This document shows, piece by piece, positions 1-64,000 of a stretch of 64,000 bases of DNA; position 1 is the stretch's first letter, and every line of letters begins with the position of its first letter. The notes beneath the pieces are model-generated. The model searched no databases, was not told the DNA's origin, and worked only from the letters and a program-made list of their open reading frames with translations. Source of the stretch: Candidatus Gastranaerophilales bacterium (lineage in GTDB: Bacteria; Cyanobacteriota; Vampirovibrionia; Gastranaerophilales; Gastranaerophilaceae); contig CALVBD010000001.1 in NCBI GenBank assembly GCA_944325635.1, positions 558,001-622,000 on the forward strand. The letters run 5' to 3'. A program made the position numbers and the translations under genes.

Positions 1-1308
1 AAAAAAGCTGAAAAAAATCCGCAGGATATACAAAAATATTCCCAATTAGCTATAAAGTCTGCAAATTCAGCTTTAAAAAGCGTCATTCCTTTTAAAAATA
101 CTGAATTCAAAGGTGTGTGGCTGAGACCGACCGAAACCAGCGAAGCTGCTATTGCCGCATCGGTAAAAAAAATAAAAAATTCCGGTATTGATAACGTGTT
201 TATTGAAACGTATTTTCACGGAAGGACTATATTCCCTAGCAAAACCATGCAAAAATATGGATTTATAGAACAAAATGAAAAGTTTAACGGAATAGACCCC
301 CTAAAAATATGGATACGTGAGGCTCACAAAAATAATATCAAAGTGCATATCTGGTTTGAAACATTTTACGTAGGGAACCAGAAACCGGAATCTAACCCGC
401 AAAATATTCTTGCAGTAAAACCTTCCTGGGGAAACAAAACTAAACCGTATTACGAATCTGCTGCGGCAACACCTTCTGTATCCGAGCATAACGGCTACTT
501 TATTGATCCGGCAAACCCTGAAGTTCAAAAATTCCTGGAAGAGTTGATTACGGAAATTATTACCACATATAAACCTGACGGAATAAATTTGGATTATATC
601 AGATATCCGCAAGCTGTAAGCAATGAGGCAACAAGCAACTGGGGCTATACGGAATTTGCAAGAAGTGAATTCTATTCTAAATACGGAAAAGATCCCGTTC
701 AATTAACCACAACAGATCCTCTCTGGCAGCAGTGGGGGAATTACAGGAGGCAAAAGGTTAATGAATTTGTTGCTAAAATAGGCAAATTAGGCCGCCAGCA
801 TAATATTTATGTAAGTGCGGTAATATTTCCTGATATAAAAGCCGCTTATGCCTCAAAGCTGCAAAACTGGCAGAGTTGGTCGGTGAATAATTATATCGAC
901 GGTTTTACTCCGCTGTTTTTAACCTGTAACGCCAGAACATTAAACTCTATGGTTACAGAAGTATTAAAGCATAAAGCCGCAAATACTCATTTATTCGCAG
1001 GGCTTTTTGTAACCTTTATGGGCGGAAGCGAAGAAGATTTGATAAGAGAAATTCACGAAACAAGAAAACTTGATATTAGCGGAGTTATTCTGTTCGATTT
1101 TGCCCATCTTGATGATAAATATATTAATACACTATCAACAAGAGTGTTCAGCCCTAAACAAAAAGCTGCACCGACTCCGGCACAACAAAGTTCTGCAACA
1201 AGTCTGCCTAAAATAGACACAAAAGGCGATGTATACCAGAACACTCAAAAACCCGCCCAACCGACTCTTACCCCTTCAAAAAAACGTAAAGGCTGGTTTA
1301 ATAAATAA
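1..1308 (+). CDS. GHL10-family (DUF187) glycoside hydrolase-like protein, 5' partial
   Basis: The reading frame is open from base 1, so the N-terminus lies outside the window; the ATG at 115 falls inside the conserved domain (FKGVWLRPTE starts just before it) and is not the start. The visible 435 residues match the GHL10/DUF187 family of TIM-barrel glycoside hydrolase-like enzymes, often envelope-located and YngK-like: FKGVWLRP opening strand, an IDPANPEV segment, and the signature GINLDYIRYP near visible residue 194, which carries the family's conserved Asp. The C-terminal ~60 residues are a Pro/Gln/Thr/Lys-rich tail ending in KKRKGWFNK, outside the barrel. The substrate cannot be told; a peptidoglycan or surface-polysaccharide target is family-based inference. 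comEC follows after 29 bases on the same strand. Confidence 0.85.
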   Translation, partial: KKAEKNPQDIQKYSQLAIKSANSALKSVIPFKNTEFKGVWLRPTETSEAAIAASVKKIKNSGIDNVFIETYFHGRTIFPSKTMQKYGFIEQNEKFNGIDPLKIWIREAHKNNIKVHIWFETFYVGNQKPESNPQNILAVKPSWGNKTKPYYESAAATPSVSEHNGYFIDPANPEVQKFLEELITEIITTYKPDGINLDYIRYPQAVSNEATSNWGYTEFARSEFYSKYGKDPVQLTTTDPLWQQWGNYRRQKVNEFVAKIGKLGRQHNIYVSAVIFPDIKAAYASKLQNWQSWSVNNYIDGFTPLFLTCNARTLNSMVTEVLKHKAANTHLFAGLFVTFMGGSEEDLIREIHETRKLDISGVILFDFAHLDDKYINTLSTRVFSPKQKAAPTPAQQSSATSLPKIDTKGDVYQNTQKPAQPTLTPSKKRKGWFNK

Positions 1309-1337
1309 CATATTTATGCTATCATCCGTTCATAAGT

Positions 1338-3734
1338 ATGATTAGAGATGAAATAATCGGGTTTCTACAGAATAAAAATACGATAATGTTCATTACGGCA
1401 ATATTTTTTATGTCGGGAATATTATCGTATTTTAATAACTGTGGAATTACAGCAGCGGCTATAATGACAATCACTTCATTAATTTTGCTGTTAAGAAGAT
1501 ATATTTCTTTTAAATATACTATCTTCTGGGTATTTATTTTTTATTTCGGATTTTTTAATGCATATTTTAGAATAAAAACATTTGATAACCTGTCAGAACT
1601 CGCTCCGGATAAAGGTACACTAAAAGGCCAAATTGTATCAATTCCTACCAGTAATTCATCTGACAAAATCAAATTTTTTATGAAGGTTCATGAATTCAAT
1701 AACAAAAAAATCTGCGGAAAAACTCTTGTAACCTTAAGTGAAGATAACGGGAATTTTTCAGGACTAAATATCGGCGACAATTATGCAATTACAGGAAATC
1801 TTCGCTCACCTTTTACCGCAACGAACCCATCCCAATTTGATTATGCAAAATATTTAAGAAATTTTTCCACATATACGACATTCTATGCAGAGTTGAAAGA
1901 TGCAGAAGAAATTAATGAAGATTTAAATGTAAAATGGACATTCTTACAAGGCTTAAACAATGTAAGAAACAGAATTCTTGAAACTCATGCCCGCTATCTT
2001 AAAAGTCCCGGACTGGAAATTCTGGGAGGAATTGTATTCGGCGATGATGCTGTCGCACCGCCCGATTATATAAAAAATTCATTTGTAAACTCAGGGTTGC
2101 TTCATATTCTTGCTGCATCCGGAATGAATGTCGCTTTTATTTACGGATTCTGGTATTTTATCCTCAGACGGCTCAGGGTTCCGTTTAAGATTACTGTCAT
2201 AAGCGGTATGGTTGTCGTAATTTTATATACGCTTATGACGGGACTTGGCCCCTCGGTAATCAGAGCAGCATTAATGCTCCTTTTTATACTTGCAGGAAAA
2301 ATGATAGACAGGGATGCGCACAGTATTTCATTATTATCGCTTGTTGCTTCGTTAATGCTTTTGTATAATCCTGCCTATATTAATGATGTAGGCTTTCAGC
2401 TATCATTTCTTGTGACTTTCGGGCTTTTGACAACTGCTGACGCAGTTATGAATAAATGCCAATTTGAAAAAATTCCGCCATGGCTTACCGGAGGAATATT
2501 AATTCCTGTTATTGCGCAAGTTTGGGTTGCGCCTATTCAAATGTTTTATTTTAATACATTCTCAACATATTCGGTACTTGCAAACATCTCGATTATGCCA
2601 TTTTTAAGCATCATAAGTTTCGGAGGATTTGTAAGTTCAGTCCTTGCAATTTTTACACCAATCGCGAAGTATGTTTGTTTTCTGAGTGATTTTATATTGA
2701 AATATTTTCTTGATGCACTTGTTGCTATTTCAAAGTTTTATTCGGATCTGCCACATTCACTCATTACAACAACTCATCCTTCAGTCTGGCAAATAATTCT
2801 TTATTATGTGATTGTGCTTGTCATTACGTATATGTTTAAAAAAGGATTTTCAAAGAAAGGTTTCGCTATAGCCGGTGCTATATTTGTATTTCTTCTCTTA
2901 TCCACCATAAACATTCCGAATAAAAATCTCGAAATTATCGCATTTGATGTACAAAATGCAGATTGTTTTCTTGTGAAAACTCCGGAGAACAAATATTTTA
3001 TAATTGATACTGGCAAAGCACCTTATAAAAGCGGCTCTTCTCAGGCTAAAATAATACTTCTTAAATATTTAAAAGACAGAGGAATAAAGAATATTGAAGG
3101 ACTTATTATAACACACTTTGATAATGACCACTCAGGCGGGGCTGTTGATTTAATGAATGGAGTAAATGTGAAAAATATTTACGTAAACTCTCTTAATCAT
3201 AAATCCTATACATCAATTAATATATACAAAACAATAAAGGAAAAAGAGGTACCTTCACATCTTGCGAAAAATAATGAAATAATTTATACAGAAAATAACC
3301 TTTCCATAAAAACTCTAAAAGCTCAAATGAATAATGATAACGAAAATTCCATTATAACACTTTTAAAATACAAAGATTTTGAAACACTCTTCACGGGCGA
3401 TGCCGGAGTTGAAGCTTTTCTCAGAGTAAAAAGCTACATTCCGCAAAACATTGAAATCCTAAAGGTTGGACACCACGGCGCAAAAGGTGTTGTGGACAGG
3501 GATATGCTTGAATATTTAAATCCGAAAGTTTCAATAATATCTACAGGATTAAATAATTTCGGACATCCTAATAGAGGAACCCTTGATTTATTGAGAAATA
3601 CAGAGATTTACAGAACAGACAAAAATAATTCCATAAAAATCTCCACCGACGGCAATATGTACGATGTTCTGACATTCAACAGAACAAAACACAAATACGA
3701 ACGGATTATTCAAAACCAAGCTGTAGTGCCTTAG
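1338..3734 (+). CDS. comEC: ComEC/Rec2 DNA-uptake channel protein
   Basis: 798 residues, normal for ComEC, which forms the inner-membrane channel for single-stranded DNA during natural transformation. In order: an N-terminal pair of membrane helices, an OB-fold-like periplasmic region (about 80-190), the Competence domain with many helices beginning at the conserved LAASGMNVAFIYG (about 257-269), and a C-terminal metallo-beta-lactamase domain from about residue 530. The latter keeps THFDNDHSGG (592-601), a GDAGVEAF segment and KVGHHGAKG. No Shine-Dalgarno is visible; a TGCTATCAT extended -10-like sequence ends 12 nt before the ATG. Its last 29 bases overlap the 3' end of the convergent TPR gene. 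Prepilin genes elsewhere in the window are plausible partners in DNA uptake. Confidence 0.95.
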   Translation: MIRDEIIGFLQNKNTIMFITAIFFMSGILSYFNNCGITAAAIMTITSLILLLRRYISFKYTIFWVFIFYFGFFNAYFRIKTFDNLSELAPDKGTLKGQIVSIPTSNSSDKIKFFMKVHEFNNKKICGKTLVTLSEDNGNFSGLNIGDNYAITGNLRSPFTATNPSQFDYAKYLRNFSTYTTFYAELKDAEEINEDLNVKWTFLQGLNNVRNRILETHARYLKSPGLEILGGIVFGDDAVAPPDYIKNSFVNSGLLHILAASGMNVAFIYGFWYFILRRLRVPFKITVISGMVVVILYTLMTGLGPSVIRAALMLLFILAGKMIDRDAHSISLLSLVASLMLLYNPAYINDVGFQLSFLVTFGLLTTADAVMNKCQFEKIPPWLTGGILIPVIAQVWVAPIQMFYFNTFSTYSVLANISIMPFLSIISFGGFVSSVLAIFTPIAKYVCFLSDFILKYFLDALVAISKFYSDLPHSLITTTHPSVWQIILYYVIVLVITYMFKKGFSKKGFAIAGAIFVFLLLSTINIPNKNLEIIAFDVQNADCFLVKTPENKYFIIDTGKAPYKSGSSQAKIILLKYLKDRGIKNIEGLIITHFDNDHSGGAVDLMNGVNVKNIYVNSLNHKSYTSINIYKTIKEKEVPSHLAKNNEIIYTENNLSIKTLKAQMNNDNENSIITLLKYKDFETLFTGDAGVEAFLRVKSYIPQNIEILKVGHHGAKGVVDRDMLEYLNPKVSIISTGLNNFGHPNRGTLDLLRNTEIYRTDKNNSIKISTDGNMYDVLTFNRTKHKYERIIQNQAVVP

Positions 3735-5442
3735 CATAAATTTTCTCAGCTTCGGCTTTTTTACCCAGATTACTCAATGCGACACTTTTATAATAATAAG
3801 CATTGCCGCATTGTCTGTCCAGCATAATTGCCTTATTTGCAAATTCAAGCGCAGAGAGATTTTCTTTTTTATCAAGAAATACTCCTGTAATCCCAAGATA
3901 ATTATAAATATCCGTCGGATCAAGTTCTATTGCTTCATAATAATCATTCAAAGCTTCATCAAATTTTCCAAGGTTATGCAAAGCCCACGCTTTTCTGTAA
4001 TGAGAGTATGCATAATCTTTATTTACCATTATCGCCTTATTTGCGTACAGAATTGACTTATTAAAATCTTTAAGCTTGGAATAACAAAAAGATATATTCG
4101 CGTAAGCATCAACAAAAGTACTTTCGCATTCTATACATTTTTCATAACTGTTAATAGCATCTTCATATTTTTCCATTTCCTGCAAAGCCCAGGCCTTTCT
4201 AAAATATGAATAAGAACTGGATTTATCAAGCAGGATTGCCCTATTCGCATACTCAAGAGAGAGTTCCAGCTCTCCTGTTTTTGAATAGGCATACGAAAGA
4301 GAATGATAATAATCCAAATCCTCAGGGTCAAGTGCCACAGCACGCTTAAAAGCCTCAACCGCCGCGTCAAACCGTTCAACCGAAAGCATAATATTACCTT
4401 TTCGATAATATGAATAAGATGAATTATCATTTAATGCAATAGCCATATCAGCGTATTTGTCCGCGAGGTCAAAATCTTCTGTTTTAGAATAACAATAAGA
4501 AATATTCAACAGGATATCGTCATCATATTTATCAAACCGCAAAGCTTTCTTATAGAAATCAAGGGCACTGTAGTAATCTTTTTTTGCCTCATAAGTTTCA
4601 GCCATCAGTTCATAAAGATATTCGGTTGCACCGGTAGTATAATCAGCAAAACGCAGATATCTCAGGGCTTTATTAAATTCACGGCGAGACTTGCAAATAA
4701 CGGCAAGAAATCTTAACGCTTGCTGTTTATCATAAGCTTTTCTGTAATATTCTCTGGAATAGCAGTTCGCCTCATCATATTTTTCAAGAAAAATCAAACA
4801 TTGAATTCTCCGCTCTAAAAGCTCCTGCGTTTCCTTAATTGAAAGACATTTTTCAAGATATACAAGAGCTTGTTCAATATCGCCGAGTTCTCCATAAGAT
4901 TCCATCATCTTATAATAAAGATTATATTTATCTTTATAGTCATGAGCCTTATCAAAAAAAACAAGAGCTTGTTCATAATCTTCCGGAGATATTGCATAGT
5001 ATGTAAACCCGACATTATAGTAATACGCCGGAGAATTATTTTTTTGTTCCAGCAGTTTTTCGAGATAATATAAAGATTTTTCATCGTTTCCGGTATAGTT
5101 ATAAATACACGCTAAAAACACCTGAATAAGCCAATCCTCAGCGCCACAACTCTCGGCAAGTTCAATATTTTTTAAACATTCTTTTTTCTTTCCGGTTCTG
5201 CCGAGTGCAAAAGCAAGACGAATATAGCCATAAGCATATTGCGGATTGATTTTAACGGCTTTTCGTGCAAACTTAACTGCATTTTTAGCATCATCTGCAA
5301 ATACATAAGCCTTTGAAAGATACGCACACTGTTCAGCGGATAAATGCTTTTCTTTAGAGAGCATTTTAATAACATCCTCCGCAGTAACGCTGTTTATAAA
5401 TATTTTAGCATCTTCGTACTTTGTATAAAAGTTATCGTACAT
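3706..5442 (-). CDS. Tetratricopeptide-repeat protein
   Basis: 578 residues made almost wholly of TPR units of 34 residues (recurring patterns such as AYSHYRKAWALHNLGKFDEA, YYHSLSYAYSKTGELELSL), roughly 14-15 repeats running from about residue 20 to the end. There is no signal peptide or membrane helix, so it is probably a cytoplasmic scaffold for protein-protein contacts. Several central repeats are near-duplicates of each other (the SSYSYYRKG / SSYSYFRKA blocks), suggesting recent internal duplication. The ATG at 5442 has GGAG seven nt upstream. It is convergent with comEC with overlapping ends. The partner cannot be named from sequence. Confidence 0.88.
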   Translation of the reverse strand: MYDNFYTKYEDAKIFINSVTAEDVIKMLSKEKHLSAEQCAYLSKAYVFADDAKNAVKFARKAVKINPQYAYGYIRLAFALGRTGKKKECLKNIELAESCGAEDWLIQVFLACIYNYTGNDEKSLYYLEKLLEQKNNSPAYYYNVGFTYYAISPEDYEQALVFFDKAHDYKDKYNLYYKMMESYGELGDIEQALVYLEKCLSIKETQELLERRIQCLIFLEKYDEANCYSREYYRKAYDKQQALRFLAVICKSRREFNKALRYLRFADYTTGATEYLYELMAETYEAKKDYYSALDFYKKALRFDKYDDDILLNISYCYSKTEDFDLADKYADMAIALNDNSSYSYYRKGNIMLSVERFDAAVEAFKRAVALDPEDLDYYHSLSYAYSKTGELELSLEYANRAILLDKSSSYSYFRKAWALQEMEKYEDAINSYEKCIECESTFVDAYANISFCYSKLKDFNKSILYANKAIMVNKDYAYSHYRKAWALHNLGKFDEALNDYYEAIELDPTDIYNYLGITGVFLDKKENLSALEFANKAIMLDRQCGNAYYYKSVALSNLGKKAEAEKIYAKALQLGFE

Positions 5443-5569
5443 TACGTTCTCCGCAAGCTTTCTTCCAAAAGCAGGCTGAATTATCTAACCTTATTACAGG
5501 TATAAATACGGATTACGCATAGATAAACTTTAGAAATTTCGTAGAAAAATTTACATAAGTTCAAAAATT

Positions 5570-6334
5570 TTAAACAAGTGCAGCATTTTCTTTATCTTTC
5601 AAAGCCGTAGCGATTTCATCCAAAATAAGTTCTGCTGCAGCAATTCGGTTATCGGCAGTGGTAATAGGCCGGCCAATAACCATATAATCAACACCGGAAA
5701 GTATAGCACTGCGCGGTGTATCAACTCTTACCTGATCGTTAACCGAAGCCCATGTAGGGCGTGTTGCAGGGCACACAATAATAAAATCTTTATCAGGAAT
5801 TTGCTGTCTTATTCTTTTGGCCTCATCAGCATTAGCAACAACTCCGTCAAGTCCTGATTCATAGGCTAATTGAGCCAGCTGGAACACATAATCTTCAATA
5901 CTTTTATTAACGCACAATTCTTCAGTCAAAGTTCGCTGTCCGAAACTTGATAAAAGGGTAACACCAAGAATAACAGGTGGTTCTTTTCCCAAACGCTTAC
6001 AACAGGCATTAACTGCCTTAACCGTGCCTGAAATCATTTTAGAGCCGCCCTGAATATGAATATTAAAAAAGTGAATATTATTTTTCACCAGATTAATACA
6101 GGCTTTTTGAACAGTATTAGGGATATCATGAAATTTGCTGTCATAATAACATCTTCCGCCTAATTCTTCAATAAGCCTGACAGCCTCAAACCCGTAAGTT
6201 ACGATAAGCGGCAGCCCGATTTTAAAATATCCTACATAATCTTTTAATTCCAACACAAGCTCTTTAACTTCTTCCAGCGTATCAACATCAAGAGCCAAAA
6301 TAATTCTGTCTTTAGGAGACTCAGGTTTAATCAT
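5570..6334 (-). CDS. pyrF: Orotidine 5'-phosphate decarboxylase
   Basis: Catalyses decarboxylation of OMP to UMP, the last step of de novo pyrimidine synthesis. 254 residues, as expected for the short bacterial form. Visible landmarks: LALDVDTLEE strand 1, FKIG with the substrate Lys38, the catalytic DSKFHDIPNTV (D65, K67, D70), GVTLLSS, and the phosphate-binding VIGRPI near the C-terminus. A GAGGTGGG ribosome site precedes the ATG. It stands alone: no other pyr gene lies within the window. Confidence 0.95.
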   Translation of the reverse strand: MIKPESPKDRIILALDVDTLEEVKELVLELKDYVGYFKIGLPLIVTYGFEAVRLIEELGGRCYYDSKFHDIPNTVQKACINLVKNNIHFFNIHIQGGSKMISGTVKAVNACCKRLGKEPPVILGVTLLSSFGQRTLTEELCVNKSIEDYVFQLAQLAYESGLDGVVANADEAKRIRQQIPDKDFIIVCPATRPTWASVNDQVRVDTPRSAILSGVDYMVIGRPITTADNRIAAAELILDEIATALKDKENAALV

Positions 6335-6506
6335 ATCAAAAATCCCACCTCATTAATAGAAATATCATACAATCAAAAGAAAAGAAAATCAATAGTCAAT
6401 ATACCCTGTCCAGCAGGGGATGAGGGGGAATAAGTCATTGCGGGCGGTAACGAAGCAATCAAACGTTTAAAAAGATGAAATGTAAATTGTTGAAGTGTTT
6501 TCTTTT

Positions 6507-6648
6507 CCCTCTCCCTCAAGGGGGGCATTGTTAACTTTCTATTGCAATGAATTTTAAGATTTTGTCCTCCCCTTGAGGGAGGACCGAAATCTTTGATTTC
6601 GAGGAGGGGTAGCAATGAAAAGTTAACAGACGCCTCAAGGGAAGAGGG
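6507..6648. repeat. Fold-back (MITE-like) intergenic element
   Basis: Imperfect inverted repeats of about 32 bases bound this stretch: the left arm at 6507-6539 (CCCTCTCCCTCAAGG through GTTAACTTTC) is mirrored by the right arm at 6617-6648 (GAAAAGTTAAC through CTCAAGGGAAGAGGG). Inside lies a second palindrome, CCCTTGAGGG-type, plus a pair around GAAATCTTTGATTTC. No coding potential fits. The whole gap between pyrF and the prepilin (6335-6657) holds nothing else I can name. Confidence 0.6.
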
Positions 6649-6678
6649 AAAAAAAAAGAGACTTTCGGTGAAAGTCTC
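6649..6678 (-). terminator. Rho-independent terminator of the prepilin gene
   Basis: Read on the minus strand: a 9-bp stem GAGACTTTC/GAAAGTCTC with a 3-nt loop followed by nine U (the A run at 6649-6657). It lies about 85 nt beyond the prepilin stop. Confidence 0.85.
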
Positions 6679-6761
6679 ATAACAAAAAGATTCATTTAGA
6701 TTTTACTTTATTAGAAAAGTAAACTTGTTTACTGTGTCAAGCTTGCAACATCTTGCTCACA

Positions 6762-7487
6762 TTATTTCCCACCGTAAAGAACGGCCTCAGCAGCTTTGGT
6801 TTTCGGCAGAACAGTTTGGTCATACATAACTACAGGATATATATCAGTAGGATTTGATACATTACAATCTTCATCTAAGTCATTCCATTTGCTATCTGTA
6901 CCATCACATGTAACAACTTTGTTAGGGTTCTTTTCTCCGTTTACATCAATAACACCAAGACAATGCTTTTTATCTATTGTTTCATTCCCATTTGTACATC
7001 CGCCTTCATCAGCTTTGAATGTAAATACTATTCCGTCATTAAAATATAATGTGTAATTGCCAGAACCCGGACCGAATTTAACTTTATCAGAGGCATTTGT
7101 TGCACTCCAACCTTTGCTTGTGTCTGTTTCTGCTGTAGCTAAATCCTCCTTAACAACATTCATTCTATCTTTAAATAATGTATATAGAGACGGAGAATTA
7201 GTACCGCCGGTTTCTAACGTTTGAGACAAATCATAGTCGTCAAGAGCAACGTTCAAAACTACAGCCTGAGACAATACAGATAATGCTTTTTTGTAAGCTG
7301 TTTTGTACTGTGCACCGTTTGTTGAGTTCATCAATGTAGGCATTGTCATTGCTGCTACAACACCGATGATACCCAAAGTAATCAGAACTTCTGCCAAAGT
7401 AAATGCGCTCTTGCGAGAACCTTTAAACATGTCTGCGTGCGTAGCATCTTCTGCAAGAGTAAAGCCTTTTTTAAAACTTCTTATCAT
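6762..7487 (-). CDS. Type IV prepilin-like protein with duplicated leader motif
   Basis: 241 residues. The start at 7487 (MIRSFKKG) is chosen because GGAGGT sits four nt before it; the in-frame ATG at 7499 overlaps that site. A class III (prepilin peptidase) signature, SAFTLAEVLITLGIIGVVAAMTMPTL, is followed by a soluble domain with cysteines (GGCTNGNET, KHCLGVID, VTCDGTD, DCNVSN) likely disulfide-bonded. Unusually, a partial copy of the signature, KKGFTLAE, occurs 19 residues before the real one, so the leader is long (about 26 residues) and may contain two candidate cleavage sites. It is divergent from an XRE regulator. The protein is probably a minor pilin or pseudopilin; its exact role is unknown. 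Confidence 0.85.
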   Translation of the reverse strand: MIRSFKKGFTLAEDATHADMFKGSRKSAFTLAEVLITLGIIGVVAAMTMPTLMNSTNGAQYKTAYKKALSVLSQAVVLNVALDDYDLSQTLETGGTNSPSLYTLFKDRMNVVKEDLATAETDTSKGWSATNASDKVKFGPGSGNYTLYFNDGIVFTFKADEGGCTNGNETIDKKHCLGVIDVNGEKNPNKVVTCDGTDSKWNDLDEDCNVSNPTDIYPVVMYDQTVLPKTKAAEAVLYGGK

Positions 7488-7528
7488 TTGTACCTCCATT
7501 ATAATAGTTTCCTTTTATATAATACCAT

Positions 7529-7585
7529 ATAAATATCATTTTGTCAATATAAATGATATTTATATCATATAGAAAGTACACTTTC
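7529..7585. promoter_or_regulatory. Palindromic operator-like region between prepilin and XRE regulator
   Basis: A perfect 13-bp inverted repeat, ATAAATATCATTT (7529-7541) and AAATGATATTTAT (7551-7563), flanks a 9-nt centre; nine bases further on is a 14-bp palindrome GAAAGTACACTTTC (7572-7585). Both fall between two divergent genes, one of which encodes a DNA-binding protein, so operator function is a fair inference. Confidence 0.5.
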
Positions 7586-7617
7586 ATTTATATACTTGAA
7601 GTTAGAGAGGGTGCATT

Positions 7618-7935
7618 GTGGATAAAGTACTTTTAGGCAAAAAACTTAAACAAATCAGAATATCACGGGGAATTTCTCAGGAACAGCTTTCTGAAATGAT
7701 TTATCTTTCCCCGCGCCAAATGAGTATTATTGAAACCGGCAATTCATATCCGTCACTTGATACTTTTGTCAGAATTGCTGAAAAACTTGAGTTTGATATA
7801 AATGATTTCTTCAATATAAATACTAAAAATCAGGATGCGAAAAGAGAACATGTGCTGGAACAGATTAAAATAATAGATTCCAAATACCTTAATCTTATCA
7901 GCGATATTATTACTGCTATTGAAAAAAATTCGTAA
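7618..7935 (+). CDS. XRE-family helix-turn-helix regulator
   Basis: 105 residues. An HTH_3 domain occupies residues 8-62: LKQIRISRGISQEQLSEMIYLSPRQMSIIETG is the typical helix-turn-helix, followed by NSYPSLDTFVRIAEKLEFDINDFF. The C-terminal 40 residues are charged, with no known domain, probably dimerising. The start is GTG, with GAGAGGG about six nt upstream. It lies divergent to a prepilin gene over a strongly palindromic intergenic region, so it may control itself and that prepilin (inference). Confidence 0.85.
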   Translation: MDKVLLGKKLKQIRISRGISQEQLSEMIYLSPRQMSIIETGNSYPSLDTFVRIAEKLEFDINDFFNINTKNQDAKREHVLEQIKIIDSKYLNLISDIITAIEKNS

Positions 7936-7948
7936 TTTATATTAATAT
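7919..7948 (+). promoter_or_regulatory. Promoter giving an apparently leaderless mRNA
   Basis: TTGAAA (7919-7924), an 18-nt spacer and TAATAT (7943-7948) end six nt before the ATG at 7955, so transcription would start at or next to the start codon. It overlaps the end of the XRE gene. Confidence 0.45.
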
Positions 7949-7954
7949 ATCCCT

Positions 7955-8935
7955 ATGACCGTAACTTATTTTATACTTAAACATTGCAGATATGCTCTTT
8001 CGTTTTTGACAAGAAATAATCCGAGACACGACTTGATTGTCCAAAAATTTAAATATGCAGAAGAGTATATAAGGCAATACGGATTTATTAGACTTTTTAA
8101 AAATTATGCCTCAGCATTGATTGCTAATAATATGCATTCAAAATACGAAGCCGATGTTGGAATTACAGTTATAATTAAAAACGAAGCTCCATATATAAGA
8201 GAATGGATTGAATTCCATAAACTCGTAGGTGTCGGTAAATTTTTTATATACGATAACGACAGTACTGATAATGTTAAAGAGATTCTCAAGCCGTATATAG
8301 AAGCAAAAGATGTTGTATATACATATTTGCCCGGTAAAAAGCAGCAAATGCCCGCATATCAAATGTCAATAAAACAAAACCGACATAAAGTTAAGTATAT
8401 GGCTATCATTGACGCTGATGAATTCATACTTCCGCTAAAACATAAAACTATTATTGAATTTATAGATTATCTTGAAAATAAAATCGGAAGTAAAATTGAT
8501 GCTGTAGGCATTAACTGGCTTATACACGGCTTCAACGGACATTATACAAAACAAGAAGGGCTTGTTTGCGAAAACTATAAAAAGTGTGACCGAAACGCAA
8601 AAGAATACGATATTCAAATAAAAACAATTCTAAATCCGCGTTCGGTTATAGGCATAAATCACCCTCATTATGCCATATATTTACCCGGTTCTAAAATAGT
8701 GAGCGCCAGTGGAGATGAAATGACGGGCTTTTGCACAGAACCGAATTATGATGATATTTTAATCCACCATTACTGGACAAAATCGTTTGAAGAATATCAG
8801 GAAAGAATAAATAAAGGTAAAGCCGACGGCAATAAGCCTGTCAAACTTACTTATACTCCTGAGTATCTTTCCGTTGATGAAGACAATTCCATGGATGAAT
8901 ATATAAAAATTCTAAAGGAAAAGTTGAAGGTTTAA
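7955..8935 (+). CDS. Glycosyltransferase family 92-like protein
   Basis: 326 residues with the features of GT92 (DUF23) GT-A enzymes: IIIKNEAPYIREWIEFHKLVG-type opening (about residues 70-92; I read VIIKNEAPYIREWIEFH), FIYDNDSTDN, the metal-binding DADEFILP (about 151-158), GINWLIHG and a C-terminal HHYWTKSFEEYQ. No signal peptide or clear membrane segment; it probably acts in the cytoplasm or at the inner membrane, adding a sugar to a surface glycan. Donor and acceptor are unknown. No Shine-Dalgarno is present; the -10 box lies six nt upstream. It is convergent with rmuC, overlapping by four bases. Confidence 0.8.
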   Translation: MTVTYFILKHCRYALSFLTRNNPRHDLIVQKFKYAEEYIRQYGFIRLFKNYASALIANNMHSKYEADVGITVIIKNEAPYIREWIEFHKLVGVGKFFIYDNDSTDNVKEILKPYIEAKDVVYTYLPGKKQQMPAYQMSIKQNRHKVKYMAIIDADEFILPLKHKTIIEFIDYLENKIGSKIDAVGINWLIHGFNGHYTKQEGLVCENYKKCDRNAKEYDIQIKTILNPRSVIGINHPHYAIYLPGSKIVSASGDEMTGFCTEPNYDDILIHHYWTKSFEEYQERINKGKADGNKPVKLTYTPEYLSVDEDNSMDEYIKILKEKLKV

Positions 8936-10017
8936 TCTTCAGCTCCGTCCTTTAAATCTTCAGGCAGTTCCGGAATTTGCTTTGATACAACTCCTCCGAG
9001 TTTTTCAATTCTCTTGATTTGATTTAGAATATTGCCGGTACCGTTAAGTTTTTTCAGAGCCGTGTCAAGGGTTGAACGAACTTTCAGCAAATCAGACAAA
9101 AGCCCTGCAAACTTATCAAGCATTGAAGAGCATAACCTCGATATCTCGATAGCATTTTTATTCTGTCTGTCAACAACATGGAATGAATTTATTATCTTTA
9201 AGGCAGCAAGAAGCGTAGAAGGAGACACCGGCATAACTTTATTCTGCCACGCGAAATCCCATAACTTGCAGTCCTCGCAGAACATCATTGAATAACAACT
9301 CTCAATCGGAATAAACATTAGTACATAATCCGGAGAAGCTTCTTCAACCGAATAATCTCTTTTAGCCAATCCTGATATATGAGCCTTTGTAGAATCTATA
9401 AATTGTCTGAGATACAAATCTTTTTCATCTTTATCTTCAGAATTAACATATCCATCCCACGACGAAAGAGAAGTTTTTGCATCAACATAAACGCATTTAC
9501 CTTCAGGCAGAAAAACCGTTGCGTCAGGTCTGCCTTCTCCGGTTCCGAATTGAAGTTTGTATTCTTCATCTTTTCTAAGCCCCGAAGCTTCCAAAACACG
9601 TTCAAGAACGATTTCTCCCCAGTGTCCCTGACGTCTGTTATCGGATTTCATAACATTAACAAGCGAATTTGTATCCTGCGAAATCTTATTACCGGCTTCC
9701 AAAAAACTCTTTATATTTACATCAAAACGCGTAAATTTCTCAGCTTCAACTTTAAAATTTTCCTCTGCTCGTTTTTCAAAATCTTCAATCTTTTCCTTAA
9801 ATCTTTTATAAAATTCCTCGAGTTTTTCACGGTTTTGCTCACTCAATTCTTTTGAACCATCCTTTAAAAGCGCATTTGCCGTACTTTCAAACGACAGCTT
9901 CATCTGCTCAAGCATTGCATCCTTTGATGCCTGCTCATTCTTTTTCCCTAAAAATATAGGAACGTATACTGTAACAGCACCGGCTATAAATCCGATTAAA
10001 AATATTAAAAATTCCAT
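8932..10017 (-). CDS. rmuC: DNA recombination protein RmuC
   Basis: 361 residues from the ATG at 10017, chosen because AGAGGTA precedes it and it begins the membrane anchor (MEFLIFLIGFIAGAVTVYVP); the frame is open for 18 more codons upstream but without a ribosome site. RmuC proteins are membrane-anchored, with a coiled coil (about 35-120) and a PD-(D/E)XK-like nuclease domain. The latter shows GHWGEIVLERVLEASGL, RPDATVFLPEG and the catalytic VYVDAKTSLSSW. The family limits inversions between short inverted repeats. It stands alone and is convergent with the glycosyltransferase gene. Confidence 0.9.
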   Translation of the reverse strand: MEFLIFLIGFIAGAVTVYVPIFLGKKNEQASKDAMLEQMKLSFESTANALLKDGSKELSEQNREKLEEFYKRFKEKIEDFEKRAEENFKVEAEKFTRFDVNIKSFLEAGNKISQDTNSLVNVMKSDNRRQGHWGEIVLERVLEASGLRKDEEYKLQFGTGEGRPDATVFLPEGKCVYVDAKTSLSSWDGYVNSEDKDEKDLYLRQFIDSTKAHISGLAKRDYSVEEASPDYVLMFIPIESCYSMMFCEDCKLWDFAWQNKVMPVSPSTLLAALKIINSFHVVDRQNKNAIEISRLCSSMLDKFAGLLSDLLKVRSTLDTALKKLNGTGNILNQIKRIEKLGGVVSKQIPELPEDLKDGAED

Positions 10018-10123
10018 GTTCTTACCTCTACTCCCGACCGCCAAGCTGATTTTATATATATAATATACCACAAGAAAATTAGACTAAAAAGATTACTTAG
10101 AAAAAATCGATCTCTAAAATCAA

Positions 10124-10207
10124 CCATGCCGCAAAGCATGGTCTAGAGCATGATTGAGAACTTTCCTAAATCCATGGATGTAAATCAATAATTCATGCTT
10201 TACATCC
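10124..10207 (+). other. Hairpins in the region upstream of the response regulator
   Basis: Two inverted repeats lie in the 235-base gap before the response-regulator gene: CCATGC/GCATGG (10124-10141) and GGATGTAAA/TTTACATCC (10176-10207). CATGGATG recurs again near 10225. They could be operators, or structure in a long 5' UTR; nothing decides between these. Confidence 0.35.
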
Positions 10208-10306
10208 TCTAACATCAATCAAAACATGGATGAAGAACACCCTCTGAAAGTTGTAGTATATACAGTGTAGAGGAAAGCAATCAATAAAGTTAAAGAGGGG
10301 AATAAG

Positions 10307-11005
10307 ATGAGAGAGTTCAAGAGAAAAGCCAGAGTTTTATTAATCGACGACAATGCAGATCATTTAAGAGGAATTAAAGAATTAATCAACATTGAAACCA
10401 GCTATGAAGTCGTAGGTACTACAACAAGCGCAAATATGGGTATCAACCTTATTAAAAAATATCAGCCTGATTTAGTACTTATGGATATAAATATGCCGGA
10501 AAAAGACGGCTTACAAGCTATTCAGGAAATCGAAAAACTTGAACTCGAAACAAAAATCATTGCATTAAGCGGCTACGATGATGCTGATTTAATATTTAGA
10601 GCAATGAAGATCGGTGCTAAGGGATATGTATTAAAAACTATGGCATCAGCTCAATTAATCTATGCAATCGATGAAGTATTAAACGGCAAAGTATACCTTC
10701 CGTCGGCTCTTTCTTCAAGATTCTTTGAATACTTCCAAAGAACATTCAAGGAAGAAGCAGCAACTCAAAACGAAGAAAATCTGCTTAATTACCTTACATC
10801 CCGTGAAGAAGAAGTTCTCGATCTTCTCACACAGGGCAATAACTACAAGGCTATTGCAGCAAAACTGTTTATCTCGGAAACTACTGTTAAAACACATGTA
10901 AACAATATTTTCCAGAAATTACAGGTTAATGACAGAACTCAAGCGGTACTCTATGCTCTCAATAACGGATTTGCAAATAAAGTACGTGCAAAAATTTCAG
11001 CATAA
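10307..11005 (+). CDS. NarL/LuxR-type response regulator
   Basis: 232 residues. The receiver domain (8-125) has the acidic pair D14/D15, phospho-acceptor D60 in MDINMPEKDG, S88 and K110 (GYVLKTM). The C-terminal GerE-type helix-turn-helix spans about 163-225 (LTSREEEVLDLLTQGNNYKAIAAKLF, then ISETTVKTHVNNIFQKL). GAGGGGAATAAG gives a good ribosome site. A terminator follows, then a soluble histidine kinase gene, the likely partner. It is probably a DNA-binding activator; the signal and regulon are unknown. Confidence 0.93.
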   Translation: MREFKRKARVLLIDDNADHLRGIKELINIETSYEVVGTTTSANMGINLIKKYQPDLVLMDINMPEKDGLQAIQEIEKLELETKIIALSGYDDADLIFRAMKIGAKGYVLKTMASAQLIYAIDEVLNGKVYLPSALSSRFFEYFQRTFKEEAATQNEENLLNYLTSREEEVLDLLTQGNNYKAIAAKLFISETTVKTHVNNIFQKLQVNDRTQAVLYALNNGFANKVRAKISA

Positions 11006-11025
11006 TTCTTTGTTCAAAAGGACTG

Positions 11026-11056
11026 AAAGGGTTCAGTAAATAACTGAACCCTTTTT
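11026..11056 (+). terminator. Rho-independent terminator after the response regulator
   Basis: 12-bp perfect stem AAAGGGTTCAGT/ACTGAACCCTTT with a 5-nt loop and a U run. It separates the regulator from the kinase gene, so the two are likely transcribed separately, or with read-through. Confidence 0.85.
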
Positions 11057-11118
11057 AATTAATCTTTGAACACGGCACAGGAAAACACCAATTAAATATA
11101 TACAAAGAAAGGTTAAAT

Positions 11119-11778
11119 ATGTCCTCAGAGTTAATAAAAGAACAATCACGTTGCATTGCTCACGAAATCAGAAATCAGGTCTCAATTTGCGATGTTTATT
11201 GCGAAATTATAAAGAAACAGCTTAATAAAACCGGTGTTGAAAATAAATCCATAGAAAATGCCCTTGAATGTATACAAAAATCAGTCAAGATGATTAATAA
11301 TTCTTTGATTGACCTGAAATCACTTGATAATATTAATCCTTCTGTATGTTATTCTAAAAATTTGGTTGAAGAAAGCCTAAAACTGGCAAAAGTTTATATA
11401 TGTGACAAAAAAATTAATATTATATCTAATATTAAATCAAATGAAAAAATTTATGTCGACGAAAATAAATTTCTTGCATGTCTTATTAATTTAATTAAAA
11501 ATGCAATAGAAGCAATTGACATCTCGGGAGAAATCATAGTTAGCGCAGAAACACTTGGCGAAAATGCTGTAATAAGTGTAGCAAATAACGGCAAACCTAT
11601 TTCTCAAACCGCTCAAAGAGACATATTTAAAGAAGGTTATACAACCAAAAAAACTGGAAGCGGTCTCGGATTATACATTTGTAAAAACAATCTTGAATTA
11701 CAAAATGCAAAACTTACATTGACCCAATCAACCTCAAAAAAAACAGAGTTTAAAATAGAAATTCCCGTAATGAAATAA
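11119..11778 (+). CDS. Soluble sensor-less histidine kinase
   Basis: 219 residues with only the kinase core. The phospho-acceptor box is near the start: CIAHEIRNQVS with H15. Then a dimerisation helix pair, the N box LINLIKNAIEAID (about 128-140), and the F/G2 boxes FKEGYTTKKTGSGLGLYICKN (about 173-193). No sensor domain or membrane segment is seen, so it probably takes its signal from another protein, as in cyanobacterial and KinB-like minimal kinases. GAAAGG precedes the ATG. The NarL-type regulator directly upstream is the natural phosphotransfer partner. Confidence 0.88.
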   Translation: MSSELIKEQSRCIAHEIRNQVSICDVYCEIIKKQLNKTGVENKSIENALECIQKSVKMINNSLIDLKSLDNINPSVCYSKNLVEESLKLAKVYICDKKINIISNIKSNEKIYVDENKFLACLINLIKNAIEAIDISGEIIVSAETLGENAVISVANNGKPISQTAQRDIFKEGYTTKKTGSGLGLYICKNNLELQNAKLTLTQSTSKKTEFKIEIPVMK

Positions 11779-11812
11779 AAAATGTCCTCTGCAAGGTTAC
11801 AGAGGACATTTT
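11779..11812. terminator. Bidirectional terminator
   Basis: 12-bp stem AAAATGTCCTCT/AGAGGACATTTT with a 10-nt loop, placed between two convergent genes (kinase and Spy-like). It has a T run on each strand. Confidence 0.85.
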
Positions 11813-11816
11813 GAAA

Positions 11817-12458
11817 CTATTCTGCAGTTGTTTGTGCTGCATTATTCTGAACAGGTGCCGGAGGTGGAGGTGGAAAATCCGGTCTGTCACCGTTTGCTGG
11901 AGGAGGACCAAATTGAGGTCTCATTGCATCGCCATGATGATGTTTTTTAAACTCTTTCTCGAATTTTTTGCGGCCTTCTTCTTTCATTTTCTTCAATTCT
12001 TTTAACTGTTTTTTAGTAAGAATTGATTCAAATTCCTGCATATTTTTCATACGGATTTCGTGAGCTTGTTTTTTCAAGTCTCTGATTTCAGCTTTCAAAG
12101 CTTTTACTTTTTCCTGCTGAGCCTCTACTGCAATTCTTGAACGCATTACAGCATCAATTTCCTGACGTTTTTCTTTTATGGCTTCCATAATAGGCTTCAT
12201 TTGTTCATGGCCTTTCATGCGAATTTCTTTTGCCTTTGCTTTTTGTTCATCTGTAAGTTTAAGACGTTTTTCGAATTCAGCTTTTTTCTTTTCCATATCT
12301 GGTCTTTTAGGCGGTTTTTGCACATCAGGCGCAGCCGGTTGTTCTACTGTTTGTGCAGGTATTGCTGTTGCAGGTTCTACTGTCGGAATTTCTGCGGCAA
12401 AACACTGTGTTGAAACCGTGAAAGCCAGCAAACTTGCTAAAATTAAAGTTTTTTTCAT
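11817..12458 (-). CDS. Spy/CpxP-like (LTXXQ) periplasmic protein
   Basis: 213 residues with a signal peptide (MKKTLILASLLAFTVSTQCFA, cleaved about residue 21). After a Pro/Ala-rich linker comes a long helical region with LKLTDEQKAKAKEIR and LTKKQLKELKKMK, matching the LTXXQ motif pair of Spy/CpxP/ZraP/CnrX proteins, which act as periplasmic chaperones or metal sensors. The tail holds a KKHHHGD cluster and a proline run (PPPPPAP). It is the last gene of an apparent operon with an anti-sigma and an ECF sigma factor (37-base gap), suggesting envelope-stress or metal sensing. Which of chaperone or sensor cannot be told. Confidence 0.8.
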   Translation of the reverse strand: MKKTLILASLLAFTVSTQCFAAEIPTVEPATAIPAQTVEQPAAPDVQKPPKRPDMEKKKAEFEKRLKLTDEQKAKAKEIRMKGHEQMKPIMEAIKEKRQEIDAVMRSRIAVEAQQEKVKALKAEIRDLKKQAHEIRMKNMQEFESILTKKQLKELKKMKEEGRKKFEKEFKKHHHGDAMRPQFGPPPANGDRPDFPPPPPAPVQNNAAQTTAE

Positions 12459-12495
12459 ATGTTTTTTTCCTTTCTTTTCATATACGCCCGAAGGC

Positions 12496-12996
12496 TTATA
12501 GTAAATCTTTTAATTGTTCTGCGAGTTCTTTTTTCGCGTTATATATTCTGGATTTAATTGTTCCTACCGGACAATTAAATTTTTTTGCACAATCTTCGTA
12601 TGTATAACCGTAGATTTCAGAATATATAATTACTTCTTTAAACTTTGGTTTAAGATGATTGATAGCGTCCATAATTCTTTTTTGACGCTCATTTTTGATA
12701 AGTCTCAGCTCAGGAGAGGCCTTTTTATCTTTTATATTCCTGAATACAGTATCATCATCTTCCGAGGTTAAAGTTTCGTGTTTTTTCACGGAGGATTTAA
12801 GATAATCTTTTGTGACATTTTTGGCAATAGTATTTATCCAGCTTTTAAAGCTGCCTTTTTCTTTGTATTTTTCCGAATTCTTCCAGACTTTAAGATAAAC
12901 TTCCTGTTCCAAATCTTCGTTTTCTTCGCCTGAAATCATTCTTATTATGTTTTTCACATTTGCCCTGTTTTTCTTAATTATCTCACTAAAGTTCAT
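12496..12996 (-). CDS. ECF-type RNA polymerase sigma factor
   Basis: 166 residues. Sigma region 2 (about 15-80): EENEDLEQEVYLKVWKNSEKYKEKG followed by SFKSWINTIAKNVTKDYLK. Sigma region 4 (about 110-162): LKPKFKEVIIYSEIYGYTYEDCAKKF and CPVGTIKSRIYNAKKEL. No region 1 or 3, as in ECF sigma factors. Its ATG overlaps the stop of the upstream anti-sigma gene by four bases (ATGA), implying translational coupling. The gene order anti-sigma then sigma is the reverse of the usual order. Confidence 0.92.
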   Translation of the reverse strand: MNFSEIIKKNRANVKNIIRMISGEENEDLEQEVYLKVWKNSEKYKEKGSFKSWINTIAKNVTKDYLKSSVKKHETLTSEDDDTVFRNIKDKKASPELRLIKNERQKRIMDAINHLKPKFKEVIIYSEIYGYTYEDCAKKFNCPVGTIKSRIYNAKKELAEQLKDLL

Positions 12997-13340
12997 TCAT
13001 CCACCATGATTAACCCGTAGGAATCAACAGGGAACCCGTAATCTTCAATACTCAGAACTTGACCGTATCTGATTGTATCCGAGATATCGGTATTCAAATT
13101 GATTACACCAAGGGTTACTCCGCTTAGCAAAATAGCAAAAGCGGCACACGCTACCTTCAACTTTGCCGAAAATTTACGACGATTTAAATATGCTGGTCTA
13201 ACCTCCTTTATCAGTTCGGAAACTTTATCCATAATTTCCTGTTCCTTGCGACAGTCATCACAACTCTCGACATGCTCACGCAGGGTCTTTTCATCTGAAA
13301 AAGTAAATAAAGCTTCGTATTTAGTACATTTTTCTTTCAT
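12993..13340 (-). CDS. Zinc-finger anti-sigma factor with one membrane helix
   Basis: 115 residues from the ATG at 13340, which has GAGG nine nt upstream; a TTG three codons earlier lies right against that site and is unlikely. The N-terminal part has an anti-sigma zf-HC2 pattern, LREHVESCDDCRKEQEIM (H-x3-C-x2-C), that normally holds region 2 of its ECF partner. A single membrane helix (about residues 64-86, KVACAAFAILLSGVTLGVI) is followed by a short periplasmic tail of some 30 residues. It overlaps the sigma gene and probably holds that sigma at the membrane until an envelope signal arrives. Confidence 0.82.
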   Translation of the reverse strand: MKEKCTKYEALFTFSDEKTLREHVESCDDCRKEQEIMDKVSELIKEVRPAYLNRRKFSAKLKVACAAFAILLSGVTLGVINLNTDISDTIRYGQVLSIEDYGFPVDSYGLIMVDE

Positions 13341-13488
13341 GTTTTTCAACCTCTATACTATTATAACGAATTAGAAAAAAATTTGTTCATTTTTCTTTAG
13401 GAAATGTTGAAAAAAATTTTTTTTGGTTTTAATATATGCAGGTCGAAATATAAATTTTACTTAATTCATTAAACAATAACCGGACAAA

Positions 13489-14112
13489 ATGGGATTTCAA
13501 AACTTTTTAAGAAACGTATGCTCCAAACTTGGAGAAAATAACAAACCGACTTATGCTGTAGTTGCGATTGCGGCTGTAAAGGGGATTTGCCGTCCGACCT
13601 TCACTATGATGGACAAAACGGAAAAACCTGAAACTAAAAAATACACGGCACTCAGAGAAGGTTTGACCGAAATTATTGCAATACCGGTATATTTAGCATG
13701 CGGCTATATTGCAGGGAAATGTTCCCCGCTGATAACAAGGAAAGTAACAAAAGATGACTTTCTAACAAATCAGATTAAGCAGGATATTGCAAACGGTGTT
13801 AAAAGCGATAAGGTTACCAAAGCCGTGCAAAACGCGGAAAAACAGCTTGGTAAATACAAAATGCGCGTAACGAACAACTTACGATTTGTCGGAGTATGCG
13901 CAGCTGCATTAGTAGCAATTCCTGCACTGTGCTCATTAACAATAAAACCTGTTATGTCAAAAATTCTCAAAACACCTAAACATGAAGAAAAACCTGAAAC
14001 CCCGCAGGTTCAGACCAATCCGGCATACAACAACATCAATATAAGAAAACAATTCCGGCTTAATGCATATCAAATAAGACCGCAGAGCGGGATGAAAGTA
14101 GGCGGCGTATGA
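13489..14112 (+). CDS. Membrane protein of a lineage-specific paralogous family (1)
   Basis: 207 residues, unrecognised. Two hydrophobic stretches (about 60-82 and 138-160). The N-terminal part CRPTFTMMDKTEKPETKKYTALRE aligns by eye with RPGFILIDNDISPDTKKYAAAKE of the next gene, so the two are paralogs. No signal peptide. The C-terminal 55 residues are polar (Pro, Asn, Gln). Its stop overlaps the next start (ATGA, four bases), so the pair is translationally coupled. Function unknown. Confidence 0.7.
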   Translation: MGFQNFLRNVCSKLGENNKPTYAVVAIAAVKGICRPTFTMMDKTEKPETKKYTALREGLTEIIAIPVYLACGYIAGKCSPLITRKVTKDDFLTNQIKQDIANGVKSDKVTKAVQNAEKQLGKYKMRVTNNLRFVGVCAAALVAIPALCSLTIKPVMSKILKTPKHEEKPETPQVQTNPAYNNINIRKQFRLNAYQIRPQSGMKVGGV

Positions 14113-14714
14113 TAGGACCTATTACAAGTGCACTCACAAGTTCAGGATTAACGAACCTTGTACAGAGTACAAGTTCTTCTGTTGCAACGGAAACCGTGTT
14201 AAAATCCATCGGCAGACCGGGCTTTATTCTGATTGATAATGACATTTCTCCTGATACAAAAAAATACGCGGCGGCAAAAGAGTTCCTCTATCAGGCAACC
14301 TGCCTTGTAATCTATATGGCGCTTGTTGTTCCGGTATTCAAAAAAGGTGCGTTTAAATACGCTAAAAATCATCTTTTCAAAAACATGCCGGATGCTGGAT
14401 TTGATAAATTCAAAGACCTGAAAACTTACGCTCTTTATAGAAAACTTTCCGAAAAAACAATGGAAGATAGACAGCACATCTTGAATGTCAATAAGCTTCA
14501 GGATAGATTTTCTCCGTCAATCAGAACGGAACTTTTGACAAAAGATGATCCTGAAAAATTCAGCAAGATAAAGGGCAGTATTGAATTAGGCTCTTTAATA
14601 GGTTCGGTTCTCGGGCTAGCAATACTGGCGCCGCAGGTAAGCCATGCATTTATCCATCCTGCGCTCAGATTCCTCGGGCTTGAAAAGCCGAAAGAAAAAC
14701 TGCATAATCCATAA
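14109..14714 (+). CDS. Membrane protein of a lineage-specific paralogous family (2)
   Basis: 201 residues, unrecognised. It shares the N-terminal block R-P-x-F-x-x-x-D...P-x-TKKY-x-A-x-x-E with its upstream neighbour, and has two hydrophobic stretches (about 58-76 and 158-180). The larger protein at 17901 has a looser version of the same arrangement (a R-x-x-F start, an acidic residue, then a KE-x-x-x-E segment and a membrane helix). Function unknown; the coupling suggests a heteromeric membrane unit. Confidence 0.7.
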   Translation: MIGPITSALTSSGLTNLVQSTSSSVATETVLKSIGRPGFILIDNDISPDTKKYAAAKEFLYQATCLVIYMALVVPVFKKGAFKYAKNHLFKNMPDAGFDKFKDLKTYALYRKLSEKTMEDRQHILNVNKLQDRFSPSIRTELLTKDDPEKFSKIKGSIELGSLIGSVLGLAILAPQVSHAFIHPALRFLGLEKPKEKLHNP

Positions 14715-14740
14715 ATGATAATTATATGTGAATTTGCAGG

Positions 14741-15034
14741 TTAGGCTGATATATCCAACTTATATAGCTCAAAAAAACTGACCAATTCGCCATTACTTGT
14801 TACTGATTTTATAGCTTTAAACTGAATTGTATTAGAAATATTATCAATAATAGTTATATTTTGTCCTTTTTGTGTCGGCTTCCCTATAAGTTTAGTTATT
14901 TCTTCCATAACATAAGGTACAATACTATTTGTATTCATCTTGTATTTCCTGAGTCCACTTGTTGCTACCATATGTTGCATCTGCATACTCACAAATCTCA
15001 TCTGTTTTTCTACTATATAAGATCGTAATTCCAT
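14741..15034 (-). CDS. Small hypothetical protein, possibly a fragment
   Basis: 97 residues, unrecognised. No clear ribosome site precedes the ATG, and the frame begins within the last codons of a decayed gene upstream, so it may be coupled to it or be a displaced piece of it. It has a methionine-rich N-terminus (MRFVSMQMQHMVATSG) and a possible beta domain (QNITIIDNISNTIQFKAI). Treat as uncertain. Confidence 0.4.
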   Translation of the reverse strand: MELRSYIVEKQMRFVSMQMQHMVATSGLRKYKMNTNSIVPYVMEEITKLIGKPTQKGQNITIIDNISNTIQFKAIKSVTSNGELVSFFELYKLDISA

Positions 15035-15418
15035 ATTTTTTTAAGCATTTGACCATCAGGATCATTAATCGTTGTATTTAAAGGCTCTGATGACGAGCCC
15101 TTTAGGTTATCTGCCACTTCAAAATTTGTCCCGAGTTTATTGTTGACAATATTTAAAATGTTACTCCAAGAATCTTTTAAAGATATTTTTACAGTCTGGC
15201 CCGATTGAACAACAAAGTTTTGTTTTTTTCGTCTAGGTCAGAACCGACGGCATATAAGTTTTCATCGGATTGTTTTGTTTTTCAATTTCCTTAAATATTG
15301 AATTTCAGGTCTGTTTATCAATTTTTTTAGCCTGATCAGCACTTATTCCTAATTCTTGAACAATACCTTGCGATACTCCTTATCCGCCTTGAATAATAAA
15401 CACTCCATCCGTGTTCAT
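15035..15418 (-). pseudogene. Decayed hypothetical gene
   Basis: From an ATG at 15418 with a good AGGAG site, the minus strand reads MNTDGVFIIQGG, then a stop, GVSQGIVQELGISADQAKKI, another stop, then NSIFKEIEKQ. With shifts of frame it continues ENLYAVGSDLDEKNKTLLF and FVVQSGQTVKISLKDSWSN, ILNIVNNKLGTNFEVADNL and finally GQMLKKIWNYDLI. The protein sense survives across at least two stops and two frameshifts, which marks a recent pseudogene. The family is not one I can name. Confidence 0.6.
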
Positions 15419-15720
15419 GTCAATTCTCCTGACTTAAGATAATATGTTTCTCTCATGTTTATATATCTTAATAAAGTATAATAAAGTATTTATGCAGAAA
15501 AAATTGATAGAGCCTTTTCTTATCGCACTACATATAACAATTTATATGTCGATTTTAACCATTTTTAAACTTATCTTTACATTTGGTTACATTATAATAT
15601 ACTGCAGTGCCCTATGGTAATAATTCTATAAAAACATCTTATATGAACTGAACCATATAAAACAAGGTAACTAAAAACCCGGTTTTAGTGTTCAGTCCAT
15701 ATTTACCGATATTTTTTATT

Positions 15721-16206
15721 TTATTTGTTTTTAACCTTTACACCAAGTTTTTCTAGTATATCTGTTAACTCTTCAGTAAACTTGTTAAGTTCTGAGATAT
15801 TCAAATTCTTTTTAAATGTTTTTTCAATACGAGTGGAGTTTTTTGTATTAGTATTTATTTTATTTAAGGTTTCAATTGTATCGTTTAATAAGTCAAAAGA
15901 TTTTATTGCATGTGCCATTATTGTTAAGTTGTTTAAAAATCCTTCTCTACCTTGTTGTTTGATTATAGTATTTATATCTTTTTTATTAATGATTCCGGTA
16001 TTCAGTTTATGCGGATTAGAAGTTAATATAATTTTGTCACCTGTATCTTTTAACGTATAAGATTTTCCCTTTAAATCTTTAGTTGCTTTATGGAAATCTT
16101 TTGCGATTCCTTTGAAAAATTCCAAATCCTTTTTGCCGATATTTTGTAAATATAATCTTGATTGAAAACTAGTTTGGTTATTGTTAATTGAACTATTTAA
16201 CTGCAT
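15721..16206 (-). CDS. Hypothetical helical protein with N-terminal SFQS motif
   Basis: 161 residues, unrecognised; GGAGG lies five nt before the ATG. The N-terminus (MQLNSSINNNQTSFQSRLYL) is Asn/Gln/Ser-rich with a short SF-x-(G/S) motif that recurs in other hypothetical proteins in this window. The rest is Lys/Thr-rich and predicted helical (LNNLTIMAHAIKSFDLLNDTIETLNK). No signal peptide or membrane helix. The preceding gap (16207-16334) and the following one (15419-15720) show no gene. Confidence 0.6.
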   Translation of the reverse strand: MQLNSSINNNQTSFQSRLYLQNIGKKDLEFFKGIAKDFHKATKDLKGKSYTLKDTGDKIILTSNPHKLNTGIINKKDINTIIKQQGREGFLNNLTIMAHAIKSFDLLNDTIETLNKINTNTKNSTRIEKTFKKNLNISELNKFTEELTDILEKLGVKVKNK

Positions 16207-16334
16207 ATTGCCTCCTTAATTAAAATTTTTAAAATAAGGTATACAGAGGTAACAGTTCTGAATTTTAAAATTTGCATTTCAAGAGTAAAAATTTAACAAT
16301 ACTTAACGTATTCGGGTACAGGAAAGCATGTACC

Positions 16335-17633
16335 TCACAAATTATTTAACTTATCAATCGACCTTTTTACAATACATTCAGCCTTAAGCTTCTTATTTTT
16401 GCGTTCTTTTTTCGGAAGTTCTACAGGCGGGACTATTCCCCAGTTTGAATTTATCGGCTGGAATTTGTCATGTTCGGGATTCGATATATATGCACACAAT
16501 GCGCCCAGCATGGTTTCTTGCGGCAAAATGAGCAGCGGCTCATTATTAATAAATCTTGCCATATTTATCCCTGCGAGAAGTCCTGAGGCAATTGATTCCG
16601 TGTAGCCTTCAGTCCCCGTAATCTGCCCCGCAAAAAAGAGGTTCTCTCTCTTCCGTGTTTGCAAAGACGGGTTCAAAAGTTTCGGGGAATTTATGAACGT
16701 ATTTCTGTGCATAACGCCGTAGCGGACAATATTTACATTCTCCAGCCCCGGAATTGACTGCAGCAGTTCTTTTTGTGCTCCCCATTTTAAATTGGTTTGA
16801 AAGCCTACAAGATTAAAAAGTGTTTTTGCAGAATTATCCTGCCTTAATTGAACAACAGCATAATTTTCTTCACCTGTTCTTTTATCAACAAGCCCCACAG
16901 GCTTCATCGGGCCAAACCTCAGCGTATCAACCCCGCGGGACGCCAGAACTTCAATAGGCAGACAGCTTTCAAAAAATTTCGCGTTCTTTTCGAATTCTTT
17001 TAATTCTATTTTTGGCGCATTAATTAATACATTATAGAATTTTTCATACTGTTCTTTATTCATCGGGCAATTTATATAAGAAGCTTCTCCCTTATCATAA
17101 CGGCTTGCCCAGAAGGCGATGTCAAAATTAATACTGTCTTTTTCCACAATCGGCGCTATCGCATCGAAGAAATATAGATGCTCGCTTTCCGTAAAATTTT
17201 TAATTGATTGAGCAAGCGTATCGGACGTTAGAGGACCTGATGCCATTATTACGTTACCGTCAGGAATTTTCTCAACTTCCTCTTTTATAATAGTAATATT
17301 AGGTTCTGCCTCAATTCTTTTTGTAACTGTTTCTGAAAAGCGTTCTCTATCTATTGCAAGTGCGCTTCCGGCAGGGACAGAACATTCCCGGGCAATCTTA
17401 ATCAGTTCTCCACCCAGAAGTTCCATCTCTTTCTTTAGCAGTCCTGAGGCGTTTGAACAATCCGCAGCACCAAGACTATTAGAGCAGACAAATTCGGCGA
17501 ATTTTCCTGTCTTATGCGCGCCTGTAGATTTTTCAGGGCGCATTTCGTATAATTCAACTTCAATTCCGCGTTTTGCGAGCTGTAAGGCTGCTTCGCTTCC
17601 GGCAAGCCCCGCTCCGATTACTTTTACTTTCAT
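16335..17633 (-). CDS. trmFO: tRNA (uracil-54-C5)-methyltransferase, folate/FAD-dependent
   Basis: 432 residues, the family's usual size. TrmFO makes ribothymidine at U54 of tRNA using methylene-tetrahydrofolate and FADH2. The FAD-binding Rossmann motif is at the start (VIGAGLAGSEAALQLAK), followed by YEMRPEKSTGAHKTG, the catalytic-region CSNSLGAAD (C50), LAIDRERF, and the C-terminal FFAGQITGTEGYTESIASG. No Shine-Dalgarno; a TTGACA-17-TAAACT promoter ends seven nt before the ATG, so the mRNA is probably leaderless. A single-gene unit. Confidence 0.96.
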   Translation of the reverse strand: MKVKVIGAGLAGSEAALQLAKRGIEVELYEMRPEKSTGAHKTGKFAEFVCSNSLGAADCSNASGLLKKEMELLGGELIKIARECSVPAGSALAIDRERFSETVTKRIEAEPNITIIKEEVEKIPDGNVIMASGPLTSDTLAQSIKNFTESEHLYFFDAIAPIVEKDSINFDIAFWASRYDKGEASYINCPMNKEQYEKFYNVLINAPKIELKEFEKNAKFFESCLPIEVLASRGVDTLRFGPMKPVGLVDKRTGEENYAVVQLRQDNSAKTLFNLVGFQTNLKWGAQKELLQSIPGLENVNIVRYGVMHRNTFINSPKLLNPSLQTRKRENLFFAGQITGTEGYTESIASGLLAGINMARFINNEPLLILPQETMLGALCAYISNPEHDKFQPINSNWGIVPPVELPKKERKNKKLKAECIVKRSIDKLNNL

Positions 17634-17640
17634 AACAAAA

Positions 17641-17669
17641 AGTTTAAAATAGACAACCGTTTATGTCAA
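17641..17669 (-). promoter_or_regulatory. trmFO promoter, apparently leaderless
   Basis: On the minus strand: consensus TTGACA (17664-17669), a 17-nt spacer, TAAACT (17641-17646), then seven nt to the ATG at 17633. The expected start point falls on or beside the first base of the coding sequence. Confidence 0.6.
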
Positions 17670-17900
17670 TTTAGCCATTGATTTTTATCTAAAAATAGAG
17701 TTTATTACAGGTTGTAACGTTATTATTATATTTGTAGTAAATTGCTTGCAAATTTTATAACGATTAAGTATAATAAGTACACTTATTCAAATTGAGTTTT
17801 GTTAATAATCTTAAACAAACCCCTAATAAATAGCAATAAGTAAAATTGAACAGTTTTTATTAAATATGTGTAGATAGTTATAAAAAGTTAAAGTAGGGAT

Positions 17901-20033
17901 ATGGTAGTAAAAGCAATCAATACGGTTAGTGAAAACACACGTCTGAGTAATCAGCAGCAGAACAACAAGAAACAAAATAAACATAATACTTATAATCAGT
18001 CGTTTACCGGCGGAAATCCTGTTGTCATGCTTATGGATGCAATTGAAAGAGGCGGGTTTGCCGCGTCATTTATCGCTCAGGACGGTATTGGAATGGTATA
18101 TCCGCGTATTAAAGAAGGCTTAAACCGCGGAAGAAAAACCGATGAAAACGGTAAAAAACATGGGCCTTTGAACTGGGAATTCGCCCGTAAAGAAGGTATC
18201 CGTGAAATCTTGAGCGGTCCGAGCGCGTTTATTATCCCTGCTATTATGCTCCATTTCATAACAAAACATTCAGGAACCGCAAATAATGTTTCTATTGATA
18301 TGATTAAAGGGCTTGGCGAAAACTTTGAAAAATATGCAGTTGAAAACCGCAATACCCTTTCTGATGTCGCTAAAACAAAAAAAGAATTCTATGAAAGAAT
18401 ATTTAATAACGTATTAAAAGAATCAACCCTTCTGAAAGATGGAGATAAAGTTACCCAGACTCTGAGCGATGAAGAAATTTCTAAATACTCTAAAAATTTC
18501 ACAGACAGAGTAATCGAAATTGAAAACGCAAAATCAAAAGGTTTCTTCAAAAAATTACTGGATATAAAAGTCGACGGCTCTGCAGAAGATTTAACCCAGC
18601 ACCTTACAGATGACTTTATGATGCTGAGAAAACAACATCTTTCTCCTTCAATCAACGAAATGGTGGCATCTCTCAAGGTGGAAGGCCGTCAGGAACCTGT
18701 TTCGGAATCATTTAAAAAGCTCCTCGGTTCAATGAAGAATTATTCAAACGACGCTATTGAATCGGTTAACAAACAGCTTGCAAAAGACGGAACAACAGAT
18801 GTCGCAGAATTCTTGAAAACGCATACTTCAAGACGTATCGGATCAAGATTTACAACTCTGTTTTCTATGTTCTTTGCAGTTGTAGGTTTTTATACGATTA
18901 TCCCGAAACTCTACAACCTCGGTTTAAAAGGCAACCCTGCACTGAAAGACCAGAACGAAGAAACGGCACCGGCTTCAACTACTCAAAAAGCCGAAGATAA
19001 AGTTGATGATAAAAAAGCTGGCGGCAAAAATGTTTCATTCCAGGGTGCAGGAATACAGAAAGTAATGGCTAAGACCGGTGATACGGTTATGAATACAAGC
19101 TGGCTGAAAAAATTAGCCGATAAATTCGATTTTGACGGTCCTTCTATGTCAGTTACCGCGATGCTGACCCTTCTATTCGGCTTCTGTCTGCCGCCGAGAT
19201 ACATAAACGGTCAGGACAAATATGATAAAAAAGAAATTCTTGTACGTGATATCACAAGCTTTGTAGCAATTCTCTTTGCAGCAAAGGCGCTTTCAAGAGC
19301 ATGCTCGGTTGCTTTCTCAAAACTCTCTGGACTTGCTTTGAATACAAAACCTGCAGATCATGCAAAATCATTCCTGCATAAGGCTAAAAACTACTTCACA
19401 GCAGGTTCCGGCATCAACGTATTATCAAGTGAAGAAATTATCTCAAAATACACAAACATTGATAAATACCCGGGCGGCATAAACGGCTTCTTTGAATTCA
19501 TCGAAAACAGCGGCGGAAATATTAAGAAGATGCTCCGTCTTGATAAAAATGTAAAAGCCAATGCAGAAGCTATTGTCGGCAAACCTTTGAAAGATGCAAC
19601 GATTGATGAAATCAAAACAGCCTTCAAGAATGTTTCTAAAGATAACAAATCACTTGAAAATATTTATAGTATCTTTAGAAATGTTAAAGGCAACAAATAT
19701 ATCAATTACGCAAAAACAATGAACAGCTCATTCGGTTTCTTATCTACACTGGTTCTTGTACCGTCATTTATGATTTGGCTTGCAAGATTCTGCGACAGAA
19801 TGACAAAAAATGACAGAGCGAAAGAGAAAAGTCTTCAGGCTCAACAAAATGCAGATAAAACCGCAACAGCGCAGCCGGAAGTGAAGTCAGCGGCTCAAAC
19901 GGCAAACACGACAGCCGGTCAAACTGAAACTAAACCTCAAAATGTAGCAACTGCTCAGGCAGCGCCGCAGGTAACAACAATAACAAATTCAATTCCTAAA
20001 AAACCTACAATGGCAGGATTTCTAAACAAGTAA
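17901..20033 (+). CDS. Large lineage-specific membrane protein
   Basis: 710 residues, unrecognised. The N-terminal 40 residues are Asn/Gln/Lys-rich and end in the SFTGG motif. Hydrophobic segments lie at about 105-120 (GPSAFIIPAIMLHFI), 313-330, 420-435, 445-470 and 613-630; a second motif, NVSFQGAG, occurs at about 376. Between them are charged helical regions, and the C-terminus is an Ala/Gln/Thr linker ending KKPTMAGFLNK. AGTAGGG precedes the ATG. A strong terminator follows. The architecture (repeat of helix plus SF-x-G block) suggests internal duplication. The two smaller membrane proteins at 13489-14714 look distantly related. Function unknown. Confidence 0.75.
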   Translation: MVVKAINTVSENTRLSNQQQNNKKQNKHNTYNQSFTGGNPVVMLMDAIERGGFAASFIAQDGIGMVYPRIKEGLNRGRKTDENGKKHGPLNWEFARKEGIREILSGPSAFIIPAIMLHFITKHSGTANNVSIDMIKGLGENFEKYAVENRNTLSDVAKTKKEFYERIFNNVLKESTLLKDGDKVTQTLSDEEISKYSKNFTDRVIEIENAKSKGFFKKLLDIKVDGSAEDLTQHLTDDFMMLRKQHLSPSINEMVASLKVEGRQEPVSESFKKLLGSMKNYSNDAIESVNKQLAKDGTTDVAEFLKTHTSRRIGSRFTTLFSMFFAVVGFYTIIPKLYNLGLKGNPALKDQNEETAPASTTQKAEDKVDDKKAGGKNVSFQGAGIQKVMAKTGDTVMNTSWLKKLADKFDFDGPSMSVTAMLTLLFGFCLPPRYINGQDKYDKKEILVRDITSFVAILFAAKALSRACSVAFSKLSGLALNTKPADHAKSFLHKAKNYFTAGSGINVLSSEEIISKYTNIDKYPGGINGFFEFIENSGGNIKKMLRLDKNVKANAEAIVGKPLKDATIDEIKTAFKNVSKDNKSLENIYSIFRNVKGNKYINYAKTMNSSFGFLSTLVLVPSFMIWLARFCDRMTKNDRAKEKSLQAQQNADKTATAQPEVKSAAQTANTTAGQTETKPQNVATAQAAPQVTTITNSIPKKPTMAGFLNK

Positions 20034-20043
20034 CTATCACACA

Positions 20044-20082
20044 AAAGGGGAGTCGGAGATTTAAATCTCCGACTCCCTTTTT
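20044..20082 (+). terminator. Strong Rho-independent terminator
   Basis: A perfect 15-bp palindrome GGGAGTCGGAGATTT/AAATCTCCGACTCCC (20048-20077) followed by TTTTT, just after the stop of the 710-residue membrane protein. Confidence 0.9.
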
Positions 20083-20171
20083 AGATAAAAGTATGTTAAT
20101 GACATTTTACAATTTCGTTTGAGAAAGGAAAGCCTTGCTCTATACGCAACGACCCAACAGCGATATCAGGT

Positions 20172-20381
20172 TTAGCTGTTAGCTTCAATGATTGCATTAA
20201 TGTCATCTACCATTGCATCCGGATCAAAGCCGTGAACTCTTGCCCCTGCTTCAAGATTTTCAAATCTTGCTGCTGCACACCCGATACAGCCTAAACCGTA
20301 TTTTTGAAAAACAGCAACACTTTCAGGACATGTCTGAACGATATCCATAATATTCATGTCTTTTGTAATTTTTTGAGCCAT
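20172..20381 (-). CDS. DUF1858 domain protein (redox-disulfide, HCP-associated type)
   Basis: 69 residues covering just the DUF1858 domain: TKDMNIMDIVQTCPESVAVF with Cys, then YGLGCIGCAAARFENLEAGARVHG, which carries the CxxC pair. The domain is found alone or fused to hybrid-cluster and cupin proteins and is thought to take part in redox or metal chemistry; the precise role is unknown. GGAGATAAATT gives a good ribosome site. No partner gene adjoins. Confidence 0.88.
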   Translation of the reverse strand: MAQKITKDMNIMDIVQTCPESVAVFQKYGLGCIGCAAARFENLEAGARVHGFDPDAMVDDINAIIEANS

Positions 20382-20455
20382 AATTTATCTCCTTTATATT
20401 GACTTTTAACACATTACCATTAAATAAATTATACACTAAAAAGAAGGATGTGTAT

Positions 20456-20614
20456 ATGGAATTATTAAAAAACTTTTTCAAAGACGACGAAAAAATCATA
20501 GGACTATGCGCATTAAAAAAGCAGCCTAAAAAGACATATTCTTATGAGCCAAAGTTCAATGCAACAAAACTTGTATACTGTACAAATACAAAAAACAATT
20601 TCTTTTTACTGTAG
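20456..20614 (+). CDS. Small hypothetical protein
   Basis: 52 residues from the ATG at 20456, which has AAGGA about eight nt upstream; a longer frame from 20399 has no ribosome site. Basic and Lys/Tyr-rich (ALKKQPKKTYSYEPKF), ending NNFFLL. Its last bases overlap the convergent methyltransferase gene. Unrecognised; it could be a real small protein or chance. Confidence 0.4.
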   Translation: MELLKNFFKDDEKIIGLCALKKQPKKTYSYEPKFNATKLVYCTNTKNNFFLL

Positions 20615-21355
20615 TGCAAAGATTTTATAGAGGACGACGGCGCAGGAAATACTTAGATTAAGAGATTCCACAGACTCTGACATCTCAACTTTTACTTCCT
20701 CAGTTGCAAAATTGATAAGTTCGTCACTTAACCCGTCAGCTTCACTCCCGAACATAATAAGAGCAGGGAGGTCTGCTTTAAAATCTTTCAAATAAGATTT
20801 TGCCCGAGGCAAAGTCGCAATCCTTGAAAACGATTCAAAAACCTTTAGTTCATCAAACTCCTTAATATGCACCACAGGGATTTTCCACAAATTCCCGACA
20901 GATGAACGCACGCATTTAGGATTATACATATCGGCGCAGTTTCCGTACAAAACAACGGCATCGGCTCCAAATGCCGCGGAGGTGCGCAGTATTGTGCCGA
21001 GGTTTCCTAAATCGTGTATATTTTCTAATAACACGACTTTCCGGCATGTTTTTAAAATGTTTTTATCAACATGTCTTTGTTTTGCGATTGCAACGATATC
21101 GGGCGGAGTATCTGTTGTGGAGAGTTTTTTCAGAACAGCATTGTTTGTCAGAATAAGCTTATCCTGCAAAAATGAATAATCAGCAGATTTTTCCTGTAAT
21201 ACGAAAACTCTTTCTATGTCAATCCCTGCAGAAAAGGCTTCTCGCACACACTTGTCACCTTCAAGGATAAATTTTTGTTCTTTATCTCTATATTTTTTTT
21301 GCTGTAATTTTACGGTTTCTTTAACCTGTTCATTATTTACACTTGTAATTTCCAT
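20606..21355 (-). CDS. SpoU/TrmH-family RNA 2'-O-methyltransferase
   Basis: 249 residues: an N-terminal RNA-binding substrate domain (about 1-95) with KYRDKEQKFILEGDKCVREA, then a SPOUT methyltransferase domain with motif 1 ENIHDLGNLGTILRTSAAFGAD (about 110-131), motif 2 MFGSEADGLSDE and motif 3 LNLSISCAVVLYK. The family methylates ribose in 23S rRNA or tRNA, using S-adenosylmethionine in a trefoil knot; the exact site is not decidable here. The start overlaps the stop of the upstream aminopeptidase (TAATG), forming the last gene of a ppiC-pepP-spoU operon. Confidence 0.92.
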   Translation of the reverse strand: MEITSVNNEQVKETVKLQQKKYRDKEQKFILEGDKCVREAFSAGIDIERVFVLQEKSADYSFLQDKLILTNNAVLKKLSTTDTPPDIVAIAKQRHVDKNILKTCRKVVLLENIHDLGNLGTILRTSAAFGADAVVLYGNCADMYNPKCVRSSVGNLWKIPVVHIKEFDELKVFESFSRIATLPRAKSYLKDFKADLPALIMFGSEADGLSDELINFATEEVKVEMSESVESLNLSISCAVVLYKIFALQ

Positions 21356-22920
21356 TACAACACCTCAAAATCTTTCAGCCACTCTTTTTCCTGTTCCGAC
21401 AGCATATTAAAGTCAATCAGCTTTCTTTCGTAATTCATTTTTACAAAAGAATTAATCCGTCCGTCTTTGAGATAGCAGGAATTCTCGAGTCGGACTCCGA
21501 AATGCGCCTGATTGTAAAGTCCGGGTTCGATTGAAAAGCACATATTTTCTTCAAGTTTAACCCTTGCAATTTCGTTATTGGAAAGGTTCGGCGGGTATTC
21601 GTGAACGCTTATTCCGATGCCGTGTCCGAGTCCGTGATTGAAAACAAAGCCTTCTATTTTATTTTCATTGAAGATTTTTCTTGCAAGGGCGTCTATATCA
21701 AACCCGCATGTTTCAACGTCTACAGGATAATTAAAAGCATGCAAAAACACTTTTAAAACAGTTGTATAAACTTTTTTTTGAAGTGCAGATGGCTCTCCTT
21801 TTACGAAAACTCTTGTAATATCAGTGGCAAGCCCGCCTTCGTAATACGCTCCACAATCAATCAAAACAAGGCTTCCGTCTTGTATAATTTCATTTTTTGA
21901 AGATTTTGAATAATGGGCAAGCGCTGAATTTTTATCCTTGGCAACAATAGATCTAAAACTTAATCCTTTAGCGCCAAATCGGATAAATTCTTCTTCCAGT
22001 TTTTCAGCAATATCATATTCTGAAATATTTTCAGCATTTTCAATATAAACTCTTACTGCCGCCAGTGCCAAATCGGTCTTTTTAAAAGCTTCTTTGTAAT
22101 GTTCAAGTTCTGCATCAGTTTTGACAGCGCGCATAGCTTGAACCGGATTTTTATCCATTTCAACCGCATAATCTTTTATGATGGAATAATCGTAAGCATT
22201 GATTGATTTTTTATCTATAAGAATTCTACCTTTTAGAGACTTTAAACGTTTTTCAAAAGCTGCAAGATTGCTACGTGTAAAAAACTCTGCTTCATCTTTT
22301 GTCACAATAGCCTTTGCAGTAATTTTAGATTCATAAGGCTTTGAAAAATCACGTTTGTTAAAAAGATATGAAACATCTTCGGCATTTGTCAATATCATTG
22401 CTGTATCTGACGAAAAACCGCAGGTTAAAATTTGACGTTTTTCATCAAAAGTACGCCCCGTAAGACTTATGTCAACATCGACAATATTATCTTCAGGCAG
22501 TTCAAACACAGGCTGTACAATATCTGTATCAAGGAGTTTCACATGAAAGAATTTTTCAAAAGCTTCAACTCTCGCCTGAGAATTTTTCTTTGCAATAAGC
22601 CCTAGAAGAGCACCTTTTGGAAAAAGTTCCTTCATTTTCGAAAACATAGTCTCACCGGCTTGAAGTTTAACAACCGTGACAACATCATGGTTAACTTCCA
22701 AATCAGCCTGAATATGATATCTTCCGTCAACAAATAGAAAAACATTATCCTGTGAAACAACAGCATCACCGGTTGAACCTGAAAAACCAGTCAAAACATA
22801 TCTGGAATTTTCATTTAGGGAATTATACTCCACCAAAAATTCATTGGTGGAGTTAATCAACATTAAATCAAGATGTTTATCCGACATAAATTTTCGGACA
22901 TTTAAAACTATTTCGTTCAT
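21355..22920 (-). CDS. Xaa-Pro aminopeptidase (M24B)
   Basis: 521 residues. Two creatinase-like N-terminal domains (about 1-270) precede the pita-bread metallopeptidase. Metal ligands are visible: D in LVLIDCGAYYEGG, D in ATDITRVF, H in NHGLGHGIGISVHEYPP, E in CFSIEPGLY, and E in GVRLENSCY. The enzyme removes an N-terminal residue before proline in the cytoplasm, aiding peptide turnover. It follows a parvulin gene by two bases. The domain layout fits the longer three-domain aminopeptidase P group rather than short PepQ. Confidence 0.94.
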   Translation of the reverse strand: MNEIVLNVRKFMSDKHLDLMLINSTNEFLVEYNSLNENSRYVLTGFSGSTGDAVVSQDNVFLFVDGRYHIQADLEVNHDVVTVVKLQAGETMFSKMKELFPKGALLGLIAKKNSQARVEAFEKFFHVKLLDTDIVQPVFELPEDNIVDVDISLTGRTFDEKRQILTCGFSSDTAMILTNAEDVSYLFNKRDFSKPYESKITAKAIVTKDEAEFFTRSNLAAFEKRLKSLKGRILIDKKSINAYDYSIIKDYAVEMDKNPVQAMRAVKTDAELEHYKEAFKKTDLALAAVRVYIENAENISEYDIAEKLEEEFIRFGAKGLSFRSIVAKDKNSALAHYSKSSKNEIIQDGSLVLIDCGAYYEGGLATDITRVFVKGEPSALQKKVYTTVLKVFLHAFNYPVDVETCGFDIDALARKIFNENKIEGFVFNHGLGHGIGISVHEYPPNLSNNEIARVKLEENMCFSIEPGLYNQAHFGVRLENSCYLKDGRINSFVKMNYERKLIDFNMLSEQEKEWLKDFEVL

Positions 22921-22922
22921 AA

Positions 22923-23204
22923 CTATCTTTTATCAGTCACAATAATCAAGTGCCAACCGAACTGCGTCTGAACAGGTTTAGAAAGTATATTTTTTTCAAG
23001 AGCGAAGGCGGCATCTTCAAACGGCTTAACCATCATACCTCTGCCAAAAAAGCCCAGGTCACCTCCATTAGCCGCTGACGGGCATTGCGAATATTCCGCA
23101 GCAGCAGATGCAAAATCTTTACCCGCAAATATCTCATCATAAATTTTATTTGCTTCGTCCTCAGTTTTAACAAGAATATGACTTGCTCTTACTTCTTCTG
23201 TCAT
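22923..23204 (-). CDS. Parvulin-type peptidyl-prolyl isomerase
   Basis: 93 residues from the ATG at 23204, with GGAG eight nt upstream (an in-frame GTG three codons earlier is too close to that site). It is a bare PpiC/parvulin domain: RASHILVKTEDEANKI, FASAAAEYSQCPSAANGGDLGFFGRGMM, and the closing QTQFGWHLIIVTDKR. No signal peptide, so it is cytoplasmic. It catalyses cis-trans isomerisation of prolyl bonds and heads the operon with Xaa-Pro aminopeptidase, a pairing that makes sense for proline-containing peptides. Confidence 0.92.
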   Translation of the reverse strand: MTEEVRASHILVKTEDEANKIYDEIFAGKDFASAAAEYSQCPSAANGGDLGFFGRGMMVKPFEDAAFALEKNILSKPVQTQFGWHLIIVTDKR

Positions 23205-23580
23205 TATTAACACTCCTTTAATAGTAAATTATAAGTTACAAAAAGTATTATACTCAAAACAAAAAAAAATAAAACCCGCCGGTATGCAACGACAGGTTCA
23301 AGTATATCAAACGTGAAAACCATTATAAAAAGTGTACATAGCTTTTATAGGGAATAAGCTCACCGTATTTTCAACCAAACCCGCTAAAGAAAAACTCTTA
23401 TCGCAACCCCGAAAAAGTGCCTGGATACAGTAAGCTTATATGATAATAATAACGCTTTTTTCTGCATTTTTCACCCTCCCGGAGAATAGAATTTAAAAAA
23501 TATACTAACTTAAAGTAATTAATTCTTAAGAGTTAGAAGAAAGAAAATTATATACGAGTTTACTTTAAATAGCTGTGACG

Positions 23581-23725
23581 TGTCACCCTGAACTCGTCTC
23601 AGGGTCTTATTACCAAGAGATGCTGCACTTCGTAAGGACAGGCTCACTCAAAATTTTTAAAGTCCTGAAACAAGTTCAGGATGAAAAAATTTTTGTTCGC
23701 TTTGTCAAACAAGTTCAGCATGACA
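23581..23725 (-). repeat. MITE-like dispersed element, copy 1
   Basis: Bounded by TGTCACCCTGAACT and AGTTCAGCATGACA. Its reverse complement matches the element at 26175-26371 along most of its length (the AGTAAGCCTGTCCTT and GGCATCTCTTA-type blocks and the CCTGAA...TTCAGG palindromes). No coding capacity. The wider gap from 23205 to the tRNA array otherwise shows nothing I can identify. Confidence 0.65.
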
Positions 23726-23837
23726 ATATTGAGTTAGTCTTGGCAAATTTGTATAGAATTTCCAGAAAAAACCTCTTGCAATAATTTTATTTTTATATTA
23801 AAGTAAATAGAGTTCAGGCGGGGGTGAGTAAAGACAT

Positions 23838-24256
23838 CGCCATAATTGAATAAATCCTTGCGGAAGTAGCTCAGTTGCCCAGTGGAGCCGGAGGCGTAAC
23901 GTAGTTAATAATTGGCTCTACCAACTGAGAAATAACCGCCACAATTGAATAAATCCTTGCGGAAGTAGCTCAGTTGCCCAGTGGAGCCGGAGGCGAAACA
24001 AAGTTAATAATTGGCTCTACCAACTGAGAAATAACCGCCCAAATTAAATAAATCCTTGCGGAAGTAGCTCAGTTGCCCAGTGGAGCCGGAGGCGTAACGT
24101 AGTTCATAAATTCGCTCTACCAACTGAGAAATAACCGCCAAAATTGAATAAATCCTTGCGGAAGTAGCTCAGTTGCCCAGTGGAGCCGGAGGCGAAACAA
24201 AGTTAATAATTGGCTCTACCAACTGAGAAATAACCGCCACAATTGAATAAATCCTT
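23838..24256 (+). repeat. Four tandem tRNA-5'-derived hairpin units upstream of tRNA-Gly
   Basis: Units begin at 23860, 23959, 24058 and 24158, and the true tRNA at 24257: a period of 99-100 bases in phase with the gene. Each unit holds the tRNA 5' end (GCGGAAGTAGCTCAGTTG), an insert starting CCCAGTGGAGCCGGAGGCG and ending AGTTAATAATTGG, then CTCTACCAACTGAG (reverse complement of the D-arm), then AAATAACCGC. They fold as GCGG/CCGC, CTCAGTTG/CAACTGAG and GTGGAGCC/GGCTCTAC. The ~20-base spacer (AATTGAATAAATCCTTG) matches the tRNA's own upstream sequence. Confidence 0.9.
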
Positions 24257-24329
24257 GCGGAAGTAGCTCAGTTGGTAGAGCTTCTGCCTTCCAAGCAGAA
24301 TGTCGCGAGTTCGAGTCTCGTCTTCCGCT
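24257..24329 (+). tRNA. tRNA-Gly (anticodon TCC)
   Basis: Complete cloverleaf: acceptor GCGGAAG/CTTCCGC, D-arm GCTC..GAGC, anticodon stem TCTGC/GCAGA with loop CTTCCAA (anticodon TCC), T-arm GCGAG/CTCGT with TTCGAGT, discriminator T; CCA is not encoded. It follows four tandem hairpin repeats built from its own 5' half. Confidence 0.95.
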
Positions 24330-24333
24330 AATT

Positions 24334-24363
24334 AAAAAGACCCATCTTCAGATGGGTCTTTTT
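24334..24363 (+). terminator. Terminator after tRNA-Gly
   Basis: 14-bp stem AAAAAGACCCATCT/AGATGGGTCTTTTT with a 2-nt centre, ending in T5. Confidence 0.85.
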
Positions 24364-24447
24364 AATTAGAAATGTAGGTCGGATTTACTAATCCGACAAA
24401 AAGTATAAAGTATTTTAAATATTCATTCACAAAAAATGTCTCATTAC

Positions 24448-24548
24448 CACCCTCGCCCCTTGCGGGATACAAAGGGAGCATACGAGGTAACGAGTCTTGC
24501 GACCCTGTATGCCTTGTGCTGAGGGTGCCCGAAGGGCGGGTGAGGGGT
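24448..24548. repeat. Imperfect inverted-repeat intergenic element
   Basis: CCACCCTCGCCCCTTGCGGG at the left is mirrored imperfectly by CCCGAAGGGCGGGTGAGGGG at the right; inside, GCATAC/GTATGC pair. GC content is well above the flanks. Between here and mscS a second palindrome lies at 24642-24661; otherwise the 24364-24813 gap shows no gene. Confidence 0.5.
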
Positions 24549-24641
24549 AAATAAAAGTGCAGAGTGAAGTGTGAGGAAACTAATTATTGTTGAACTATTC
24601 ACTACTCACAACTCACTATTCACTTAAAAAAGGTAATGTCG

Positions 24642-24661
24642 GTTGGGCATACCTGCCCAAC
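24642..24661. repeat. Short dispersed palindrome GTTGGGCA/TGCCCAAC
   Basis: An 8-bp stem with a 4-nt loop. Similar palindromes occur at 51095-51113 and 51234-51253, always between genes. Confidence 0.6.
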
Positions 24662-24813
24662 AAAATTTGCATCGGTTTATTCAAGGAGCTGTGTGGTCGG
24701 CTATACTAGCCGGCCTGCTTGCCGCTTGATTTGTAATAATCTCTGTTCTATAATACTCCTAACTCCAAATACTCAAAGAGAGTACAGAAATCAAAATATT
24801 AGGGATATATTAT

Positions 24814-25659
24814 ATGATAGATCAAATTATTAATTACGCTCAAAAAATTCAAAAAGTGCTGGACAGTATTCATTTCGGACTTATTGCCGAAATTATTATT
24901 AATATAATTGTTCTTGCTGCTTTATTTAAACTGGTTGATATTTTCGAAAACAACTTAAAGAAAAAATTTTCCGAGAATAAAACTTCTCAGGTAATAAAAT
25001 TTATACCTATACTCACAAAGTTGTTGAAGTTTATAATAGCATTTATATTGATAGCGGCATTGTTGCAAAATCACGGATATTCAATATCTTCATTAATTGC
25101 AGGTTTTGGAATAACCGGTTTAGCGGTGGGTTTTGCGGCTAACGCTACTATTGCAAATATCTTTGGAAGTATTGCAATCTTTTCCGATAAAGCTTATGAA
25201 GTCGGGGATTACATAAAAATCGGGACTATGGAAGGTACTGTTGAAGATATTAACCTCCGCTCCACAAAAATAAGAACGTTAGATAATGCGCTTACAATAA
25301 TTCCGAACAGTAACATTGCAAACGGCGATATAGTAAATGTTACCAGAGCGCATAAAAGAAGAATTTTTGAAACTGTGGGCGTAACATATGATACAAGCGA
25401 TGAAAAGTTACACCGTGCAATTGAGGTTATAGAAGATGTTCTGAACAGGAACAGCGAAATCTACAGCGATTTTGTTGTATATCTTGATACTCTTGCAGAC
25501 AGTTCAATTAATATTAAAATTAACGCATATGTTAAAACAAATAACTATGTAAAATATTTAAAAATAAAAGAGCAGGTGCTTCTGGAAGTAATCAGACGCT
25601 TCAGGGAAGAAGGCATTGATTTTGCATTCCCGTCAAGAACCTTATATATGGCAAAATGA
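24814..25659 (+). CDS. mscS: MscS-family mechanosensitive channel
   Basis: 281 residues, close to E. coli MscS. Three membrane helices (about 22-45, 62-90, 93-125); the pore helix reads IAGFGITGLAVGFAANATIANIFGS, with the Gly/Ala spacing typical of TM3. The beta domain follows: YEVGDYIKIGTMEGTVEDINLRSTKIRT, then LTIIPNSNIANGDIVN. It releases solutes upon osmotic downshock at the inner membrane. Its stop overlaps rlmH by four bases (ATGA). AGGGA lies nine nt before the ATG. Confidence 0.93.
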   Translation: MIDQIINYAQKIQKVLDSIHFGLIAEIIINIIVLAALFKLVDIFENNLKKKFSENKTSQVIKFIPILTKLLKFIIAFILIAALLQNHGYSISSLIAGFGITGLAVGFAANATIANIFGSIAIFSDKAYEVGDYIKIGTMEGTVEDINLRSTKIRTLDNALTIIPNSNIANGDIVNVTRAHKRRIFETVGVTYDTSDEKLHRAIEVIEDVLNRNSEIYSDFVVYLDTLADSSINIKINAYVKTNNYVKYLKIKEQVLLEVIRRFREEGIDFAFPSRTLYMAK

Positions 25660-26126
25660 AGATTAAAATAATAGCGCTTGGCAGAATAAAAGAAAAATTT
25701 TTAAAGGAAGGAATTGACGAATTTTTAAAACGTCTGACGCCTTATTCGGCAGTGGAGGTTATAGAGCTTTCGCCTGTTGAAATTAAGGACGAGCACCTGA
25801 TTGAGCGGGCACTTGATGAAGAGGGCGAGAAAATTTTATCATATATAAAGCCGCAATCTTACGTGATAACAATGGAAATTAAGGGGAAGGAACTGTCGTC
25901 GGAGGAGTTTGCAGAAAAGATTGTCGAACTTACCAACGACGGACAGGGCGAAATAGTCTTTGTAATCGGTTCCTCCTGCGGGATTTCAAAAAACGTGAGT
26001 GCACGCGCGAATTTAAAAATGAGTATGTCAAAGATGACTTTTCTTCACCAGTTTGCACGGTTAATTCTGATTGAACAGATTTATAGAGCATTTAAGATTA
26101 TCAAGGGCGAAACCTATCATAAATAG
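25656..26126 (+). CDS. rlmH: 23S rRNA (pseudouridine-1915-N3)-methyltransferase
   Basis: 156 residues, matching RlmH. It methylates pseudouridine 1915 in helix 69 of 23S rRNA, using SAM. Signature: MKIKIIALGRIKEKFLKEG at the start; VFVIGSSCGISKNV in the knot; and the conserved end SMSKMTFLHQFARLILIEQ, IYRAFKIIKGETYHK. It is translationally coupled to mscS. Confidence 0.95.
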   Translation: MKIKIIALGRIKEKFLKEGIDEFLKRLTPYSAVEVIELSPVEIKDEHLIERALDEEGEKILSYIKPQSYVITMEIKGKELSSEEFAEKIVELTNDGQGEIVFVIGSSCGISKNVSARANLKMSMSKMTFLHQFARLILIEQIYRAFKIIKGETYHK

Positions 26127-26174
26127 GCTTTTTGGATTGATATACCACCTACACTGTATCAGCTAAATATTATC

Positions 26175-26371
26175 TGCTGAACTCGTTTGACAAAGCGAGC
26201 CAGAAATTTTGTCATCCTGAATTTATTTCAGGATCTTGAAATTTTTGAGTAAGCCTGTCCTTATTAAGTACGGCATCTCTTAAATTATGAGACCCTGAAA
26301 CACCAGGTAGGGGCATAAAATCACGTTTCGCCATTCGGCTCAACTGATTTTGCAGCCAGTTCAGGGTGACA
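26175..26371 (+). repeat. MITE-like dispersed element, copy 2
   Basis: Runs from GCTGAACTCGTTTGACAAAGCGAGC to CAGTTCAGGGTGACA. It corresponds to the reverse complement of the element at 23581-23725, in the opposite orientation, and carries an extra ~50 bases (26300-26355) absent from that copy. Confidence 0.65.
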
Positions 26372-26405
26372 TAACAGAGAGTTATAAATCTCGACCGGTT
26401 CCCTC

Positions 26406-26433
26406 TTGCGCTACTCAAAAAAACTGCTATAAT
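26406..26433 (+). promoter_or_regulatory. Promoter of the zincin-like gene, apparently leaderless
   Basis: TTGCGC (26406-26411), 16-nt spacer, perfect TATAAT (26428-26433) preceded by TGC (extended -10), then six nt to the ATG at 26440. Confidence 0.6.
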
Positions 26434-26439
26434 ACGTTT

Positions 26440-28323
26440 ATGGAAATACAGAAAATTACAACCAGTAAGATAGTAAATCAGAATTATATTACATCTAAAA
26501 AAGAAGATACTAAGCTTTTAACGGCACAACATTCCGACAGAAGCGAAGTTTTAATGAAGGAGCTTAACAAAATGGCAGGAAATAATATAGCGTTCAAAGG
26601 AAATTTTGAACTTAACCTTTCAAAAGAAGAACTTGAAAAGAGAACTCATAAAGATTATTTAATAACAAAAAAGATGTTAAAAGCAGACGCGCCTGAGTAT
26701 TTAGCGCTTGCGGAAGGTGATAAGGAAACGCTTAAACATCTTGTAAAAGCCGCATATATTTTAGAAAAAATTAATATGCAGCTTGATAACCCGCACAACT
26801 TAGAATTTAAAGAATATCTTGACAAAGAAATCGCAAAAGGCAACAAAAATGCTGAAATGACAAAGGTTCTTTTTGATGCGCAAAAAGGGATTAACGCGAT
26901 AGATTCAATGTCAGATAAAATCCACCTTGCAAAAGGTCATACAGACCTTCCGGGAAAAGGCGTCTATCCGGAAGATTTGACAAAAGAAGAGTTTCATCAA
27001 ATATTAACCAAAATGCTGAATGAAGGCAAAGACGAAGAAGTCAAAAAAATCCTCACCCAGCGTTCAGTTGTTGAGCGCAAAGGGGATGAACTTGTCGGAA
27101 TTGACTATATAGATAAGTTTCAGGAAGATTTTGCCCAAATGGCTGATGAACTTGATAAAGCAGCAGAAACTTCCACAAACAAAGAATTTACAAAATATCT
27201 GGTATTACAGGCACAGGCACTCAGAATGGCAAATCCGATGCTTGATGCTTATGCGGATAAACAGTGGGCAACATTACAGGATACCCCGCTGGAATTCACG
27301 ATTACGAGAGAAAATTATGAAGATGAAATGACAGGCACTATTGTAGAAAATAAAGAACTCAGCAAAATGCTTGAAGAACGCGGGATTACGCCTATTCCGA
27401 AAGATTTTCTCGGCGGCAGAGTCGGAATTGTGAATAAAAAAGGCACTGATGCCCTGATGGCGATAAAAAAATACCTTCCGACCCTGGCTGATAATATGCC
27501 TTATAAGGATGAATACGAACAGAATATTTCGACAAAAGGCGACGCAAAGCAAACCATGGTAGACGTTGACCTTGTTGCCGTTACCGGAAACGTCGGCGAA
27601 TACAGAGGCGGTATAACTTTAGCGGAAAACCTTCCGAACGATGATAAATTATCATTGAAAATCGGCGGAGGCAGACGTAATGTTTACCATAGACAGATAA
27701 GATTTATCAGCGACAAGGCTAAATTACAGGAAAGGTTAGACGCAATCCTTGATAAAGACCAGCAGAAGTATTATCTGGATGAAGCTGACCACTGGTTCAC
27801 AATCGGCCACGAAAATGCCCATTCACTCGGGCCTAAAAAAGCCGGCGAGTCACTTGGCAAATACAGAAACATCATTGAGGAAAACAAAGCCGATATGGGC
27901 TCACTTGCATTTGTGGATTTATTGACGGAACTCGGTATGTACACCCCTGAACAGCGTAAACAAATTATCGTAACAACTGTTACAGATAATTTTCTGAAAT
28001 CAAAACCGACGCTTTCTCAGGCACACAGAGTACGAACTGTTATGCAAAATAAATATTTTGCGGAACGCGGCGCGTATGAGATTACACCTGATGGAAAAAT
28101 CCACGTAAATATCGATAAAGTAGTTCCTATTGCAAAAGAAATGCTTGCGGAAATCGTGAGAATTCAAATTGACGGCGACTTTGACAAAGCTGAAAAATAC
28201 GTCAAAGATAACTTTGTTTGGACGGATAATATGGAACTTATCGCGCAAAAACTCCAGAAAGTTAACAAAACTCTCAACGGCAGAACAGAATCCGAACTTG
28301 CGGAAAAACTTCTGGCTGAATAA
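26440..28323 (+). CDS. Zincin-like metallopeptidase (HExxH), M49-like
   Basis: 627 residues from the ATG at 26440; an upstream extension of 30 codons overlaps the promoter and repeat and is rejected. N-terminal disordered ~50 residues contain NNIAFKGNFEL, one of the recurring short motifs. The catalytic motif is GHENAHSLGP (HENAH, about 457-461), with IIEENKADMGSLAF about 20 residues later giving a second-helix Glu (EExxAD). This layout is that of gluzincins related to dipeptidyl peptidase III (M49), although the M49 motif is usually HExxxH. Substrate unknown; no signal peptide. A terminator follows the gene. Confidence 0.7.
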   Translation: MEIQKITTSKIVNQNYITSKKEDTKLLTAQHSDRSEVLMKELNKMAGNNIAFKGNFELNLSKEELEKRTHKDYLITKKMLKADAPEYLALAEGDKETLKHLVKAAYILEKINMQLDNPHNLEFKEYLDKEIAKGNKNAEMTKVLFDAQKGINAIDSMSDKIHLAKGHTDLPGKGVYPEDLTKEEFHQILTKMLNEGKDEEVKKILTQRSVVERKGDELVGIDYIDKFQEDFAQMADELDKAAETSTNKEFTKYLVLQAQALRMANPMLDAYADKQWATLQDTPLEFTITRENYEDEMTGTIVENKELSKMLEERGITPIPKDFLGGRVGIVNKKGTDALMAIKKYLPTLADNMPYKDEYEQNISTKGDAKQTMVDVDLVAVTGNVGEYRGGITLAENLPNDDKLSLKIGGGRRNVYHRQIRFISDKAKLQERLDAILDKDQQKYYLDEADHWFTIGHENAHSLGPKKAGESLGKYRNIIEENKADMGSLAFVDLLTELGMYTPEQRKQIIVTTVTDNFLKSKPTLSQAHRVRTVMQNKYFAERGAYEITPDGKIHVNIDKVVPIAKEMLAEIVRIQIDGDFDKAEKYVKDNFVWTDNMELIAQKLQKVNKTLNGRTESELAEKLLAE

Positions 28324-28334
28324 AATATTACAAC

Positions 28335-28366
28335 AAAAGACCGGTCATATAAATGCCGGTCTTTTT
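28335..28366 (+). terminator. Terminator after the zincin-like gene
   Basis: 10-bp stem AAAAGACCGG/CCGGTCTTTT, with an 11-nt loop and T6. Confidence 0.85.
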
Positions 28367-28380
28367 TGATAGGAGATTTT

Positions 28381-28929
28381 ATGAAAAAAGTTTTAAATCT
28401 ATACTTGCAGGAACATCCGAAGCACAAAATATTTACGGCTGCTATACTTGCATACTGCGTCGGCTTAATTTTTATACTTTGCCCGCCGGAAAAAAGATTA
28501 ACCGGATTAATAATAGCTGTGCCTTTTACTATACTTGTACTTGTTATAAGAAGCCTTGTTTTGCTATATTCAAGAAAAAAATCCCCTTACAGATTTCTGG
28601 AACTGGATGATAAAAAATTAACTCTTGTTGATATTAACAGAGTCTCGACTCCGCTGAACTGGCAGGATATAAAAACTATTGCAATAAACTTTGATGGCGG
28701 GATTTGTCCTGAAATGCGGAGGTTCCCTGATATTCAAATAAATATAACCACAAACGGACAATCTGTTAAATTTTACAGTTTTGTTCCTCTTTCTGCTTTT
28801 GAACTTGTAAAAGCAGCAATATCAAAAAATGTTCAAATAATATATAATACACCTGATACCCAAAAATATTTTGAAAAAATGGTTAACAAACTGGCAATTT
28901 CCGAAACTAAAAATCCTTTATATAAATAA
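28381..28929 (+). CDS. Hypothetical two-helix membrane protein
   Basis: 182 residues from the ATG at 28381, which has AGGAG eight nt upstream (the frame opens five codons earlier, inside the terminator). Two membrane helices (about 18-37 and 43-65) and a cytoplasmic domain with alternating beta segments (YRFLELDDKKLTLVDINRVST, IKTIAINFDG), reminiscent of bacterial PH-like YcxB/PH domains, though this is a weak resemblance. 26 bases separate it from the next gene. Function unknown. Confidence 0.65.
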   Translation: MKKVLNLYLQEHPKHKIFTAAILAYCVGLIFILCPPEKRLTGLIIAVPFTILVLVIRSLVLLYSRKKSPYRFLELDDKKLTLVDINRVSTPLNWQDIKTIAINFDGGICPEMRRFPDIQINITTNGQSVKFYSFVPLSAFELVKAAISKNVQIIYNTPDTQKYFEKMVNKLAISETKNPLYK

Positions 28930-28955
28930 CAGGGGATTTTTACAGGAGGAAAATT

Positions 28956-29480
28956 ATGCCGGTACCGGGATTACAGGGAAGTACATCGCTCAGCACTTAT
29001 CAGAACTTTGACGGAACGAATTTGACAATAGGCGGAGTAGAAGAAAAAGCCAAATCAAAAAACGGTTCTGCCGCAGTTTTTTTAGGAATTGGAACTGATT
29101 TCAGTAAAGATGTAATTGGAGTTCTGGATTTTAAAGGTACACTAAATTACGACAAAAACGGGATTATTAACCAGAACCTCCGTGTAAGAAATACAGTGGG
29201 AACAAAAAGCAGCGCAACCCAGATAAGATATTCTCCGTTGAGCGTAAATGTTCCGGTAGGAAAAAACATAAGCCTATATGCAAACCCGCATTATGTCGGG
29301 AAATTCAATTACAAAACCGAAAAATGGACAAACAGCGCCGGCGTGTTTGCAGGCGTAACGCAGAAGCTTTCGCCGAAAACATCACTTTCGCTGGAGGTGC
29401 AGCGTTACAACCTGCAGAACATCAAGGACAACTCCGGCAAAAACTGGGGAGTTAATGTTATTGTATCTCACAACCTGTAA
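28956..29480 (+). CDS. Hypothetical beta-strand-rich protein
   Basis: 174 residues, with GGAGG before the ATG. Alternating polar/hydrophobic strands (AAVFLGIGTDFSKDVIGVLD, TSLSLEVQRYNLQN, GVNVIVSHNL) resemble outer-membrane beta-barrel strands, including an aromatic-free but hydrophobic C-terminus. There is no signal peptide, which is odd for a barrel. It could be exported by a non-Sec route, or be a soluble beta protein. Unrecognised. Confidence 0.55.
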   Translation: MPVPGLQGSTSLSTYQNFDGTNLTIGGVEEKAKSKNGSAAVFLGIGTDFSKDVIGVLDFKGTLNYDKNGIINQNLRVRNTVGTKSSATQIRYSPLSVNVPVGKNISLYANPHYVGKFNYKTEKWTNSAGVFAGVTQKLSPKTSLSLEVQRYNLQNIKDNSGKNWGVNVIVSHNL

Positions 29481-29504
29481 GTTTCCAAGGCTGCATCCGG
29501 CAGA

Positions 29505-30264
29505 TTAATAACTTACTTTAAACGGATAATCGTCAGGTATTTTCCAGCCATTCATCTGTATTACTGCAGTGCAGTATAAATGACTAGATGCTGTAGAGGA
29601 ATTACAGCCATAAGAACTATCTTTATATAAGGTATCAATTTGTCCATCCCAAGCATATTTATATGGTTCCATTCCTTTATTATAGTGATATTTCCATAAT
29701 TCAGACTTACTTGCAGGGAAAAAATTAAACATAAATACACACTTCCCTTTTGGAGAATGTTCCTTCAAACATTTATTCACATTCCCCGGATAAAAACGCC
29801 AATCCCGGTTATTTGCCGTATATGCAGTATATAAAGCACTTCCATCTGGAAAATACACCATAAGAGCTCCTTCATCTGTAGTTTCCATCCTTGTAATTTT
29901 CAAATACGGAATAAAATATTTTTTAAACCACGCTTCAGCTTTTGAAGAATTTTCTATAGGATTACCTTCTTCATCAATGTCAGCACCGGGTAACTCTTCA
30001 TACCAAATCTTTTTATCACCGTAATCATTTTCCGCCATCAGTATTGCCTGATTTATTGCGGAATAAAACTTTTTTAATCTGGTTTCAACAACTTTATTAT
30101 TGTTCTTCTGGATTAATGCGGGCAATGTCATTGCTGCAACAATTCCAATTATGCCAAGCGTTATGAGCACCTCGGCAAGTGTAAACCCTCTCAAATTGCC
30201 GGTCAAGGAGCTTAAATCACTTGCCCCCCCCCCCGAAAAGTCTTGCTATTACTGAGTTTTTCAT
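29505..30264 (-). pseudogene. Prepilin-like gene, out of frame at an 11-G tract (probable phase-OFF form)
   Basis: The only good start is ATG at 30264 (AAGGAG seven nt upstream), giving MKNSVIARLFGGGGK and then a stop. The eleven G (30224-30234 on the minus strand) put the frame one base out; with ten G the leader would run on as ASDLSSLTGNLRGFTLAEVLIT into the 233-residue pilin part ending KVSY at 29505. The pilin part carries the class III signature, a GDKKIWYEELPG segment, several Cys (NKCLKEH, GKCVFMF, YGCNSS, LYCTAV) and is otherwise intact. A TTG at 30206 has no ribosome site. So this is either a phase-variable gene in the OFF state, or a homopolymer sequencing error. Confidence 0.8.
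30224..30234 (-). repeat. Poly-G tract (11 G) in a prepilin leader
   Basis: Eleven consecutive G on the minus strand, in a genome where such runs are rare. It lies ten codons after the start; lengths of 7, 10 or 13 G restore the frame. Confidence 0.9.
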
Positions 30265-30328
30265 AATTTAATCTCCTTTTAAGTTTCTACTTTTTCATTA
30301 TAAATTATTTTTCACGAATTTACAATAT

Positions 30329-31114
30329 TTATAATTTGCTTTCCCTCTGGTAAGCCCAGGCTGAGTGGTTGTGGATGCTCTCAAATGCTTCGCATTCGAC
30401 TTCAAATTCATTCACAACAGGATGTTCTCGAAGTTTTACAACAACATCACGCAATACATCTTCTACAAACTTCGGATTATCCCAGGCTTTTTCGGTAACG
30501 TATTTTTCATCCTCACGCTTTAACAAAGGATAAACAGGACAGGACGCGCAGCTTTCCACTAGAGAAATTAAATCCTCAAGCCAGATATGTTTATCTTCAT
30601 CATAAGAAACTTTTACCGTAATAAAAGCCCTCTGGTTATGTGCACCGTTATCTGAAATTTCTTTTGAACACGGACAAAGCGTTGTTACAGGCACTTCAAC
30701 GCCGAGAATAAATTTGTATCCGTTGTCATTGTTAATTCTGCCCTCAAAAGTGCAGTCATAAGCCATCTGCGCAGGCAAATCCGTAACCGGAGAACGTTTC
30801 TCAATAAAATATTTAAACTTAAACTGCAATTCACCGCTCTCAGCATCAAGATTTTGAATTATTTTTTCCAAACATCCTTTTATATCCACCCCGAGGAGAT
30901 TTTTATCCTGCCATTCATTCAAAACCTCAACAAATCTTGACATGTGGGTACCTTTGTAATCCCGCGGCAGAGAAACATTGACTCTTGCTTTTGCACATAC
31001 TATCTGATTGGAATTGTTTTTACGCTGAATTATAAGCGGAACATCAATATGTTTAATCCCGACTTTTTGTATATCTACATTTCTTGTATCTTTTAAGTTT
31101 TGAATATCTTTCAT
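30329..31114 (-). CDS. folE2: GTP cyclohydrolase I, type IB
   Basis: 261 residues from the ATG at 31114 (AAGAGA upstream; a TTG three codons earlier is less likely). FolE2 converts GTP to 7,8-dihydroneopterin triphosphate, the first step in folate and queuosine precursor synthesis, using a metal other than obligatory zinc. Conserved blocks: VNVSLPRDYKGTHMSRF, EVPVTTLCPCSKEIS with the metal Cys, GAHNQRAFITVKV, and the closing ESIHNHSAWAYQRE. Folate supply fits the presence of the folate-dependent TrmFO in the same genome. Confidence 0.95.
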   Translation of the reverse strand: MKDIQNLKDTRNVDIQKVGIKHIDVPLIIQRKNNSNQIVCAKARVNVSLPRDYKGTHMSRFVEVLNEWQDKNLLGVDIKGCLEKIIQNLDAESGELQFKFKYFIEKRSPVTDLPAQMAYDCTFEGRINNDNGYKFILGVEVPVTTLCPCSKEISDNGAHNQRAFITVKVSYDEDKHIWLEDLISLVESCASCPVYPLLKREDEKYVTEKAWDNPKFVEDVLRDVVVKLREHPVVNEFEVECEAFESIHNHSAWAYQRESKL

Positions 31115-31202
31115 AAAAAACAAATCTCTTATGTTAAGTTTTATTAAAAACTTGCATCAAAAATAGCAATTTTTACAAACTTTTGTACTTTATATAAACA
31201 TA

Positions 31203-31264
31203 AAGCTCTCTCTTCTTATTTAAACGGATAGGCCTTGACAAAGTTTTCAAGGTCTTTTTTTTTT
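31203..31264 (+). ncRNA. Candidate small RNA ending in a strong terminator
   Basis: A + strand terminator (stem GGCCTTGA/TCAAGGTC at 31231-31254, then ten T) has no + strand gene before it: both flanking genes are on the minus strand. Upstream lie TTTACA (31172) and TATAAA (31193), a weak promoter. The predicted ~60-nt transcript starts with a C/U-rich CTCTCTCTTCTT able to pair with Shine-Dalgarno regions. This is inference. Confidence 0.35.
31231..31264 (+). terminator. Orphan Rho-independent terminator
   Basis: 8-bp stem with one G-U pair, an 8-nt loop and ten T. It lies in the gap between folE2 and the thioredoxin-like gene, both of which run on the other strand. Confidence 0.75.
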
Positions 31265-31266
31265 GA

Positions 31267-31752
31267 CTATTTAGATTGCTCGCATTTCTGGCAGTTATCA
31301 AGACGTTCTCTTAATTTCAAATATCTGTCTAGTTCAGGTCTGAGCTTTTTTAAATCCAGATAAATTGCATTATTTAACAAAAATCTGTTATCATATTTTG
31401 GGTCTATAACATACATAGTAGGAAAACCTGACAGAGCGACATCAGCCACAAGCTTTTGATTTGCAGGATCCTCTGCATTTAACATTACAAAATTATATTT
31501 ATCTTTATAAATTCTGCTGAGGGTTGCATATTTAGGCATAAATCTTAAACAATACCCGCACCAGTCAACATAAAATAATCCGATAATCGGTTTATCATCT
31601 TGTATAGCCTGTTCATAAGGAATACCCACATGATAATCAGACGGTACTTTTTTACCGAAATTTTCAGCTTTATTGGTAACGGCAACACTTACAACAGCAG
31701 TTGCTAAACATACAATCAAAATACCTAAGGCTATAAAAATTTTCTTTTTCAT
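31267..31752 (-). CDS. Membrane-anchored thioredoxin-like protein
   Basis: 161 residues from the ATG at 31752, with GAGGAG eight nt upstream. An N-terminal membrane anchor or signal (KKKIFIALGILIVCLATAVV) is followed by a thioredoxin fold with the active site FYVDWCGYCLRFMPKY (CGYC) and cis-Pro motif GFPTMYV. A second cysteine pair closes the protein (NCQKCEQ), unusual and possibly metal-binding or redox. The protein probably faces the periplasm and reduces or forms disulfides, perhaps in the Cys-rich pilins. The divergent sigma-factor gene shares its upstream region. Confidence 0.85.
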   Translation of the reverse strand: MKKKIFIALGILIVCLATAVVSVAVTNKAENFGKKVPSDYHVGIPYEQAIQDDKPIIGLFYVDWCGYCLRFMPKYATLSRIYKDKYNFVMLNAEDPANQKLVADVALSGFPTMYVIDPKYDNRFLLNNAIYLDLKKLRPELDRYLKLRERLDNCQKCEQSK

Positions 31753-31857
31753 ATTTTCACTTTCTCCTCTTTTAGTATGATAGCACAAAAGCTAAAATTT
31801 TAAAGCACACTCTTTCTACACATTTCTTAACAAAAGACTTGAAATAATATATACTAT

Positions 31858-31878
31858 GATATATACTAAGTATATATC
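31858..31878. promoter_or_regulatory. Palindromic operator overlapping a promoter
   Basis: Perfect inverted repeat GATATATACT-A-AGTATATATC. A TTGAAA (31839-31844) with a 17-nt spacer places the -10 TATACT (31862-31867) inside the left arm, directed toward the sigma-factor gene. A repressor or activator site is a fair inference. Confidence 0.5.
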
Positions 31879-31890
31879 GTGTTACTTGCT

Positions 31891-31936
31891 CCCGTACTTT
31901 TAAACGGGCAGGAAATTTCAGGTGCAAAAATTTCCT
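31891..31936 (+). promoter_or_regulatory. Structured 5' UTR of the sigma-factor gene
   Basis: Two consecutive hairpins lie in the untranslated leader: CCCGT/ACGGG (31891-31908) and AGGAAATTT/AAATTTCCT (31910-31936), ending 22 nt before the start codon. It matches no riboswitch class I know; an RNA thermometer or protein site is possible. Confidence 0.4.
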
Positions 31937-31958
31937 AAAAGCAAAATTAAGGAGTTTT

Positions 31959-32879
31959 ATGTCTATGAGCAATGATTTACCCGTAAAAATGAGAAAAACG
32001 ACGTCAAAATCCGACCCTGCCAGAAACGAAGTAGTAGAAGCTGCAAACGACAATGTGTTAACAGGTTATTTAAGAGAAATAGCCAATTATGAATCATTAA
32101 GTGCAGAAGAAGAAAAACAAGTTGCAAAACTGGCAAAAGCAGGAGACGCAGAGGCAAAACAAAGACTTATTCAGGCAAACTTAAAACTGGTTGTAGGAAT
32201 TGCTAAAAAAGCAATTCACGTTTCAGGACTGCCTATGATTGACTTAATCCAGGAAGGAAATCTTGGATTAATGATAGCAGCAGAAAAATTCAATTACAAA
32301 CTCGGATACAAATTCGCAACTTATGCAAGCTGGTGGATAAAACAATCAATGTTTAAAGCAATTTCCGAACAATCCCACTGCATGAAAATCCCTGTGTACA
32401 TACAGGAAACACTTTCCAAATTTTCCAAAGTAAAAGCCGAAATGGAAAGGGAGAACAATACCACGGTAAACAACCGTGAAGTTGCAAAGAAAATGAATAT
32501 TGAACCCGACAAAATTGAAGCCTTTCTGTCTGCTTATACAAAAACAATATCAATCGAGAGCGGATTGGAAAGAGAAAACGGCAAAGATATGAATATTGCG
32601 GATATTTTAGAGGATCAAAAGGCCTCTGTAACAGATAAAGTTGAATTTAAAAGCCTGCAAAATGATATTGAATTTGTAGTATCAACTCTCAAAGAAAGAG
32701 AGCAGGAAGTTGTTAGAATGCGCTACGGACTCGGGAATGCACCTAAAAGGACTCTGGAAGAAATAGGCAACCTCTACGGGGTTACCAAAGAATGTATCAG
32801 ACAGACGGAATTACGGGCGCTCAAAAAACTCAGAATGTCAAATATCGGACAGGAATTGCTTGCCGGATATATTGAATAA
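31959..32879 (+). CDS. Group 2 (RpoD-like) sigma factor
   Basis: 306 residues. Region 1.2 (NVLTGYLREIANYESLSAEEE), region 2 (LVVGIAKKAIHVSGLPMIDLIQEGNLGLMIAAEKF, then YKFATYASWWIKQSM), region 3 and region 4 (LKEREQEVVRMRYGLG, RTLEEIGNLYGVTKECIRQTE). It lacks the long region 1.1 of the housekeeping factor and differs from it in 2.4 (KQSMFKAISEQSHCMKIPV), as in the cyanobacterial SigB-E group of alternative sigma factors. AAGGAG precedes ATG. The operator-like palindrome and structured leader suggest tight control. A terminator follows. Confidence 0.9.
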   Translation: MSMSNDLPVKMRKTTSKSDPARNEVVEAANDNVLTGYLREIANYESLSAEEEKQVAKLAKAGDAEAKQRLIQANLKLVVGIAKKAIHVSGLPMIDLIQEGNLGLMIAAEKFNYKLGYKFATYASWWIKQSMFKAISEQSHCMKIPVYIQETLSKFSKVKAEMERENNTTVNNREVAKKMNIEPDKIEAFLSAYTKTISIESGLERENGKDMNIADILEDQKASVTDKVEFKSLQNDIEFVVSTLKEREQEVVRMRYGLGNAPKRTLEEIGNLYGVTKECIRQTELRALKKLRMSNIGQELLAGYIE

Positions 32880-32920
32880 AGAATTTCTCGTTGAGTGTGT
32901 ATTTTATGTCTCGTGAAGTC

Positions 32921-32944
32921 AGAGCGGCAAAATGCCGCTCTTTT
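32921..32944 (+). terminator. Terminator after the sigma-factor gene
   Basis: 9-bp stem AGAGCGGCA/TGCCGCTCT with a 3-nt loop and T4. Confidence 0.85.
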
Positions 32945-32973
32945 AATAATAATATCTATACATTAATTGAAGG

Positions 32974-33001
32974 TTTACATTACACAAAAAATTATTAAAA
33001 T
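32974..33001 (+). promoter_or_regulatory. Promoter of the secreted-protein gene, apparently leaderless
   Basis: TTTACA (32974-32979), 16-nt spacer, TAAAAT (32996-33001), then six nt to ATG at 33008. No Shine-Dalgarno is present. Confidence 0.5.
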
Positions 33002-33007
33002 AAAAGT

Positions 33008-33541
33008 ATGAGAAAATTTTTGACGCTTATTTTTGGAATATTAATACTTGTAACTGGTAACATTTCTTACGCGGATGGAGATCTATGGGATAATTTCGGG
33101 GATCAGAATGTCTACGGTCAAAAACCGGTAAGTGATGAAGATTTTGATAAAGCACTTGAAAGTAAACAAAAAAAGAAAAAGAATAAAAACATTCCAAAAG
33201 GGGAAGAATTCCGTCAGAGTAACGAAACCGATTTCATAAACAAAGTAGATACTGCACTTCCGGTACTCTGTATATCAATTCCCCTAAAAATAGGTGAGGA
33301 CGGCATTTTACCTGTAGGACATTATCAGGTTAAGGGCGAAAAAGAAAACGGGCAGCCGAGATTAAAACTGTACCAGTCAAGTTTTCTTATGGCAGATATA
33401 CCTGCTGTTGAAACAAACGAAGACTTTGATCAGCCTGAAATAAATTTTGTAGGAATGATTGACTATAACGATAAACAATATAAAATCATATTCGGCTCGG
33501 TTGACTTTAATGCATACGCCATTGTGGACACTGCCGAATAG
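33008..33541 (+). CDS. Hypothetical secreted protein
   Basis: 177 residues with a signal peptide (MRKFLTLIFGILILVTGNISYA, cleaved about residue 22). Then an acidic segment, a lysine cluster (KQKKKKNKN) and a domain of about 100 residues rich in beta (VDTALPVLCISIPLKIGEDGIL, PVGHYQVKGEKENGQPRLKLYQS). Probably periplasmic or lipid-free secreted. Unrecognised. Confidence 0.7.
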   Translation: MRKFLTLIFGILILVTGNISYADGDLWDNFGDQNVYGQKPVSDEDFDKALESKQKKKKNKNIPKGEEFRQSNETDFINKVDTALPVLCISIPLKIGEDGILPVGHYQVKGEKENGQPRLKLYQSSFLMADIPAVETNEDFDQPEINFVGMIDYNDKQYKIIFGSVDFNAYAIVDTAE

Positions 33542-33568
33542 ACGGGGAAATAATAAACAGCAGAATGA

Positions 33569-33703
33569 TTAAATAACAAAGTAAAGTAATGCAAACATAA
33601 AGCAGAGAGAAACTGCGCTCATCATAAACCACACGTGCATTACCGGATGCTGATAGTCCCAAATTTCTTTGATAGTTATAGCTGCATTTTCAATAACTTG
33701 CAT
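33569..33703 (-). CDS. 44-residue single-helix membrane protein
   Basis: GGAGAG four nt before an ATG at 33703 opens a 44-codon frame: a polar N-terminus MQVIENAAITIKEIWDYQHP followed by one membrane helix (VWFMMSAVSLCFMFALLYFVI) up to the stop. Codons, ribosome site and helix all agree with a real small membrane protein, which fills most of the gap between two + strand genes. Confidence 0.65.
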   Translation of the reverse strand: MQVIENAAITIKEIWDYQHPVMHVWFMMSAVSLCFMFALLYFVI

Positions 33704-33777
33704 ATTGCTCTCCAAAAAACATATTCTCTACATATTCTATTTTCTTCATTAACGAAAAAATGACATCACCCGATTAG

Positions 33778-33806
33778 TTGATTATTTATATCCTTTCGGA
33801 TAATAT
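33778..33806 (+). promoter_or_regulatory. Promoter of the U32 peptidase gene, apparently leaderless
   Basis: TTGATT (33778-33783), a 17-nt spacer, TAATAT (33801-33806), then six nt to the ATG at 33813. Confidence 0.55.
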
Positions 33807-33812
33807 ACAGTT

Positions 33813-35048
33813 ATGCAGAATGTAGAATTATTAATGCCGGCAGGCAATCTGGAAAAACTTGAATATGCTATAAAATACGGAGCAAATGCTGTTTACCTCG
33901 GAGTTGTGGATTTTAGCCTTCGAGCAATGCGAAAAGGGCAGCTTATCACACTTGATAACCTCAAAGAAGCCATTGACTTGGCTCATTCTCTTGGTGCAAA
34001 GGCATATCTTACATTAAATATTTTTGCATTCAACAATGACATAAAGCAGCTTGAAGCCTGCATCGACCGATTTAAAGATGCCAATCCTGATGCTGTAATA
34101 CTAAGTGATTTCGGAGTATTTAATCTTGTAAAAAAATACATGCCGGATACGCCTTTACACATAAGCACTCAGACAAATACTCTTAATTACGAGAGCGTAA
34201 AATTTTGGAGGGATTTAGGCGCTTCAAGAGTAATTCTTGCAAGAGAGCTCGCAATTTCTGACATTGCTGAAATCAGGAAACAGGTTCCGGATATTGAATT
34301 GGAAAGTTTTGTCCACGGTTCACAATGTGTTTCATTCTCGGGTCGCTGCCTTTTGAGCGATTATTTCACCAACGGAGAACGAAAAGCAAACCACGGAAAC
34401 TGTTCTCAGCCTTGCAGATGGAGTTACAAACTTGTGGAAGAAACGCGTCCCGGACAGTATTATGAAATTAATCAGGATGAACGCGGTTCACATATATTAA
34501 GTCCTAAAGACCTCTGTCTTGTAGAACATATCAAAGAACTTATTGACGCAGGAGTTGATTCACTTAAAGTCGAAGGAAGGACAAAAAGTTTGTATTATGT
34601 CTCAGCAGTTGCCAAAGCTTACAGACAGGCAATAGATGAGTGTTTAAGCAATCCTGATGCAGATTTGCATAAATACTTTATAGAACTTCAAAAAGTCGGA
34701 AATAGAGGCTACACAACAGGCTTTGCACTGGGAGAGAATAAACCCGACAGTTACAGTTATGATATTTCAAAAGGTCTTGCGGGAGCAGATTTTCTGTGTG
34801 AATTTAAAGACAAAACAGATATTGGTTACCTCGTAAAAATTAAAAATAAAATTCATCTTAATGATGAAATGGAAATAATTACTCCTGAAGAGCAATTCAT
34901 AACCAAAGTCACGAAGATTATCAAAGACGGTGAAGACGTCGAAATAGGAAACACTAATGACGATGTTTATCTTGAATTTACCGTTGAACCAAAAGATTAC
35001 AAATATGCACTTGCAAGAACCATAGGAGTGAAAGCACATGTTTCTTAA
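33813..35048 (+). CDS. Peptidase U32-family protein (TrhP/RlhA-like)
   Basis: 411 residues. The U32 signature is complete: LLMPAGNLEKLEYAIKYGANAVYLG at the start, ESFVHGSQCVSFSGRCLLSDYF with its cysteines, GNCSQPCRWSY, and DSLKVEGRTKS. Many family members (TrhP, RlhA) are now known to hydroxylate tRNA or rRNA rather than to cut peptides, so I infer RNA hydroxylation, possibly of U34 in tRNA. The C-terminal ~80 residues form a small beta domain. It overlaps the next gene by 11 bases. Confidence 0.88.
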   Translation: MQNVELLMPAGNLEKLEYAIKYGANAVYLGVVDFSLRAMRKGQLITLDNLKEAIDLAHSLGAKAYLTLNIFAFNNDIKQLEACIDRFKDANPDAVILSDFGVFNLVKKYMPDTPLHISTQTNTLNYESVKFWRDLGASRVILARELAISDIAEIRKQVPDIELESFVHGSQCVSFSGRCLLSDYFTNGERKANHGNCSQPCRWSYKLVEETRPGQYYEINQDERGSHILSPKDLCLVEHIKELIDAGVDSLKVEGRTKSLYYVSAVAKAYRQAIDECLSNPDADLHKYFIELQKVGNRGYTTGFALGENKPDSYSYDISKGLAGADFLCEFKDKTDIGYLVKIKNKIHLNDEMEIITPEEQFITKVTKIIKDGEDVEIGNTNDDVYLEFTVEPKDYKYALARTIGVKAHVS

Positions 35049-35514
35049 ACCTGATTATAACCTTAAAAATATCTATGAAATAGATTTGGAAGAATTAAAA
35101 AAAGCAGGGATTAAGAACTTATTATTTGATCTGGACAGCACTATTATGGCGTCAAAAACAGGATGTTATAGTGAAAAAACACTCAAATGGCTTGAAAAAG
35201 TCAAAAAAGACTTTTCAATTGCCGTTATATCAAATAATCATAATGAAAAATATATTGAAAAAGTAAAGGCTGTATCAGATTTTCCGTTAGTATTCTACGC
35301 AAAAAAACCAGATACAAAAGCTGCAAAAAAATATATGGACTCCTGCGGAATGAAAGCCTGTGAAACTGCATTTATTGGAGATAGACCCTTAACCGATGTA
35401 TTATGCGGGAAAAAATTGGGTTGTACCACTATCCTTGTGGATTCAATTTCTGCTGATATAGAAAAACCTATTGTAAGGTTCGCAAGAAAATTAGAAAGAA
35501 TTTGCATCAGATAG
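35038..35514 (+). CDS. YqeG-family HAD IIIA phosphatase
   Basis: 158 residues. HAD motif I is LLFDLDSTIMASKTG (D51 and D53 region), motif II IAVISNNHNEKY, motif III AKKPDTKAAKKYM, motif IV FIGDRPLTDVLCGK. YqeG proteins are small phosphatases, with phosphatidylglycerophosphate phosphatase activity reported for plant and cyanobacterial relatives; here that activity is inference. It starts inside the end of the U32 gene. Confidence 0.9.
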   Translation: MFLKPDYNLKNIYEIDLEELKKAGIKNLLFDLDSTIMASKTGCYSEKTLKWLEKVKKDFSIAVISNNHNEKYIEKVKAVSDFPLVFYAKKPDTKAAKKYMDSCGMKACETAFIGDRPLTDVLCGKKLGCTTILVDSISADIEKPIVRFARKLERICIR

Positions 35515-35559
35515 CAAAAGTTTTAATTGATAGTTTTTAATCTAAAAAAAGGATTAAGA

Positions 35560-36534
35560 ATGCCTATAAACATTTCTAATAATAATCAAGGATATTCAGC
35601 TAAAGATTTCTTGACTAATGTAGCTGGAGCCGCTGCAGGAGGAACTGCATATCTTGTGACCGACCGTATTATAAAAAGAACTACACAGCCCTATTTAGGA
35701 ATGTTAACAAGAGAAAACCTAGCGCAAACAGAGCAATCCGTCATAAAAAAGGCTCTCACAAGTGTCCTTAACCTGCCGTCATTAAAAAATACAAATATTC
35801 AAATTATAGACTTTGCCCAGTTGCCTAAAATCCCAGGACCTCAATCGAAATGGGCATATATTTTAAACAAGGCCAAGCCGGAAACAATCAACAGAAACGG
35901 TTATTCAAAAGAGGTTCTGCTCCTGGAAAAACAAGTTGATTCCGTCCTAAAACGAATGGTTCCTAAATGGCAAAGACATATAAAAGGTTTAGCAGAATAC
36001 AACCAAAAAGTTAAACGATATATTCTACAGGAAGGTATGACAGCAATGGCGCTACCGGGTCGAAATATTATTTTTGCCAATATGACAAAGATTAACGCCG
36101 CGGTATTTCATGAAATAGGACATCTTCTGGATCCAAAGACAAATATAAGATCAATAAAAATGAAAAAGCCTCTTCCATTCTTTATTTTAGGCTCATTACT
36201 GATGCCAAAACTTGATACCGGTGAAAACGGTGAAAAAAAGCTTAATAAAGGCATAAATTTTTTGAGAAATTGTACCCCAATCCTTGCCGCTGCGGCATGG
36301 CTTCCTATTATCGGAACCGAGGGCATGGCATCTGAAAAAGGGCTTAATTTAGCCAAGCCGTTTTTGGATGACAAGAATTTAAATATAATTAAGAAAGCGT
36401 ACAAATATGCAGGAGCGACCTATGTTATACCTGCACTTGCAACTGGATTGGGACTTTGGGCAGGTTTGAAGATAAAAGATTGGTTTACTGCTCATAAAAA
36501 GCAAATATACACAAAAATTCATGATAAGATTTAA
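35560..36534 (+). CDS. Membrane-associated HExxH protein
   Basis: 324 residues from the ATG at 35560 (AAGGA six nt before it; the frame opens 11 codons earlier without a site). The N-terminus has MPINISNNNQGYSAKDF and an Ala/Gly helix (NVAGAAAGGTAYLVTD). A zincin motif HEIGH, in AAVFHEIGHLLDPKTN (about 185-189), is followed by two hydrophobic segments (about 205-218 and 238-255) and a third near 290-310. A membrane metallopeptidase is likely, but the third ligand is not evident. Relation to M48 is possible, not shown. The next gene follows after 17 bases. Confidence 0.65.
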   Translation: MPINISNNNQGYSAKDFLTNVAGAAAGGTAYLVTDRIIKRTTQPYLGMLTRENLAQTEQSVIKKALTSVLNLPSLKNTNIQIIDFAQLPKIPGPQSKWAYILNKAKPETINRNGYSKEVLLLEKQVDSVLKRMVPKWQRHIKGLAEYNQKVKRYILQEGMTAMALPGRNIIFANMTKINAAVFHEIGHLLDPKTNIRSIKMKKPLPFFILGSLLMPKLDTGENGEKKLNKGINFLRNCTPILAAAAWLPIIGTEGMASEKGLNLAKPFLDDKNLNIIKKAYKYAGATYVIPALATGLGLWAGLKIKDWFTAHKKQIYTKIHDKI

Positions 36535-36551
36535 GGAGAGGAGATACCATA

Positions 36552-37109
36552 ATGACCGAACTCGAAAAAATGATAGCGGGAGAACTATATAATCCGCTAG
36601 TACCTGAACTTGAGGAAGCCAGAACAAAAGCTAAAAAAATGTGTATGGAATATAATAACTTACCTATTGAAGCACAAACGGAAAAAACAGAGATTCTAAA
36701 AAAACTTTTTGGCAGAACAGGAAAGAGAATTGCTATTGAACCGAACTTTTTCTGCGACTACGGATTTAATATAGAGTGCGGAGAAAACTTTTATATAAAT
36801 CACAATGGAGTAGTTCTTGATTGTGCAAAAGTAAAATTTGGAGATAATGTCTTTATCGGCCCGAACTGCGGCTTCTATACTGCAATTCATCCGATTAAAG
36901 CCGAAGAAAGAATTACCTTCATGGAAACAGCAAAACCAATAACGGTTGGAGATAATGTCTGGATTGGCGGGAATGCAGTAATTCTACCGGGAGTAACTAT
37001 TGGCAGGAACTCTGTTATCGGGGCAGGGAGCGTTGTTACAAAAGATATTCCCGACAATGTTGTTGCTGTCGGGAATCCTTGTAAAGTTATAAAGCATATT
37101 GAACAGTAG
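36552..37109 (+). CDS. Maltose/galactoside-type O-acetyltransferase (left-handed beta helix)
   Basis: 185 residues. The Maa/LacA/NodL group transfers acetyl from acetyl-CoA to a sugar hydroxyl. N-terminal helical domain MTELEKMIAGELYNPLVPELEEAR, then hexapeptide repeats: NIECGENFYINHNGVVLDCAKVKFG, FIGPNCGFYTAIHPIKAEER (with the catalytic His of TAIHP), VWIGGNAVILPGVTIG, and NSVIGAGSVVTKDIP, NVVAVGNPCKVIK. AGGAGAGGAG lies before the ATG. Sugar substrate unknown. Confidence 0.92.
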   Translation: MTELEKMIAGELYNPLVPELEEARTKAKKMCMEYNNLPIEAQTEKTEILKKLFGRTGKRIAIEPNFFCDYGFNIECGENFYINHNGVVLDCAKVKFGDNVFIGPNCGFYTAIHPIKAEERITFMETAKPITVGDNVWIGGNAVILPGVTIGRNSVIGAGSVVTKDIPDNVVAVGNPCKVIKHIEQ

Positions 37110-37147
37110 CCGTCATGTTTAAACACTCCGGCGACAGTGCTTGCAGA

Positions 37148-37453
37148 TTATATTTTTATTAAAAGGAATTTACTGTCTTTTTTAGCAAGAACTTTATGTT
37201 GTGCATCTTTTTTAAACATAAGAATTTCTTCTTCTTTGACAGTAAATTTTTCTGCGTCAAAATGCAATTCGATTTCACCGTCAACGACATACACAGCAGC
37301 ATTACAGACTGATGTATGGGTGTCAATAATCTCGTCTTTTTTTAAACCTATAACATAAAGGCAGCTGTTTTCATTTTCCATCAAGAGTTTTTTGTCAGCA
37401 CCTTCATTTTTTGAATCAACAATATCTTTTACTTTTAAAACATTATAGAACAT
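37148..37453 (-). CDS. Small cupin-domain protein
   Basis: 101 residues, a single cupin: DEIIDTHTSVCNAAVYVVDGEIELHFDAE (motif 1 region, with only H in THTS), EEILMFKKDAQHKVLAK (motif 2). AGGAG seven nt before ATG. The metal-ligand set is reduced relative to enzymatic cupins, so a binding or regulatory role is possible. It stands alone and is convergent with the acetyltransferase gene. Confidence 0.8.
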   Translation of the reverse strand: MFYNVLKVKDIVDSKNEGADKKLLMENENSCLYVIGLKKDEIIDTHTSVCNAAVYVVDGEIELHFDAEKFTVKEEEILMFKKDAQHKVLAKKDSKFLLIKI

Positions 37454-37589
37454 AATATCTCCTTATATTTGTGTACGAAGTTATTTTGAGAAAGATAACC
37501 GAAAATTTCATCAGCCTGTAGATTATAAGAATTATATATAGAAATAATCCACCTATCCGGTTACAAAAGGGTTTGAAAATTTTTACATG

Positions 37590-37740
37590 TTGCAAAAATA
37601 TACACAATATGTTATAATAGAAAATAGCTTATATAATCGTAATGGCATTTAATGAGGAGTATATGAAACAGATGATTATTTTGGACTAAACGCCATACTA
37701 CACGGAGGATTTAGGCTTTTTAAGAAAGAATGGATTTGGA
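37590..37740 (+). promoter_or_regulatory. Promoter and leader with two tiny ORFs ahead of the glycine-rich pilin operon
   Basis: TTGCAA (37590-37595), 17-nt spacer and perfect TATAAT (37613-37618). About 45 nt on, GAGGAG precedes ATG (37663) of an eight-codon frame, MKQMIILD and stop. A second, GGAGG (37704-37708), is followed by ATG at 37730 of MDLECLIS. The first pilin gene starts at 37741 without a good ribosome site of its own, so translation may depend on the short frames. This last point is inference. Confidence 0.5.
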
Positions 37741-38955
37741 ATGCTTGATATCATAAAGAATGAAATAAGATTGATTTGCAAAAAAGAACGGACTGTTGGT
37801 TATACATTGGCGGAAATGTTAATGGTAATGCTTATAGTCTCCTTAATGATACTTGCGCTTCCTCCGGTCACAAAAAAAATCTATAAAGAACGAACAACGC
37901 GTGGTGCGCACGGCAGATTTGAGTGTTACCGAAACGCAGCAAATCAAATAGTACAGGCATCATCAATGGAAGGCGGTATAACAAATGCGCCTGAAGTAGT
38001 TGATAAATGTACATTTAAAGTACCAACAACAAGTATATATGTATTAATTCACGCAGTTGGCGGCGGCGGCGGCGGGGCTTATGTAACCCAAAATCCTACA
38101 GATACTTCAACAACATATACAGCAACAGATTATTACGGAAACTCGGCACCTCATTTGTTTTCAGATTGGGTAAAAGAATTACGAGAAAAACGTGGCTATC
38201 AGTTTCCTAATAACACTACTGAAAATATGTCAAATACAGCGGTTGTAACGGTTAATGTTGCAGAAATGATGTTTGGTTACGGCGGATTGCAAGGTGAAAG
38301 GATATCTATGTTCTTCTCAAAACTGGATTCCTCTCAAAAAATTGAGATGATTCCGGGTGAAGCAGGATTTGCAGGAACTTCAACAACAGATTACAAAGGA
38401 AAAGACGGCACTGATACGGTAGTCAATTTTATTGAGGAAGAAAAAGATGAAGCTTCCGGTGCCGTTACAACGACAACAATAGAACTTATACGAGCTAAAG
38501 GCGGTATGGGAGGCGGCGTTGCTGGGGCAGCGAAAACCTGGCTGTATGGCGGTGCACCAAGTGATTACGGACTTGCAGATATATCTGCAAGAAAACGTCA
38601 GAATGTCAATTTTATAGAAAATATTGAAGGTAAAGTAGACACTACATTGAAATCTTATATAGTAGAAGATGGCATACAACCGGGAGATGGCGGAGGCGGT
38701 GCGTATTCGTTTATTAGTAATACCGCTTCTACGTTAACATATACAATAGAAGGGGTCTCTGTCTCAAATCTTCTTTCTTTTGATACATATTTATCCAAAA
38801 ACCCGACCGCTAACAGCGATTGTGTAAAAAGCGGAAATGCGCATATATGTAATAAACGAACAGGAGATTACACATGTGTCGACGGACAGGAAGAATCAGG
38901 GTTACTTTGTAAACCTCAAAACGGCGGAACAGGAGCTGTGGTAATCTTATGGTAA
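37741..38955 (+). CDS. Glycine-rich prepilin-like protein 1
   Basis: 404 residues. A prepilin N-terminus (TVGYTLAEMLMVMLIVSLMI, with Glu5 of the mature form) is followed by a TTRGAHGRFECYRNA block, then a large passenger with glycine runs (VGGGGGGAY, KGGMGGGVAG, PGDGGGGAYS) and a C-terminus G-T-G-A-V-V-I-L-W. The end matches the G-x-x-G-x-V-x-I-x-W closing of glycine-rich phage tail-fibre domains. It begins an operon of three such genes, and overlaps the next by seven bases. Probably a large minor or tip pilin with adhesive function (inference). Confidence 0.82.
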   Translation: MLDIIKNEIRLICKKERTVGYTLAEMLMVMLIVSLMILALPPVTKKIYKERTTRGAHGRFECYRNAANQIVQASSMEGGITNAPEVVDKCTFKVPTTSIYVLIHAVGGGGGGAYVTQNPTDTSTTYTATDYYGNSAPHLFSDWVKELREKRGYQFPNNTTENMSNTAVVTVNVAEMMFGYGGLQGERISMFFSKLDSSQKIEMIPGEAGFAGTSTTDYKGKDGTDTVVNFIEEEKDEASGAVTTTTIELIRAKGGMGGGVAGAAKTWLYGGAPSDYGLADISARKRQNVNFIENIEGKVDTTLKSYIVEDGIQPGDGGGGAYSFISNTASTLTYTIEGVSVSNLLSFDTYLSKNPTANSDCVKSGNAHICNKRTGDYTCVDGQEESGLLCKPQNGGTGAVVILW

Positions 38956-40028
38956 AAAAACTTACATTAAATCGGTATAAAAAAGCAGGCTTTTCATTGT
39001 TTGAGGCCTGCGTTGTAATGCTTGTAGTATCAATATTTTTAGCAGTTTCAGCCTCTGTTATACCGCATAGGACAACCAAAAAGCCGGAAGCGGACGGACA
39101 TGGAAGATTTGAGTGCTACTATAAAAACGGGCAGCTGTATCAGGAACTCTTTCAAGGGACAAGTTCTGGCGGCTTACAGGCGGTTAGTGAGTGTCGTTTT
39201 AATCCGCCAATATATGCGAAATATATAGTAGTTAATGCTGTCGGTGGAGGTGCCGGAGGGTCCGGAGGAAACGGCGGAGAACCGGGGGGGTTTTATAGTT
39301 CTTTCCATACATCCGCAAGATCTGCCTTTGTGATGACACCAGGTAGAGCCGGAGGTGCCGGAGTCGATGGCCGCTCAACAAGCGTATATTATGAAGACGA
39401 TCGTTCAGAACCGCTTGTTACGGCTGATGGAGGTTTATCAAACCGCGAACTGAGTGAAGCAAAAGTAAGCGACATAAAACAATGTGCGATAACAGCCGGA
39501 TCTTCAACTCCAAATTCAACAGTTGATGGAGTAGAGATGCAAGGTACAGAGATTGCATGCGGTTCAATACCGTTATGCGAAATAAAAGATGATAAAATCA
39601 AGGTCAGTTATTGTTTTTCAGCTTCAACATATAAATCTAAACTTCTGGATTTACAAGATGATATCATACAAAGATCAAGGGATTCATGGTTAAATCCGCC
39701 TGTTCTTAATGAAAATGAAGCAACAATTACATATTATGATCAGGGCTTACTTGATGAATATAATCTTGACTTAGAAGCATATATTCAGGCATATAAGAAT
39801 ACTCAATATTACAATTATGTATTAACATCATTAAGAACATTATACCCGACGCTGTTTACAATGGTTTTAACATTTGATTTACATCGCAGCAACACTGTAA
39901 CCCCTTCACTTTTGATGAATTATCTGGAAGGTATGGGTATAACAACAGGAATTGCGGAATACGCACCCGGTCAGGGCGGAGCCCCGGGCGGTGCCGGAGG
40001 CGATGGCGCAGTCTTAATAACTTGGTAA
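38949..40028 (+). CDS. Glycine-rich prepilin-like protein 2
   Basis: 359 residues. KAGFSLFEACVVMLVVSIFLAV is the prepilin signature; KPEADGHGRFECYYKNGQLYQ is the shared block; then NAVGGGAGGSGGNGGEPGG. Cysteines occur around ITAGSS and CGSIPLCEIKDD. The end is GQGGAPGGAGGDGAVLITW. It overlaps the first gene by seven bases and precedes the third by 30, where GGAGG gives that gene its ribosome site. Same proposed role as its neighbour. Confidence 0.82.
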   Translation: MVKKLTLNRYKKAGFSLFEACVVMLVVSIFLAVSASVIPHRTTKKPEADGHGRFECYYKNGQLYQELFQGTSSGGLQAVSECRFNPPIYAKYIVVNAVGGGAGGSGGNGGEPGGFYSSFHTSARSAFVMTPGRAGGAGVDGRSTSVYYEDDRSEPLVTADGGLSNRELSEAKVSDIKQCAITAGSSTPNSTVDGVEMQGTEIACGSIPLCEIKDDKIKVSYCFSASTYKSKLLDLQDDIIQRSRDSWLNPPVLNENEATITYYDQGLLDEYNLDLEAYIQAYKNTQYYNYVLTSLRTLYPTLFTMVLTFDLHRSNTVTPSLLMNYLEGMGITTGIAEYAPGQGGAPGGAGGDGAVLITW

Positions 40029-40058
40029 TTAATCTGATAAAATATAACTTAGGAGGAT

Positions 40059-42314
40059 ATGAAATTGACAAAACGAACGAGACAAGGATTTTCAATGGTA
40101 GAATTGATGCTTCTGCTGTTATTCGTGTCATTGATAACGGCGGCACTCACTCCTGTTATCACCAGAAAACACTATAAAATGCCGCGTCCGGCAAATCATG
40201 GTGCGTATCTGTGTTATGATAGAGGCAACGGGCAGCTGCATGAAGTACGGTTTTCCGGAAAAGCTTTGACTACAACAGTCTTTGATCGTGATGTCACACA
40301 ATGTAAATTTGAGCCGCCTCAAAAAGTTTCATACTTCCATGTATCTGCTATCGGCGGCGGCGGCGGTGGCGGAGATTCAGGGTACACCGGCGGTGCGTTT
40401 ACCACATTAGGGCCATATACAGAACAATTAAGCCCGTTAAATATAACTGAATATATGGTGTCTGAAAGACAGCGAGATATAACAGCAAAAGACTTTGAGG
40501 ATTTTGGTGGTAAATTGTACGGCTTTGTAGTCGGTGCAGGCTCCGGCAAGGGAGGGGATCAATTATATGCAGTAAGGCACGATTCCTATCCTTGTACAAT
40601 TAACCACACTGAAACACACACGTATACTTATACAACAGTACATACATCAACAACATGTACAAGTTCTTCTACGCACACAGCTACTTCATGGCACAGCAGC
40701 GATTCTTCAAGTGGTTCTGACTCATGGCAAAGTGGTTCGGATTCAGATTCCGACTCAACTCCGCCATCCGGTTCTCACACGCCTGATCCTACTCCATCAC
40801 AACCGGATGCACCAGACCCAGGTCACCATGAAGTATCTTCAGGTAATCAAGGTTCTTGGGGTATATATCATGACAACGGTTCCTTTACAACTACCGGGGG
40901 GCAGTCAAATGTTCATCAGGGAGGTCTTGGAGGAGGTATTCCTGGATTTAATCCTGGTGGAAACACTTTTGGTGGCGAATCATATAATATAAAAGACAAA
41001 AAATTAAGATTAGATTTGCCAAAATTCAGATTCTTTAATCCGAATGGAGAATTTGCATTGCATAATCTTCGCTCTAAATATGCATTCCTGTTCTCTACAG
41101 ACAATTTGTTAGCATCTTCATACTCCACAACATACACATATACAACCTGTGATACTTGGGATACTGATGAGTGGACAACAACTCACAGTGATGTTAATGT
41201 CGAGACAATATGCGACGAACATAGAAACTATTATTCATATGGTACGGCAGCCTATGTAGGCGGAGCAGGAGCCGGTGGTGCGGTATGCCGCAGTACGATA
41301 AGAAATGGCGGTGTCGGATTAAACTACAATGTGGTTTCTATCCCTGCAACGGGGTCAGATGGCGCAAGCTGCTATCCGGGCTATAACTTGTCTTCTGAAT
41401 ATGACAGTCCACATTACGGCGCAACGGAATGTACAGGAAACTGTGCTCAAGACGGTAATACTGCAGGACAGACCTACAGTACAATAACTTTTGCCGGAGA
41501 AACTGTTAATGCAGAGAATTCACCAAAAGGCGGCACTGCAGCAACTTGTGCCGGTGATGGTTTCGCAGGTACTCCAGGAACAAGTTGCAGCCCGGCAAAA
41601 GTTACAGAAGGATGTTCTCCTGGACGTTACGGATACTGTCTCAAGAGATGGAATAGCTCCACCTGGGAAGCTAATACAACTTATGAATTTAAATTCACAT
41701 ACAGCCAGAACTACTTACAATACGGTTTACCTGGTGAACAAGGTGAATATAAAACCATGGTTATCAGATCCTTCAAAGAGGATAATATTCCTATCACTAT
41801 CGGACGCGGCGGTGCCAAAGGTGCTCCTGGCAAAGATGGCAGCGACGGTGAGACAACCATTTTCGGTAATATAATCTCTGCTAAAGGCGGCGAAGGCGGC
41901 GAAGGCGGTCAATTAACGGCACCGGAATGGCTTGAAGGCTATAGAACCGGAGCTGAATCATGGCCTGCCGGTGCGGTCAATGCAGATTATCAATTTGGAA
42001 AACGTCTTGTCCGTGAAGAAGGCGGCGTTGAGCCTGAAAAACCAAAACCGAATAACTTGTCTTCAAACATTTTGAACTTCCTTGCTCCGCAAGATAGTGA
42101 AAAAATTGCAAACATAATGGAAACTTATCGTATCGGTTACGGCGGCAAAGGCGGCGGTTCAAGACATAACTGCTGGTTCGGCGAATACAGAAAATGGCTC
42201 GACGGCGGTGAACTTGAACACAGTTACCCTACTCCTCCTGCAGCATGCAGCGGTAACTATGAGACCATTGATGCTGATGACGGTAAAAGCGGTGCTATTA
42301 TCATAAGATGGTAA
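40059..42314 (+). CDS. Glycine-rich prepilin-like protein 3 (large)
   Basis: 751 residues, the biggest of the three. Prepilin signature RQGFSMVELMLLLLFVSLIT; shared block NHGAYLCYDRGNGQLHEV; then SAIGGGGGGGDSGY. A Thr/Ser/His-rich stretch (about 183-260: THTYTYTTVHTSTTCTSS and DSSSGSDSWQSGSDSDSD) forms a stalk-like linker. Many cysteines and glycine repeats follow (GGGIPGFNPGGN, GRGGAKGAPGKDGSDGE, KGGEGGEGGQ), ending KSGAIIIRW. It is likely an extended surface-exposed adhesin displayed on a pilus. A strong terminator closes the operon. Confidence 0.82.
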   Translation: MKLTKRTRQGFSMVELMLLLLFVSLITAALTPVITRKHYKMPRPANHGAYLCYDRGNGQLHEVRFSGKALTTTVFDRDVTQCKFEPPQKVSYFHVSAIGGGGGGGDSGYTGGAFTTLGPYTEQLSPLNITEYMVSERQRDITAKDFEDFGGKLYGFVVGAGSGKGGDQLYAVRHDSYPCTINHTETHTYTYTTVHTSTTCTSSSTHTATSWHSSDSSSGSDSWQSGSDSDSDSTPPSGSHTPDPTPSQPDAPDPGHHEVSSGNQGSWGIYHDNGSFTTTGGQSNVHQGGLGGGIPGFNPGGNTFGGESYNIKDKKLRLDLPKFRFFNPNGEFALHNLRSKYAFLFSTDNLLASSYSTTYTYTTCDTWDTDEWTTTHSDVNVETICDEHRNYYSYGTAAYVGGAGAGGAVCRSTIRNGGVGLNYNVVSIPATGSDGASCYPGYNLSSEYDSPHYGATECTGNCAQDGNTAGQTYSTITFAGETVNAENSPKGGTAATCAGDGFAGTPGTSCSPAKVTEGCSPGRYGYCLKRWNSSTWEANTTYEFKFTYSQNYLQYGLPGEQGEYKTMVIRSFKEDNIPITIGRGGAKGAPGKDGSDGETTIFGNIISAKGGEGGEGGQLTAPEWLEGYRTGAESWPAGAVNADYQFGKRLVREEGGVEPEKPKPNNLSSNILNFLAPQDSEKIANIMETYRIGYGGKGGGSRHNCWFGEYRKWLDGGELEHSYPTPPAACSGNYETIDADDGKSGAIIIRW

Positions 42315-42363
42315 TTCACTCCCCACGCCTCGCGTATCAAGGTTCACTTTTGAAAACATAACT

Positions 42364-42398
42364 AAAAACGACCTCACTTTTTAAGTGAGGTCGTTTTT
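42364..42398 (+). terminator. Terminator of the glycine-rich pilin operon
   Basis: 16-bp stem AAAAACGACCTCACTT/AAGTGAGGTCGTTTTT with a 3-nt loop. Confidence 0.9.
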
Positions 42399-42468
42399 TA
42401 TCATTGCAGATTATTCTTGCTTTTTACCCCTTATTTTGATACACTTAATACAAAAAAGGGGAGAGAAA

Positions 42469-44643
42469 ATGCTATTACTATGTTGTTCGGTAATTCTTGT
42501 ACTTGCTTGTTCTTTCTTTATTGCAAGCTCTGTAGAGTCAAAAAATATCATTAATTTCATAATTTGTTTTATCTTATCAGCATTTGCAAATATTGTTTTG
42601 ACGTTTGAATTACTCTCTCTCTTTTCAGGAATTTCTGTAATTAATGTTCTTATTACAAATTTTTTATTTGCACTGCTCGGCTTCGGATTTTGGATTGCAA
42701 AAAAATGCCCTCTCAGCACGTTTGACATCAAAGCCGGAATAAAAAAAATATTAACCGCCGCAAAACTGGATAAAACAATTGCGGCACTTTTAATCGGATT
42801 TTTATTCGCTTGCATTGTTTCGCTCGTTTTAATAGTCATTATCCCCGGAGTAGATATTGATTCTTCCACATACAGAGTCGTCAGGGCTTTATTTTGGATA
42901 GATCATGGAAATCTTAATCATTTCTACGCAGCTGAGGCCCGTATGATTATGTTCCCGATTAATTCCGAAATTTTATATGCATGGTTTATGTTATTCCTGA
43001 AAAACGATTCTCTTTTGTTTACATTTAATTTTTGTAGTATTTGGCTATTCATTGGCGCACTCGCAGGAATTCTTTCCCATATTACTGCATCGTTGAGAAA
43101 AAAATTATGGACTATTCTGATATCACTTTCAATCCCTTTTGTAATCCTCAGATATACAGGGCTTGAAACCGGTGTACTTATAGCCGCGCTTGTGCTTTCT
43201 TCAATTTATTTCTATATGGAATTCTTAAAAAAGAAGAAAATTTCATCCTGCTTTTTCTCCGCCTTAGCATTAGCACTCGGTGTTGGGACAAAGACTACAG
43301 TTATTTTATTGTTACCGGCATTATTCCTGTGGTGTATATGGTATAGCGTTTATTGCAGAAAAAAAGAATTTTACAAGCCCATTCTTAGATTTACGTTATA
43401 TTTTACCATATCTTTCTTACTGTTTGCAGCTTACAACTATATTTTAAATTTTCTCAACTTCGGCAACTTTATTTCTGCCAATAACGTGGCTGATGCTCAT
43501 GCCAACACTGATGGATTTTTATCAACATTTCCAAATCTATACAGATATATTTTCGACTTTTTAGCATTTCCGGAAGCCCCTTGGAGCGCTGCGTTATCAA
43601 GCAAAATACTTTTACTTAGAGAGGGTCTGCTCCGATTTTTAAATGCAGATATCGGTTTTGGAGCCACTTCGGCGATTTTTCATAATGTGCCTTACTCTGT
43701 TTCTTCTGCAAGCTCGTCTACCGGATTATTCGGCCCTGTGCTTTTTATTCCTTTATATATTTATACTATTTACAAAAGTTTTAAGGTTAGAACGAAACGC
43801 TCAATGCTGCTTTTATCTTTTCTTTTAATCTTTTTATTTACCATGATAATTATGTCATATAAGCTTGCGTTTATGAGTTTCAATATCCGTTTTGTCGCAA
43901 CCTTTGTCCTTTTGACTGTGCCTTTGATTTCATATTTTTACAATAAAAAATACACCATTTATAAATTATTAATAACATTACTGGCTTTATCATATATATG
44001 TATACTGCCGGTAAACGTGTCATTATATCCTGTAAACGGACTATTCAATGCTTTTAAGCAAGGTGCTTCTCTTAATACAATAAGAGACATTACAGAATGC
44101 TCATTCTTCACTCCACATCTTGATATACATAATTATAATATAAGAGATGTTTCCTGTGTTGTACGTGAAGATATTCAAAAAATAAACCCGAAAAACAAAA
44201 TATTATACTTTGCTCCGGCAGAGGATTCTCTAATGCCGATAAAAGAACTTATGTTTAAGGGTTACAAAATTGATATTGCACTTGCGACAGATATCGACAA
44301 AATTAATTTGAATGACTACAATTTAATCGTTATAAGAGATGACACTCAGGTAAGCGCAACGATATTTGATACCACAAAAAAATTGGATAAATATGGTTAT
44401 ACTTATGAACATGGTATTTTATGCCATTATGCAGGTCTTGATAAGGCTCTCCGGCAGCAAGAAAAAATGGATAAGGGTCAATGGAACACTACACGGTGCT
44501 ATTTTAATAACGAATTTGCTCAAGACTATAGATTAAAAGGGTTTATGAAAAAAACTTACATAAACAGTACTGAAGAAAACCAAGTTCTTAAACGTAGAAT
44601 ATATAAGTTCTACGAGAACATTAATAACCCTGTTTTTAGATAA
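42469..44643 (+). CDS. GT-C-type membrane glycosyltransferase
   Basis: 724 residues from the ATG at 42469 (GGGGAGAG upstream; the frame opens 28 codons earlier in the terminator). About 12-13 membrane helices over the first 540 residues, then a soluble C-terminal domain. After helix 4 comes IPGVDIDSSTYRVVRALFWIDHG, with an acidic pair at the position of the catalytic Asp in the first periplasmic loop of dolichyl/polyprenyl-phosphate mannosyltransferase-like (PMT/ArnT) enzymes, then FYAAEARMIMFPINSEILY. It likely moves a lipid-linked sugar to a surface target, perhaps a pilin, but that is conjecture. Confidence 0.7.
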   Translation: MLLLCCSVILVLACSFFIASSVESKNIINFIICFILSAFANIVLTFELLSLFSGISVINVLITNFLFALLGFGFWIAKKCPLSTFDIKAGIKKILTAAKLDKTIAALLIGFLFACIVSLVLIVIIPGVDIDSSTYRVVRALFWIDHGNLNHFYAAEARMIMFPINSEILYAWFMLFLKNDSLLFTFNFCSIWLFIGALAGILSHITASLRKKLWTILISLSIPFVILRYTGLETGVLIAALVLSSIYFYMEFLKKKKISSCFFSALALALGVGTKTTVILLLPALFLWCIWYSVYCRKKEFYKPILRFTLYFTISFLLFAAYNYILNFLNFGNFISANNVADAHANTDGFLSTFPNLYRYIFDFLAFPEAPWSAALSSKILLLREGLLRFLNADIGFGATSAIFHNVPYSVSSASSSTGLFGPVLFIPLYIYTIYKSFKVRTKRSMLLLSFLLIFLFTMIIMSYKLAFMSFNIRFVATFVLLTVPLISYFYNKKYTIYKLLITLLALSYICILPVNVSLYPVNGLFNAFKQGASLNTIRDITECSFFTPHLDIHNYNIRDVSCVVREDIQKINPKNKILYFAPAEDSLMPIKELMFKGYKIDIALATDIDKINLNDYNLIVIRDDTQVSATIFDTTKKLDKYGYTYEHGILCHYAGLDKALRQQEKMDKGQWNTTRCYFNNEFAQDYRLKGFMKKTYINSTEENQVLKRRIYKFYENINNPVFR

Positions 44644-44714
44644 TTCAGATACTGAAATTACGCATATGCAAGGCCAACCGTAGAATACAGATGTAAAGTA
44701 AAATGTGAAAACTA

Positions 44715-44748
44715 AAAATTCCACGGGCTATTAATTCCGTGGAATTTT
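44715..44748. terminator. Bidirectional terminator
   Basis: 12-bp stem AAAATTCCACGG/CCGTGGAATTTT with a 10-nt loop, between two convergent genes. Confidence 0.8.
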
Positions 44749-44806
44749 CAATATCTGAATACGCAAGGCACTTATATCTTTGCTTTTAGACTTAATGCAT
44801 CATATC

Positions 44807-45439
44807 TTATTTTATAAAATTTGTGTAAATATAATTTTCAATATTTGGTAAATCGTGATTAGATTTAATATAAAATTCTTTCATTTCTAAAAACCAAGCC
44901 ATATTTGTACCTAATATTCTCATAGTCTGCAGACCTTCTTCATCTTTTTTAACATCTTCAGGCGTCCAACCATGAACCATATTCCAATATCTTGAAGATA
45001 TAATAGGCATTTCTGACACTAAAAAATATTTATTTAATTGGTCTAAAGTTGCAGTTGCTCCTGCACGTCTTGCAGAAATTATTGCTGCACCGGGTTTAAG
45101 ATAAAACCTCTTTTTATTGCTCAAAGAATCTGCAAAAAAGGCTCTATCTAAAAAAGGTACAATTATACCGCTGGCACTTGCATAGTGAACAGGAGAACCA
45201 AAAATAAATCCATCAGCATTTTCAGCTTTATCAAGGAATTCATTCACTTTATCGTTAATAACACATTTGCCTAATTTTGCACAAGCTCTGCAATCTCGGC
45301 AAGGAGAAATTGCATTTGTTCCAATATAAAATATTTCAGTTTCAATATTTTTTTGATTTAATACATTTGCGACTTCACATAAAGCAGTATAAGTACAGCC
45401 CTGTTTATGTGGTGAACCATTTAGTAAAAGAACTTTCAT
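44807..45439 (-). CDS. NADPH-dependent FMN reductase / iron-sulfur flavoprotein-like
   Basis: 210 residues from the ATG at 45439 (GGAGAG five nt upstream). The flavodoxin-like fold has KVLLLNGSPHKQGCTYTAL (FMN phosphate loop), then PCRDCRACAKLGKCVIND, a compact cysteine set (C-x2-C-x2-C-x5-C) as in iron-sulfur flavoproteins, and DGFIFGSPVHYASAS. It probably transfers electrons or reduces quinone-like or metal substrates. It forms a two-gene unit with the upstream SnoaL-like gene (two bases apart) under a divergent HxlR regulator. Confidence 0.88.
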   Translation of the reverse strand: MKVLLLNGSPHKQGCTYTALCEVANVLNQKNIETEIFYIGTNAISPCRDCRACAKLGKCVINDKVNEFLDKAENADGFIFGSPVHYASASGIIVPFLDRAFFADSLSNKKRFYLKPGAAIISARRAGATATLDQLNKYFLVSEMPIISSRYWNMVHGWTPEDVKKDEEGLQTMRILGTNMAWFLEMKEFYIKSNHDLPNIENYIYTNFIK

Positions 45440-45441
45440 CA

Positions 45442-45822
45442 CTACTCTCCATAAGATAATGTATCATAAACTTTTGCAACAATTTTCCAATCACCGTTAA
45501 TCTTATTCATAATTAATAAATCTGTGAATTTATACCCGTGCCAATTATCTTCAATAACCCTCACTACCGCAATGGTTTTTTCTAATGTAATAACATCCAC
45601 TCTTGCGACATAATCATCTGTGCAAGCCCCCATTTTATCTATAGTATCGTAGAAAAGTTGAATTGAACCTGATTGATATTCTTTTTCATTTAATTGACCA
45701 TAGAAGCTTGCCTTTTCATAAAAATAAGGTTTTACAATTTCACTATTACCATTTTTAACAGCTTCAATAAATTTTCTTGCTAAATTCTCAACTGTGTTGA
45801 ATTCTTCTATTTGTTCTCTCAT
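45442..45822 (-). CDS. NTF2/SnoaL-like (Lumazine_bd_2-type) protein
   Basis: 126 residues with the NTF2-like cone fold: an N-terminal helix (NLARKFIEAVKNGNSEIVKPYF), then strands DDYVARVDVITLEKTIAVVRVIED and FTDLLIMNKINGDWKIVAKVYDT. GGAGG precedes ATG. The family binds small molecules or acts as an isomerase; here it heads the operon with a flavoprotein, so a role with a small aromatic or electrophile is possible. Confidence 0.75.
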   Translation of the reverse strand: MREQIEEFNTVENLARKFIEAVKNGNSEIVKPYFYEKASFYGQLNEKEYQSGSIQLFYDTIDKMGACTDDYVARVDVITLEKTIAVVRVIEDNWHGYKFTDLLIMNKINGDWKIVAKVYDTLSYGE

Positions 45823-45923
45823 ATAATCCTCCTTTACTTTTTACAAGAAGCATGATAAACTTTAGCGGTAATTTATTCAAGTACGGATATTTAGGTAACC
45901 TACTTACTTTAAAGGAACCATTT

Positions 45924-46268
45924 ATGGAAAAAGAAGAAAAAGATTGCATAAATAGTGTTGAAAGTTTTGAAGAAACTGGATTTAATTATACTCTATCTCT
46001 AATAAGCGGAAAATATAAACTAACAATTTTATATGCTCTATATAGACATAAAGTAATTCGCTTTAATCAATTACAAAAATATTTAAAAATGATTTCACAT
46101 AAAACATTAAGTAATGTATTAAAAGAACTTGAAGCGGATGATTTAATCATAAGAAAAGAATATCCGCAAATTCCTCCTAAGGTTGAATATTCGTTATCGG
46201 AAAAAGGGAAATCACTTATTCCTATACTATATTCATTATGTGAATGGGGAGAGAAGCATAAAATTTAA
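45924..46268 (+). CDS. HxlR-family transcriptional regulator
   Basis: 114 residues from the ATG at 45924, which has AAAGGA about eight nt upstream (the frame opens 24 codons earlier). The winged helix is full: NYTLSLISGKYKLTILYALY, IRFNQLQKYLKMISHKTLSNVLKELEADDLI, PPKVEYSLSEKGKSLIPIL. HxlR proteins often respond to electrophiles or redox through a Cys near the N-terminus; this one has a cysteine at about position 7 (EEKDC). It is divergent from the NTF2-like/flavoprotein pair, which it probably controls. Confidence 0.9.
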   Translation: MEKEEKDCINSVESFEETGFNYTLSLISGKYKLTILYALYRHKVIRFNQLQKYLKMISHKTLSNVLKELEADDLIIRKEYPQIPPKVEYSLSEKGKSLIPILYSLCEWGEKHKI

Positions 46269-46563
46269 AACTTTTTATAGTAACCGGACTTTATTTACTT
46301 AAAATGTCAAATAATCGTTTTAGCCGTACAAGTTAGATTGTGAGGGCGAAATAGACTATAACATTGATTTTAAAATAGAAAATTTAAGTCAATTCTTGGA
46401 CAGTAATCGGACAATGATGACCATCAAAAGACCATTTTGTAACATATAAAACGATTACTTCCGACTGCTAAAACTTAAACACAAAGCCAACTTTGCCGAA
46501 TAATCTTTTTATGCGTGCAGATAAAATGTCCCGTTAAATTACAACAGAGATTACTACTCAAAT
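46269..46563. other. Intergenic stretch without recognisable features
   Basis: About 295 bases between the HxlR gene and the tRNA-Met terminator. I see no open frame with a ribosome site, no repeat and no structured RNA that I recognise. Confidence 0.5.
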
Positions 46564-46595
46564 AAAAAAGGAGTAATCTTTATTACTCCTTTTTT
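46564..46595 (-). terminator. Terminator of tRNA-Met
   Basis: 14-bp stem AAAAAAGGAGTAAT/ATTACTCCTTTTTT with a 4-nt loop; on the minus strand it follows the tRNA by three nt. Symmetrical, so it may act both ways. Confidence 0.85.
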
Positions 46596-46598
46596 ATT

Positions 46599-46670
<72 letters not shown>

Positions 46671-46737
46671 GCAGCTTATAAAATTTAATTGTAACAACAT
46701 TAATCGTGTGTTACTTTTAAAATTTAGCATTAACACA

Positions 46738-47781
46738 TCAAAAAAGCAAGAGTTTTTCTGTTGTTGTTATATCTCTTTCAAAAACTTGCTCAGCACCTGT
46801 AACCACAGATGTTAAGTCTCTGTTAACTGTACAACCTGATGCCACAACACTATCAGAAATAACTACATTATCACCAATAACTACATTATCCCAGATTATA
46901 CTATTTTTTAATGTTACATTTTTACCTATCTTACAATTTGTACCAATAGTATTATTTCCGACAAACTTTACATCATTTATAAGACTGCCGGCATTTATAT
47001 ATGCTCCCTCCGGGGTTCTTGTAATAGGTTCATGCTTAAAATGACATTTCCCGTTAAACAAGTCTTGCATTGATTGCATATACTGCTCCAGAGTCCCGAT
47101 ATCTGTCCAATAATCATTTATTTCAAAAGTATTTATCTTGTGGAATTTTAAAAGTTCCGGAAAGACATTTTTAGCAAAATCATAAAAGGTGTTCTCAGGA
47201 ATAAATTTAAAAATTTCATAATTAAAAATATAAATTCCTGTGTTTATATAATTGCTTTTCGCATCTTCAATTGCAGGCTTTTCCTGAAATTCCTTAATAA
47301 ATCCGCTTTCATCAGTAACAACAACTCCAAAATGAGAAACTTCTTCTCTTGGGATTTTTTTTATTCCTATAGTTGCTATTGCACCTGATTTTTTGTGAAT
47401 ATCAAAGCCTCTTTTAATATCAGCATCAGATAATCCATCAGCTGATAAAACAAGGAAATCTTCACCTTTATTAAAGAAATACTGGCATTTCTTTAATCCG
47501 CCTGCTGTACCGGATAAGGTTTCTTCTTTTATATAATCAAAATTGATACCATATTTATTGTTTTTACAATAATCAATTATCTTCTCTGCCAGATAATATG
47601 TATTGGCAATAACGTCTTTTACACCGATATTTGCGAGTTTTTCCAATAAAATATCAATAACAGGTCTGTTGCAAACCGGAACAAGAGGCTTTGGTACAGT
47701 CTGCGTAAGCGGATCCAGCCTGCTACCTACACCAGCCGCCATAATCATTGCTTTTAAACTTTTATTTGTTAGATCTTTCAT
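46738..47781 (-). CDS. Sugar-1-phosphate nucleotidyltransferase with hexapeptide C-terminus
   Basis: About 347 residues from the ATG at 47781; ATG at 47790 is equally possible, and no ribosome site decides. The GT-A-like pyrophosphorylase domain has MIMAAGVGSRLDPLTQTVPKPLVPV, then NTYYLAEKI, LSADGLSDADI, EFQEKPAIED, and a C-terminal left-handed beta helix (AYINAGSLINDVKFVGNNTIGT, IIWDNVVIGDNVVISDS). It makes an NDP-sugar (GDP-mannose or UDP/dTDP-glucose-like) for glycans; the nucleotide is not decidable. A TTGCCA-17-CAAAAT pair lies seven nt before 47781. Confidence 0.85.
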   Translation of the reverse strand: MKDLTNKSLKAMIMAAGVGSRLDPLTQTVPKPLVPVCNRPVIDILLEKLANIGVKDVIANTYYLAEKIIDYCKNNKYGINFDYIKEETLSGTAGGLKKCQYFFNKGEDFLVLSADGLSDADIKRGFDIHKKSGAIATIGIKKIPREEVSHFGVVVTDESGFIKEFQEKPAIEDAKSNYINTGIYIFNYEIFKFIPENTFYDFAKNVFPELLKFHKINTFEINDYWTDIGTLEQYMQSMQDLFNGKCHFKHEPITRTPEGAYINAGSLINDVKFVGNNTIGTNCKIGKNVTLKNSIIWDNVVIGDNVVISDSVVASGCTVNRDLTSVVTGAEQVFERDITTTEKLLLF

Positions 47782-47920
47782 TTTATTCATTTTGCCATAA
47801 AAAGATATTTTTGGCAATTATATTACGGAAAATTGCAGACATTATATTGACTTTTGATATATTTTTTGTTAGATTTTATTGGAGGTAGGCTGAAATATTT
47901 GCCAGTCTACAGCATTTTTT

Positions 47921-48214
47921 GCTTATAGCTCAGTTGCCCAGCAGAGGTCTGGATGTAGCGCAAGTTAATAATAGGCTCTACCAACTGAGAATAACCCGTA
48001 AAACTTAATATTATTCTTGGGCTTATAGCTCAGTTGCCCAGCGGAGTCTGGACGTAGCGCAGTTAATAATAGGCTCTACCAACTGAGAATAACCCGTAAA
48101 ACTTAATATTATTCTTGGGCTTATAGCTCAGTTGCCCAGCGGAGTCTGGACGTAGCGCAGTTAATAATAGGCTCTACCAACTGAGAATAACCCGTAAAAC
48201 TTAATATTATTCTT
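47921..48214 (+). repeat. Three tandem tRNA-5'-derived hairpin units upstream of tRNA-Lys
   Basis: Units begin at 47921 (two bases short at its left), 48019 and 48117, then the tRNA at 48215: period 98. Each has GGGCTTATAGCTCAGTTG (tRNA 5' end), an insert CCCAGCGGAGTCTGGACG...AGTTAATAATAGG, then CTCTACCAACTGAG and AATAACCC. They close with GGG/CCC rather than GCGG/CCGC, matching this tRNA, while the insert is the same family as at the tRNA-Gly locus. A 20-base spacer (GTAAAACTTAATATTATTCT) separates units and the gene. Confidence 0.9.
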
Positions 48215-48287
<73 letters not shown>

Positions 48288-48288
48288 T

Positions 48289-48317
48289 AAAAAGACCTTC
48301 TAAATGAAGGTCTTTTT
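48289..48317 (+). terminator. Terminator after tRNA-Lys
   Basis: 12-bp stem AAAAAGACCTTC/GAAGGTCTTTTT with a 5-nt loop. Confidence 0.85.
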
Positions 48318-48318
48318 A

Positions 48319-49281
48319 TTATGCGGCTATGTTTAGTCGTTTATTTGAATCTGTTAAAAAATTTTCTATCTCTATATTATGTTTCGCAAGATGTTTTGCG
48401 ATTTTCTTCGGATCTGTTACTTCAGCATTCCCGTCTGCTAAAATAATTCTTGTTACCTTGCCATTTTTTGTATAGTAGATGTTTTTATTAAGTGGATGGA
48501 CATGCGCTCCGTCTGCAATTTTTCGAGCAGCTTTTTCTGTTTTCGTAAGATTTTGAGCTACATCTTCCAGCTTCTCGCCGCCTTTTGAATTATTTTTAAC
48601 AGAATTCTGTTCGGCTCTTTGTGCGGTATTATTTGCGTTATTTGCGTTATTGATTTTTCTTTGCTGTCGTGTCATTTCTCTATATGCGATTTCAGCGTCA
48701 TATGCTTTCTGTGCTTCAGGTGTTACCGTATCAGCAGCTACAGTATCCACAACTTTTCTCGTATTGCCGTTTGCATGTCCTGTATTTATGTTTTGGATGG
48801 TTGCGGCTTCCATTTCATTTGTAATAGGATTAGAGGCTCCTGTGACTGATTTGTTTTTTATCTTCTGTTTTTTATTTGGAGTCACCATATCCTGAACTTT
48901 TCCTTTTGCTTTATCAATGGTTTGCTGGCTTTTGCTTACTGTTTGTTCTGTTTTGCTTGCTGCTTCTTTTACAGTATTACTTTTAAATAATCCTTTAATT
49001 TTATTAAAATATTTGCCTGCTAAGAATGCCCCACCTACAAGCGCTACTGTCCATAAAATTGAATGATTTGAAGAGGATTTTTCGGTTTCGTCTAACTCAG
49101 TTTTAGTATTCCCGCTGCCAGTAAAAGAAACAGTGTCAGATCCAGCTTTTTCATCTGAACTTTCTGTAGCATTTCCATAATTATTCATCAGAGATTGTGC
49201 CATAAAATCATCATTGTATTTTTGCGTGTAACCGTATGGATTATACGCAAAATAACCGGCGTTAGAGATACTATCTACCAT
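48319..49281 (-). CDS. Hypothetical protein with VSFTGSG motif and one membrane helix
   Basis: 320 residues, unrecognised. A low-complexity, Tyr/Asn-rich N-terminus (GYFAYNPYGYTQKYNDD) is followed by the recurring motif DTVSFTGSG, one helix (ILWTVALVGGAFLAGKYF, about 76-93), a long Lys/Thr/Ala-rich helical linker, an Asn-rich stretch (INNANNANNTAQ), and a small C-terminal domain (IYYTKNGKVTRIILADGNAEVTDP, then KKIAKHLAKHNIEIENF). GAAAGG precedes the ATG. The plan resembles other motif-bearing proteins of this window. Confidence 0.7.
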   Translation of the reverse strand: MVDSISNAGYFAYNPYGYTQKYNDDFMAQSLMNNYGNATESSDEKAGSDTVSFTGSGNTKTELDETEKSSSNHSILWTVALVGGAFLAGKYFNKIKGLFKSNTVKEAASKTEQTVSKSQQTIDKAKGKVQDMVTPNKKQKIKNKSVTGASNPITNEMEAATIQNINTGHANGNTRKVVDTVAADTVTPEAQKAYDAEIAYREMTRQQRKINNANNANNTAQRAEQNSVKNNSKGGEKLEDVAQNLTKTEKAARKIADGAHVHPLNKNIYYTKNGKVTRIILADGNAEVTDPKKIAKHLAKHNIEIENFLTDSNKRLNIAA

Positions 49282-49359
49282 AGCATAACCTTTCTATTTT
49301 AACCTACAATAATATAAACGAAAATTTTATAAAAAAATTGCCTAAAAGATAAAAATTCG

Positions 49360-50634
49360 TTACATTAAATTGTTCATAAGTTCTTCAAATTCCGGGAATG
49401 AGATATCCACCCAGTCAAAATCTTTTATAAGAATTTCTTTTTTACAAATAAGCCCGGCGACATAAAGACTCATAGCCAGTCTATGATCATGGTAGGTTTC
49501 TACTTCAATGCCACCATTTAGAGAGGCTTTGCCATTGACAATAAATCCGTCAGGAGTATCAATAATATCCGCTCCAAGTTTTTTTAGTTCGTTAACAATA
49601 GCAAAAATCCTATCAGTTTCTTTGTTTCTTAAATCTTCTGCATTTTTAACAATAGTCGTTCCCTCTGCCTGTGTCGCAAGAACTGCTATTGCAGGAAGTT
49701 CATCAATCAGACGCGGAATAATATCTCCGCATATAGTACATGCTTTCAAGTCGGAATATTTTATCCTTATATCACCTACAATTTCTCCTGATTCCGTGCG
49801 TTTATCAAGAATTTCGATATTTCCGCCCATTTTTTCTAGAACATCTAGTATTCCTGTGCGTGTCGGGTTTAATCCCACATTTTGCAAAATAATATCCGAA
49901 TCCGGAATAATTGATGCTGCCGCCATAAAAAATGCCGCAGAAGAAATATCACCGACAACATTAATTGTACACGGTGTCAGGACTGATTTCTTTATTCTTG
50001 TTATTGTTCCTTCCCCGGTAATATCTGCATTCATATATTTAAGCATTAATTCTGTATGGTTCCTTGAAAGGTACGGTTCATTATAAATCGTTTCACCATC
50101 TGCAAAAAGTCCGGCAAGCAGTATACAGGATTTAACCTGCGCGGAAGAAATTTTTGAAGAATATTTTATCCCGTGTAAACCGGCTCCTGTAATATTAAGC
50201 GGCGCCTTGTAATTTTCAGCGGTAATTTTTGCCCCCATTAATGCTAAAGGTTCGATAATTCTTTTCATTGGACGTTTTTGTAAACTATCGTCGCCGGTCA
50301 AGATTGAATCGAAACTTTGTCCGGCAAGTATACCTGCCATCATTCTCATAGTTGTGCCGGAGTTGCCGCAGTCAAGAATTTCTGTTGGAGCCAGAAATTT
50401 TCCGTTTGATTTTACTATAACCGTTTTCTCATCATGTAATTCAATATCAACACCGAGTTTTTTACAGACAGAAACGGTCGATAAAGGGTCTTTGCCGTTA
50501 GAAAAATTATTAATAACAGATTTTCCGTTCGCTAAAGATGCAAACATTATGGCTCTGTGGGATATAGATTTATCGGCCGGAATAGCAATTGTACCGCGTA
50601 ATTTTTTATTATTTGGAGGAATAACATTTCTCAT
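49360..50634 (-). CDS. aroA: 3-phosphoshikimate 1-carboxyvinyltransferase (EPSP synthase)
   Basis: 424 residues. Transfers enolpyruvyl from PEP to shikimate-3-phosphate in chorismate synthesis. Conserved blocks: IAIPADKSISHRAIMFASLA, the PEP loop LDCGNSGTTMRMMAG, LQKRPMKRI, GDISSAAFFMAAA, IPRLIDELPAIAVLA (catalytic Asp), and EVETYHDHRLAMSLYVAGL. It lacks a clear ribosome site; a TAAAAT ends six nt before the ATG, suggesting a leaderless mRNA, although the -35 is weak. Confidence 0.96.
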   Translation of the reverse strand: MRNVIPPNNKKLRGTIAIPADKSISHRAIMFASLANGKSVINNFSNGKDPLSTVSVCKKLGVDIELHDEKTVIVKSNGKFLAPTEILDCGNSGTTMRMMAGILAGQSFDSILTGDDSLQKRPMKRIIEPLALMGAKITAENYKAPLNITGAGLHGIKYSSKISSAQVKSCILLAGLFADGETIYNEPYLSRNHTELMLKYMNADITGEGTITRIKKSVLTPCTINVVGDISSAAFFMAAASIIPDSDIILQNVGLNPTRTGILDVLEKMGGNIEILDKRTESGEIVGDIRIKYSDLKACTICGDIIPRLIDELPAIAVLATQAEGTTIVKNAEDLRNKETDRIFAIVNELKKLGADIIDTPDGFIVNGKASLNGGIEVETYHDHRLAMSLYVAGLICKKEILIKDFDWVDISFPEFEELMNNLM

Positions 50635-50735
50635 ATAATCATTTTATCATATAACAAAATTTATAAAAGTTAAAAAAAACTATTTACAATCGATTATGCT
50701 TCTAGTAAGATAAAATAGAACGCATGAAAAACCGA

Positions 50736-50822
50736 GGAGAGGTGTCCGAGAGGTTTAAGGTGCAATCTTGGAAAGGTTGTGTGGGGGCAACTCCACCGTG
50801 GGTTCGAATCCCACCCTCTCTG
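50736..50822 (+). tRNA. tRNA-Ser (anticodon GGA)
   Basis: 87 nt with the long variable arm of class II tRNAs (GTGGGGGCAACTCCAC). Acceptor GGAGAGG/CCTCTCT, anticodon loop TTGGAAA (GGA), T-arm GTGGG/CCCAC with TTCGAAT, discriminator G. Confidence 0.93.
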
Positions 50823-50839
50823 AATTGAAAAAAGAATAA

Positions 50840-50910
50840 TCCCGGATCGTCTAGTGGCAGGACTGAAGATTCTGGCTCTTCCAACGGTGGTTCGAATCCA
50901 TCTCCGGGAA
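50840..50910 (+). tRNA. tRNA-Gln (anticodon CTG)
   Basis: 71 nt: acceptor TCCCGGA/TCCGGGA, anticodon stem GAAGA/TCTTC with loop TTCTGGC (anticodon CTG), T-arm with TTCGAAT, discriminator A. It lies 17 nt after tRNA-Ser, probably in the same transcript. Confidence 0.88.
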
Positions 50911-51356
50911 TTTTTAAAAGGTTTAAATAGGCGGGTGAAATATTTCATCCGCCTTAAATATTTGTCGGACGTTGGTGTTTATTTTAATGTCCAGTTTACA
51001 TGGAAACCAAACCTTAAAATGTCATCCTGAACTTGTTTCAGGATCTTGCATATTTTAATGTCAGCTTTGTTATCTTGATAATTAAAAGGTAATTGTTGGG
51101 CTGAAAGCCCAACCTACAACTGGACGAAGCCGGACTTTAGTAGTACATTAAAATACACAGAACATTCTTAAATTTGGCTAAAAACTTCCAACATCAAAGA
51201 AATTTCCGACTCCGATTAATTTCCAATTTTATTGTTGGGCAAGTATGCCCAACCGACGTACCTCCTTTTTTATTATATTCGAAAACTTGCCTACTGATTG
51301 GTACTATTCAAACATCCCCAACCTACAAACTCAATATGTTAACAATTGGAGTGAAC
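50911..51356. repeat. Intergenic stretch with dispersed palindromes
   Basis: Holds a TGTCATCCTGAACTTGTTTCAGGATCT block (51020-51046) belonging to the family of the elements at 23581 and 26175, and two GTTGGGC palindromes (51095-51113 and 51234-51253). No gene is supported here. Confidence 0.6.
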
Positions 51357-51737
51357 TTACATATGAATTATATTTGGCAAGATTGCACACATATAACCTA
51401 TTGGGACTAAAATTGAGATTGAAAATAACAAATAATCAAACCCCAGCCGTAGTAAACTCAATTCAATTTTTGGTCTGCTGCTAAGAATCTTTTTTATTCT
51501 GCAACAATCTATGATAAAAAGAATAATTTCTACAACAAAGAAATTAGCTGCCAATATAACAAATGCGTTTAAAAGAATAATTACAACAAAAGAAAGTCCG
51601 TAATCAGGCATTTCTACTTGTTTAAGTAAATAATATATTTTTTCAACGACAATTGTAAAAATACCTGCAATCATACAAATTAAATAAAATAAACCGATTG
51701 TTTTACCAAATTTAAAAGTTAAAGTATTTCTAAACAT
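51357..51737 (-). CDS. Hypothetical four-helix membrane protein
   Basis: 126 residues with hydrophobic helices at about 13-36, 47-75, and 98-120. Unrecognised. No ribosome site; TATAAT ends 11 nt before the ATG, so the leader would be very short. Could be a small integral membrane subunit. Confidence 0.55.
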   Translation of the reverse strand: MFRNTLTFKFGKTIGLFYLICMIAGIFTIVVEKIYYLLKQVEMPDYGLSFVVIILLNAFVILAANFFVVEIILFIIDCCRIKKILSSRPKIELSLLRLGFDYLLFSISILVPIGYMCAILPNIIHM

Positions 51738-51832
51738 GTTTCAATGTTATTATAAAAGTTTAATTATGTAAAATTTGTATGGTGCAGAGTTTTGACCAAT
51801 CATAGACGTTTTTATTATTAAAATATTTCTGA

Positions 51833-52249
51833 TTAATCGAAATCAAAATAAAGTGTTGAACCGGTTTTGCCGTACAAGCCGTAAACTTTTTCGTCGGGAT
51901 CGTACTTCACTGTAACACCGAGTTCTTTTTGAAGCGCTTTATTTGTTCTGAGTGCTTCTAAATCAGAGAGTGTCAGTTTTTCACCTTTTTTGTCAGTTTT
52001 ATCAGCTTTTCTTAATGCGTCGAAGATTAAATAATTTGATGAATTAAGATTCAGAGCTCTTTCTTTTGTCGGGGTATTTTTGTTTCCCCATTTATACAAA
52101 TTGGTAACTTTACCGTCCTGTACAAGAGTTTTTACGTCATTATTTTTCATTTCTCCTGCACCTTTGTAGTTGCGGATTGTAACGTTACCGTCAATCTTTA
52201 CATTAAATGTGTTTCCCTGTGCCTTGTTTGCAACTGTTAAATCGCCCAT
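51833..52249 (-). CDS. Hypothetical soluble protein
   Basis: 138 residues from the ATG at 52249, chosen for GGAGG six nt upstream; the frame opens 41 codons earlier without a site. MGDLTVANKAQGNTFNVKIDGNV, then a Lys-rich region, LSDLEALRTNKALQKELGVTVKYDPDEKVYGLYGKTG, ending STLYFDFD. The LSDLEALRTN part resembles EF-hand-like or dockerin-like spacing but lacks the Asp pattern. Unrecognised. Confidence 0.6.
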   Translation of the reverse strand: MGDLTVANKAQGNTFNVKIDGNVTIRNYKGAGEMKNNDVKTLVQDGKVTNLYKWGNKNTPTKERALNLNSSNYLIFDALRKADKTDKKGEKLTLSDLEALRTNKALQKELGVTVKYDPDEKVYGLYGKTGSTLYFDFD

Positions 52250-52385
52250 AATATTCCTCCGTTTCCCTATGTATATAAAAAGAATTCTTTTCATAAATAA
52301 TTGCTTAATTTGTATTGTAGTTTTACAAACGTTAACAAAATATTCTATAACTTTAGGAGGAAAGCAAAACACAAAACTTTGAAGT

Positions 52386-53036
52386 TCAGATTATATCACG
52401 GCACCAGAATATTAATTTTGAATAGAGAAATTCTGTTTCATATTCTAGCTTAGATATATCCGCACAAATCTCCAAAATTTCTTTGTCAATGCCTTTTAAG
52501 AGAGGTAAAAGTTCTTTTTTTGTTTGGATATAGGTATTATTTTCAACAAAATATTTTGCCTGTAATATAAAAAATGCCGTTTTATATAGATAAGCAAGCT
52601 GTTCTTCGGGGTTATCAGCAAATAAAAATGAATGAACCGCACTGTGATATAACATTTCTGCGGAAAATTTTAATGATAATTTTACATCAGAAACAGAAGG
52701 AGGGTTTATTATATCAATAAGTTTTCCGAGCAAAGGCTTTGTATCATAGAAAAACTGAAAAGTATCGTGTTTTGACCAGTTTTGGAGTTCGGCTTTTCCG
52801 CTGACAAAACCGCAGGCTTTCTCTTTGTAAGGCATATTATCCACTATTTTTTTATATGCCTTCAAATCCTCAAATCTTAACTCATCGAGGATGATAACCA
52901 GGTCAATATCGCTATCTGCAGAAGCTTCACCTCTGTTGTAACTTCCTTGAAGTCCGACGAAAAGTAATCTTTCACCGAATTTATTTTTTAATTTTTCTAA
53001 AATATTATTTAACCAAATATCAATCTGAAAATCCAT
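52386..53036 (-). CDS. Nucleotidyltransferase-fold (Pol beta superfamily) protein
   Basis: 216 residues from the ATG at 53036 (AGAGGTG upstream). The N-terminal domain has the superfamily signature GLQGSYNRGEASADSDIDLVIIL (G-S-x(3)-G then D-x-D, D52/D54 region). The C-terminal half is helical (HEPN-like: EEQLAYLYKTAFFILQAKYF). Such fusions include MNT/HEPN toxin-antitoxin proteins and aminoglycoside nucleotidyltransferases; the single-chain form here leaves the function open. It is divergent from the next gene. Confidence 0.8.
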   Translation of the reverse strand: MDFQIDIWLNNILEKLKNKFGERLLFVGLQGSYNRGEASADSDIDLVIILDELRFEDLKAYKKIVDNMPYKEKACGFVSGKAELQNWSKHDTFQFFYDTKPLLGKLIDIINPPSVSDVKLSLKFSAEMLYHSAVHSFLFADNPEEQLAYLYKTAFFILQAKYFVENNTYIQTKKELLPLLKGIDKEILEICADISKLEYETEFLYSKLIFWCRDII

Positions 53037-53092
53037 TTTCACCTCTTTTTTTAATGTTAGCAAAAAAATATTTATTTTGTTTTGATACAACT

Positions 53093-53728
53093 ATGAAAAG
53101 TAATTCAATTACATTTACCTCAAAAATCAGATTTGTTGACAGAAAGTTTTACAATGCATTGGAAAAACATAATGAAATAAAATATCAGCATAACTGTTCA
53201 AATATACTAAAAGCGGATGAGTTTTACTCTGAAGATATAAGAACCTGCACAGGCGGCGGTTTGGTAAAACCGTTTGAAGAAGCAGAAGGTTTTCATTTTT
53301 GGAATGATTTACCTAATATTAAAAATTTTCCGGAAAATATAAATAAACTTTTTCGTTATGTTAGAAACCCTGAAAGGGGACTTCTTGTGGGGAGTAAGGA
53401 TTTAAAGGGTTCGCCTTATTCACTTGAAATGTTTGCGAAATTCAAAAAAGTTTTCCTTGACAGGATTAAAAACGTAACATTATTTGAAAAACACCGATAT
53501 ACAAATTCTGGAACTAACTATCACTATTCAAAGAAAGACGATACCTGGACATTATATACAACTTTCCGCCGAGAAAATGAAACCGGGCTGCGGACGATAA
53601 AAACGCTTAATGATTTGCTTGAATGTTTTGAGAATATATCCATAGCAAAAGGGGACAGACTTTTCATCGGAAAAAAGGAAATTCTCCCGAAAGACTGCCC
53701 TGAAATTTTTGCTAATACAAATTTTTAA
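53093..53728 (+). CDS. Hypothetical protein with N-terminal ITFTS motif
   Basis: 211 residues from the ATG at 53093 (MKSNSITFTSKIRFVD, typical of the motif-bearing group); the frame opens 13 codons earlier, overlapping the divergent gene. No ribosome site is seen. A soluble alpha/beta protein, with a TCTGGGLVKPFEEAEGFHFWND region and a C-terminal TLYTTFRRENETGLRTIKTLNDL. Unrecognised. Its stop overlaps the convergent prepilin by four bases. Confidence 0.6.
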   Translation: MKSNSITFTSKIRFVDRKFYNALEKHNEIKYQHNCSNILKADEFYSEDIRTCTGGGLVKPFEEAEGFHFWNDLPNIKNFPENINKLFRYVRNPERGLLVGSKDLKGSPYSLEMFAKFKKVFLDRIKNVTLFEKHRYTNSGTNYHYSKKDDTWTLYTTFRRENETGLRTIKTLNDLLECFENISIAKGDRLFIGKKEILPKDCPEIFANTNF

Positions 53729-54441
53729 TAATCCATATTATATGAATTCATAATTAAATACGGACTACAATATATGGCTGCAAAAGCAAATTCCTCTTGA
53801 TTTTTCGCTTCCTTCATTACAGCTTTACAAGTTTCCTCTGCATCAACCGCGCCATCGACATTCCCCCATTCATATAAATCCCCTCTATCTGTTATAAAAA
53901 TAAAAAACTGATCTCTGCCGCCTTGATTAGGTCGTTTTTCACAATTTGTATCAACAAACATAGCTAAGGTATGCCTATCAGGCTGAGATACAACCCAGGT
54001 AGAATCATCAACGACACGATAACAAGCACCATCTTTTGACAAATAAACTTCTGAGGTGCCATTCATCAATGCACCTAGATCAGCTCTTGTTTTTGTAAAT
54101 CCAAAAGCCTTCATATAATCATCCAGATACTCATTAACTACATCCATATCTGATTCACCCTCATTACATTCAAAATATTCCAAATCACAAAGAGAAAACT
54201 GTTCTTTCTGAGCCAATAGCATTTTATTCGTGTTTAAAACTGTATTCACGCTTTTTTTGAATGCTGTTTCCAAAATCTTTTTATTATAGTTTTGCACTAA
54301 TGCCGGCAGGGTCATTGCAGCCACAACGCCGATTATCCCGAGAGTTATCAGAACTTCTGCAAGGGTAAAAGCATGTTTTTTAACAGCTGAGAGGTTTTGA
54401 GTTTGCCCCCCCTGAAACGGAACTATAGCTTTATTTTTCAT
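53725..54441 (-). CDS. Type IV prepilin-like protein with G7 tract in its leader
   Basis: 238 residues, start ATG with GGAGG upstream. A long leader (MKNKAIVPFQGGQTQNLSAVKKHA) includes seven G in a row (54406-54412 on the minus strand) and is in frame, unlike its relative at 30264. Class III signature FTLAEVLITLGIIGVVAAMTLPALV. The passenger has Cys pairs (FSLCDLEYFECNEGE, GACYRVVDDS, DTNCEK, EETCKAVM, IYCSPY). Minor pilin or pseudopilin. Confidence 0.85.
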   Translation of the reverse strand: MKNKAIVPFQGGQTQNLSAVKKHAFTLAEVLITLGIIGVVAAMTLPALVQNYNKKILETAFKKSVNTVLNTNKMLLAQKEQFSLCDLEYFECNEGESDMDVVNEYLDDYMKAFGFTKTRADLGALMNGTSEVYLSKDGACYRVVDDSTWVVSQPDRHTLAMFVDTNCEKRPNQGGRDQFFIFITDRGDLYEWGNVDGAVDAEETCKAVMKEAKNQEEFAFAAIYCSPYLIMNSYNMDY

Positions 54442-54495
54442 AAAAACCTCCTTATTTGATTACCATTTATTTATATCATAAAAAGACACGAATTT

Positions 54496-55107
54496 CTAAA
54501 AAAATCTCTGATATGTAATTTTATATAAAACATTTTCGGCCGGCTGGTTAAATTTCAAATTTTTGGGATTTTTGCCGCTCAAAAAATTGTAATCGGCTTC
54601 GATTAAGAATTTATCTCGCGGAGTTACCGAGTATGATGATTGAAAAATTGCCCTCAGGCCTGTTGTTGATTTTTTATCCGTAAAATCTTGAATAAAGCTA
54701 AATGCAGGTGCGAATGAAACATTCCACTTTTTCACGGGAAAATTAAACTTAACAGGGGCAAATTCTATAGCTGCCGACTTTATTCTTTTTGAATACGCAA
54801 CAATTCCGCGCCCGAAAGTACTCAGGTTCGGATATTTATTCCATTCAAATTCATTTGTAACCGTTCCGACAAAAGTTCCTTTCTTTTGAGGGGTTAAAGC
54901 GGCTCCTAAAAATGCGGATAGCTTATTCTGATATGTTTTGCATTCTATATTAGCGCCTCTCAGCAATATAAATTCATCCTTTAACGGGGCAGCGACTCCG
55001 ACTTCAGAAAAAATTTTCAGATTCTCAGGAAGCTTAATTTGAGCCTTCACCGGGGCATGTAAACAGGCTAATCCCATCATGCCCGATAATATATTTTTGA
55101 TTTTCAT
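54496..55107 (-). CDS. Secreted beta-barrel-like protein
   Basis: 203 residues from the ATG at 55107, which starts a signal peptide (MKIKNILSGMMGLACLHAPVKA, cleaved about residue 22). Alternating strands (ILLRGANIECKTYQNKLSAF, FIQDFTDKKSTTGLRAIFQS, NVLYKITYQRFF) end with a C-terminal Phe, the outer-membrane barrel signature recognised by BamA. Likely an 8-10 stranded outer-membrane protein. TATAAT ends seven nt before the ATG, so the mRNA may be leaderless. Confidence 0.7.
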   Translation of the reverse strand: MKIKNILSGMMGLACLHAPVKAQIKLPENLKIFSEVGVAAPLKDEFILLRGANIECKTYQNKLSAFLGAALTPQKKGTFVGTVTNEFEWNKYPNLSTFGRGIVAYSKRIKSAAIEFAPVKFNFPVKKWNVSFAPAFSFIQDFTDKKSTTGLRAIFQSSYSVTPRDKFLIEADYNFLSGKNPKNLKFNQPAENVLYKITYQRFF

Positions 55108-55238
55108 ATTACTAATTATATTTAATAAATCTTTGACGTACAGCAGTAGTTTGGTATAAAATAAAAACAATTAAAAACTGAGTACCTTTTGCGCGGAACT
55201 ATTGAGTACCCCCAAAAAGATTAGTATCGGAGAAATTT

Positions 55239-55721
55239 ATGAGAGAAGAATTACTTGCAATTTTAGAAAAAAACAGCAGAATAGATTTTAAAGAACTTGC
55301 AGTACTGCTTGGAGTTGAAGAAACTGCCGTACTGGAGGAGCTTGAAAAATTAGAAAAAGAAGGAATTATCTGCGGATATCATACACTTATCAACTGGGAA
55401 AAAACATCCATTGAAAAAGTTACCGCCCTCATTGAAGTAAAAGTAACTCCGCAAAGAGGACAGGGATTTGACAGGATTGCGGAGCGGATTTACAACTATC
55501 CGGAGGTAAAAGCCGTATATTTAATCTCAGGCGGGTATGATCTTCTTGTAACTCTGGAAGAAAAAACATTAAAAGAAATCGCAAACTTTGTATCGGATAA
55601 ACTTTCTACACTGGATAGTGTCTTGAGTACGGCAACACACTTTATCCTGAAAAAATACAAAGACCACGGGACAATAATAAATAAAAAATCCGTTGATGAA
55701 AGAGAGGTTATTACGCCATGA
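55239..55721 (+). CDS. Lrp/AsnC-family regulator
   Basis: 160 residues. N-terminal helix-turn-helix (RIDFKELAVLLGVEETAVLEELEKLEKEGII, about 13-46), then a RAM ligand-binding/oligomerisation domain (VTALIEVKVTPQRGQGFDRIAERIY, AVYLISGGYDLLVTLEEKT). Lrp proteins respond to amino acids. It overlaps the aminotransferase start by four bases, so the pair is one operon and the regulator may sense that enzyme's substrate. Confidence 0.92.
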   Translation: MREELLAILEKNSRIDFKELAVLLGVEETAVLEELEKLEKEGIICGYHTLINWEKTSIEKVTALIEVKVTPQRGQGFDRIAERIYNYPEVKAVYLISGGYDLLVTLEEKTLKEIANFVSDKLSTLDSVLSTATHFILKKYKDHGTIINKKSVDEREVITP

Positions 55722-56884
55722 GAAACTTTCTCTCTGATAAAGTTACAGCCCTAAAACCTTCAGGAATAAGAAAATTTTTTGATATTGTAAATGAAATGAA
55801 GGACGCAATTTCTCTTGGTGTCGGAGAACCTGACTTTGACACCCCGTGGCATATCAGGGATGAAGGAATTTACGCGCTTGAACGCGGCAGAACTTTTTAC
55901 ACATCAAATGCGGGATTGAAAGACTTAAGAGAAGAAATTGCAAATTATATAAAACGAACGCAGGGAATAAACTACAACCCTGACAATGAAATCCTTGTAA
56001 CGGTAGGCGGTTCTGAGGCAATAGATATAGGTCTGCGCGCAATTATAAACCCTGGCGATGAAGTTATTATCCCACAGCCTTCATATGTATCGTATGAACC
56101 CTGCGCAATCCTTGCAGGAGCAAAACCTGTTATTATAAATTTGAAAGCAGAAAATGAATTCCGTCTAAAACCGGACGAATTATTAAACGCAATAACTGAT
56201 AAAACAAAAATTCTTATCCTTCCTTACCCGAACAATCCAACGGGTGCTATTATGGAAAAGGAAGATTTAGAGGCTGTCGCAAGGATTATAAAAGAAAAAG
56301 ATATACTTGTCATGTCAGATGAAATATATTCTGCATTAACATATAAGGACAGGCACATTTCCATCGCATCGCTTGATGGAATGAAAGAGAGAACAATACT
56401 GATAAACGGGTTTTCAAAGGCATATGCTATGACCGGATGGAGACTTGGGTTTGCCTGTGCACCGAAAGAGATTACGGCACAGATGACAAAAATCCATCAG
56501 TATGCAATTATGTGCGCGCCGACAACAAGCCAGTATGCAGCAGTAAGCGCCTTAAGAAACGGCGATAATGACGTTGAGATGATGAGACAATCATATAATC
56601 AGCGCAGGAGGTTCCTCCTTAATGCATTCAAAGAAATGGGGCTTGAATGCTTTGAACCGTACGGAGCATTTTATGTATTCCCTTGCATAAAAGAATTCAA
56701 TATGACAAGTGAAGAATTTGCGACCAAATTATTGATGGAAGAAAAAGTTGCGGTGGTTCCGGGGACTGCATTCGGCGAGTGCGGGGAAGGCTTTGTGAGA
56801 ATTTCCTACGCGTATTCACTTGAAAACCTCAAAGAAGCCATATCCAGAATAGAAAACTTTATCAAAAAGCTCCGGAAAGAATAA
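55718..56884 (+). CDS. PLP-dependent aminotransferase, class I/II
   Basis: 388 residues, aspartate-aminotransferase-like fold. Landmarks: SLGVGEPDFDTPWHIRDEGIYAL, TVGGSEAIDIGLRAI, LPYPNNPTGAIMEKEDL, VMSDEIYSALTY, the PLP lysine in NGFSKAYAMTGWRLGF, and the substrate-carboxylate Arg in FVRISYAYS. The subgroup resembles PatA and N-succinyl-DAP or aromatic aminotransferases; the amino acid used is not decidable. It is coupled to the Lrp regulator. Confidence 0.93.
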   Translation: MRNFLSDKVTALKPSGIRKFFDIVNEMKDAISLGVGEPDFDTPWHIRDEGIYALERGRTFYTSNAGLKDLREEIANYIKRTQGINYNPDNEILVTVGGSEAIDIGLRAIINPGDEVIIPQPSYVSYEPCAILAGAKPVIINLKAENEFRLKPDELLNAITDKTKILILPYPNNPTGAIMEKEDLEAVARIIKEKDILVMSDEIYSALTYKDRHISIASLDGMKERTILINGFSKAYAMTGWRLGFACAPKEITAQMTKIHQYAIMCAPTTSQYAAVSALRNGDNDVEMMRQSYNQRRRFLLNAFKEMGLECFEPYGAFYVFPCIKEFNMTSEEFATKLLMEEKVAVVPGTAFGECGEGFVRISYAYSLENLKEAISRIENFIKKLRKE

Positions 56885-57008
56885 TTTTTCTAATCTAGTG
56901 TCGCCGTTTTCCGCCGGCTCAACGCCGCCGTACAGCGGCTCACCTTTTCAAACGCCACTCGAAAATTTCGCTTTACTGCCTTATCGCGAAAATTTTCTCG
57001 GACATCTA

Positions 57009-57839
57009 TTAGTCAGACTCATACTTCTGCTCCAGCGGCACAAACTTGTAATGGATTTGTTTATTTTTCGGTTTTGTATTTGTTTTTGGAGGAGCTTCTA
57101 TACTTTTTATAAGCGACTTTGAAAAAATTTTCGGATCTCTGGAGTTAATATAGTAAAAATCTCCTTTTGTGGCTTCAGAAAGACAGCGCAAATTGGAATT
57201 CCCGCCTATAGCAATCACATCAATAACAATATCTCTACGGCTTGCCACAAGCGATTTTATATACGCACAAGGATCACCGTCACATGTATCAAAGCCATCG
57301 GTGACAAGAATTATTTTCTTTTTCGACTTTTTATAAAAATTTGACAAATCTTTATTAACAGTCTCTTTTAACGCATAAGTAAGAGGTGTAAGATTACCGA
57401 TTTTAGCGGAATCAAGACCGGCAATGATTGATGAATTATTATAACGTCTCGGAAAAACTGCAAGTTTTGTGAATTTACAAAGCTCTTCCCTGGCATATTT
57501 GGATGTAAAATAGGGGCCAGATACGTACACTCTGTATTTTTTACTATAAATTTTTGTATTTTGGGGTACACCCTGCCCGAAAACCCGTAAGCCTACTTTT
57601 GTATTTGAAGGGATCTCGGGAACTACAGTCTTTAAAACATCTTTAGCAAGATTTATCCAATTAACCATACTTGAGGAATAATCTACAAGAAGCATAATAA
57701 CACTATACCCGTCTCCTTGTACGTAATCATTTTGAGTGTATTCTGCAGGTGTATATACCTGATAATTTTTCGCAGCAGCAAAAGCTACAGGTGACATAGT
57801 AAACATCAATATAAAAAATATAATAATAGCTTTTTTCAT
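57009..57839 (-). CDS. Secreted von Willebrand factor A domain protein (1)
   Basis: 276 residues with a signal peptide (MKKAIIIFFILMFTMSPVAFA). The vWA domain keeps the MIDAS: DYSSS (D53, S55, S57), T in LTPLTYAL, and D in LVTDGFDTCDGDPCAYI. An inserted segment (SKKYRVYVSGPYFTSK) is absent from its paralog upstream. C-terminal proline/lysine tail. Metal-dependent adhesion or assembly in the periplasm is likely. It follows its paralog by nine bases. Confidence 0.85.
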   Translation of the reverse strand: MKKAIIIFFILMFTMSPVAFAAAKNYQVYTPAEYTQNDYVQGDGYSVIMLLVDYSSSMVNWINLAKDVLKTVVPEIPSNTKVGLRVFGQGVPQNTKIYSKKYRVYVSGPYFTSKYAREELCKFTKLAVFPRRYNNSSIIAGLDSAKIGNLTPLTYALKETVNKDLSNFYKKSKKKIILVTDGFDTCDGDPCAYIKSLVASRRDIVIDVIAIGGNSNLRCLSEATKGDFYYINSRDPKIFSKSLIKSIEAPPKTNTKPKNKQIHYKFVPLEQKYESD

Positions 57840-57848
57840 GACATCCCT

Positions 57849-58637
57849 CTACTTAATATACTGATAATGAACCTGACCGCCCTGCTGGCGTCCTTGAACC
57901 CCCTGCTGCGGTTTAAAGGAACTTTCAGGCTGAGTGCCAAAGGTGACGCCCATTGCATTTCCAAAATCCGAGTCCGTTCCGATTTTATAATATTTTCCGT
58001 TAGTTGAATCCGAAAGACACCTTAAAGTATCTGAACCGTTTACAATAATAACATCAATTACTATATCCGACCTTGTCGCCGCAAGTTTTTTTACAAAAGA
58101 ACACGGATCACCGTGGCAGGTTTCGCCGCCGTCAGTTACAAGGATTATTTTCTTTATTGTTTTAAGCGGAAATGCAGAAAAATCCTGATAAACCGTCTTT
58201 TCTAAAGCATACGTAAGCGGAGTGGCAGAACCTATTCTTGCAGAATTTAAACCGGAAACGATTGCGGAACTGTTTGATTTTTGAGGGAAAGTAACCAGTC
58301 TTGAAGCCTTACATGCCTGAAACATATCAGCTAGAAAAAAATCATTGGAACTCTGACCGAAAACCCTTAAACCCACATTTGTCCCTGCCGGAACTTTCGG
58401 TAATATTGAAACGAGTGTCGATTTCGCAAGATTAATCCAGTGCTCCATACTTGATGAATAATCCACAACCAGTTCAATTACATCTCCTGACTGATTAAGA
58501 TTTGACCTTACAAGATTACTCTGCTTATAAACGGTCGGAGTGTAAACATTATAATTGTTGGACTTTGCTAATACTGCCGAAAAAACACCTAAAGCCAAAC
58601 TTAAAGTTATTACAGCTGTTTTCTTTATTTGACGCAT
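57849..58637 (-). CDS. Secreted von Willebrand factor A domain protein (2)
   Basis: 262 residues with a signal peptide ending near LAKSNN. MIDAS residues in VVDYSSSMEHW (D59, S61, S63), SATPLTYALEK and LVTDGGETCHGDPCSF. C-terminal Gln/Gly-rich tail (QQGVQGRQQGGQVHYQYIK). It is clearly a tandem duplicate of the 57009 gene (shared NYNVYTP/NYQVYTP, WINLAK, VGLRVFGQ, PLTYAL). It is divergent from the envelope operon that begins at 58723, so possibly linked in function. Confidence 0.85.
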   Translation of the reverse strand: MRQIKKTAVITLSLALGVFSAVLAKSNNYNVYTPTVYKQSNLVRSNLNQSGDVIELVVDYSSSMEHWINLAKSTLVSILPKVPAGTNVGLRVFGQSSNDFFLADMFQACKASRLVTFPQKSNSSAIVSGLNSARIGSATPLTYALEKTVYQDFSAFPLKTIKKIILVTDGGETCHGDPCSFVKKLAATRSDIVIDVIIVNGSDTLRCLSDSTNGKYYKIGTDSDFGNAMGVTFGTQPESSFKPQQGVQGRQQGGQVHYQYIK

Positions 58638-58684
58638 AATTCACTATCATTATATATTTATTGGTTAATAAATGCAAATTTTTA

Positions 58685-58714
58685 TTTACAAAGAGCCTCT
58701 ACGTAAAGTATAAT
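58685..58714 (+). promoter_or_regulatory. Promoter of the envelope operon, apparently leaderless
   Basis: TTTACA (58685-58690), an 18-nt spacer, perfect TATAAT (58709-58714), then eight nt to the ATG at 58723. Confidence 0.55.
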
Positions 58715-58722
58715 AAATAATA

Positions 58723-59865
58723 ATGATAAAGGGTATGAAAAAACTAATAAGCTTATTTTTAATATTTTTGCTGACTGCAAACAGTGTTCTGGCGGAAGAA
58801 GTCGCAAGACTTTATAACGTGAAAGATACTGACACCTCAAAAGCAGCAAAAGTAATCCGCCCGCTTTTTAATATGACGGGCTTCAGAACAATTGCGGAGG
58901 ACAATTTTTATATAATTGAAAATCCGTCATTGAATATATATCACGTAATTATACTGAAACCTAACGGCACGGACTGTTATTACTATTACCTCTCAAACGA
59001 TGACACGGATTTGAATAAAAGAATTCTTGATAACTTTGACAGCTATGATATTGACACAAAACGAATACGGAATTCAGCGTTTTTGCTTCTCTTCCACAGC
59101 GAAGCATCGGAATTTCTTGCCCAGAGTACATCAGGGATAAAGGCTGTTTCAAATGTTCAGGACGTCATAACGCTCCAGCCTGCAGAACAGGATTACGATT
59201 TCAGCGATGAGGCACAGGCAAGGTTTGACAACAGAACCTCTGCGATAACCCCTCAGGCTCCTGTAACATTACCAAAAGAACCTGTCATTCAGCCTGAAAG
59301 ACAAAATGTTTTAAAAGGTTCCGTTGTAAGAGTTGATGCGGGGCAGCAGTTCAATGCGGTTTTATCTTCTACAATAAGTTCCGACAGCATAACCAATAAC
59401 GATAAAATATCTGCACTACTTGAATCCGACTGGGTTGTAAACGGCACTCTCATAGCTCCTGCCGGAAGTATTGTGAGCGGAAGTGTTGTAGATTCACGCG
59501 CCGCAACATTTGCAATGGGGGATGGCAAAATAGGATTAAACTTTAATCAGATAATGACTCCTGACGGGAAAGTTATTCAGCTTACGACAAATGAAGTTTA
59601 CATTGTGGGAGATTCTCCGCGCGCTAAAAGGATTGCCGGAAGAGTTGCCGGCGGTGCGCTCGGCGGACTTTTACTCGGAGCATTGTTCCTCTTGGGCGGA
59701 GCTGATCCGACAGGAGCACTCGTAAGCGGTGCGGCTATCGGAGGTGCCTTTGGAGCAGCCTCTGCCGTTGCGCAAAAAGGGGAAGAAGTTTATGTTCCGG
59801 AAGGCACGGTTCTGCAGATTATGCTCGCCGAACCTATGACCGCCCAGCCTTACTATAGAATATAA
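58723..59865 (+). CDS. Secreted protein with VirB10/TrbI-like C-terminal domain
   Basis: 380 residues. A signal peptide (KKLISLFLIFLLTANSVLA) precedes an N-terminal domain (about 25-130: VARLYNVKDTDTSKAAKVIRPLF, YHVIILKPNGTDCYYYYLS), a Pro/Gln linker and a C-terminal beta domain (from about 205: GQQFNAVLSSTISSDSI, LIAPAGSIVSGSVVDS, FNQIMTPDGKVIQL) that resembles the VirB10/TrbI outer-membrane-complex barrel. A hydrophobic glycine zipper (RVAGGALGGLLLGALFLLGG) lies near 305-325. Probably an envelope-spanning part of the following operon. Confidence 0.75.
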   Translation: MIKGMKKLISLFLIFLLTANSVLAEEVARLYNVKDTDTSKAAKVIRPLFNMTGFRTIAEDNFYIIENPSLNIYHVIILKPNGTDCYYYYLSNDDTDLNKRILDNFDSYDIDTKRIRNSAFLLLFHSEASEFLAQSTSGIKAVSNVQDVITLQPAEQDYDFSDEAQARFDNRTSAITPQAPVTLPKEPVIQPERQNVLKGSVVRVDAGQQFNAVLSSTISSDSITNNDKISALLESDWVVNGTLIAPAGSIVSGSVVDSRAATFAMGDGKIGLNFNQIMTPDGKVIQLTTNEVYIVGDSPRAKRIAGRVAGGALGGLLLGALFLLGGADPTGALVSGAAIGGAFGAASAVAQKGEEVYVPEGTVLQIMLAEPMTAQPYYRI

Positions 59866-59875
59866 AAGGATTAAT

Positions 59876-61438
59876 ATGGCTTTAACTATACATTCACTAA
59901 AACAGGAAAAAACTTTTGACAACAAAGATTTTATAACAATCGGTTCAAACCCTCAGTGCGATTTTCATATTGATTTAGGGGAAGATTGTATGCTCACCGT
60001 GCATTTTGATAAAACCGGAACAAAGTGCGTTGTGACAAATAATTTCCCGAATAATAAAATCCTCTTTAAAGGACAGCCGATAAAAGAAAGAATTGTCTTT
60101 GACAACGTCTGCAAGCTTCTTGTGGCAGACAGCGACGAATTTATCAGCATGAAGCTTTCTCCTGATAAACGCACCGCAACAACATCCCCGCAGCAGACAC
60201 AGGTAAAAATGGTTGAAAACCCTGTTCTTACAAAACTCGAAAAAAATAAATCCGAACTTGAAAAATACCGTATTGCAATCACAAAACAGATTGCATTTTC
60301 CGTAAGCGATATAAAAAAACGACTTTCCGTTAGCACGAAAACAGGAATATTTTTGAATATAGCCTTATTTGTAAGTTCAGTAGTGACAGCATTCGGGATA
60401 ACAAACTACCTTATGGGGCTTCCGATTGAAATGAGCGCTAATTTCACAAATATGCCGACTAATATAAAAGTTCTGTTTCTTTTCTCAATCGTGGTCTACG
60501 GAGTTTCTCTTATTTTAAAACAGGGGATTTATCTGGCACTGCAGAATATTGAAAGAAGAGAATCAAAATTCGCGCAGAATATAATGCTGACGCTTTCAGG
60601 AATTTTTATGACGGCATTTTACGCCGTTAATATGATTTATTACATGAACCCTGACCACAGGTTTGTATTTGCAGCGCTGATATCTTTATTCTTTATCGGA
60701 TTGAATATAACGATTGCAATAGGATCAGGATACTTCAAATTCAACAACCGCACGCTTTCTATGGAACTTGATAAATTTGAATTCCGTGAGGATTTTGAAA
60801 GAGTGCTGAATGAATACCAGAACTGGATTTCGCGATATGTGAACAGCCTTGGCGATACAAAATTAAACTATATAAAAGATAAAATGTTTATGCTGCAATT
60901 AAAAGGACTCGGAGAAACTATCGTCGGAATTTTGACTGCACCATTTCTTGCGTACGGGGTATCAAATACGCTTGCAATGTGTTTCCCCGAAGCAGCCGGC
61001 TGGGTCAGGATTTCAGGTTTAAGATTCAGTCCCGTATTTCTCGTACTTGCGACAATGCTTATAATTTTTGCGTTCTTCTCCTTCGTAAACAGTTTCCTTT
61101 GCGGGAGAAAAATCTCAGGGTCGGATGTTATAAAACTCGACGGATTCAGAGATTACCTCTCTCACGGAACTGATATTTACGGGTTGGAAAACACACGAAA
61201 AATTAACCTTGAAAAAAATCGTTCGCTGATTATCGGGATTGCGATTATATTTATTGAATTTTCAATGAACGTTTCATATTTTATGACAGAAATCGGCTCC
61301 GATATGCAGGGAATGCTATTGAGCCTTGTGTCAGCGCTTGTTCCGACCGCGCTGTTGATTGCGGAAACCTATATGCTCGGCAAAACAAAATACGATATTG
61401 AAGTAAGCGACAGCCTGCTTGCTAAACTGGATAAATAA
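59876..61438 (+). CDS. FHA-domain multi-helix membrane protein
   Basis: 520 residues. An N-terminal FHA fold (about 1-95): DFITIGSNPQCDFHIDL, TVHFDKTGTKCVVTN and NKILFKGQPIKE; the canonical Arg/Ser of phosphothreonine binding are not both obvious. A coiled linker (TKLEKNKSELEKYRIAI) leads to about eight membrane helices in two blocks (160-290 and 340-510). AGGA precedes the ATG. It links cytoplasmic phospho-recognition to the membrane. It overlaps the next gene by one base (TAATG). Confidence 0.75.
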   Translation: MALTIHSLKQEKTFDNKDFITIGSNPQCDFHIDLGEDCMLTVHFDKTGTKCVVTNNFPNNKILFKGQPIKERIVFDNVCKLLVADSDEFISMKLSPDKRTATTSPQQTQVKMVENPVLTKLEKNKSELEKYRIAITKQIAFSVSDIKKRLSVSTKTGIFLNIALFVSSVVTAFGITNYLMGLPIEMSANFTNMPTNIKVLFLFSIVVYGVSLILKQGIYLALQNIERRESKFAQNIMLTLSGIFMTAFYAVNMIYYMNPDHRFVFAALISLFFIGLNITIAIGSGYFKFNNRTLSMELDKFEFREDFERVLNEYQNWISRYVNSLGDTKLNYIKDKMFMLQLKGLGETIVGILTAPFLAYGVSNTLAMCFPEAAGWVRISGLRFSPVFLVLATMLIIFAFFSFVNSFLCGRKISGSDVIKLDGFRDYLSHGTDIYGLENTRKINLEKNRSLIIGIAIIFIEFSMNVSYFMTEIGSDMQGMLLSLVSALVPTALLIAETYMLGKTKYDIEVSDSLLAKLDK

Positions 61439-62379
61439 TGAACAGAATTATAATCTTATTTTTAATATCATTTGTAACGGTGACGGGGCTAATCGCGGCA
61501 CTTAACCCTAAAATGCAAAAACCTGTACGCTTTGCCGCGGCAAATATGGGGATTGAAAATGTAACAGAAGAAGTTGCAGTAACGAAATCTCCGATTATTG
61601 AAGATACAGGGATTGAAATTCAGGAAGTTGAAATAAAACCGCAGCTTCAAAAAACAGAAATTACAGAGAAAAAAGTTAAAGTCCAGCCTCAAAAGAATAA
61701 AGTTTCAACACAGAGCGTAAAAATACAGCCGCAAAAAACACAAATCAAAGAAAAACAGGTAAAAGTAACCTCTCAGAAAACCCAAACAACAACAACTCCT
61801 GTAAAAACGCAATCCACAAAAGCTTCTCAAACAGCAAAGAATGTCAAAATGCCAGTGGAACTTCCGAAATCAATTCAGGAAATCGTCAAAAACGAAACAC
61901 CTAAAACTACCCAACCACAACCGCAAAAACAAACAACTGTTGCACAAAAAACGACTCCTGCGGTCACATTACCCAAACAGCAGGAAGAACCAAAAACGGT
62001 TCTGACCGAGGAAGAAGAAGTTATCCTGTGGAATAAATGGCGGAGTGACCTGCAAAATCAGGTTATGAAAGATTCCCGTATTGCCGCCCCGATGGGAACC
62101 CGTTTCAGATTTTCGTTCACGGTGGATAAGTTCGGCAATATCTCAAACCTCAGAGTTTGGTCTGATACGCCTTACTTTACGCCGATGGCTGTCAGCAGCA
62201 TAAAACCGGTAATTTTAAGTTATCAGGGTAAAAATATTCTGAAATTTCCAAAAGGCACAAAACGTATTCAAACCAATGTTGTCGGAGGATTTGTGATTGC
62301 AACGTACGAAAAATACAGCAAACCCGACGATTACGCTGATGTAGAAAAGATAAGAAGGTTAAAAAATGTTCAGATGTAG
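61438..62379 (+). CDS. TonB-like periplasm-spanning protein
   Basis: 313 residues. One N-terminal membrane helix (IIILFLISFVTVTGLIAAL), then about 150 residues of Lys/Gln/Thr/Pro repeats (KVKVQPQKNK, KIQPQKTQIKEKQVKV) able to cross the periplasm, and a C-terminal domain (from about 200: WNKWRSDLQNQVMKDSRI, RFRFSFTVDKFGNISNLRVW) like the TonB/TolA C-terminal fold. Coupled on both sides: TAATG with the FHA gene, and a 14-base overlap with the next. Confidence 0.78.
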   Translation: MNRIIILFLISFVTVTGLIAALNPKMQKPVRFAAANMGIENVTEEVAVTKSPIIEDTGIEIQEVEIKPQLQKTEITEKKVKVQPQKNKVSTQSVKIQPQKTQIKEKQVKVTSQKTQTTTTPVKTQSTKASQTAKNVKMPVELPKSIQEIVKNETPKTTQPQPQKQTTVAQKTTPAVTLPKQQEEPKTVLTEEEEVILWNKWRSDLQNQVMKDSRIAAPMGTRFRFSFTVDKFGNISNLRVWSDTPYFTPMAVSSIKPVILSYQGKNILKFPKGTKRIQTNVVGGFVIATYEKYSKPDDYADVEKIRRLKNVQM

Positions 62380-63319
62380 AGAATGCGGATGCGAATTCAA
62401 AGAAAAACCCGACTACTGCGATTGCGGCAATAACACTTTTGACGAAATCCTGCCGCAAAAATCCGCAATTGAAATGCCGGATATAAGACAGATTGTATCG
62501 GTTTTGATATTTGTTCTCTGCCTTATTTTAGCGATAATTCCGTGGACAATCCCAAATAAGCCGCAGCATCAGGAAAAAACCGTAAAAAAAGCACAGCCTG
62601 CATCACAGAAAATTCCTGATATTGAAGATATCTGGAATGATAAACTGCCCAAAGCCGCCGCACCTCTACAAAAAACAGCGCCGGCACCTGTAAAAGTTCA
62701 GCCCGAACCCGCCGCACCAAAACCGGTACAAAAACAAACTACTGTTGTAAAAAAACAAACACCTGCGCAAAAAACTACTGCACCCAAAAAGGTTACAACA
62801 AAAAAAAAGACTACCACTGCCAAACCTAAGACCTCAAAATCTGGGGTAAAACAAACAACTACTCAAAAGCAAACCAAACCAGCACAACAGACTAAAACAA
62901 CACAAAATAAACCGCCAAAGGTTGTTGAAAAAGTTGCGCAGCAGGTTTCTCAGCCGAAACAAACTAAAAAAACAGTACAGCAGAAAAAAACACAAGAGGC
63001 AAAAACAAAACCTGTTGATAAAACGCCTTTAATTAATTATAAAAATGAATTAAGGATAGCGCTCCTTGCAAAATTAAATGTTCCCAATATAACAGGAACA
63101 GGGGATTGCGCCGTAAGTTTTTCAATAGATACCGCAACAGGCAAACTCCTAAACAGAAACTTCATATATAAATCAAGCAACAAATCCGTCAATGATGAAG
63201 TTTACTATATGCTTATGCGGCTTCCGTATTTCAAAAAACCACCTTCCCTCTACAAGGGCGAAACAATAAAAATGAAATTCTATTTTAACAACGGATACTA
63301 TGAAATTAGTTTTATATAG
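62366..63319 (+). CDS. Zinc-ribbon/TolA-like envelope protein
   Basis: 317 residues with an unusual order: a cytoplasmic zinc ribbon (MFRCRECGCEFKEKPDYCDCGNN, two Cys pairs), one membrane helix (IVSVLIFVLCLILAIIPWTI), a long Lys/Thr/Gln/Pro linker (about 70-225, KKQTPAQKTTAPKKVTTKKK-like), and a C-terminal TonB/TolA-type domain (LRIALLAKLNVPNITGTGDCAVSFSID, then YYMLMRLPYFKKPPS). It is the second such protein in a row. The ribbon could receive a signal or a partner in the cytoplasm. Confidence 0.78.
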   Translation: MFRCRECGCEFKEKPDYCDCGNNTFDEILPQKSAIEMPDIRQIVSVLIFVLCLILAIIPWTIPNKPQHQEKTVKKAQPASQKIPDIEDIWNDKLPKAAAPLQKTAPAPVKVQPEPAAPKPVQKQTTVVKKQTPAQKTTAPKKVTTKKKTTTAKPKTSKSGVKQTTTQKQTKPAQQTKTTQNKPPKVVEKVAQQVSQPKQTKKTVQQKKTQEAKTKPVDKTPLINYKNELRIALLAKLNVPNITGTGDCAVSFSIDTATGKLLNRNFIYKSSNKSVNDEVYYMLMRLPYFKKPPSLYKGETIKMKFYFNNGYYEISFI

Positions 63320-63371
63320 TGTTGCCCGATTGTAGAATGCAAATTTTGAACAGGTCTGAAATCATTCATGT

Positions 63372-64000
63372 ATGAAAAAATTACTTGTTCAAATATTATC
63401 ATTTATTATATTAATATTAATTTTAGCAGGCATTGTATGGCTTCTAATTTATATTGATAAGTCTGCACACTACACACGTATTAAAGCCGAGTTCACAGAA
63501 TTGGAGCCGTTTCCTGCACACATGCCGGTATTTTTTAAAGGTTTCCGTATCGGTAAAATTACTAAAATCGAGCCTAAAGACGATTACACTGCAACGCAAA
63601 TGTCAATCACACTTTTCCCGCGAGATTTGAACTTTCCAAAAAATGTTTACGTAAGAGTAAAAAGTTATAAAGATGATTACGACTATGTTGAAATAGAACT
63701 TCCGGAACTTGCAAGCGAACAACTCCTAAAAAGCGGTGATATAATAAAAGGTAAATCAAATGTAACTTTTGAATCACTAATCAGAAAACATGCAGAAAGC
63801 GGTTCTCTTGATTTGATAATTGAAGGTCTAGGAGAGATTACCGATAGTGTTAATAAAGCAGTACAGCAGGCTGACGGCTTACTGGCAGATGTCAGGGCAA
63901 CCCTTAAATCTAATCAAAATTACATTACACTTACGACCAAAAATCTTTCCGAGACAACGGGTTCTTTATATAAAACGAGCCTCAAAATTGACGGTTCAGT
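63372..64000 (+). CDS. MlaD/MCE-family lipid-transport protein, 3' partial
   Basis: 209 residues visible, running off the window. One N-terminal anchor helix (ILSFIILILILAGIVWLLIYID), then the MCE domain (YTRIKAEFTELEPFPAHMPVFFKGFRIGKITKI), and the start of the helical needle (SLDLIIEGLGEITDSVNKAVQQADGLL). MCE proteins form periplasmic tubes for phospholipid traffic. The gap from the preceding gene is 52 bases; no good ribosome site is visible. An ATG at 63368 is out of frame. Confidence 0.9.
   Translation, partial: MKKLLVQILSFIILILILAGIVWLLIYIDKSAHYTRIKAEFTELEPFPAHMPVFFKGFRIGKITKIEPKDDYTATQMSITLFPRDLNFPKNVYVRVKSYKDDYDYVEIELPELASEQLLKSGDIIKGKSNVTFESLIRKHAESGSLDLIIEGLGEITDSVNKAVQQADGLLADVRATLKSNQNYITLTTKNLSETTGSLYKTSLKIDGS

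Follow-up and report, generated by a model that had tools for sequence, protein, structure and literature searches.

Four tandem units lie directly 5' of an intact tRNA-Gly(TCC) gene (24257-24329, forward strand; called by ARAGORN and matched by Rfam RF00005 at 73 bits) in the window, by which we mean the whole 64-kb stretch of DNA analysed. The units start at 23860, 23959, 24058 and 24158 on the same strand and measure 99, 99, 100 and 99 bp (ending at 23958, 24057, 24157 and 24256), in agreement with the first-pass annotation, which had described a unit of about 99 bp repeated four times directly upstream of this tRNA. Each opens with the sequence found at the 5' end of the mature tRNA and consists, in order, of tRNA nucleotides (nt) 1-18 (hereafter T5), CCCA, an insert, GCTCTACCAACTGAG and AAATAACCGC. 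The element GCTCTACCAACTGAG, which we call the antisense or anti-D-arm, is the exact reverse complement of the whole tRNA-Gly D-arm CTCAGTTGGTAGAGC, its pairing partner, and occupies 23915-23929, 24014-24028, 24114-24128 and 24213-24227 in the four successive units; in unit 1, the T5 copy spans 23860-23877, the insert 23878-23914 and the spacer 23930-23958. RNA of this first unit is predicted to fold at -32 kcal/mol (z = -4.0).

Upstream of the array, the stretch 23820-23859 (forward strand) is, to judge from its sequence, the probable relic of an older unit: CGCCATAATTGAATAAATCCTT stands at its end, as in unit spacers, and the native leader at this place in genome G102 differs (upstream sequences of loci L008 vs L023). 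A search for inverted repeats finds a perfect one with a T-run 3' of tRNA-Gly (24328-24369, forward strand), which is not among the results of a consensus scan and which is likely to be the terminator of the array, so that array and tRNA-Gly would form a transcription unit of their own. Genes for an M24 peptidase and a SpoU methylase lie on one side of the array, and genes for a mechanosensitive channel and a SPOUT methyltransferase on the other. Sequences resembling dispersed repeats also flank it (23560-23740 and 24440-24545), with AAACAAGTTCAG.ATGA.AA.ATT occurring twice and CCCTCGCCCCTTGCGGG..CCCGAAGGGCGGGTGAGGG inverted.

A second array, absent from the first-pass annotation, comprises three forward-strand units (47919-48214) before an intact tRNA-Lys(CTT) (48214-48288, forward strand; tRNA call by ARAGORN, and Rfam). 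Its units lie at 47919-48018 (the distal one, with a partly decayed T5), 48019-48116 and 48117-48214, and their anti-D-arms at 47975-47989, 48073-48087 and 48171-48185. This array is bordered by a nucleotidyl transferase gene and by a gene whose product has no Pfam match, past which lies a gene of the EPSP-synthase family, and none of the eight neighbouring genes of the Gly and Lys arrays that were tested is a mobile-element gene. Promoter-like matches recur inside the Lys units, and we considered a promoter in each unit; with these matches, the transcription start would fall inside the tRNA. Elsewhere in the window, a perfect 9-bp repeat (AAGGCGGCG, 2.8 copies) lies within a reading frame at 41884-41908.

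A covariance model built from the seven units of these two arrays, and used for genome and family searches, detects further arrays in the same genome before tRNA-Val, Trp, Arg and Thr. The units are also present in related genomes, with matches to the model in 37 of 191 genomes and 14 of 41 genera of the Gastranaerophilaceae, so that the refutation named in the first-pass annotation, absence from all relatives, does not hold. We collected 80 non-redundant arrays with 133 units on 13 kinds of tRNA (43 single, 24 double, 11 triple, 1 quadruple and 1 quintuple), carried by Gastranaerophilaceae, Paludibacteraceae, Alphaproteobacteria and one metagenome-assembled genome (MAG) from a further phylum. 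Every array lies directly upstream of a tRNA and is co-directional with it, unless cut by a contig end, and no orphan copy away from a tRNA is found among them. The make-up given in the first-pass annotation (the first 18 tRNA nt, an insert and the reverse complement of the D-arm) consequently belongs to a phenomenon far wider than was then noted. Presence and absence are patchy, and since many relatives have the same tRNA without units, the units are dispensable.

Using a pattern that is independent of the insert, namely a D-arm and its complement (AGCTCAGTTG-N(24-54)-CTACCAACTGAG), we find only 35 matching stretches in some 85,000 species genomes (257 Gb), nearly all of them upstream of tRNAs and confined to few lineages: Gastranaerophilales, Paludibacter and related Bacteroidales, one Alphaproteobacterium and the unplaced MAG Co_bin.267. 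Reversed-pattern controls give close to zero matches, which, together with the rarity and tRNA-adjacency of the true ones, excludes a chance origin. Targeted searches add 10 positives among 200 Paludibacteraceae, and another Alphaproteobacterium in which a related unit accompanies the same tRNA-Thr. The remaining Cyanobacteriota sampled gave only three isolated matches, whose inserts are unrelated and which we judged to be due to chance. A tRNA-Gly with a clearly Gastranaerophilales-like unit occurs in a 1.6-Mb MAG labelled uncultured Acinetobacter (CAMZGT010000002.1), which looks mislabelled or contaminated. In a Spirochaetota contig (JAKQNL010000226.1), an inverted partial tRNA-Thr copy forms a long palindrome beside the gene; this is not the present element, and may be an assembly artefact or a terminator-like inverted duplication.

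Almost all carriers are MAGs. Outside the family, matches were found by exact antisense patterns, which would miss divergent antisenses and GC-rich D-arms. The possibility that the repeats are themselves an assembly artefact, raised in the first-pass annotation, is excluded by the recurrence of diverged versions in many MAGs, although exact copy numbers could be wrong and, given that array ends often coincide with contig ends, may be underestimates.

A general plan recurs across the 80 arrays and 133 units: T5, CC(CA), a hairpin, a linker, the anti-D-arm and a spacer, where T5 corresponds to tRNA nt 1-18 and the anti-D-arm, 15 nt long, is the reverse complement of nt 11-25 of the same tRNA. 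Units are around 70-145 bp long and contain no genes. In 111/133 units, divergence from the tRNA after T5 opens with the dinucleotide CC, at a point where the tRNA continues NTAG, and the sense arm is consequently unable to pair with the antisense CC that faces tRNA G18-G19. Among the Gastranaerophilaceae, the spacer carries the motif GAMAATTNAATA in 56 of 62 arrays when up to two mismatches are allowed, compared with 5.7 expected from shuffles; the same count in native leaders gives 17. Units of the Paludibacteraceae keep the plan with a shorter and unrelated insert (CCAGAGAATAGACA...), as do those of the Alphaproteobacteria with unrelated inserts. Given that the Paludibacteraceae inserts are unrelated, it is the plan, and not the insert, that recurs. 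The GCGG/CCGC outer stem of the long hairpin that the first-pass annotation had ascribed to the unit is a feature of this genus's Gly and Lys units and is not general, and the unit ends likewise form no conserved acceptor-like stem outside Gly and Lys units.

Two loci in the same genome depart from this plan. Five deviant units precede tRNA-Thr(CGT) (C2:10528-11000); their T5 ends after GCTC, and the complement of the anti-D-arm stands before it (GTAGAGCTTGCTCTAC), giving a perfect mini-hairpin. At tRNA-Ala(GGC) (C1:52000-53400), part of the tRNA-Ala 5' end (GGGGCGTTGGC) is copied 102 nt upstream, with a GC hairpin present and the anti-D-arm absent; this may be a distinct or degenerate version of the element.

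The antisense is specific to the tRNA that it precedes: it differs from its own D-arm by a mean mismatch of 4.2%, a value that rises to 15.0 +/- 0.7% on permutation of the D-arms across arrays. For non-canonical D-arms (Trp, Asp, Arg, Ala, Val-GAC and a Gly variant), the antisense is closer to its own tRNA in 29 of 32 arrays, and unusual D-arms are matched in Trp (GTTC..GAA), Asp (CTAACC), Arg (CTATCC), Gly (ACTC), Val-GAC (CTACCCCTGAG) and Ala (CTACCAGCTGAG). Moreover, the inner hairpin and outer stem covary, with 43 double-change cells compared with 13.7 +/- 3.1 in shuffled data (0/500 shuffles) and at most 12 in slid controls. As in cis-acting regulatory RNA leaders, a conserved, covarying structure is thus situated upstream of a gene. 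Changes in the antisense core comprise 18 A>G or C>T cells, which keep G-U pairing, no G>A or T>C and 5 transversions; these cells are partly non-independent (about 11 independent events), and two thirds of core sites are A or C, but the bias (p of order 0.01) is suggestive of pairing by the sense-strand RNA.

Constraint within the unit follows the same parts. In genus g1, divergence amounts to 0-3% in the antisense, 0-4% in T5 nt 8-18 and 0-4% in the tRNA, rising to 4-13% in the insert, 5-28% in the spacer and 26-45% in the flanks. In single-unit arrays, T5 differs from the tRNA at 0/258 positions in nt 11-16 and at 10/301 in nt 1-7, and T5 mismatch reaches 6.2% in distal units vs 1.4% in proximal ones. 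The view that the units are not the product of pseudogene decay, and that complementarity to the D-arm is their central feature, is supported by these data. However, the "decoy hairpin" of the first-pass annotation is too narrow a description, because the key partner of the reverse complement is the real tRNA D-arm (nt 11-25) and not only the 5' half of the unit.

Minimum free energy folds of the last unit together with its tRNA place the antisense on the real D-arm in all 80 arrays, and this fold lies on average 11 kcal/mol below that of unit hairpin plus native tRNA, a preference owed largely to the 15-nt length of the antisense. Such folds rest on nearest-neighbour energies, with tRNA tertiary contacts, modifications and kinetics outside the model. 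When the chain is folded as it grows, the antisense is predicted to leave its own hairpin for the nascent D-arm at around tRNA nt 24-30. In the predicted folds of 75/80 arrays, T5 nt 1-7 of the unit pair with the 3' acceptor strand of the tRNA, whose own 5' strand does so in 0/80. This take-over of the acceptor is topologically forced in a nested fold, yet it explains why the unit carries nt 1-18 and not the D-arm alone. It is weakly supported as a selected trait, since, where T5 nt 1-7 have decayed, as in some units, acceptor pairing is lost roughly as often as it is retained.

A pair of tRNA-Val loci in genus g1 documents the gain or loss of a unit. The locus in genome G173 (L197) has a unit and that in G076 (L198) has none; both share a leader with promoter-like TTGACA/TATAAT sequences up to tRNA nt 1, where they differ by exactly one T5-to-spacer unit. 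As filled and empty loci share the promoter-like sequence upstream, the units sit within the leader. The one-unit difference also gives T5 the form of an 18-bp target duplication, in the manner of a MITE-like target site, with tRNA nt 1-18 double in L197 and single in L198; the empty site would be regenerated by recombination between the two T5 copies. Inserts on the same tRNA within a genus share an identity of 0.81, compared with 0.64 for other tRNAs of the genus and 0.53-0.54 between genera, a gradient indicative of descent that is largely vertical, with some movement between tRNAs. The closest matches of some Lys inserts are Val inserts, and in the genus of the present genome the Lys, Val and Gly inserts resemble one another, which suggests spread between tRNAs.

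No known family accounts for the units: at the gathering cut-off, Rfam 15 reports only tRNAs in the window, and at E<=1 it has nothing within the units and one sub-threshold sRNA match that overlaps a tRNA. We found no paper that describes such units in a literature search of mainly open papers, in keeping with the earlier statement that no described class fits. Similarities to several known systems are nevertheless apparent. The tyrT repeats of E. coli (rtT RNA) are tandem, follow the tRNA, carry its 3' end and are co-transcribed with it. The present units resemble them in being tandem beside a tRNA gene, each with a terminal piece of the tRNA, but precede the tRNA, carry its 5' 18 nt, and have a D-arm antisense and a covarying hairpin. 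T-box riboswitches are likewise leader RNAs that pair with a tRNA and are capable of fold switching (here predicted); however, they stand before synthetase or amino-acid genes and read the anticodon and NCCA end, whereas here the leader is that of the tRNA gene itself, with the D-arm as its predicted pairing partner. We rejected a T-box on account of the position of the units before tRNA genes and the lack of a T-box match in Rfam.

As short, non-coding, imperfect palindromes with flanking direct repeats, the units also recall REP/RAYT palindromes and MITEs, but they are found only before tRNAs rather than dispersed, and their arms are target-specific. The GTAG/GGAG tag of RAYT-linked REPs is not conserved, varying with the tRNA (GTAG, ATAG, TTAG), and all copies are tRNA-adjacent. 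With regard to MITE-like dispersal, the units occupy 13 tRNA kinds and no non-tRNA site, and their sole inverted repeat is that formed by T5 with the antisense. Integrative elements at tRNA genes, including tycheposons, are kilobases long and carry an integrase; the units share with them the use of a tRNA gene that is left intact beside a partial copy, but are far smaller and devoid of genes. A hammerhead ribozyme is similar in a tandem GA next to a stem, but the CUGANGA core is absent, and an integron attC site was rejected for want of RYYYAAC/GTTRRRY boxes.

We tentatively propose, with a probability of roughly 0.45, that the unit is a bistable, self-antisense leader of the pre-tRNA through which the folding or maturation of the tRNA is gated. 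It would act as a structured RNA module within the transcribed 5' leader of the pre-tRNA. As long as the antisense stays paired with the 5' copy in its own unit (8 bp, interrupted where CC faces CC), the tRNA would fold and be processed; once the antisense lies on the real D-arm, the 5' half of the tRNA would be looped out, its native D-arm and elbow would be blocked, and the copied nt 1-7 could replace the tRNA 5' strand in the acceptor stem. The sense-arm CC would leave the antisense CC unpaired, to serve as toehold for the exposed tRNA G18-G19, and the array may thereby serve as a bistable gate or brake on tRNA folding, RNase P processing or dosage. Computation establishes the make-up of the unit, its position, tRNA specificity, covariation and constraint, its exact gain or loss and the predicted preference between folds; we infer that the unit is transcribed with the tRNA and that it switches, in response to a signal and with a benefit to the cell. 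A related possibility is that the units were cut from the leader, for example at T5 starts, and acted in trans, either on their own tRNAs or on foreign ones, as decoys or anti-tRNA RNAs. A discrete structured unit, tandem copies that would raise the dose, and a T5 that begins exactly at the mature tRNA 5' end would suit such a role, yet we consider it improbable: action in cis is favoured because the antisense fits the adjacent tRNA and units are found nowhere else, and the acceptor-like stem at the unit ends is restricted to Gly and Lys. Still less probable is a folding helper, whereby the leader would briefly hold the D-arm during transcription, let the 3' half fold first and then release it. 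The move of the antisense to the nascent D-arm in growing-chain folds accords with this, but the duplex is predicted to be the most stable state in the full transcript too, and relatives manage without units.

The alternative that we take most seriously, although we consider it unlikely, is a selfish, tRNA-targeting mini-element of about 60-110 bp (from CC to the spacer) that inserts between tRNA nt 18 and 19, duplicating nt 1-18 and leaving the tRNA intact, with the antisense as a guide or annealing arm for D-arms and tandems arising by re-insertion or slippage. The exact one-unit difference between filled and empty Val sites, with T5 as a direct repeat, the occurrence on 13 tRNA kinds, the higher identity of inserts on different tRNAs within a genus than between genera (0.64 vs 0.53), with some Lys nearest Val, and the patchy distribution all fit this explanation. 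However, exact patterns and one 199-bp query find no match in plasmid or phage records, two exact patterns find none in 2.9 million viral contigs, which led us to reject a phage- or plasmid-borne element, and no copy is found off a tRNA. Moreover, T5 and antisense stay near-identical while inserts diverge, their target specificity would require an additional, undescribed mechanism, and long retention suggests a benefit, given that exact loss by T5-T5 recombination should be easy. A selfish element consequently covers target duplication and patchiness, but explains retention and constraint less simply. The units may be an element living in D-arms or an RNase P substrate, both suggested in the first-pass annotation. 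The bistable leader and a selfish origin can both be true, in the form of a domesticated element. The least probable explanation, and one already disfavoured, is a functionless DNA by-product, in which template switching at the D-arm quasi-palindrome gave an inverted copy and slippage the tandems. Slippage is classically favoured by direct repeats and a near-palindrome, and distal units do show the greater decay; against this stand the covariation, a conservation gradient far above the flanks, the wobble-preserving changes of the sense strand, the recurring CC, the excess of GAMAATTNAATA over shuffles and the recurrence in unrelated lineages.

Control of tRNA genes is usually ascribed to promoters, processing and decay, and not to an RNA switch in the gene's own leader with the ability to undo the fold of the tRNA. 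If the units are bistable leaders, they would add a new layer of control over translation supply, in which antisense, D-arm and 5' copy are paired parts suited to compensatory mutation. With slightly less confidence than in the bistable leader itself, we suggest that they may form a new class of self-antisense tRNA genes with a strand-exchange switch, which arose in, or spread to, three or more bacterial phyla (Gastranaerophilaceae, Bacteroidales and Alphaproteobacteria, with one MAG of a further phylum). If they are instead selfish, they would represent a very small element, guided by RNA or homing on D-arms, that restores its target gene with each insertion. Either reading lies outside the described classes found here in Rfam and the mainly open literature, and tRNA-adjacent repeats in MAGs can evidently be genuine. 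In one to five copies before tRNA genes of some gut bacteria, the units look like an undescribed form of control, or of parasitism, of tRNA genes.
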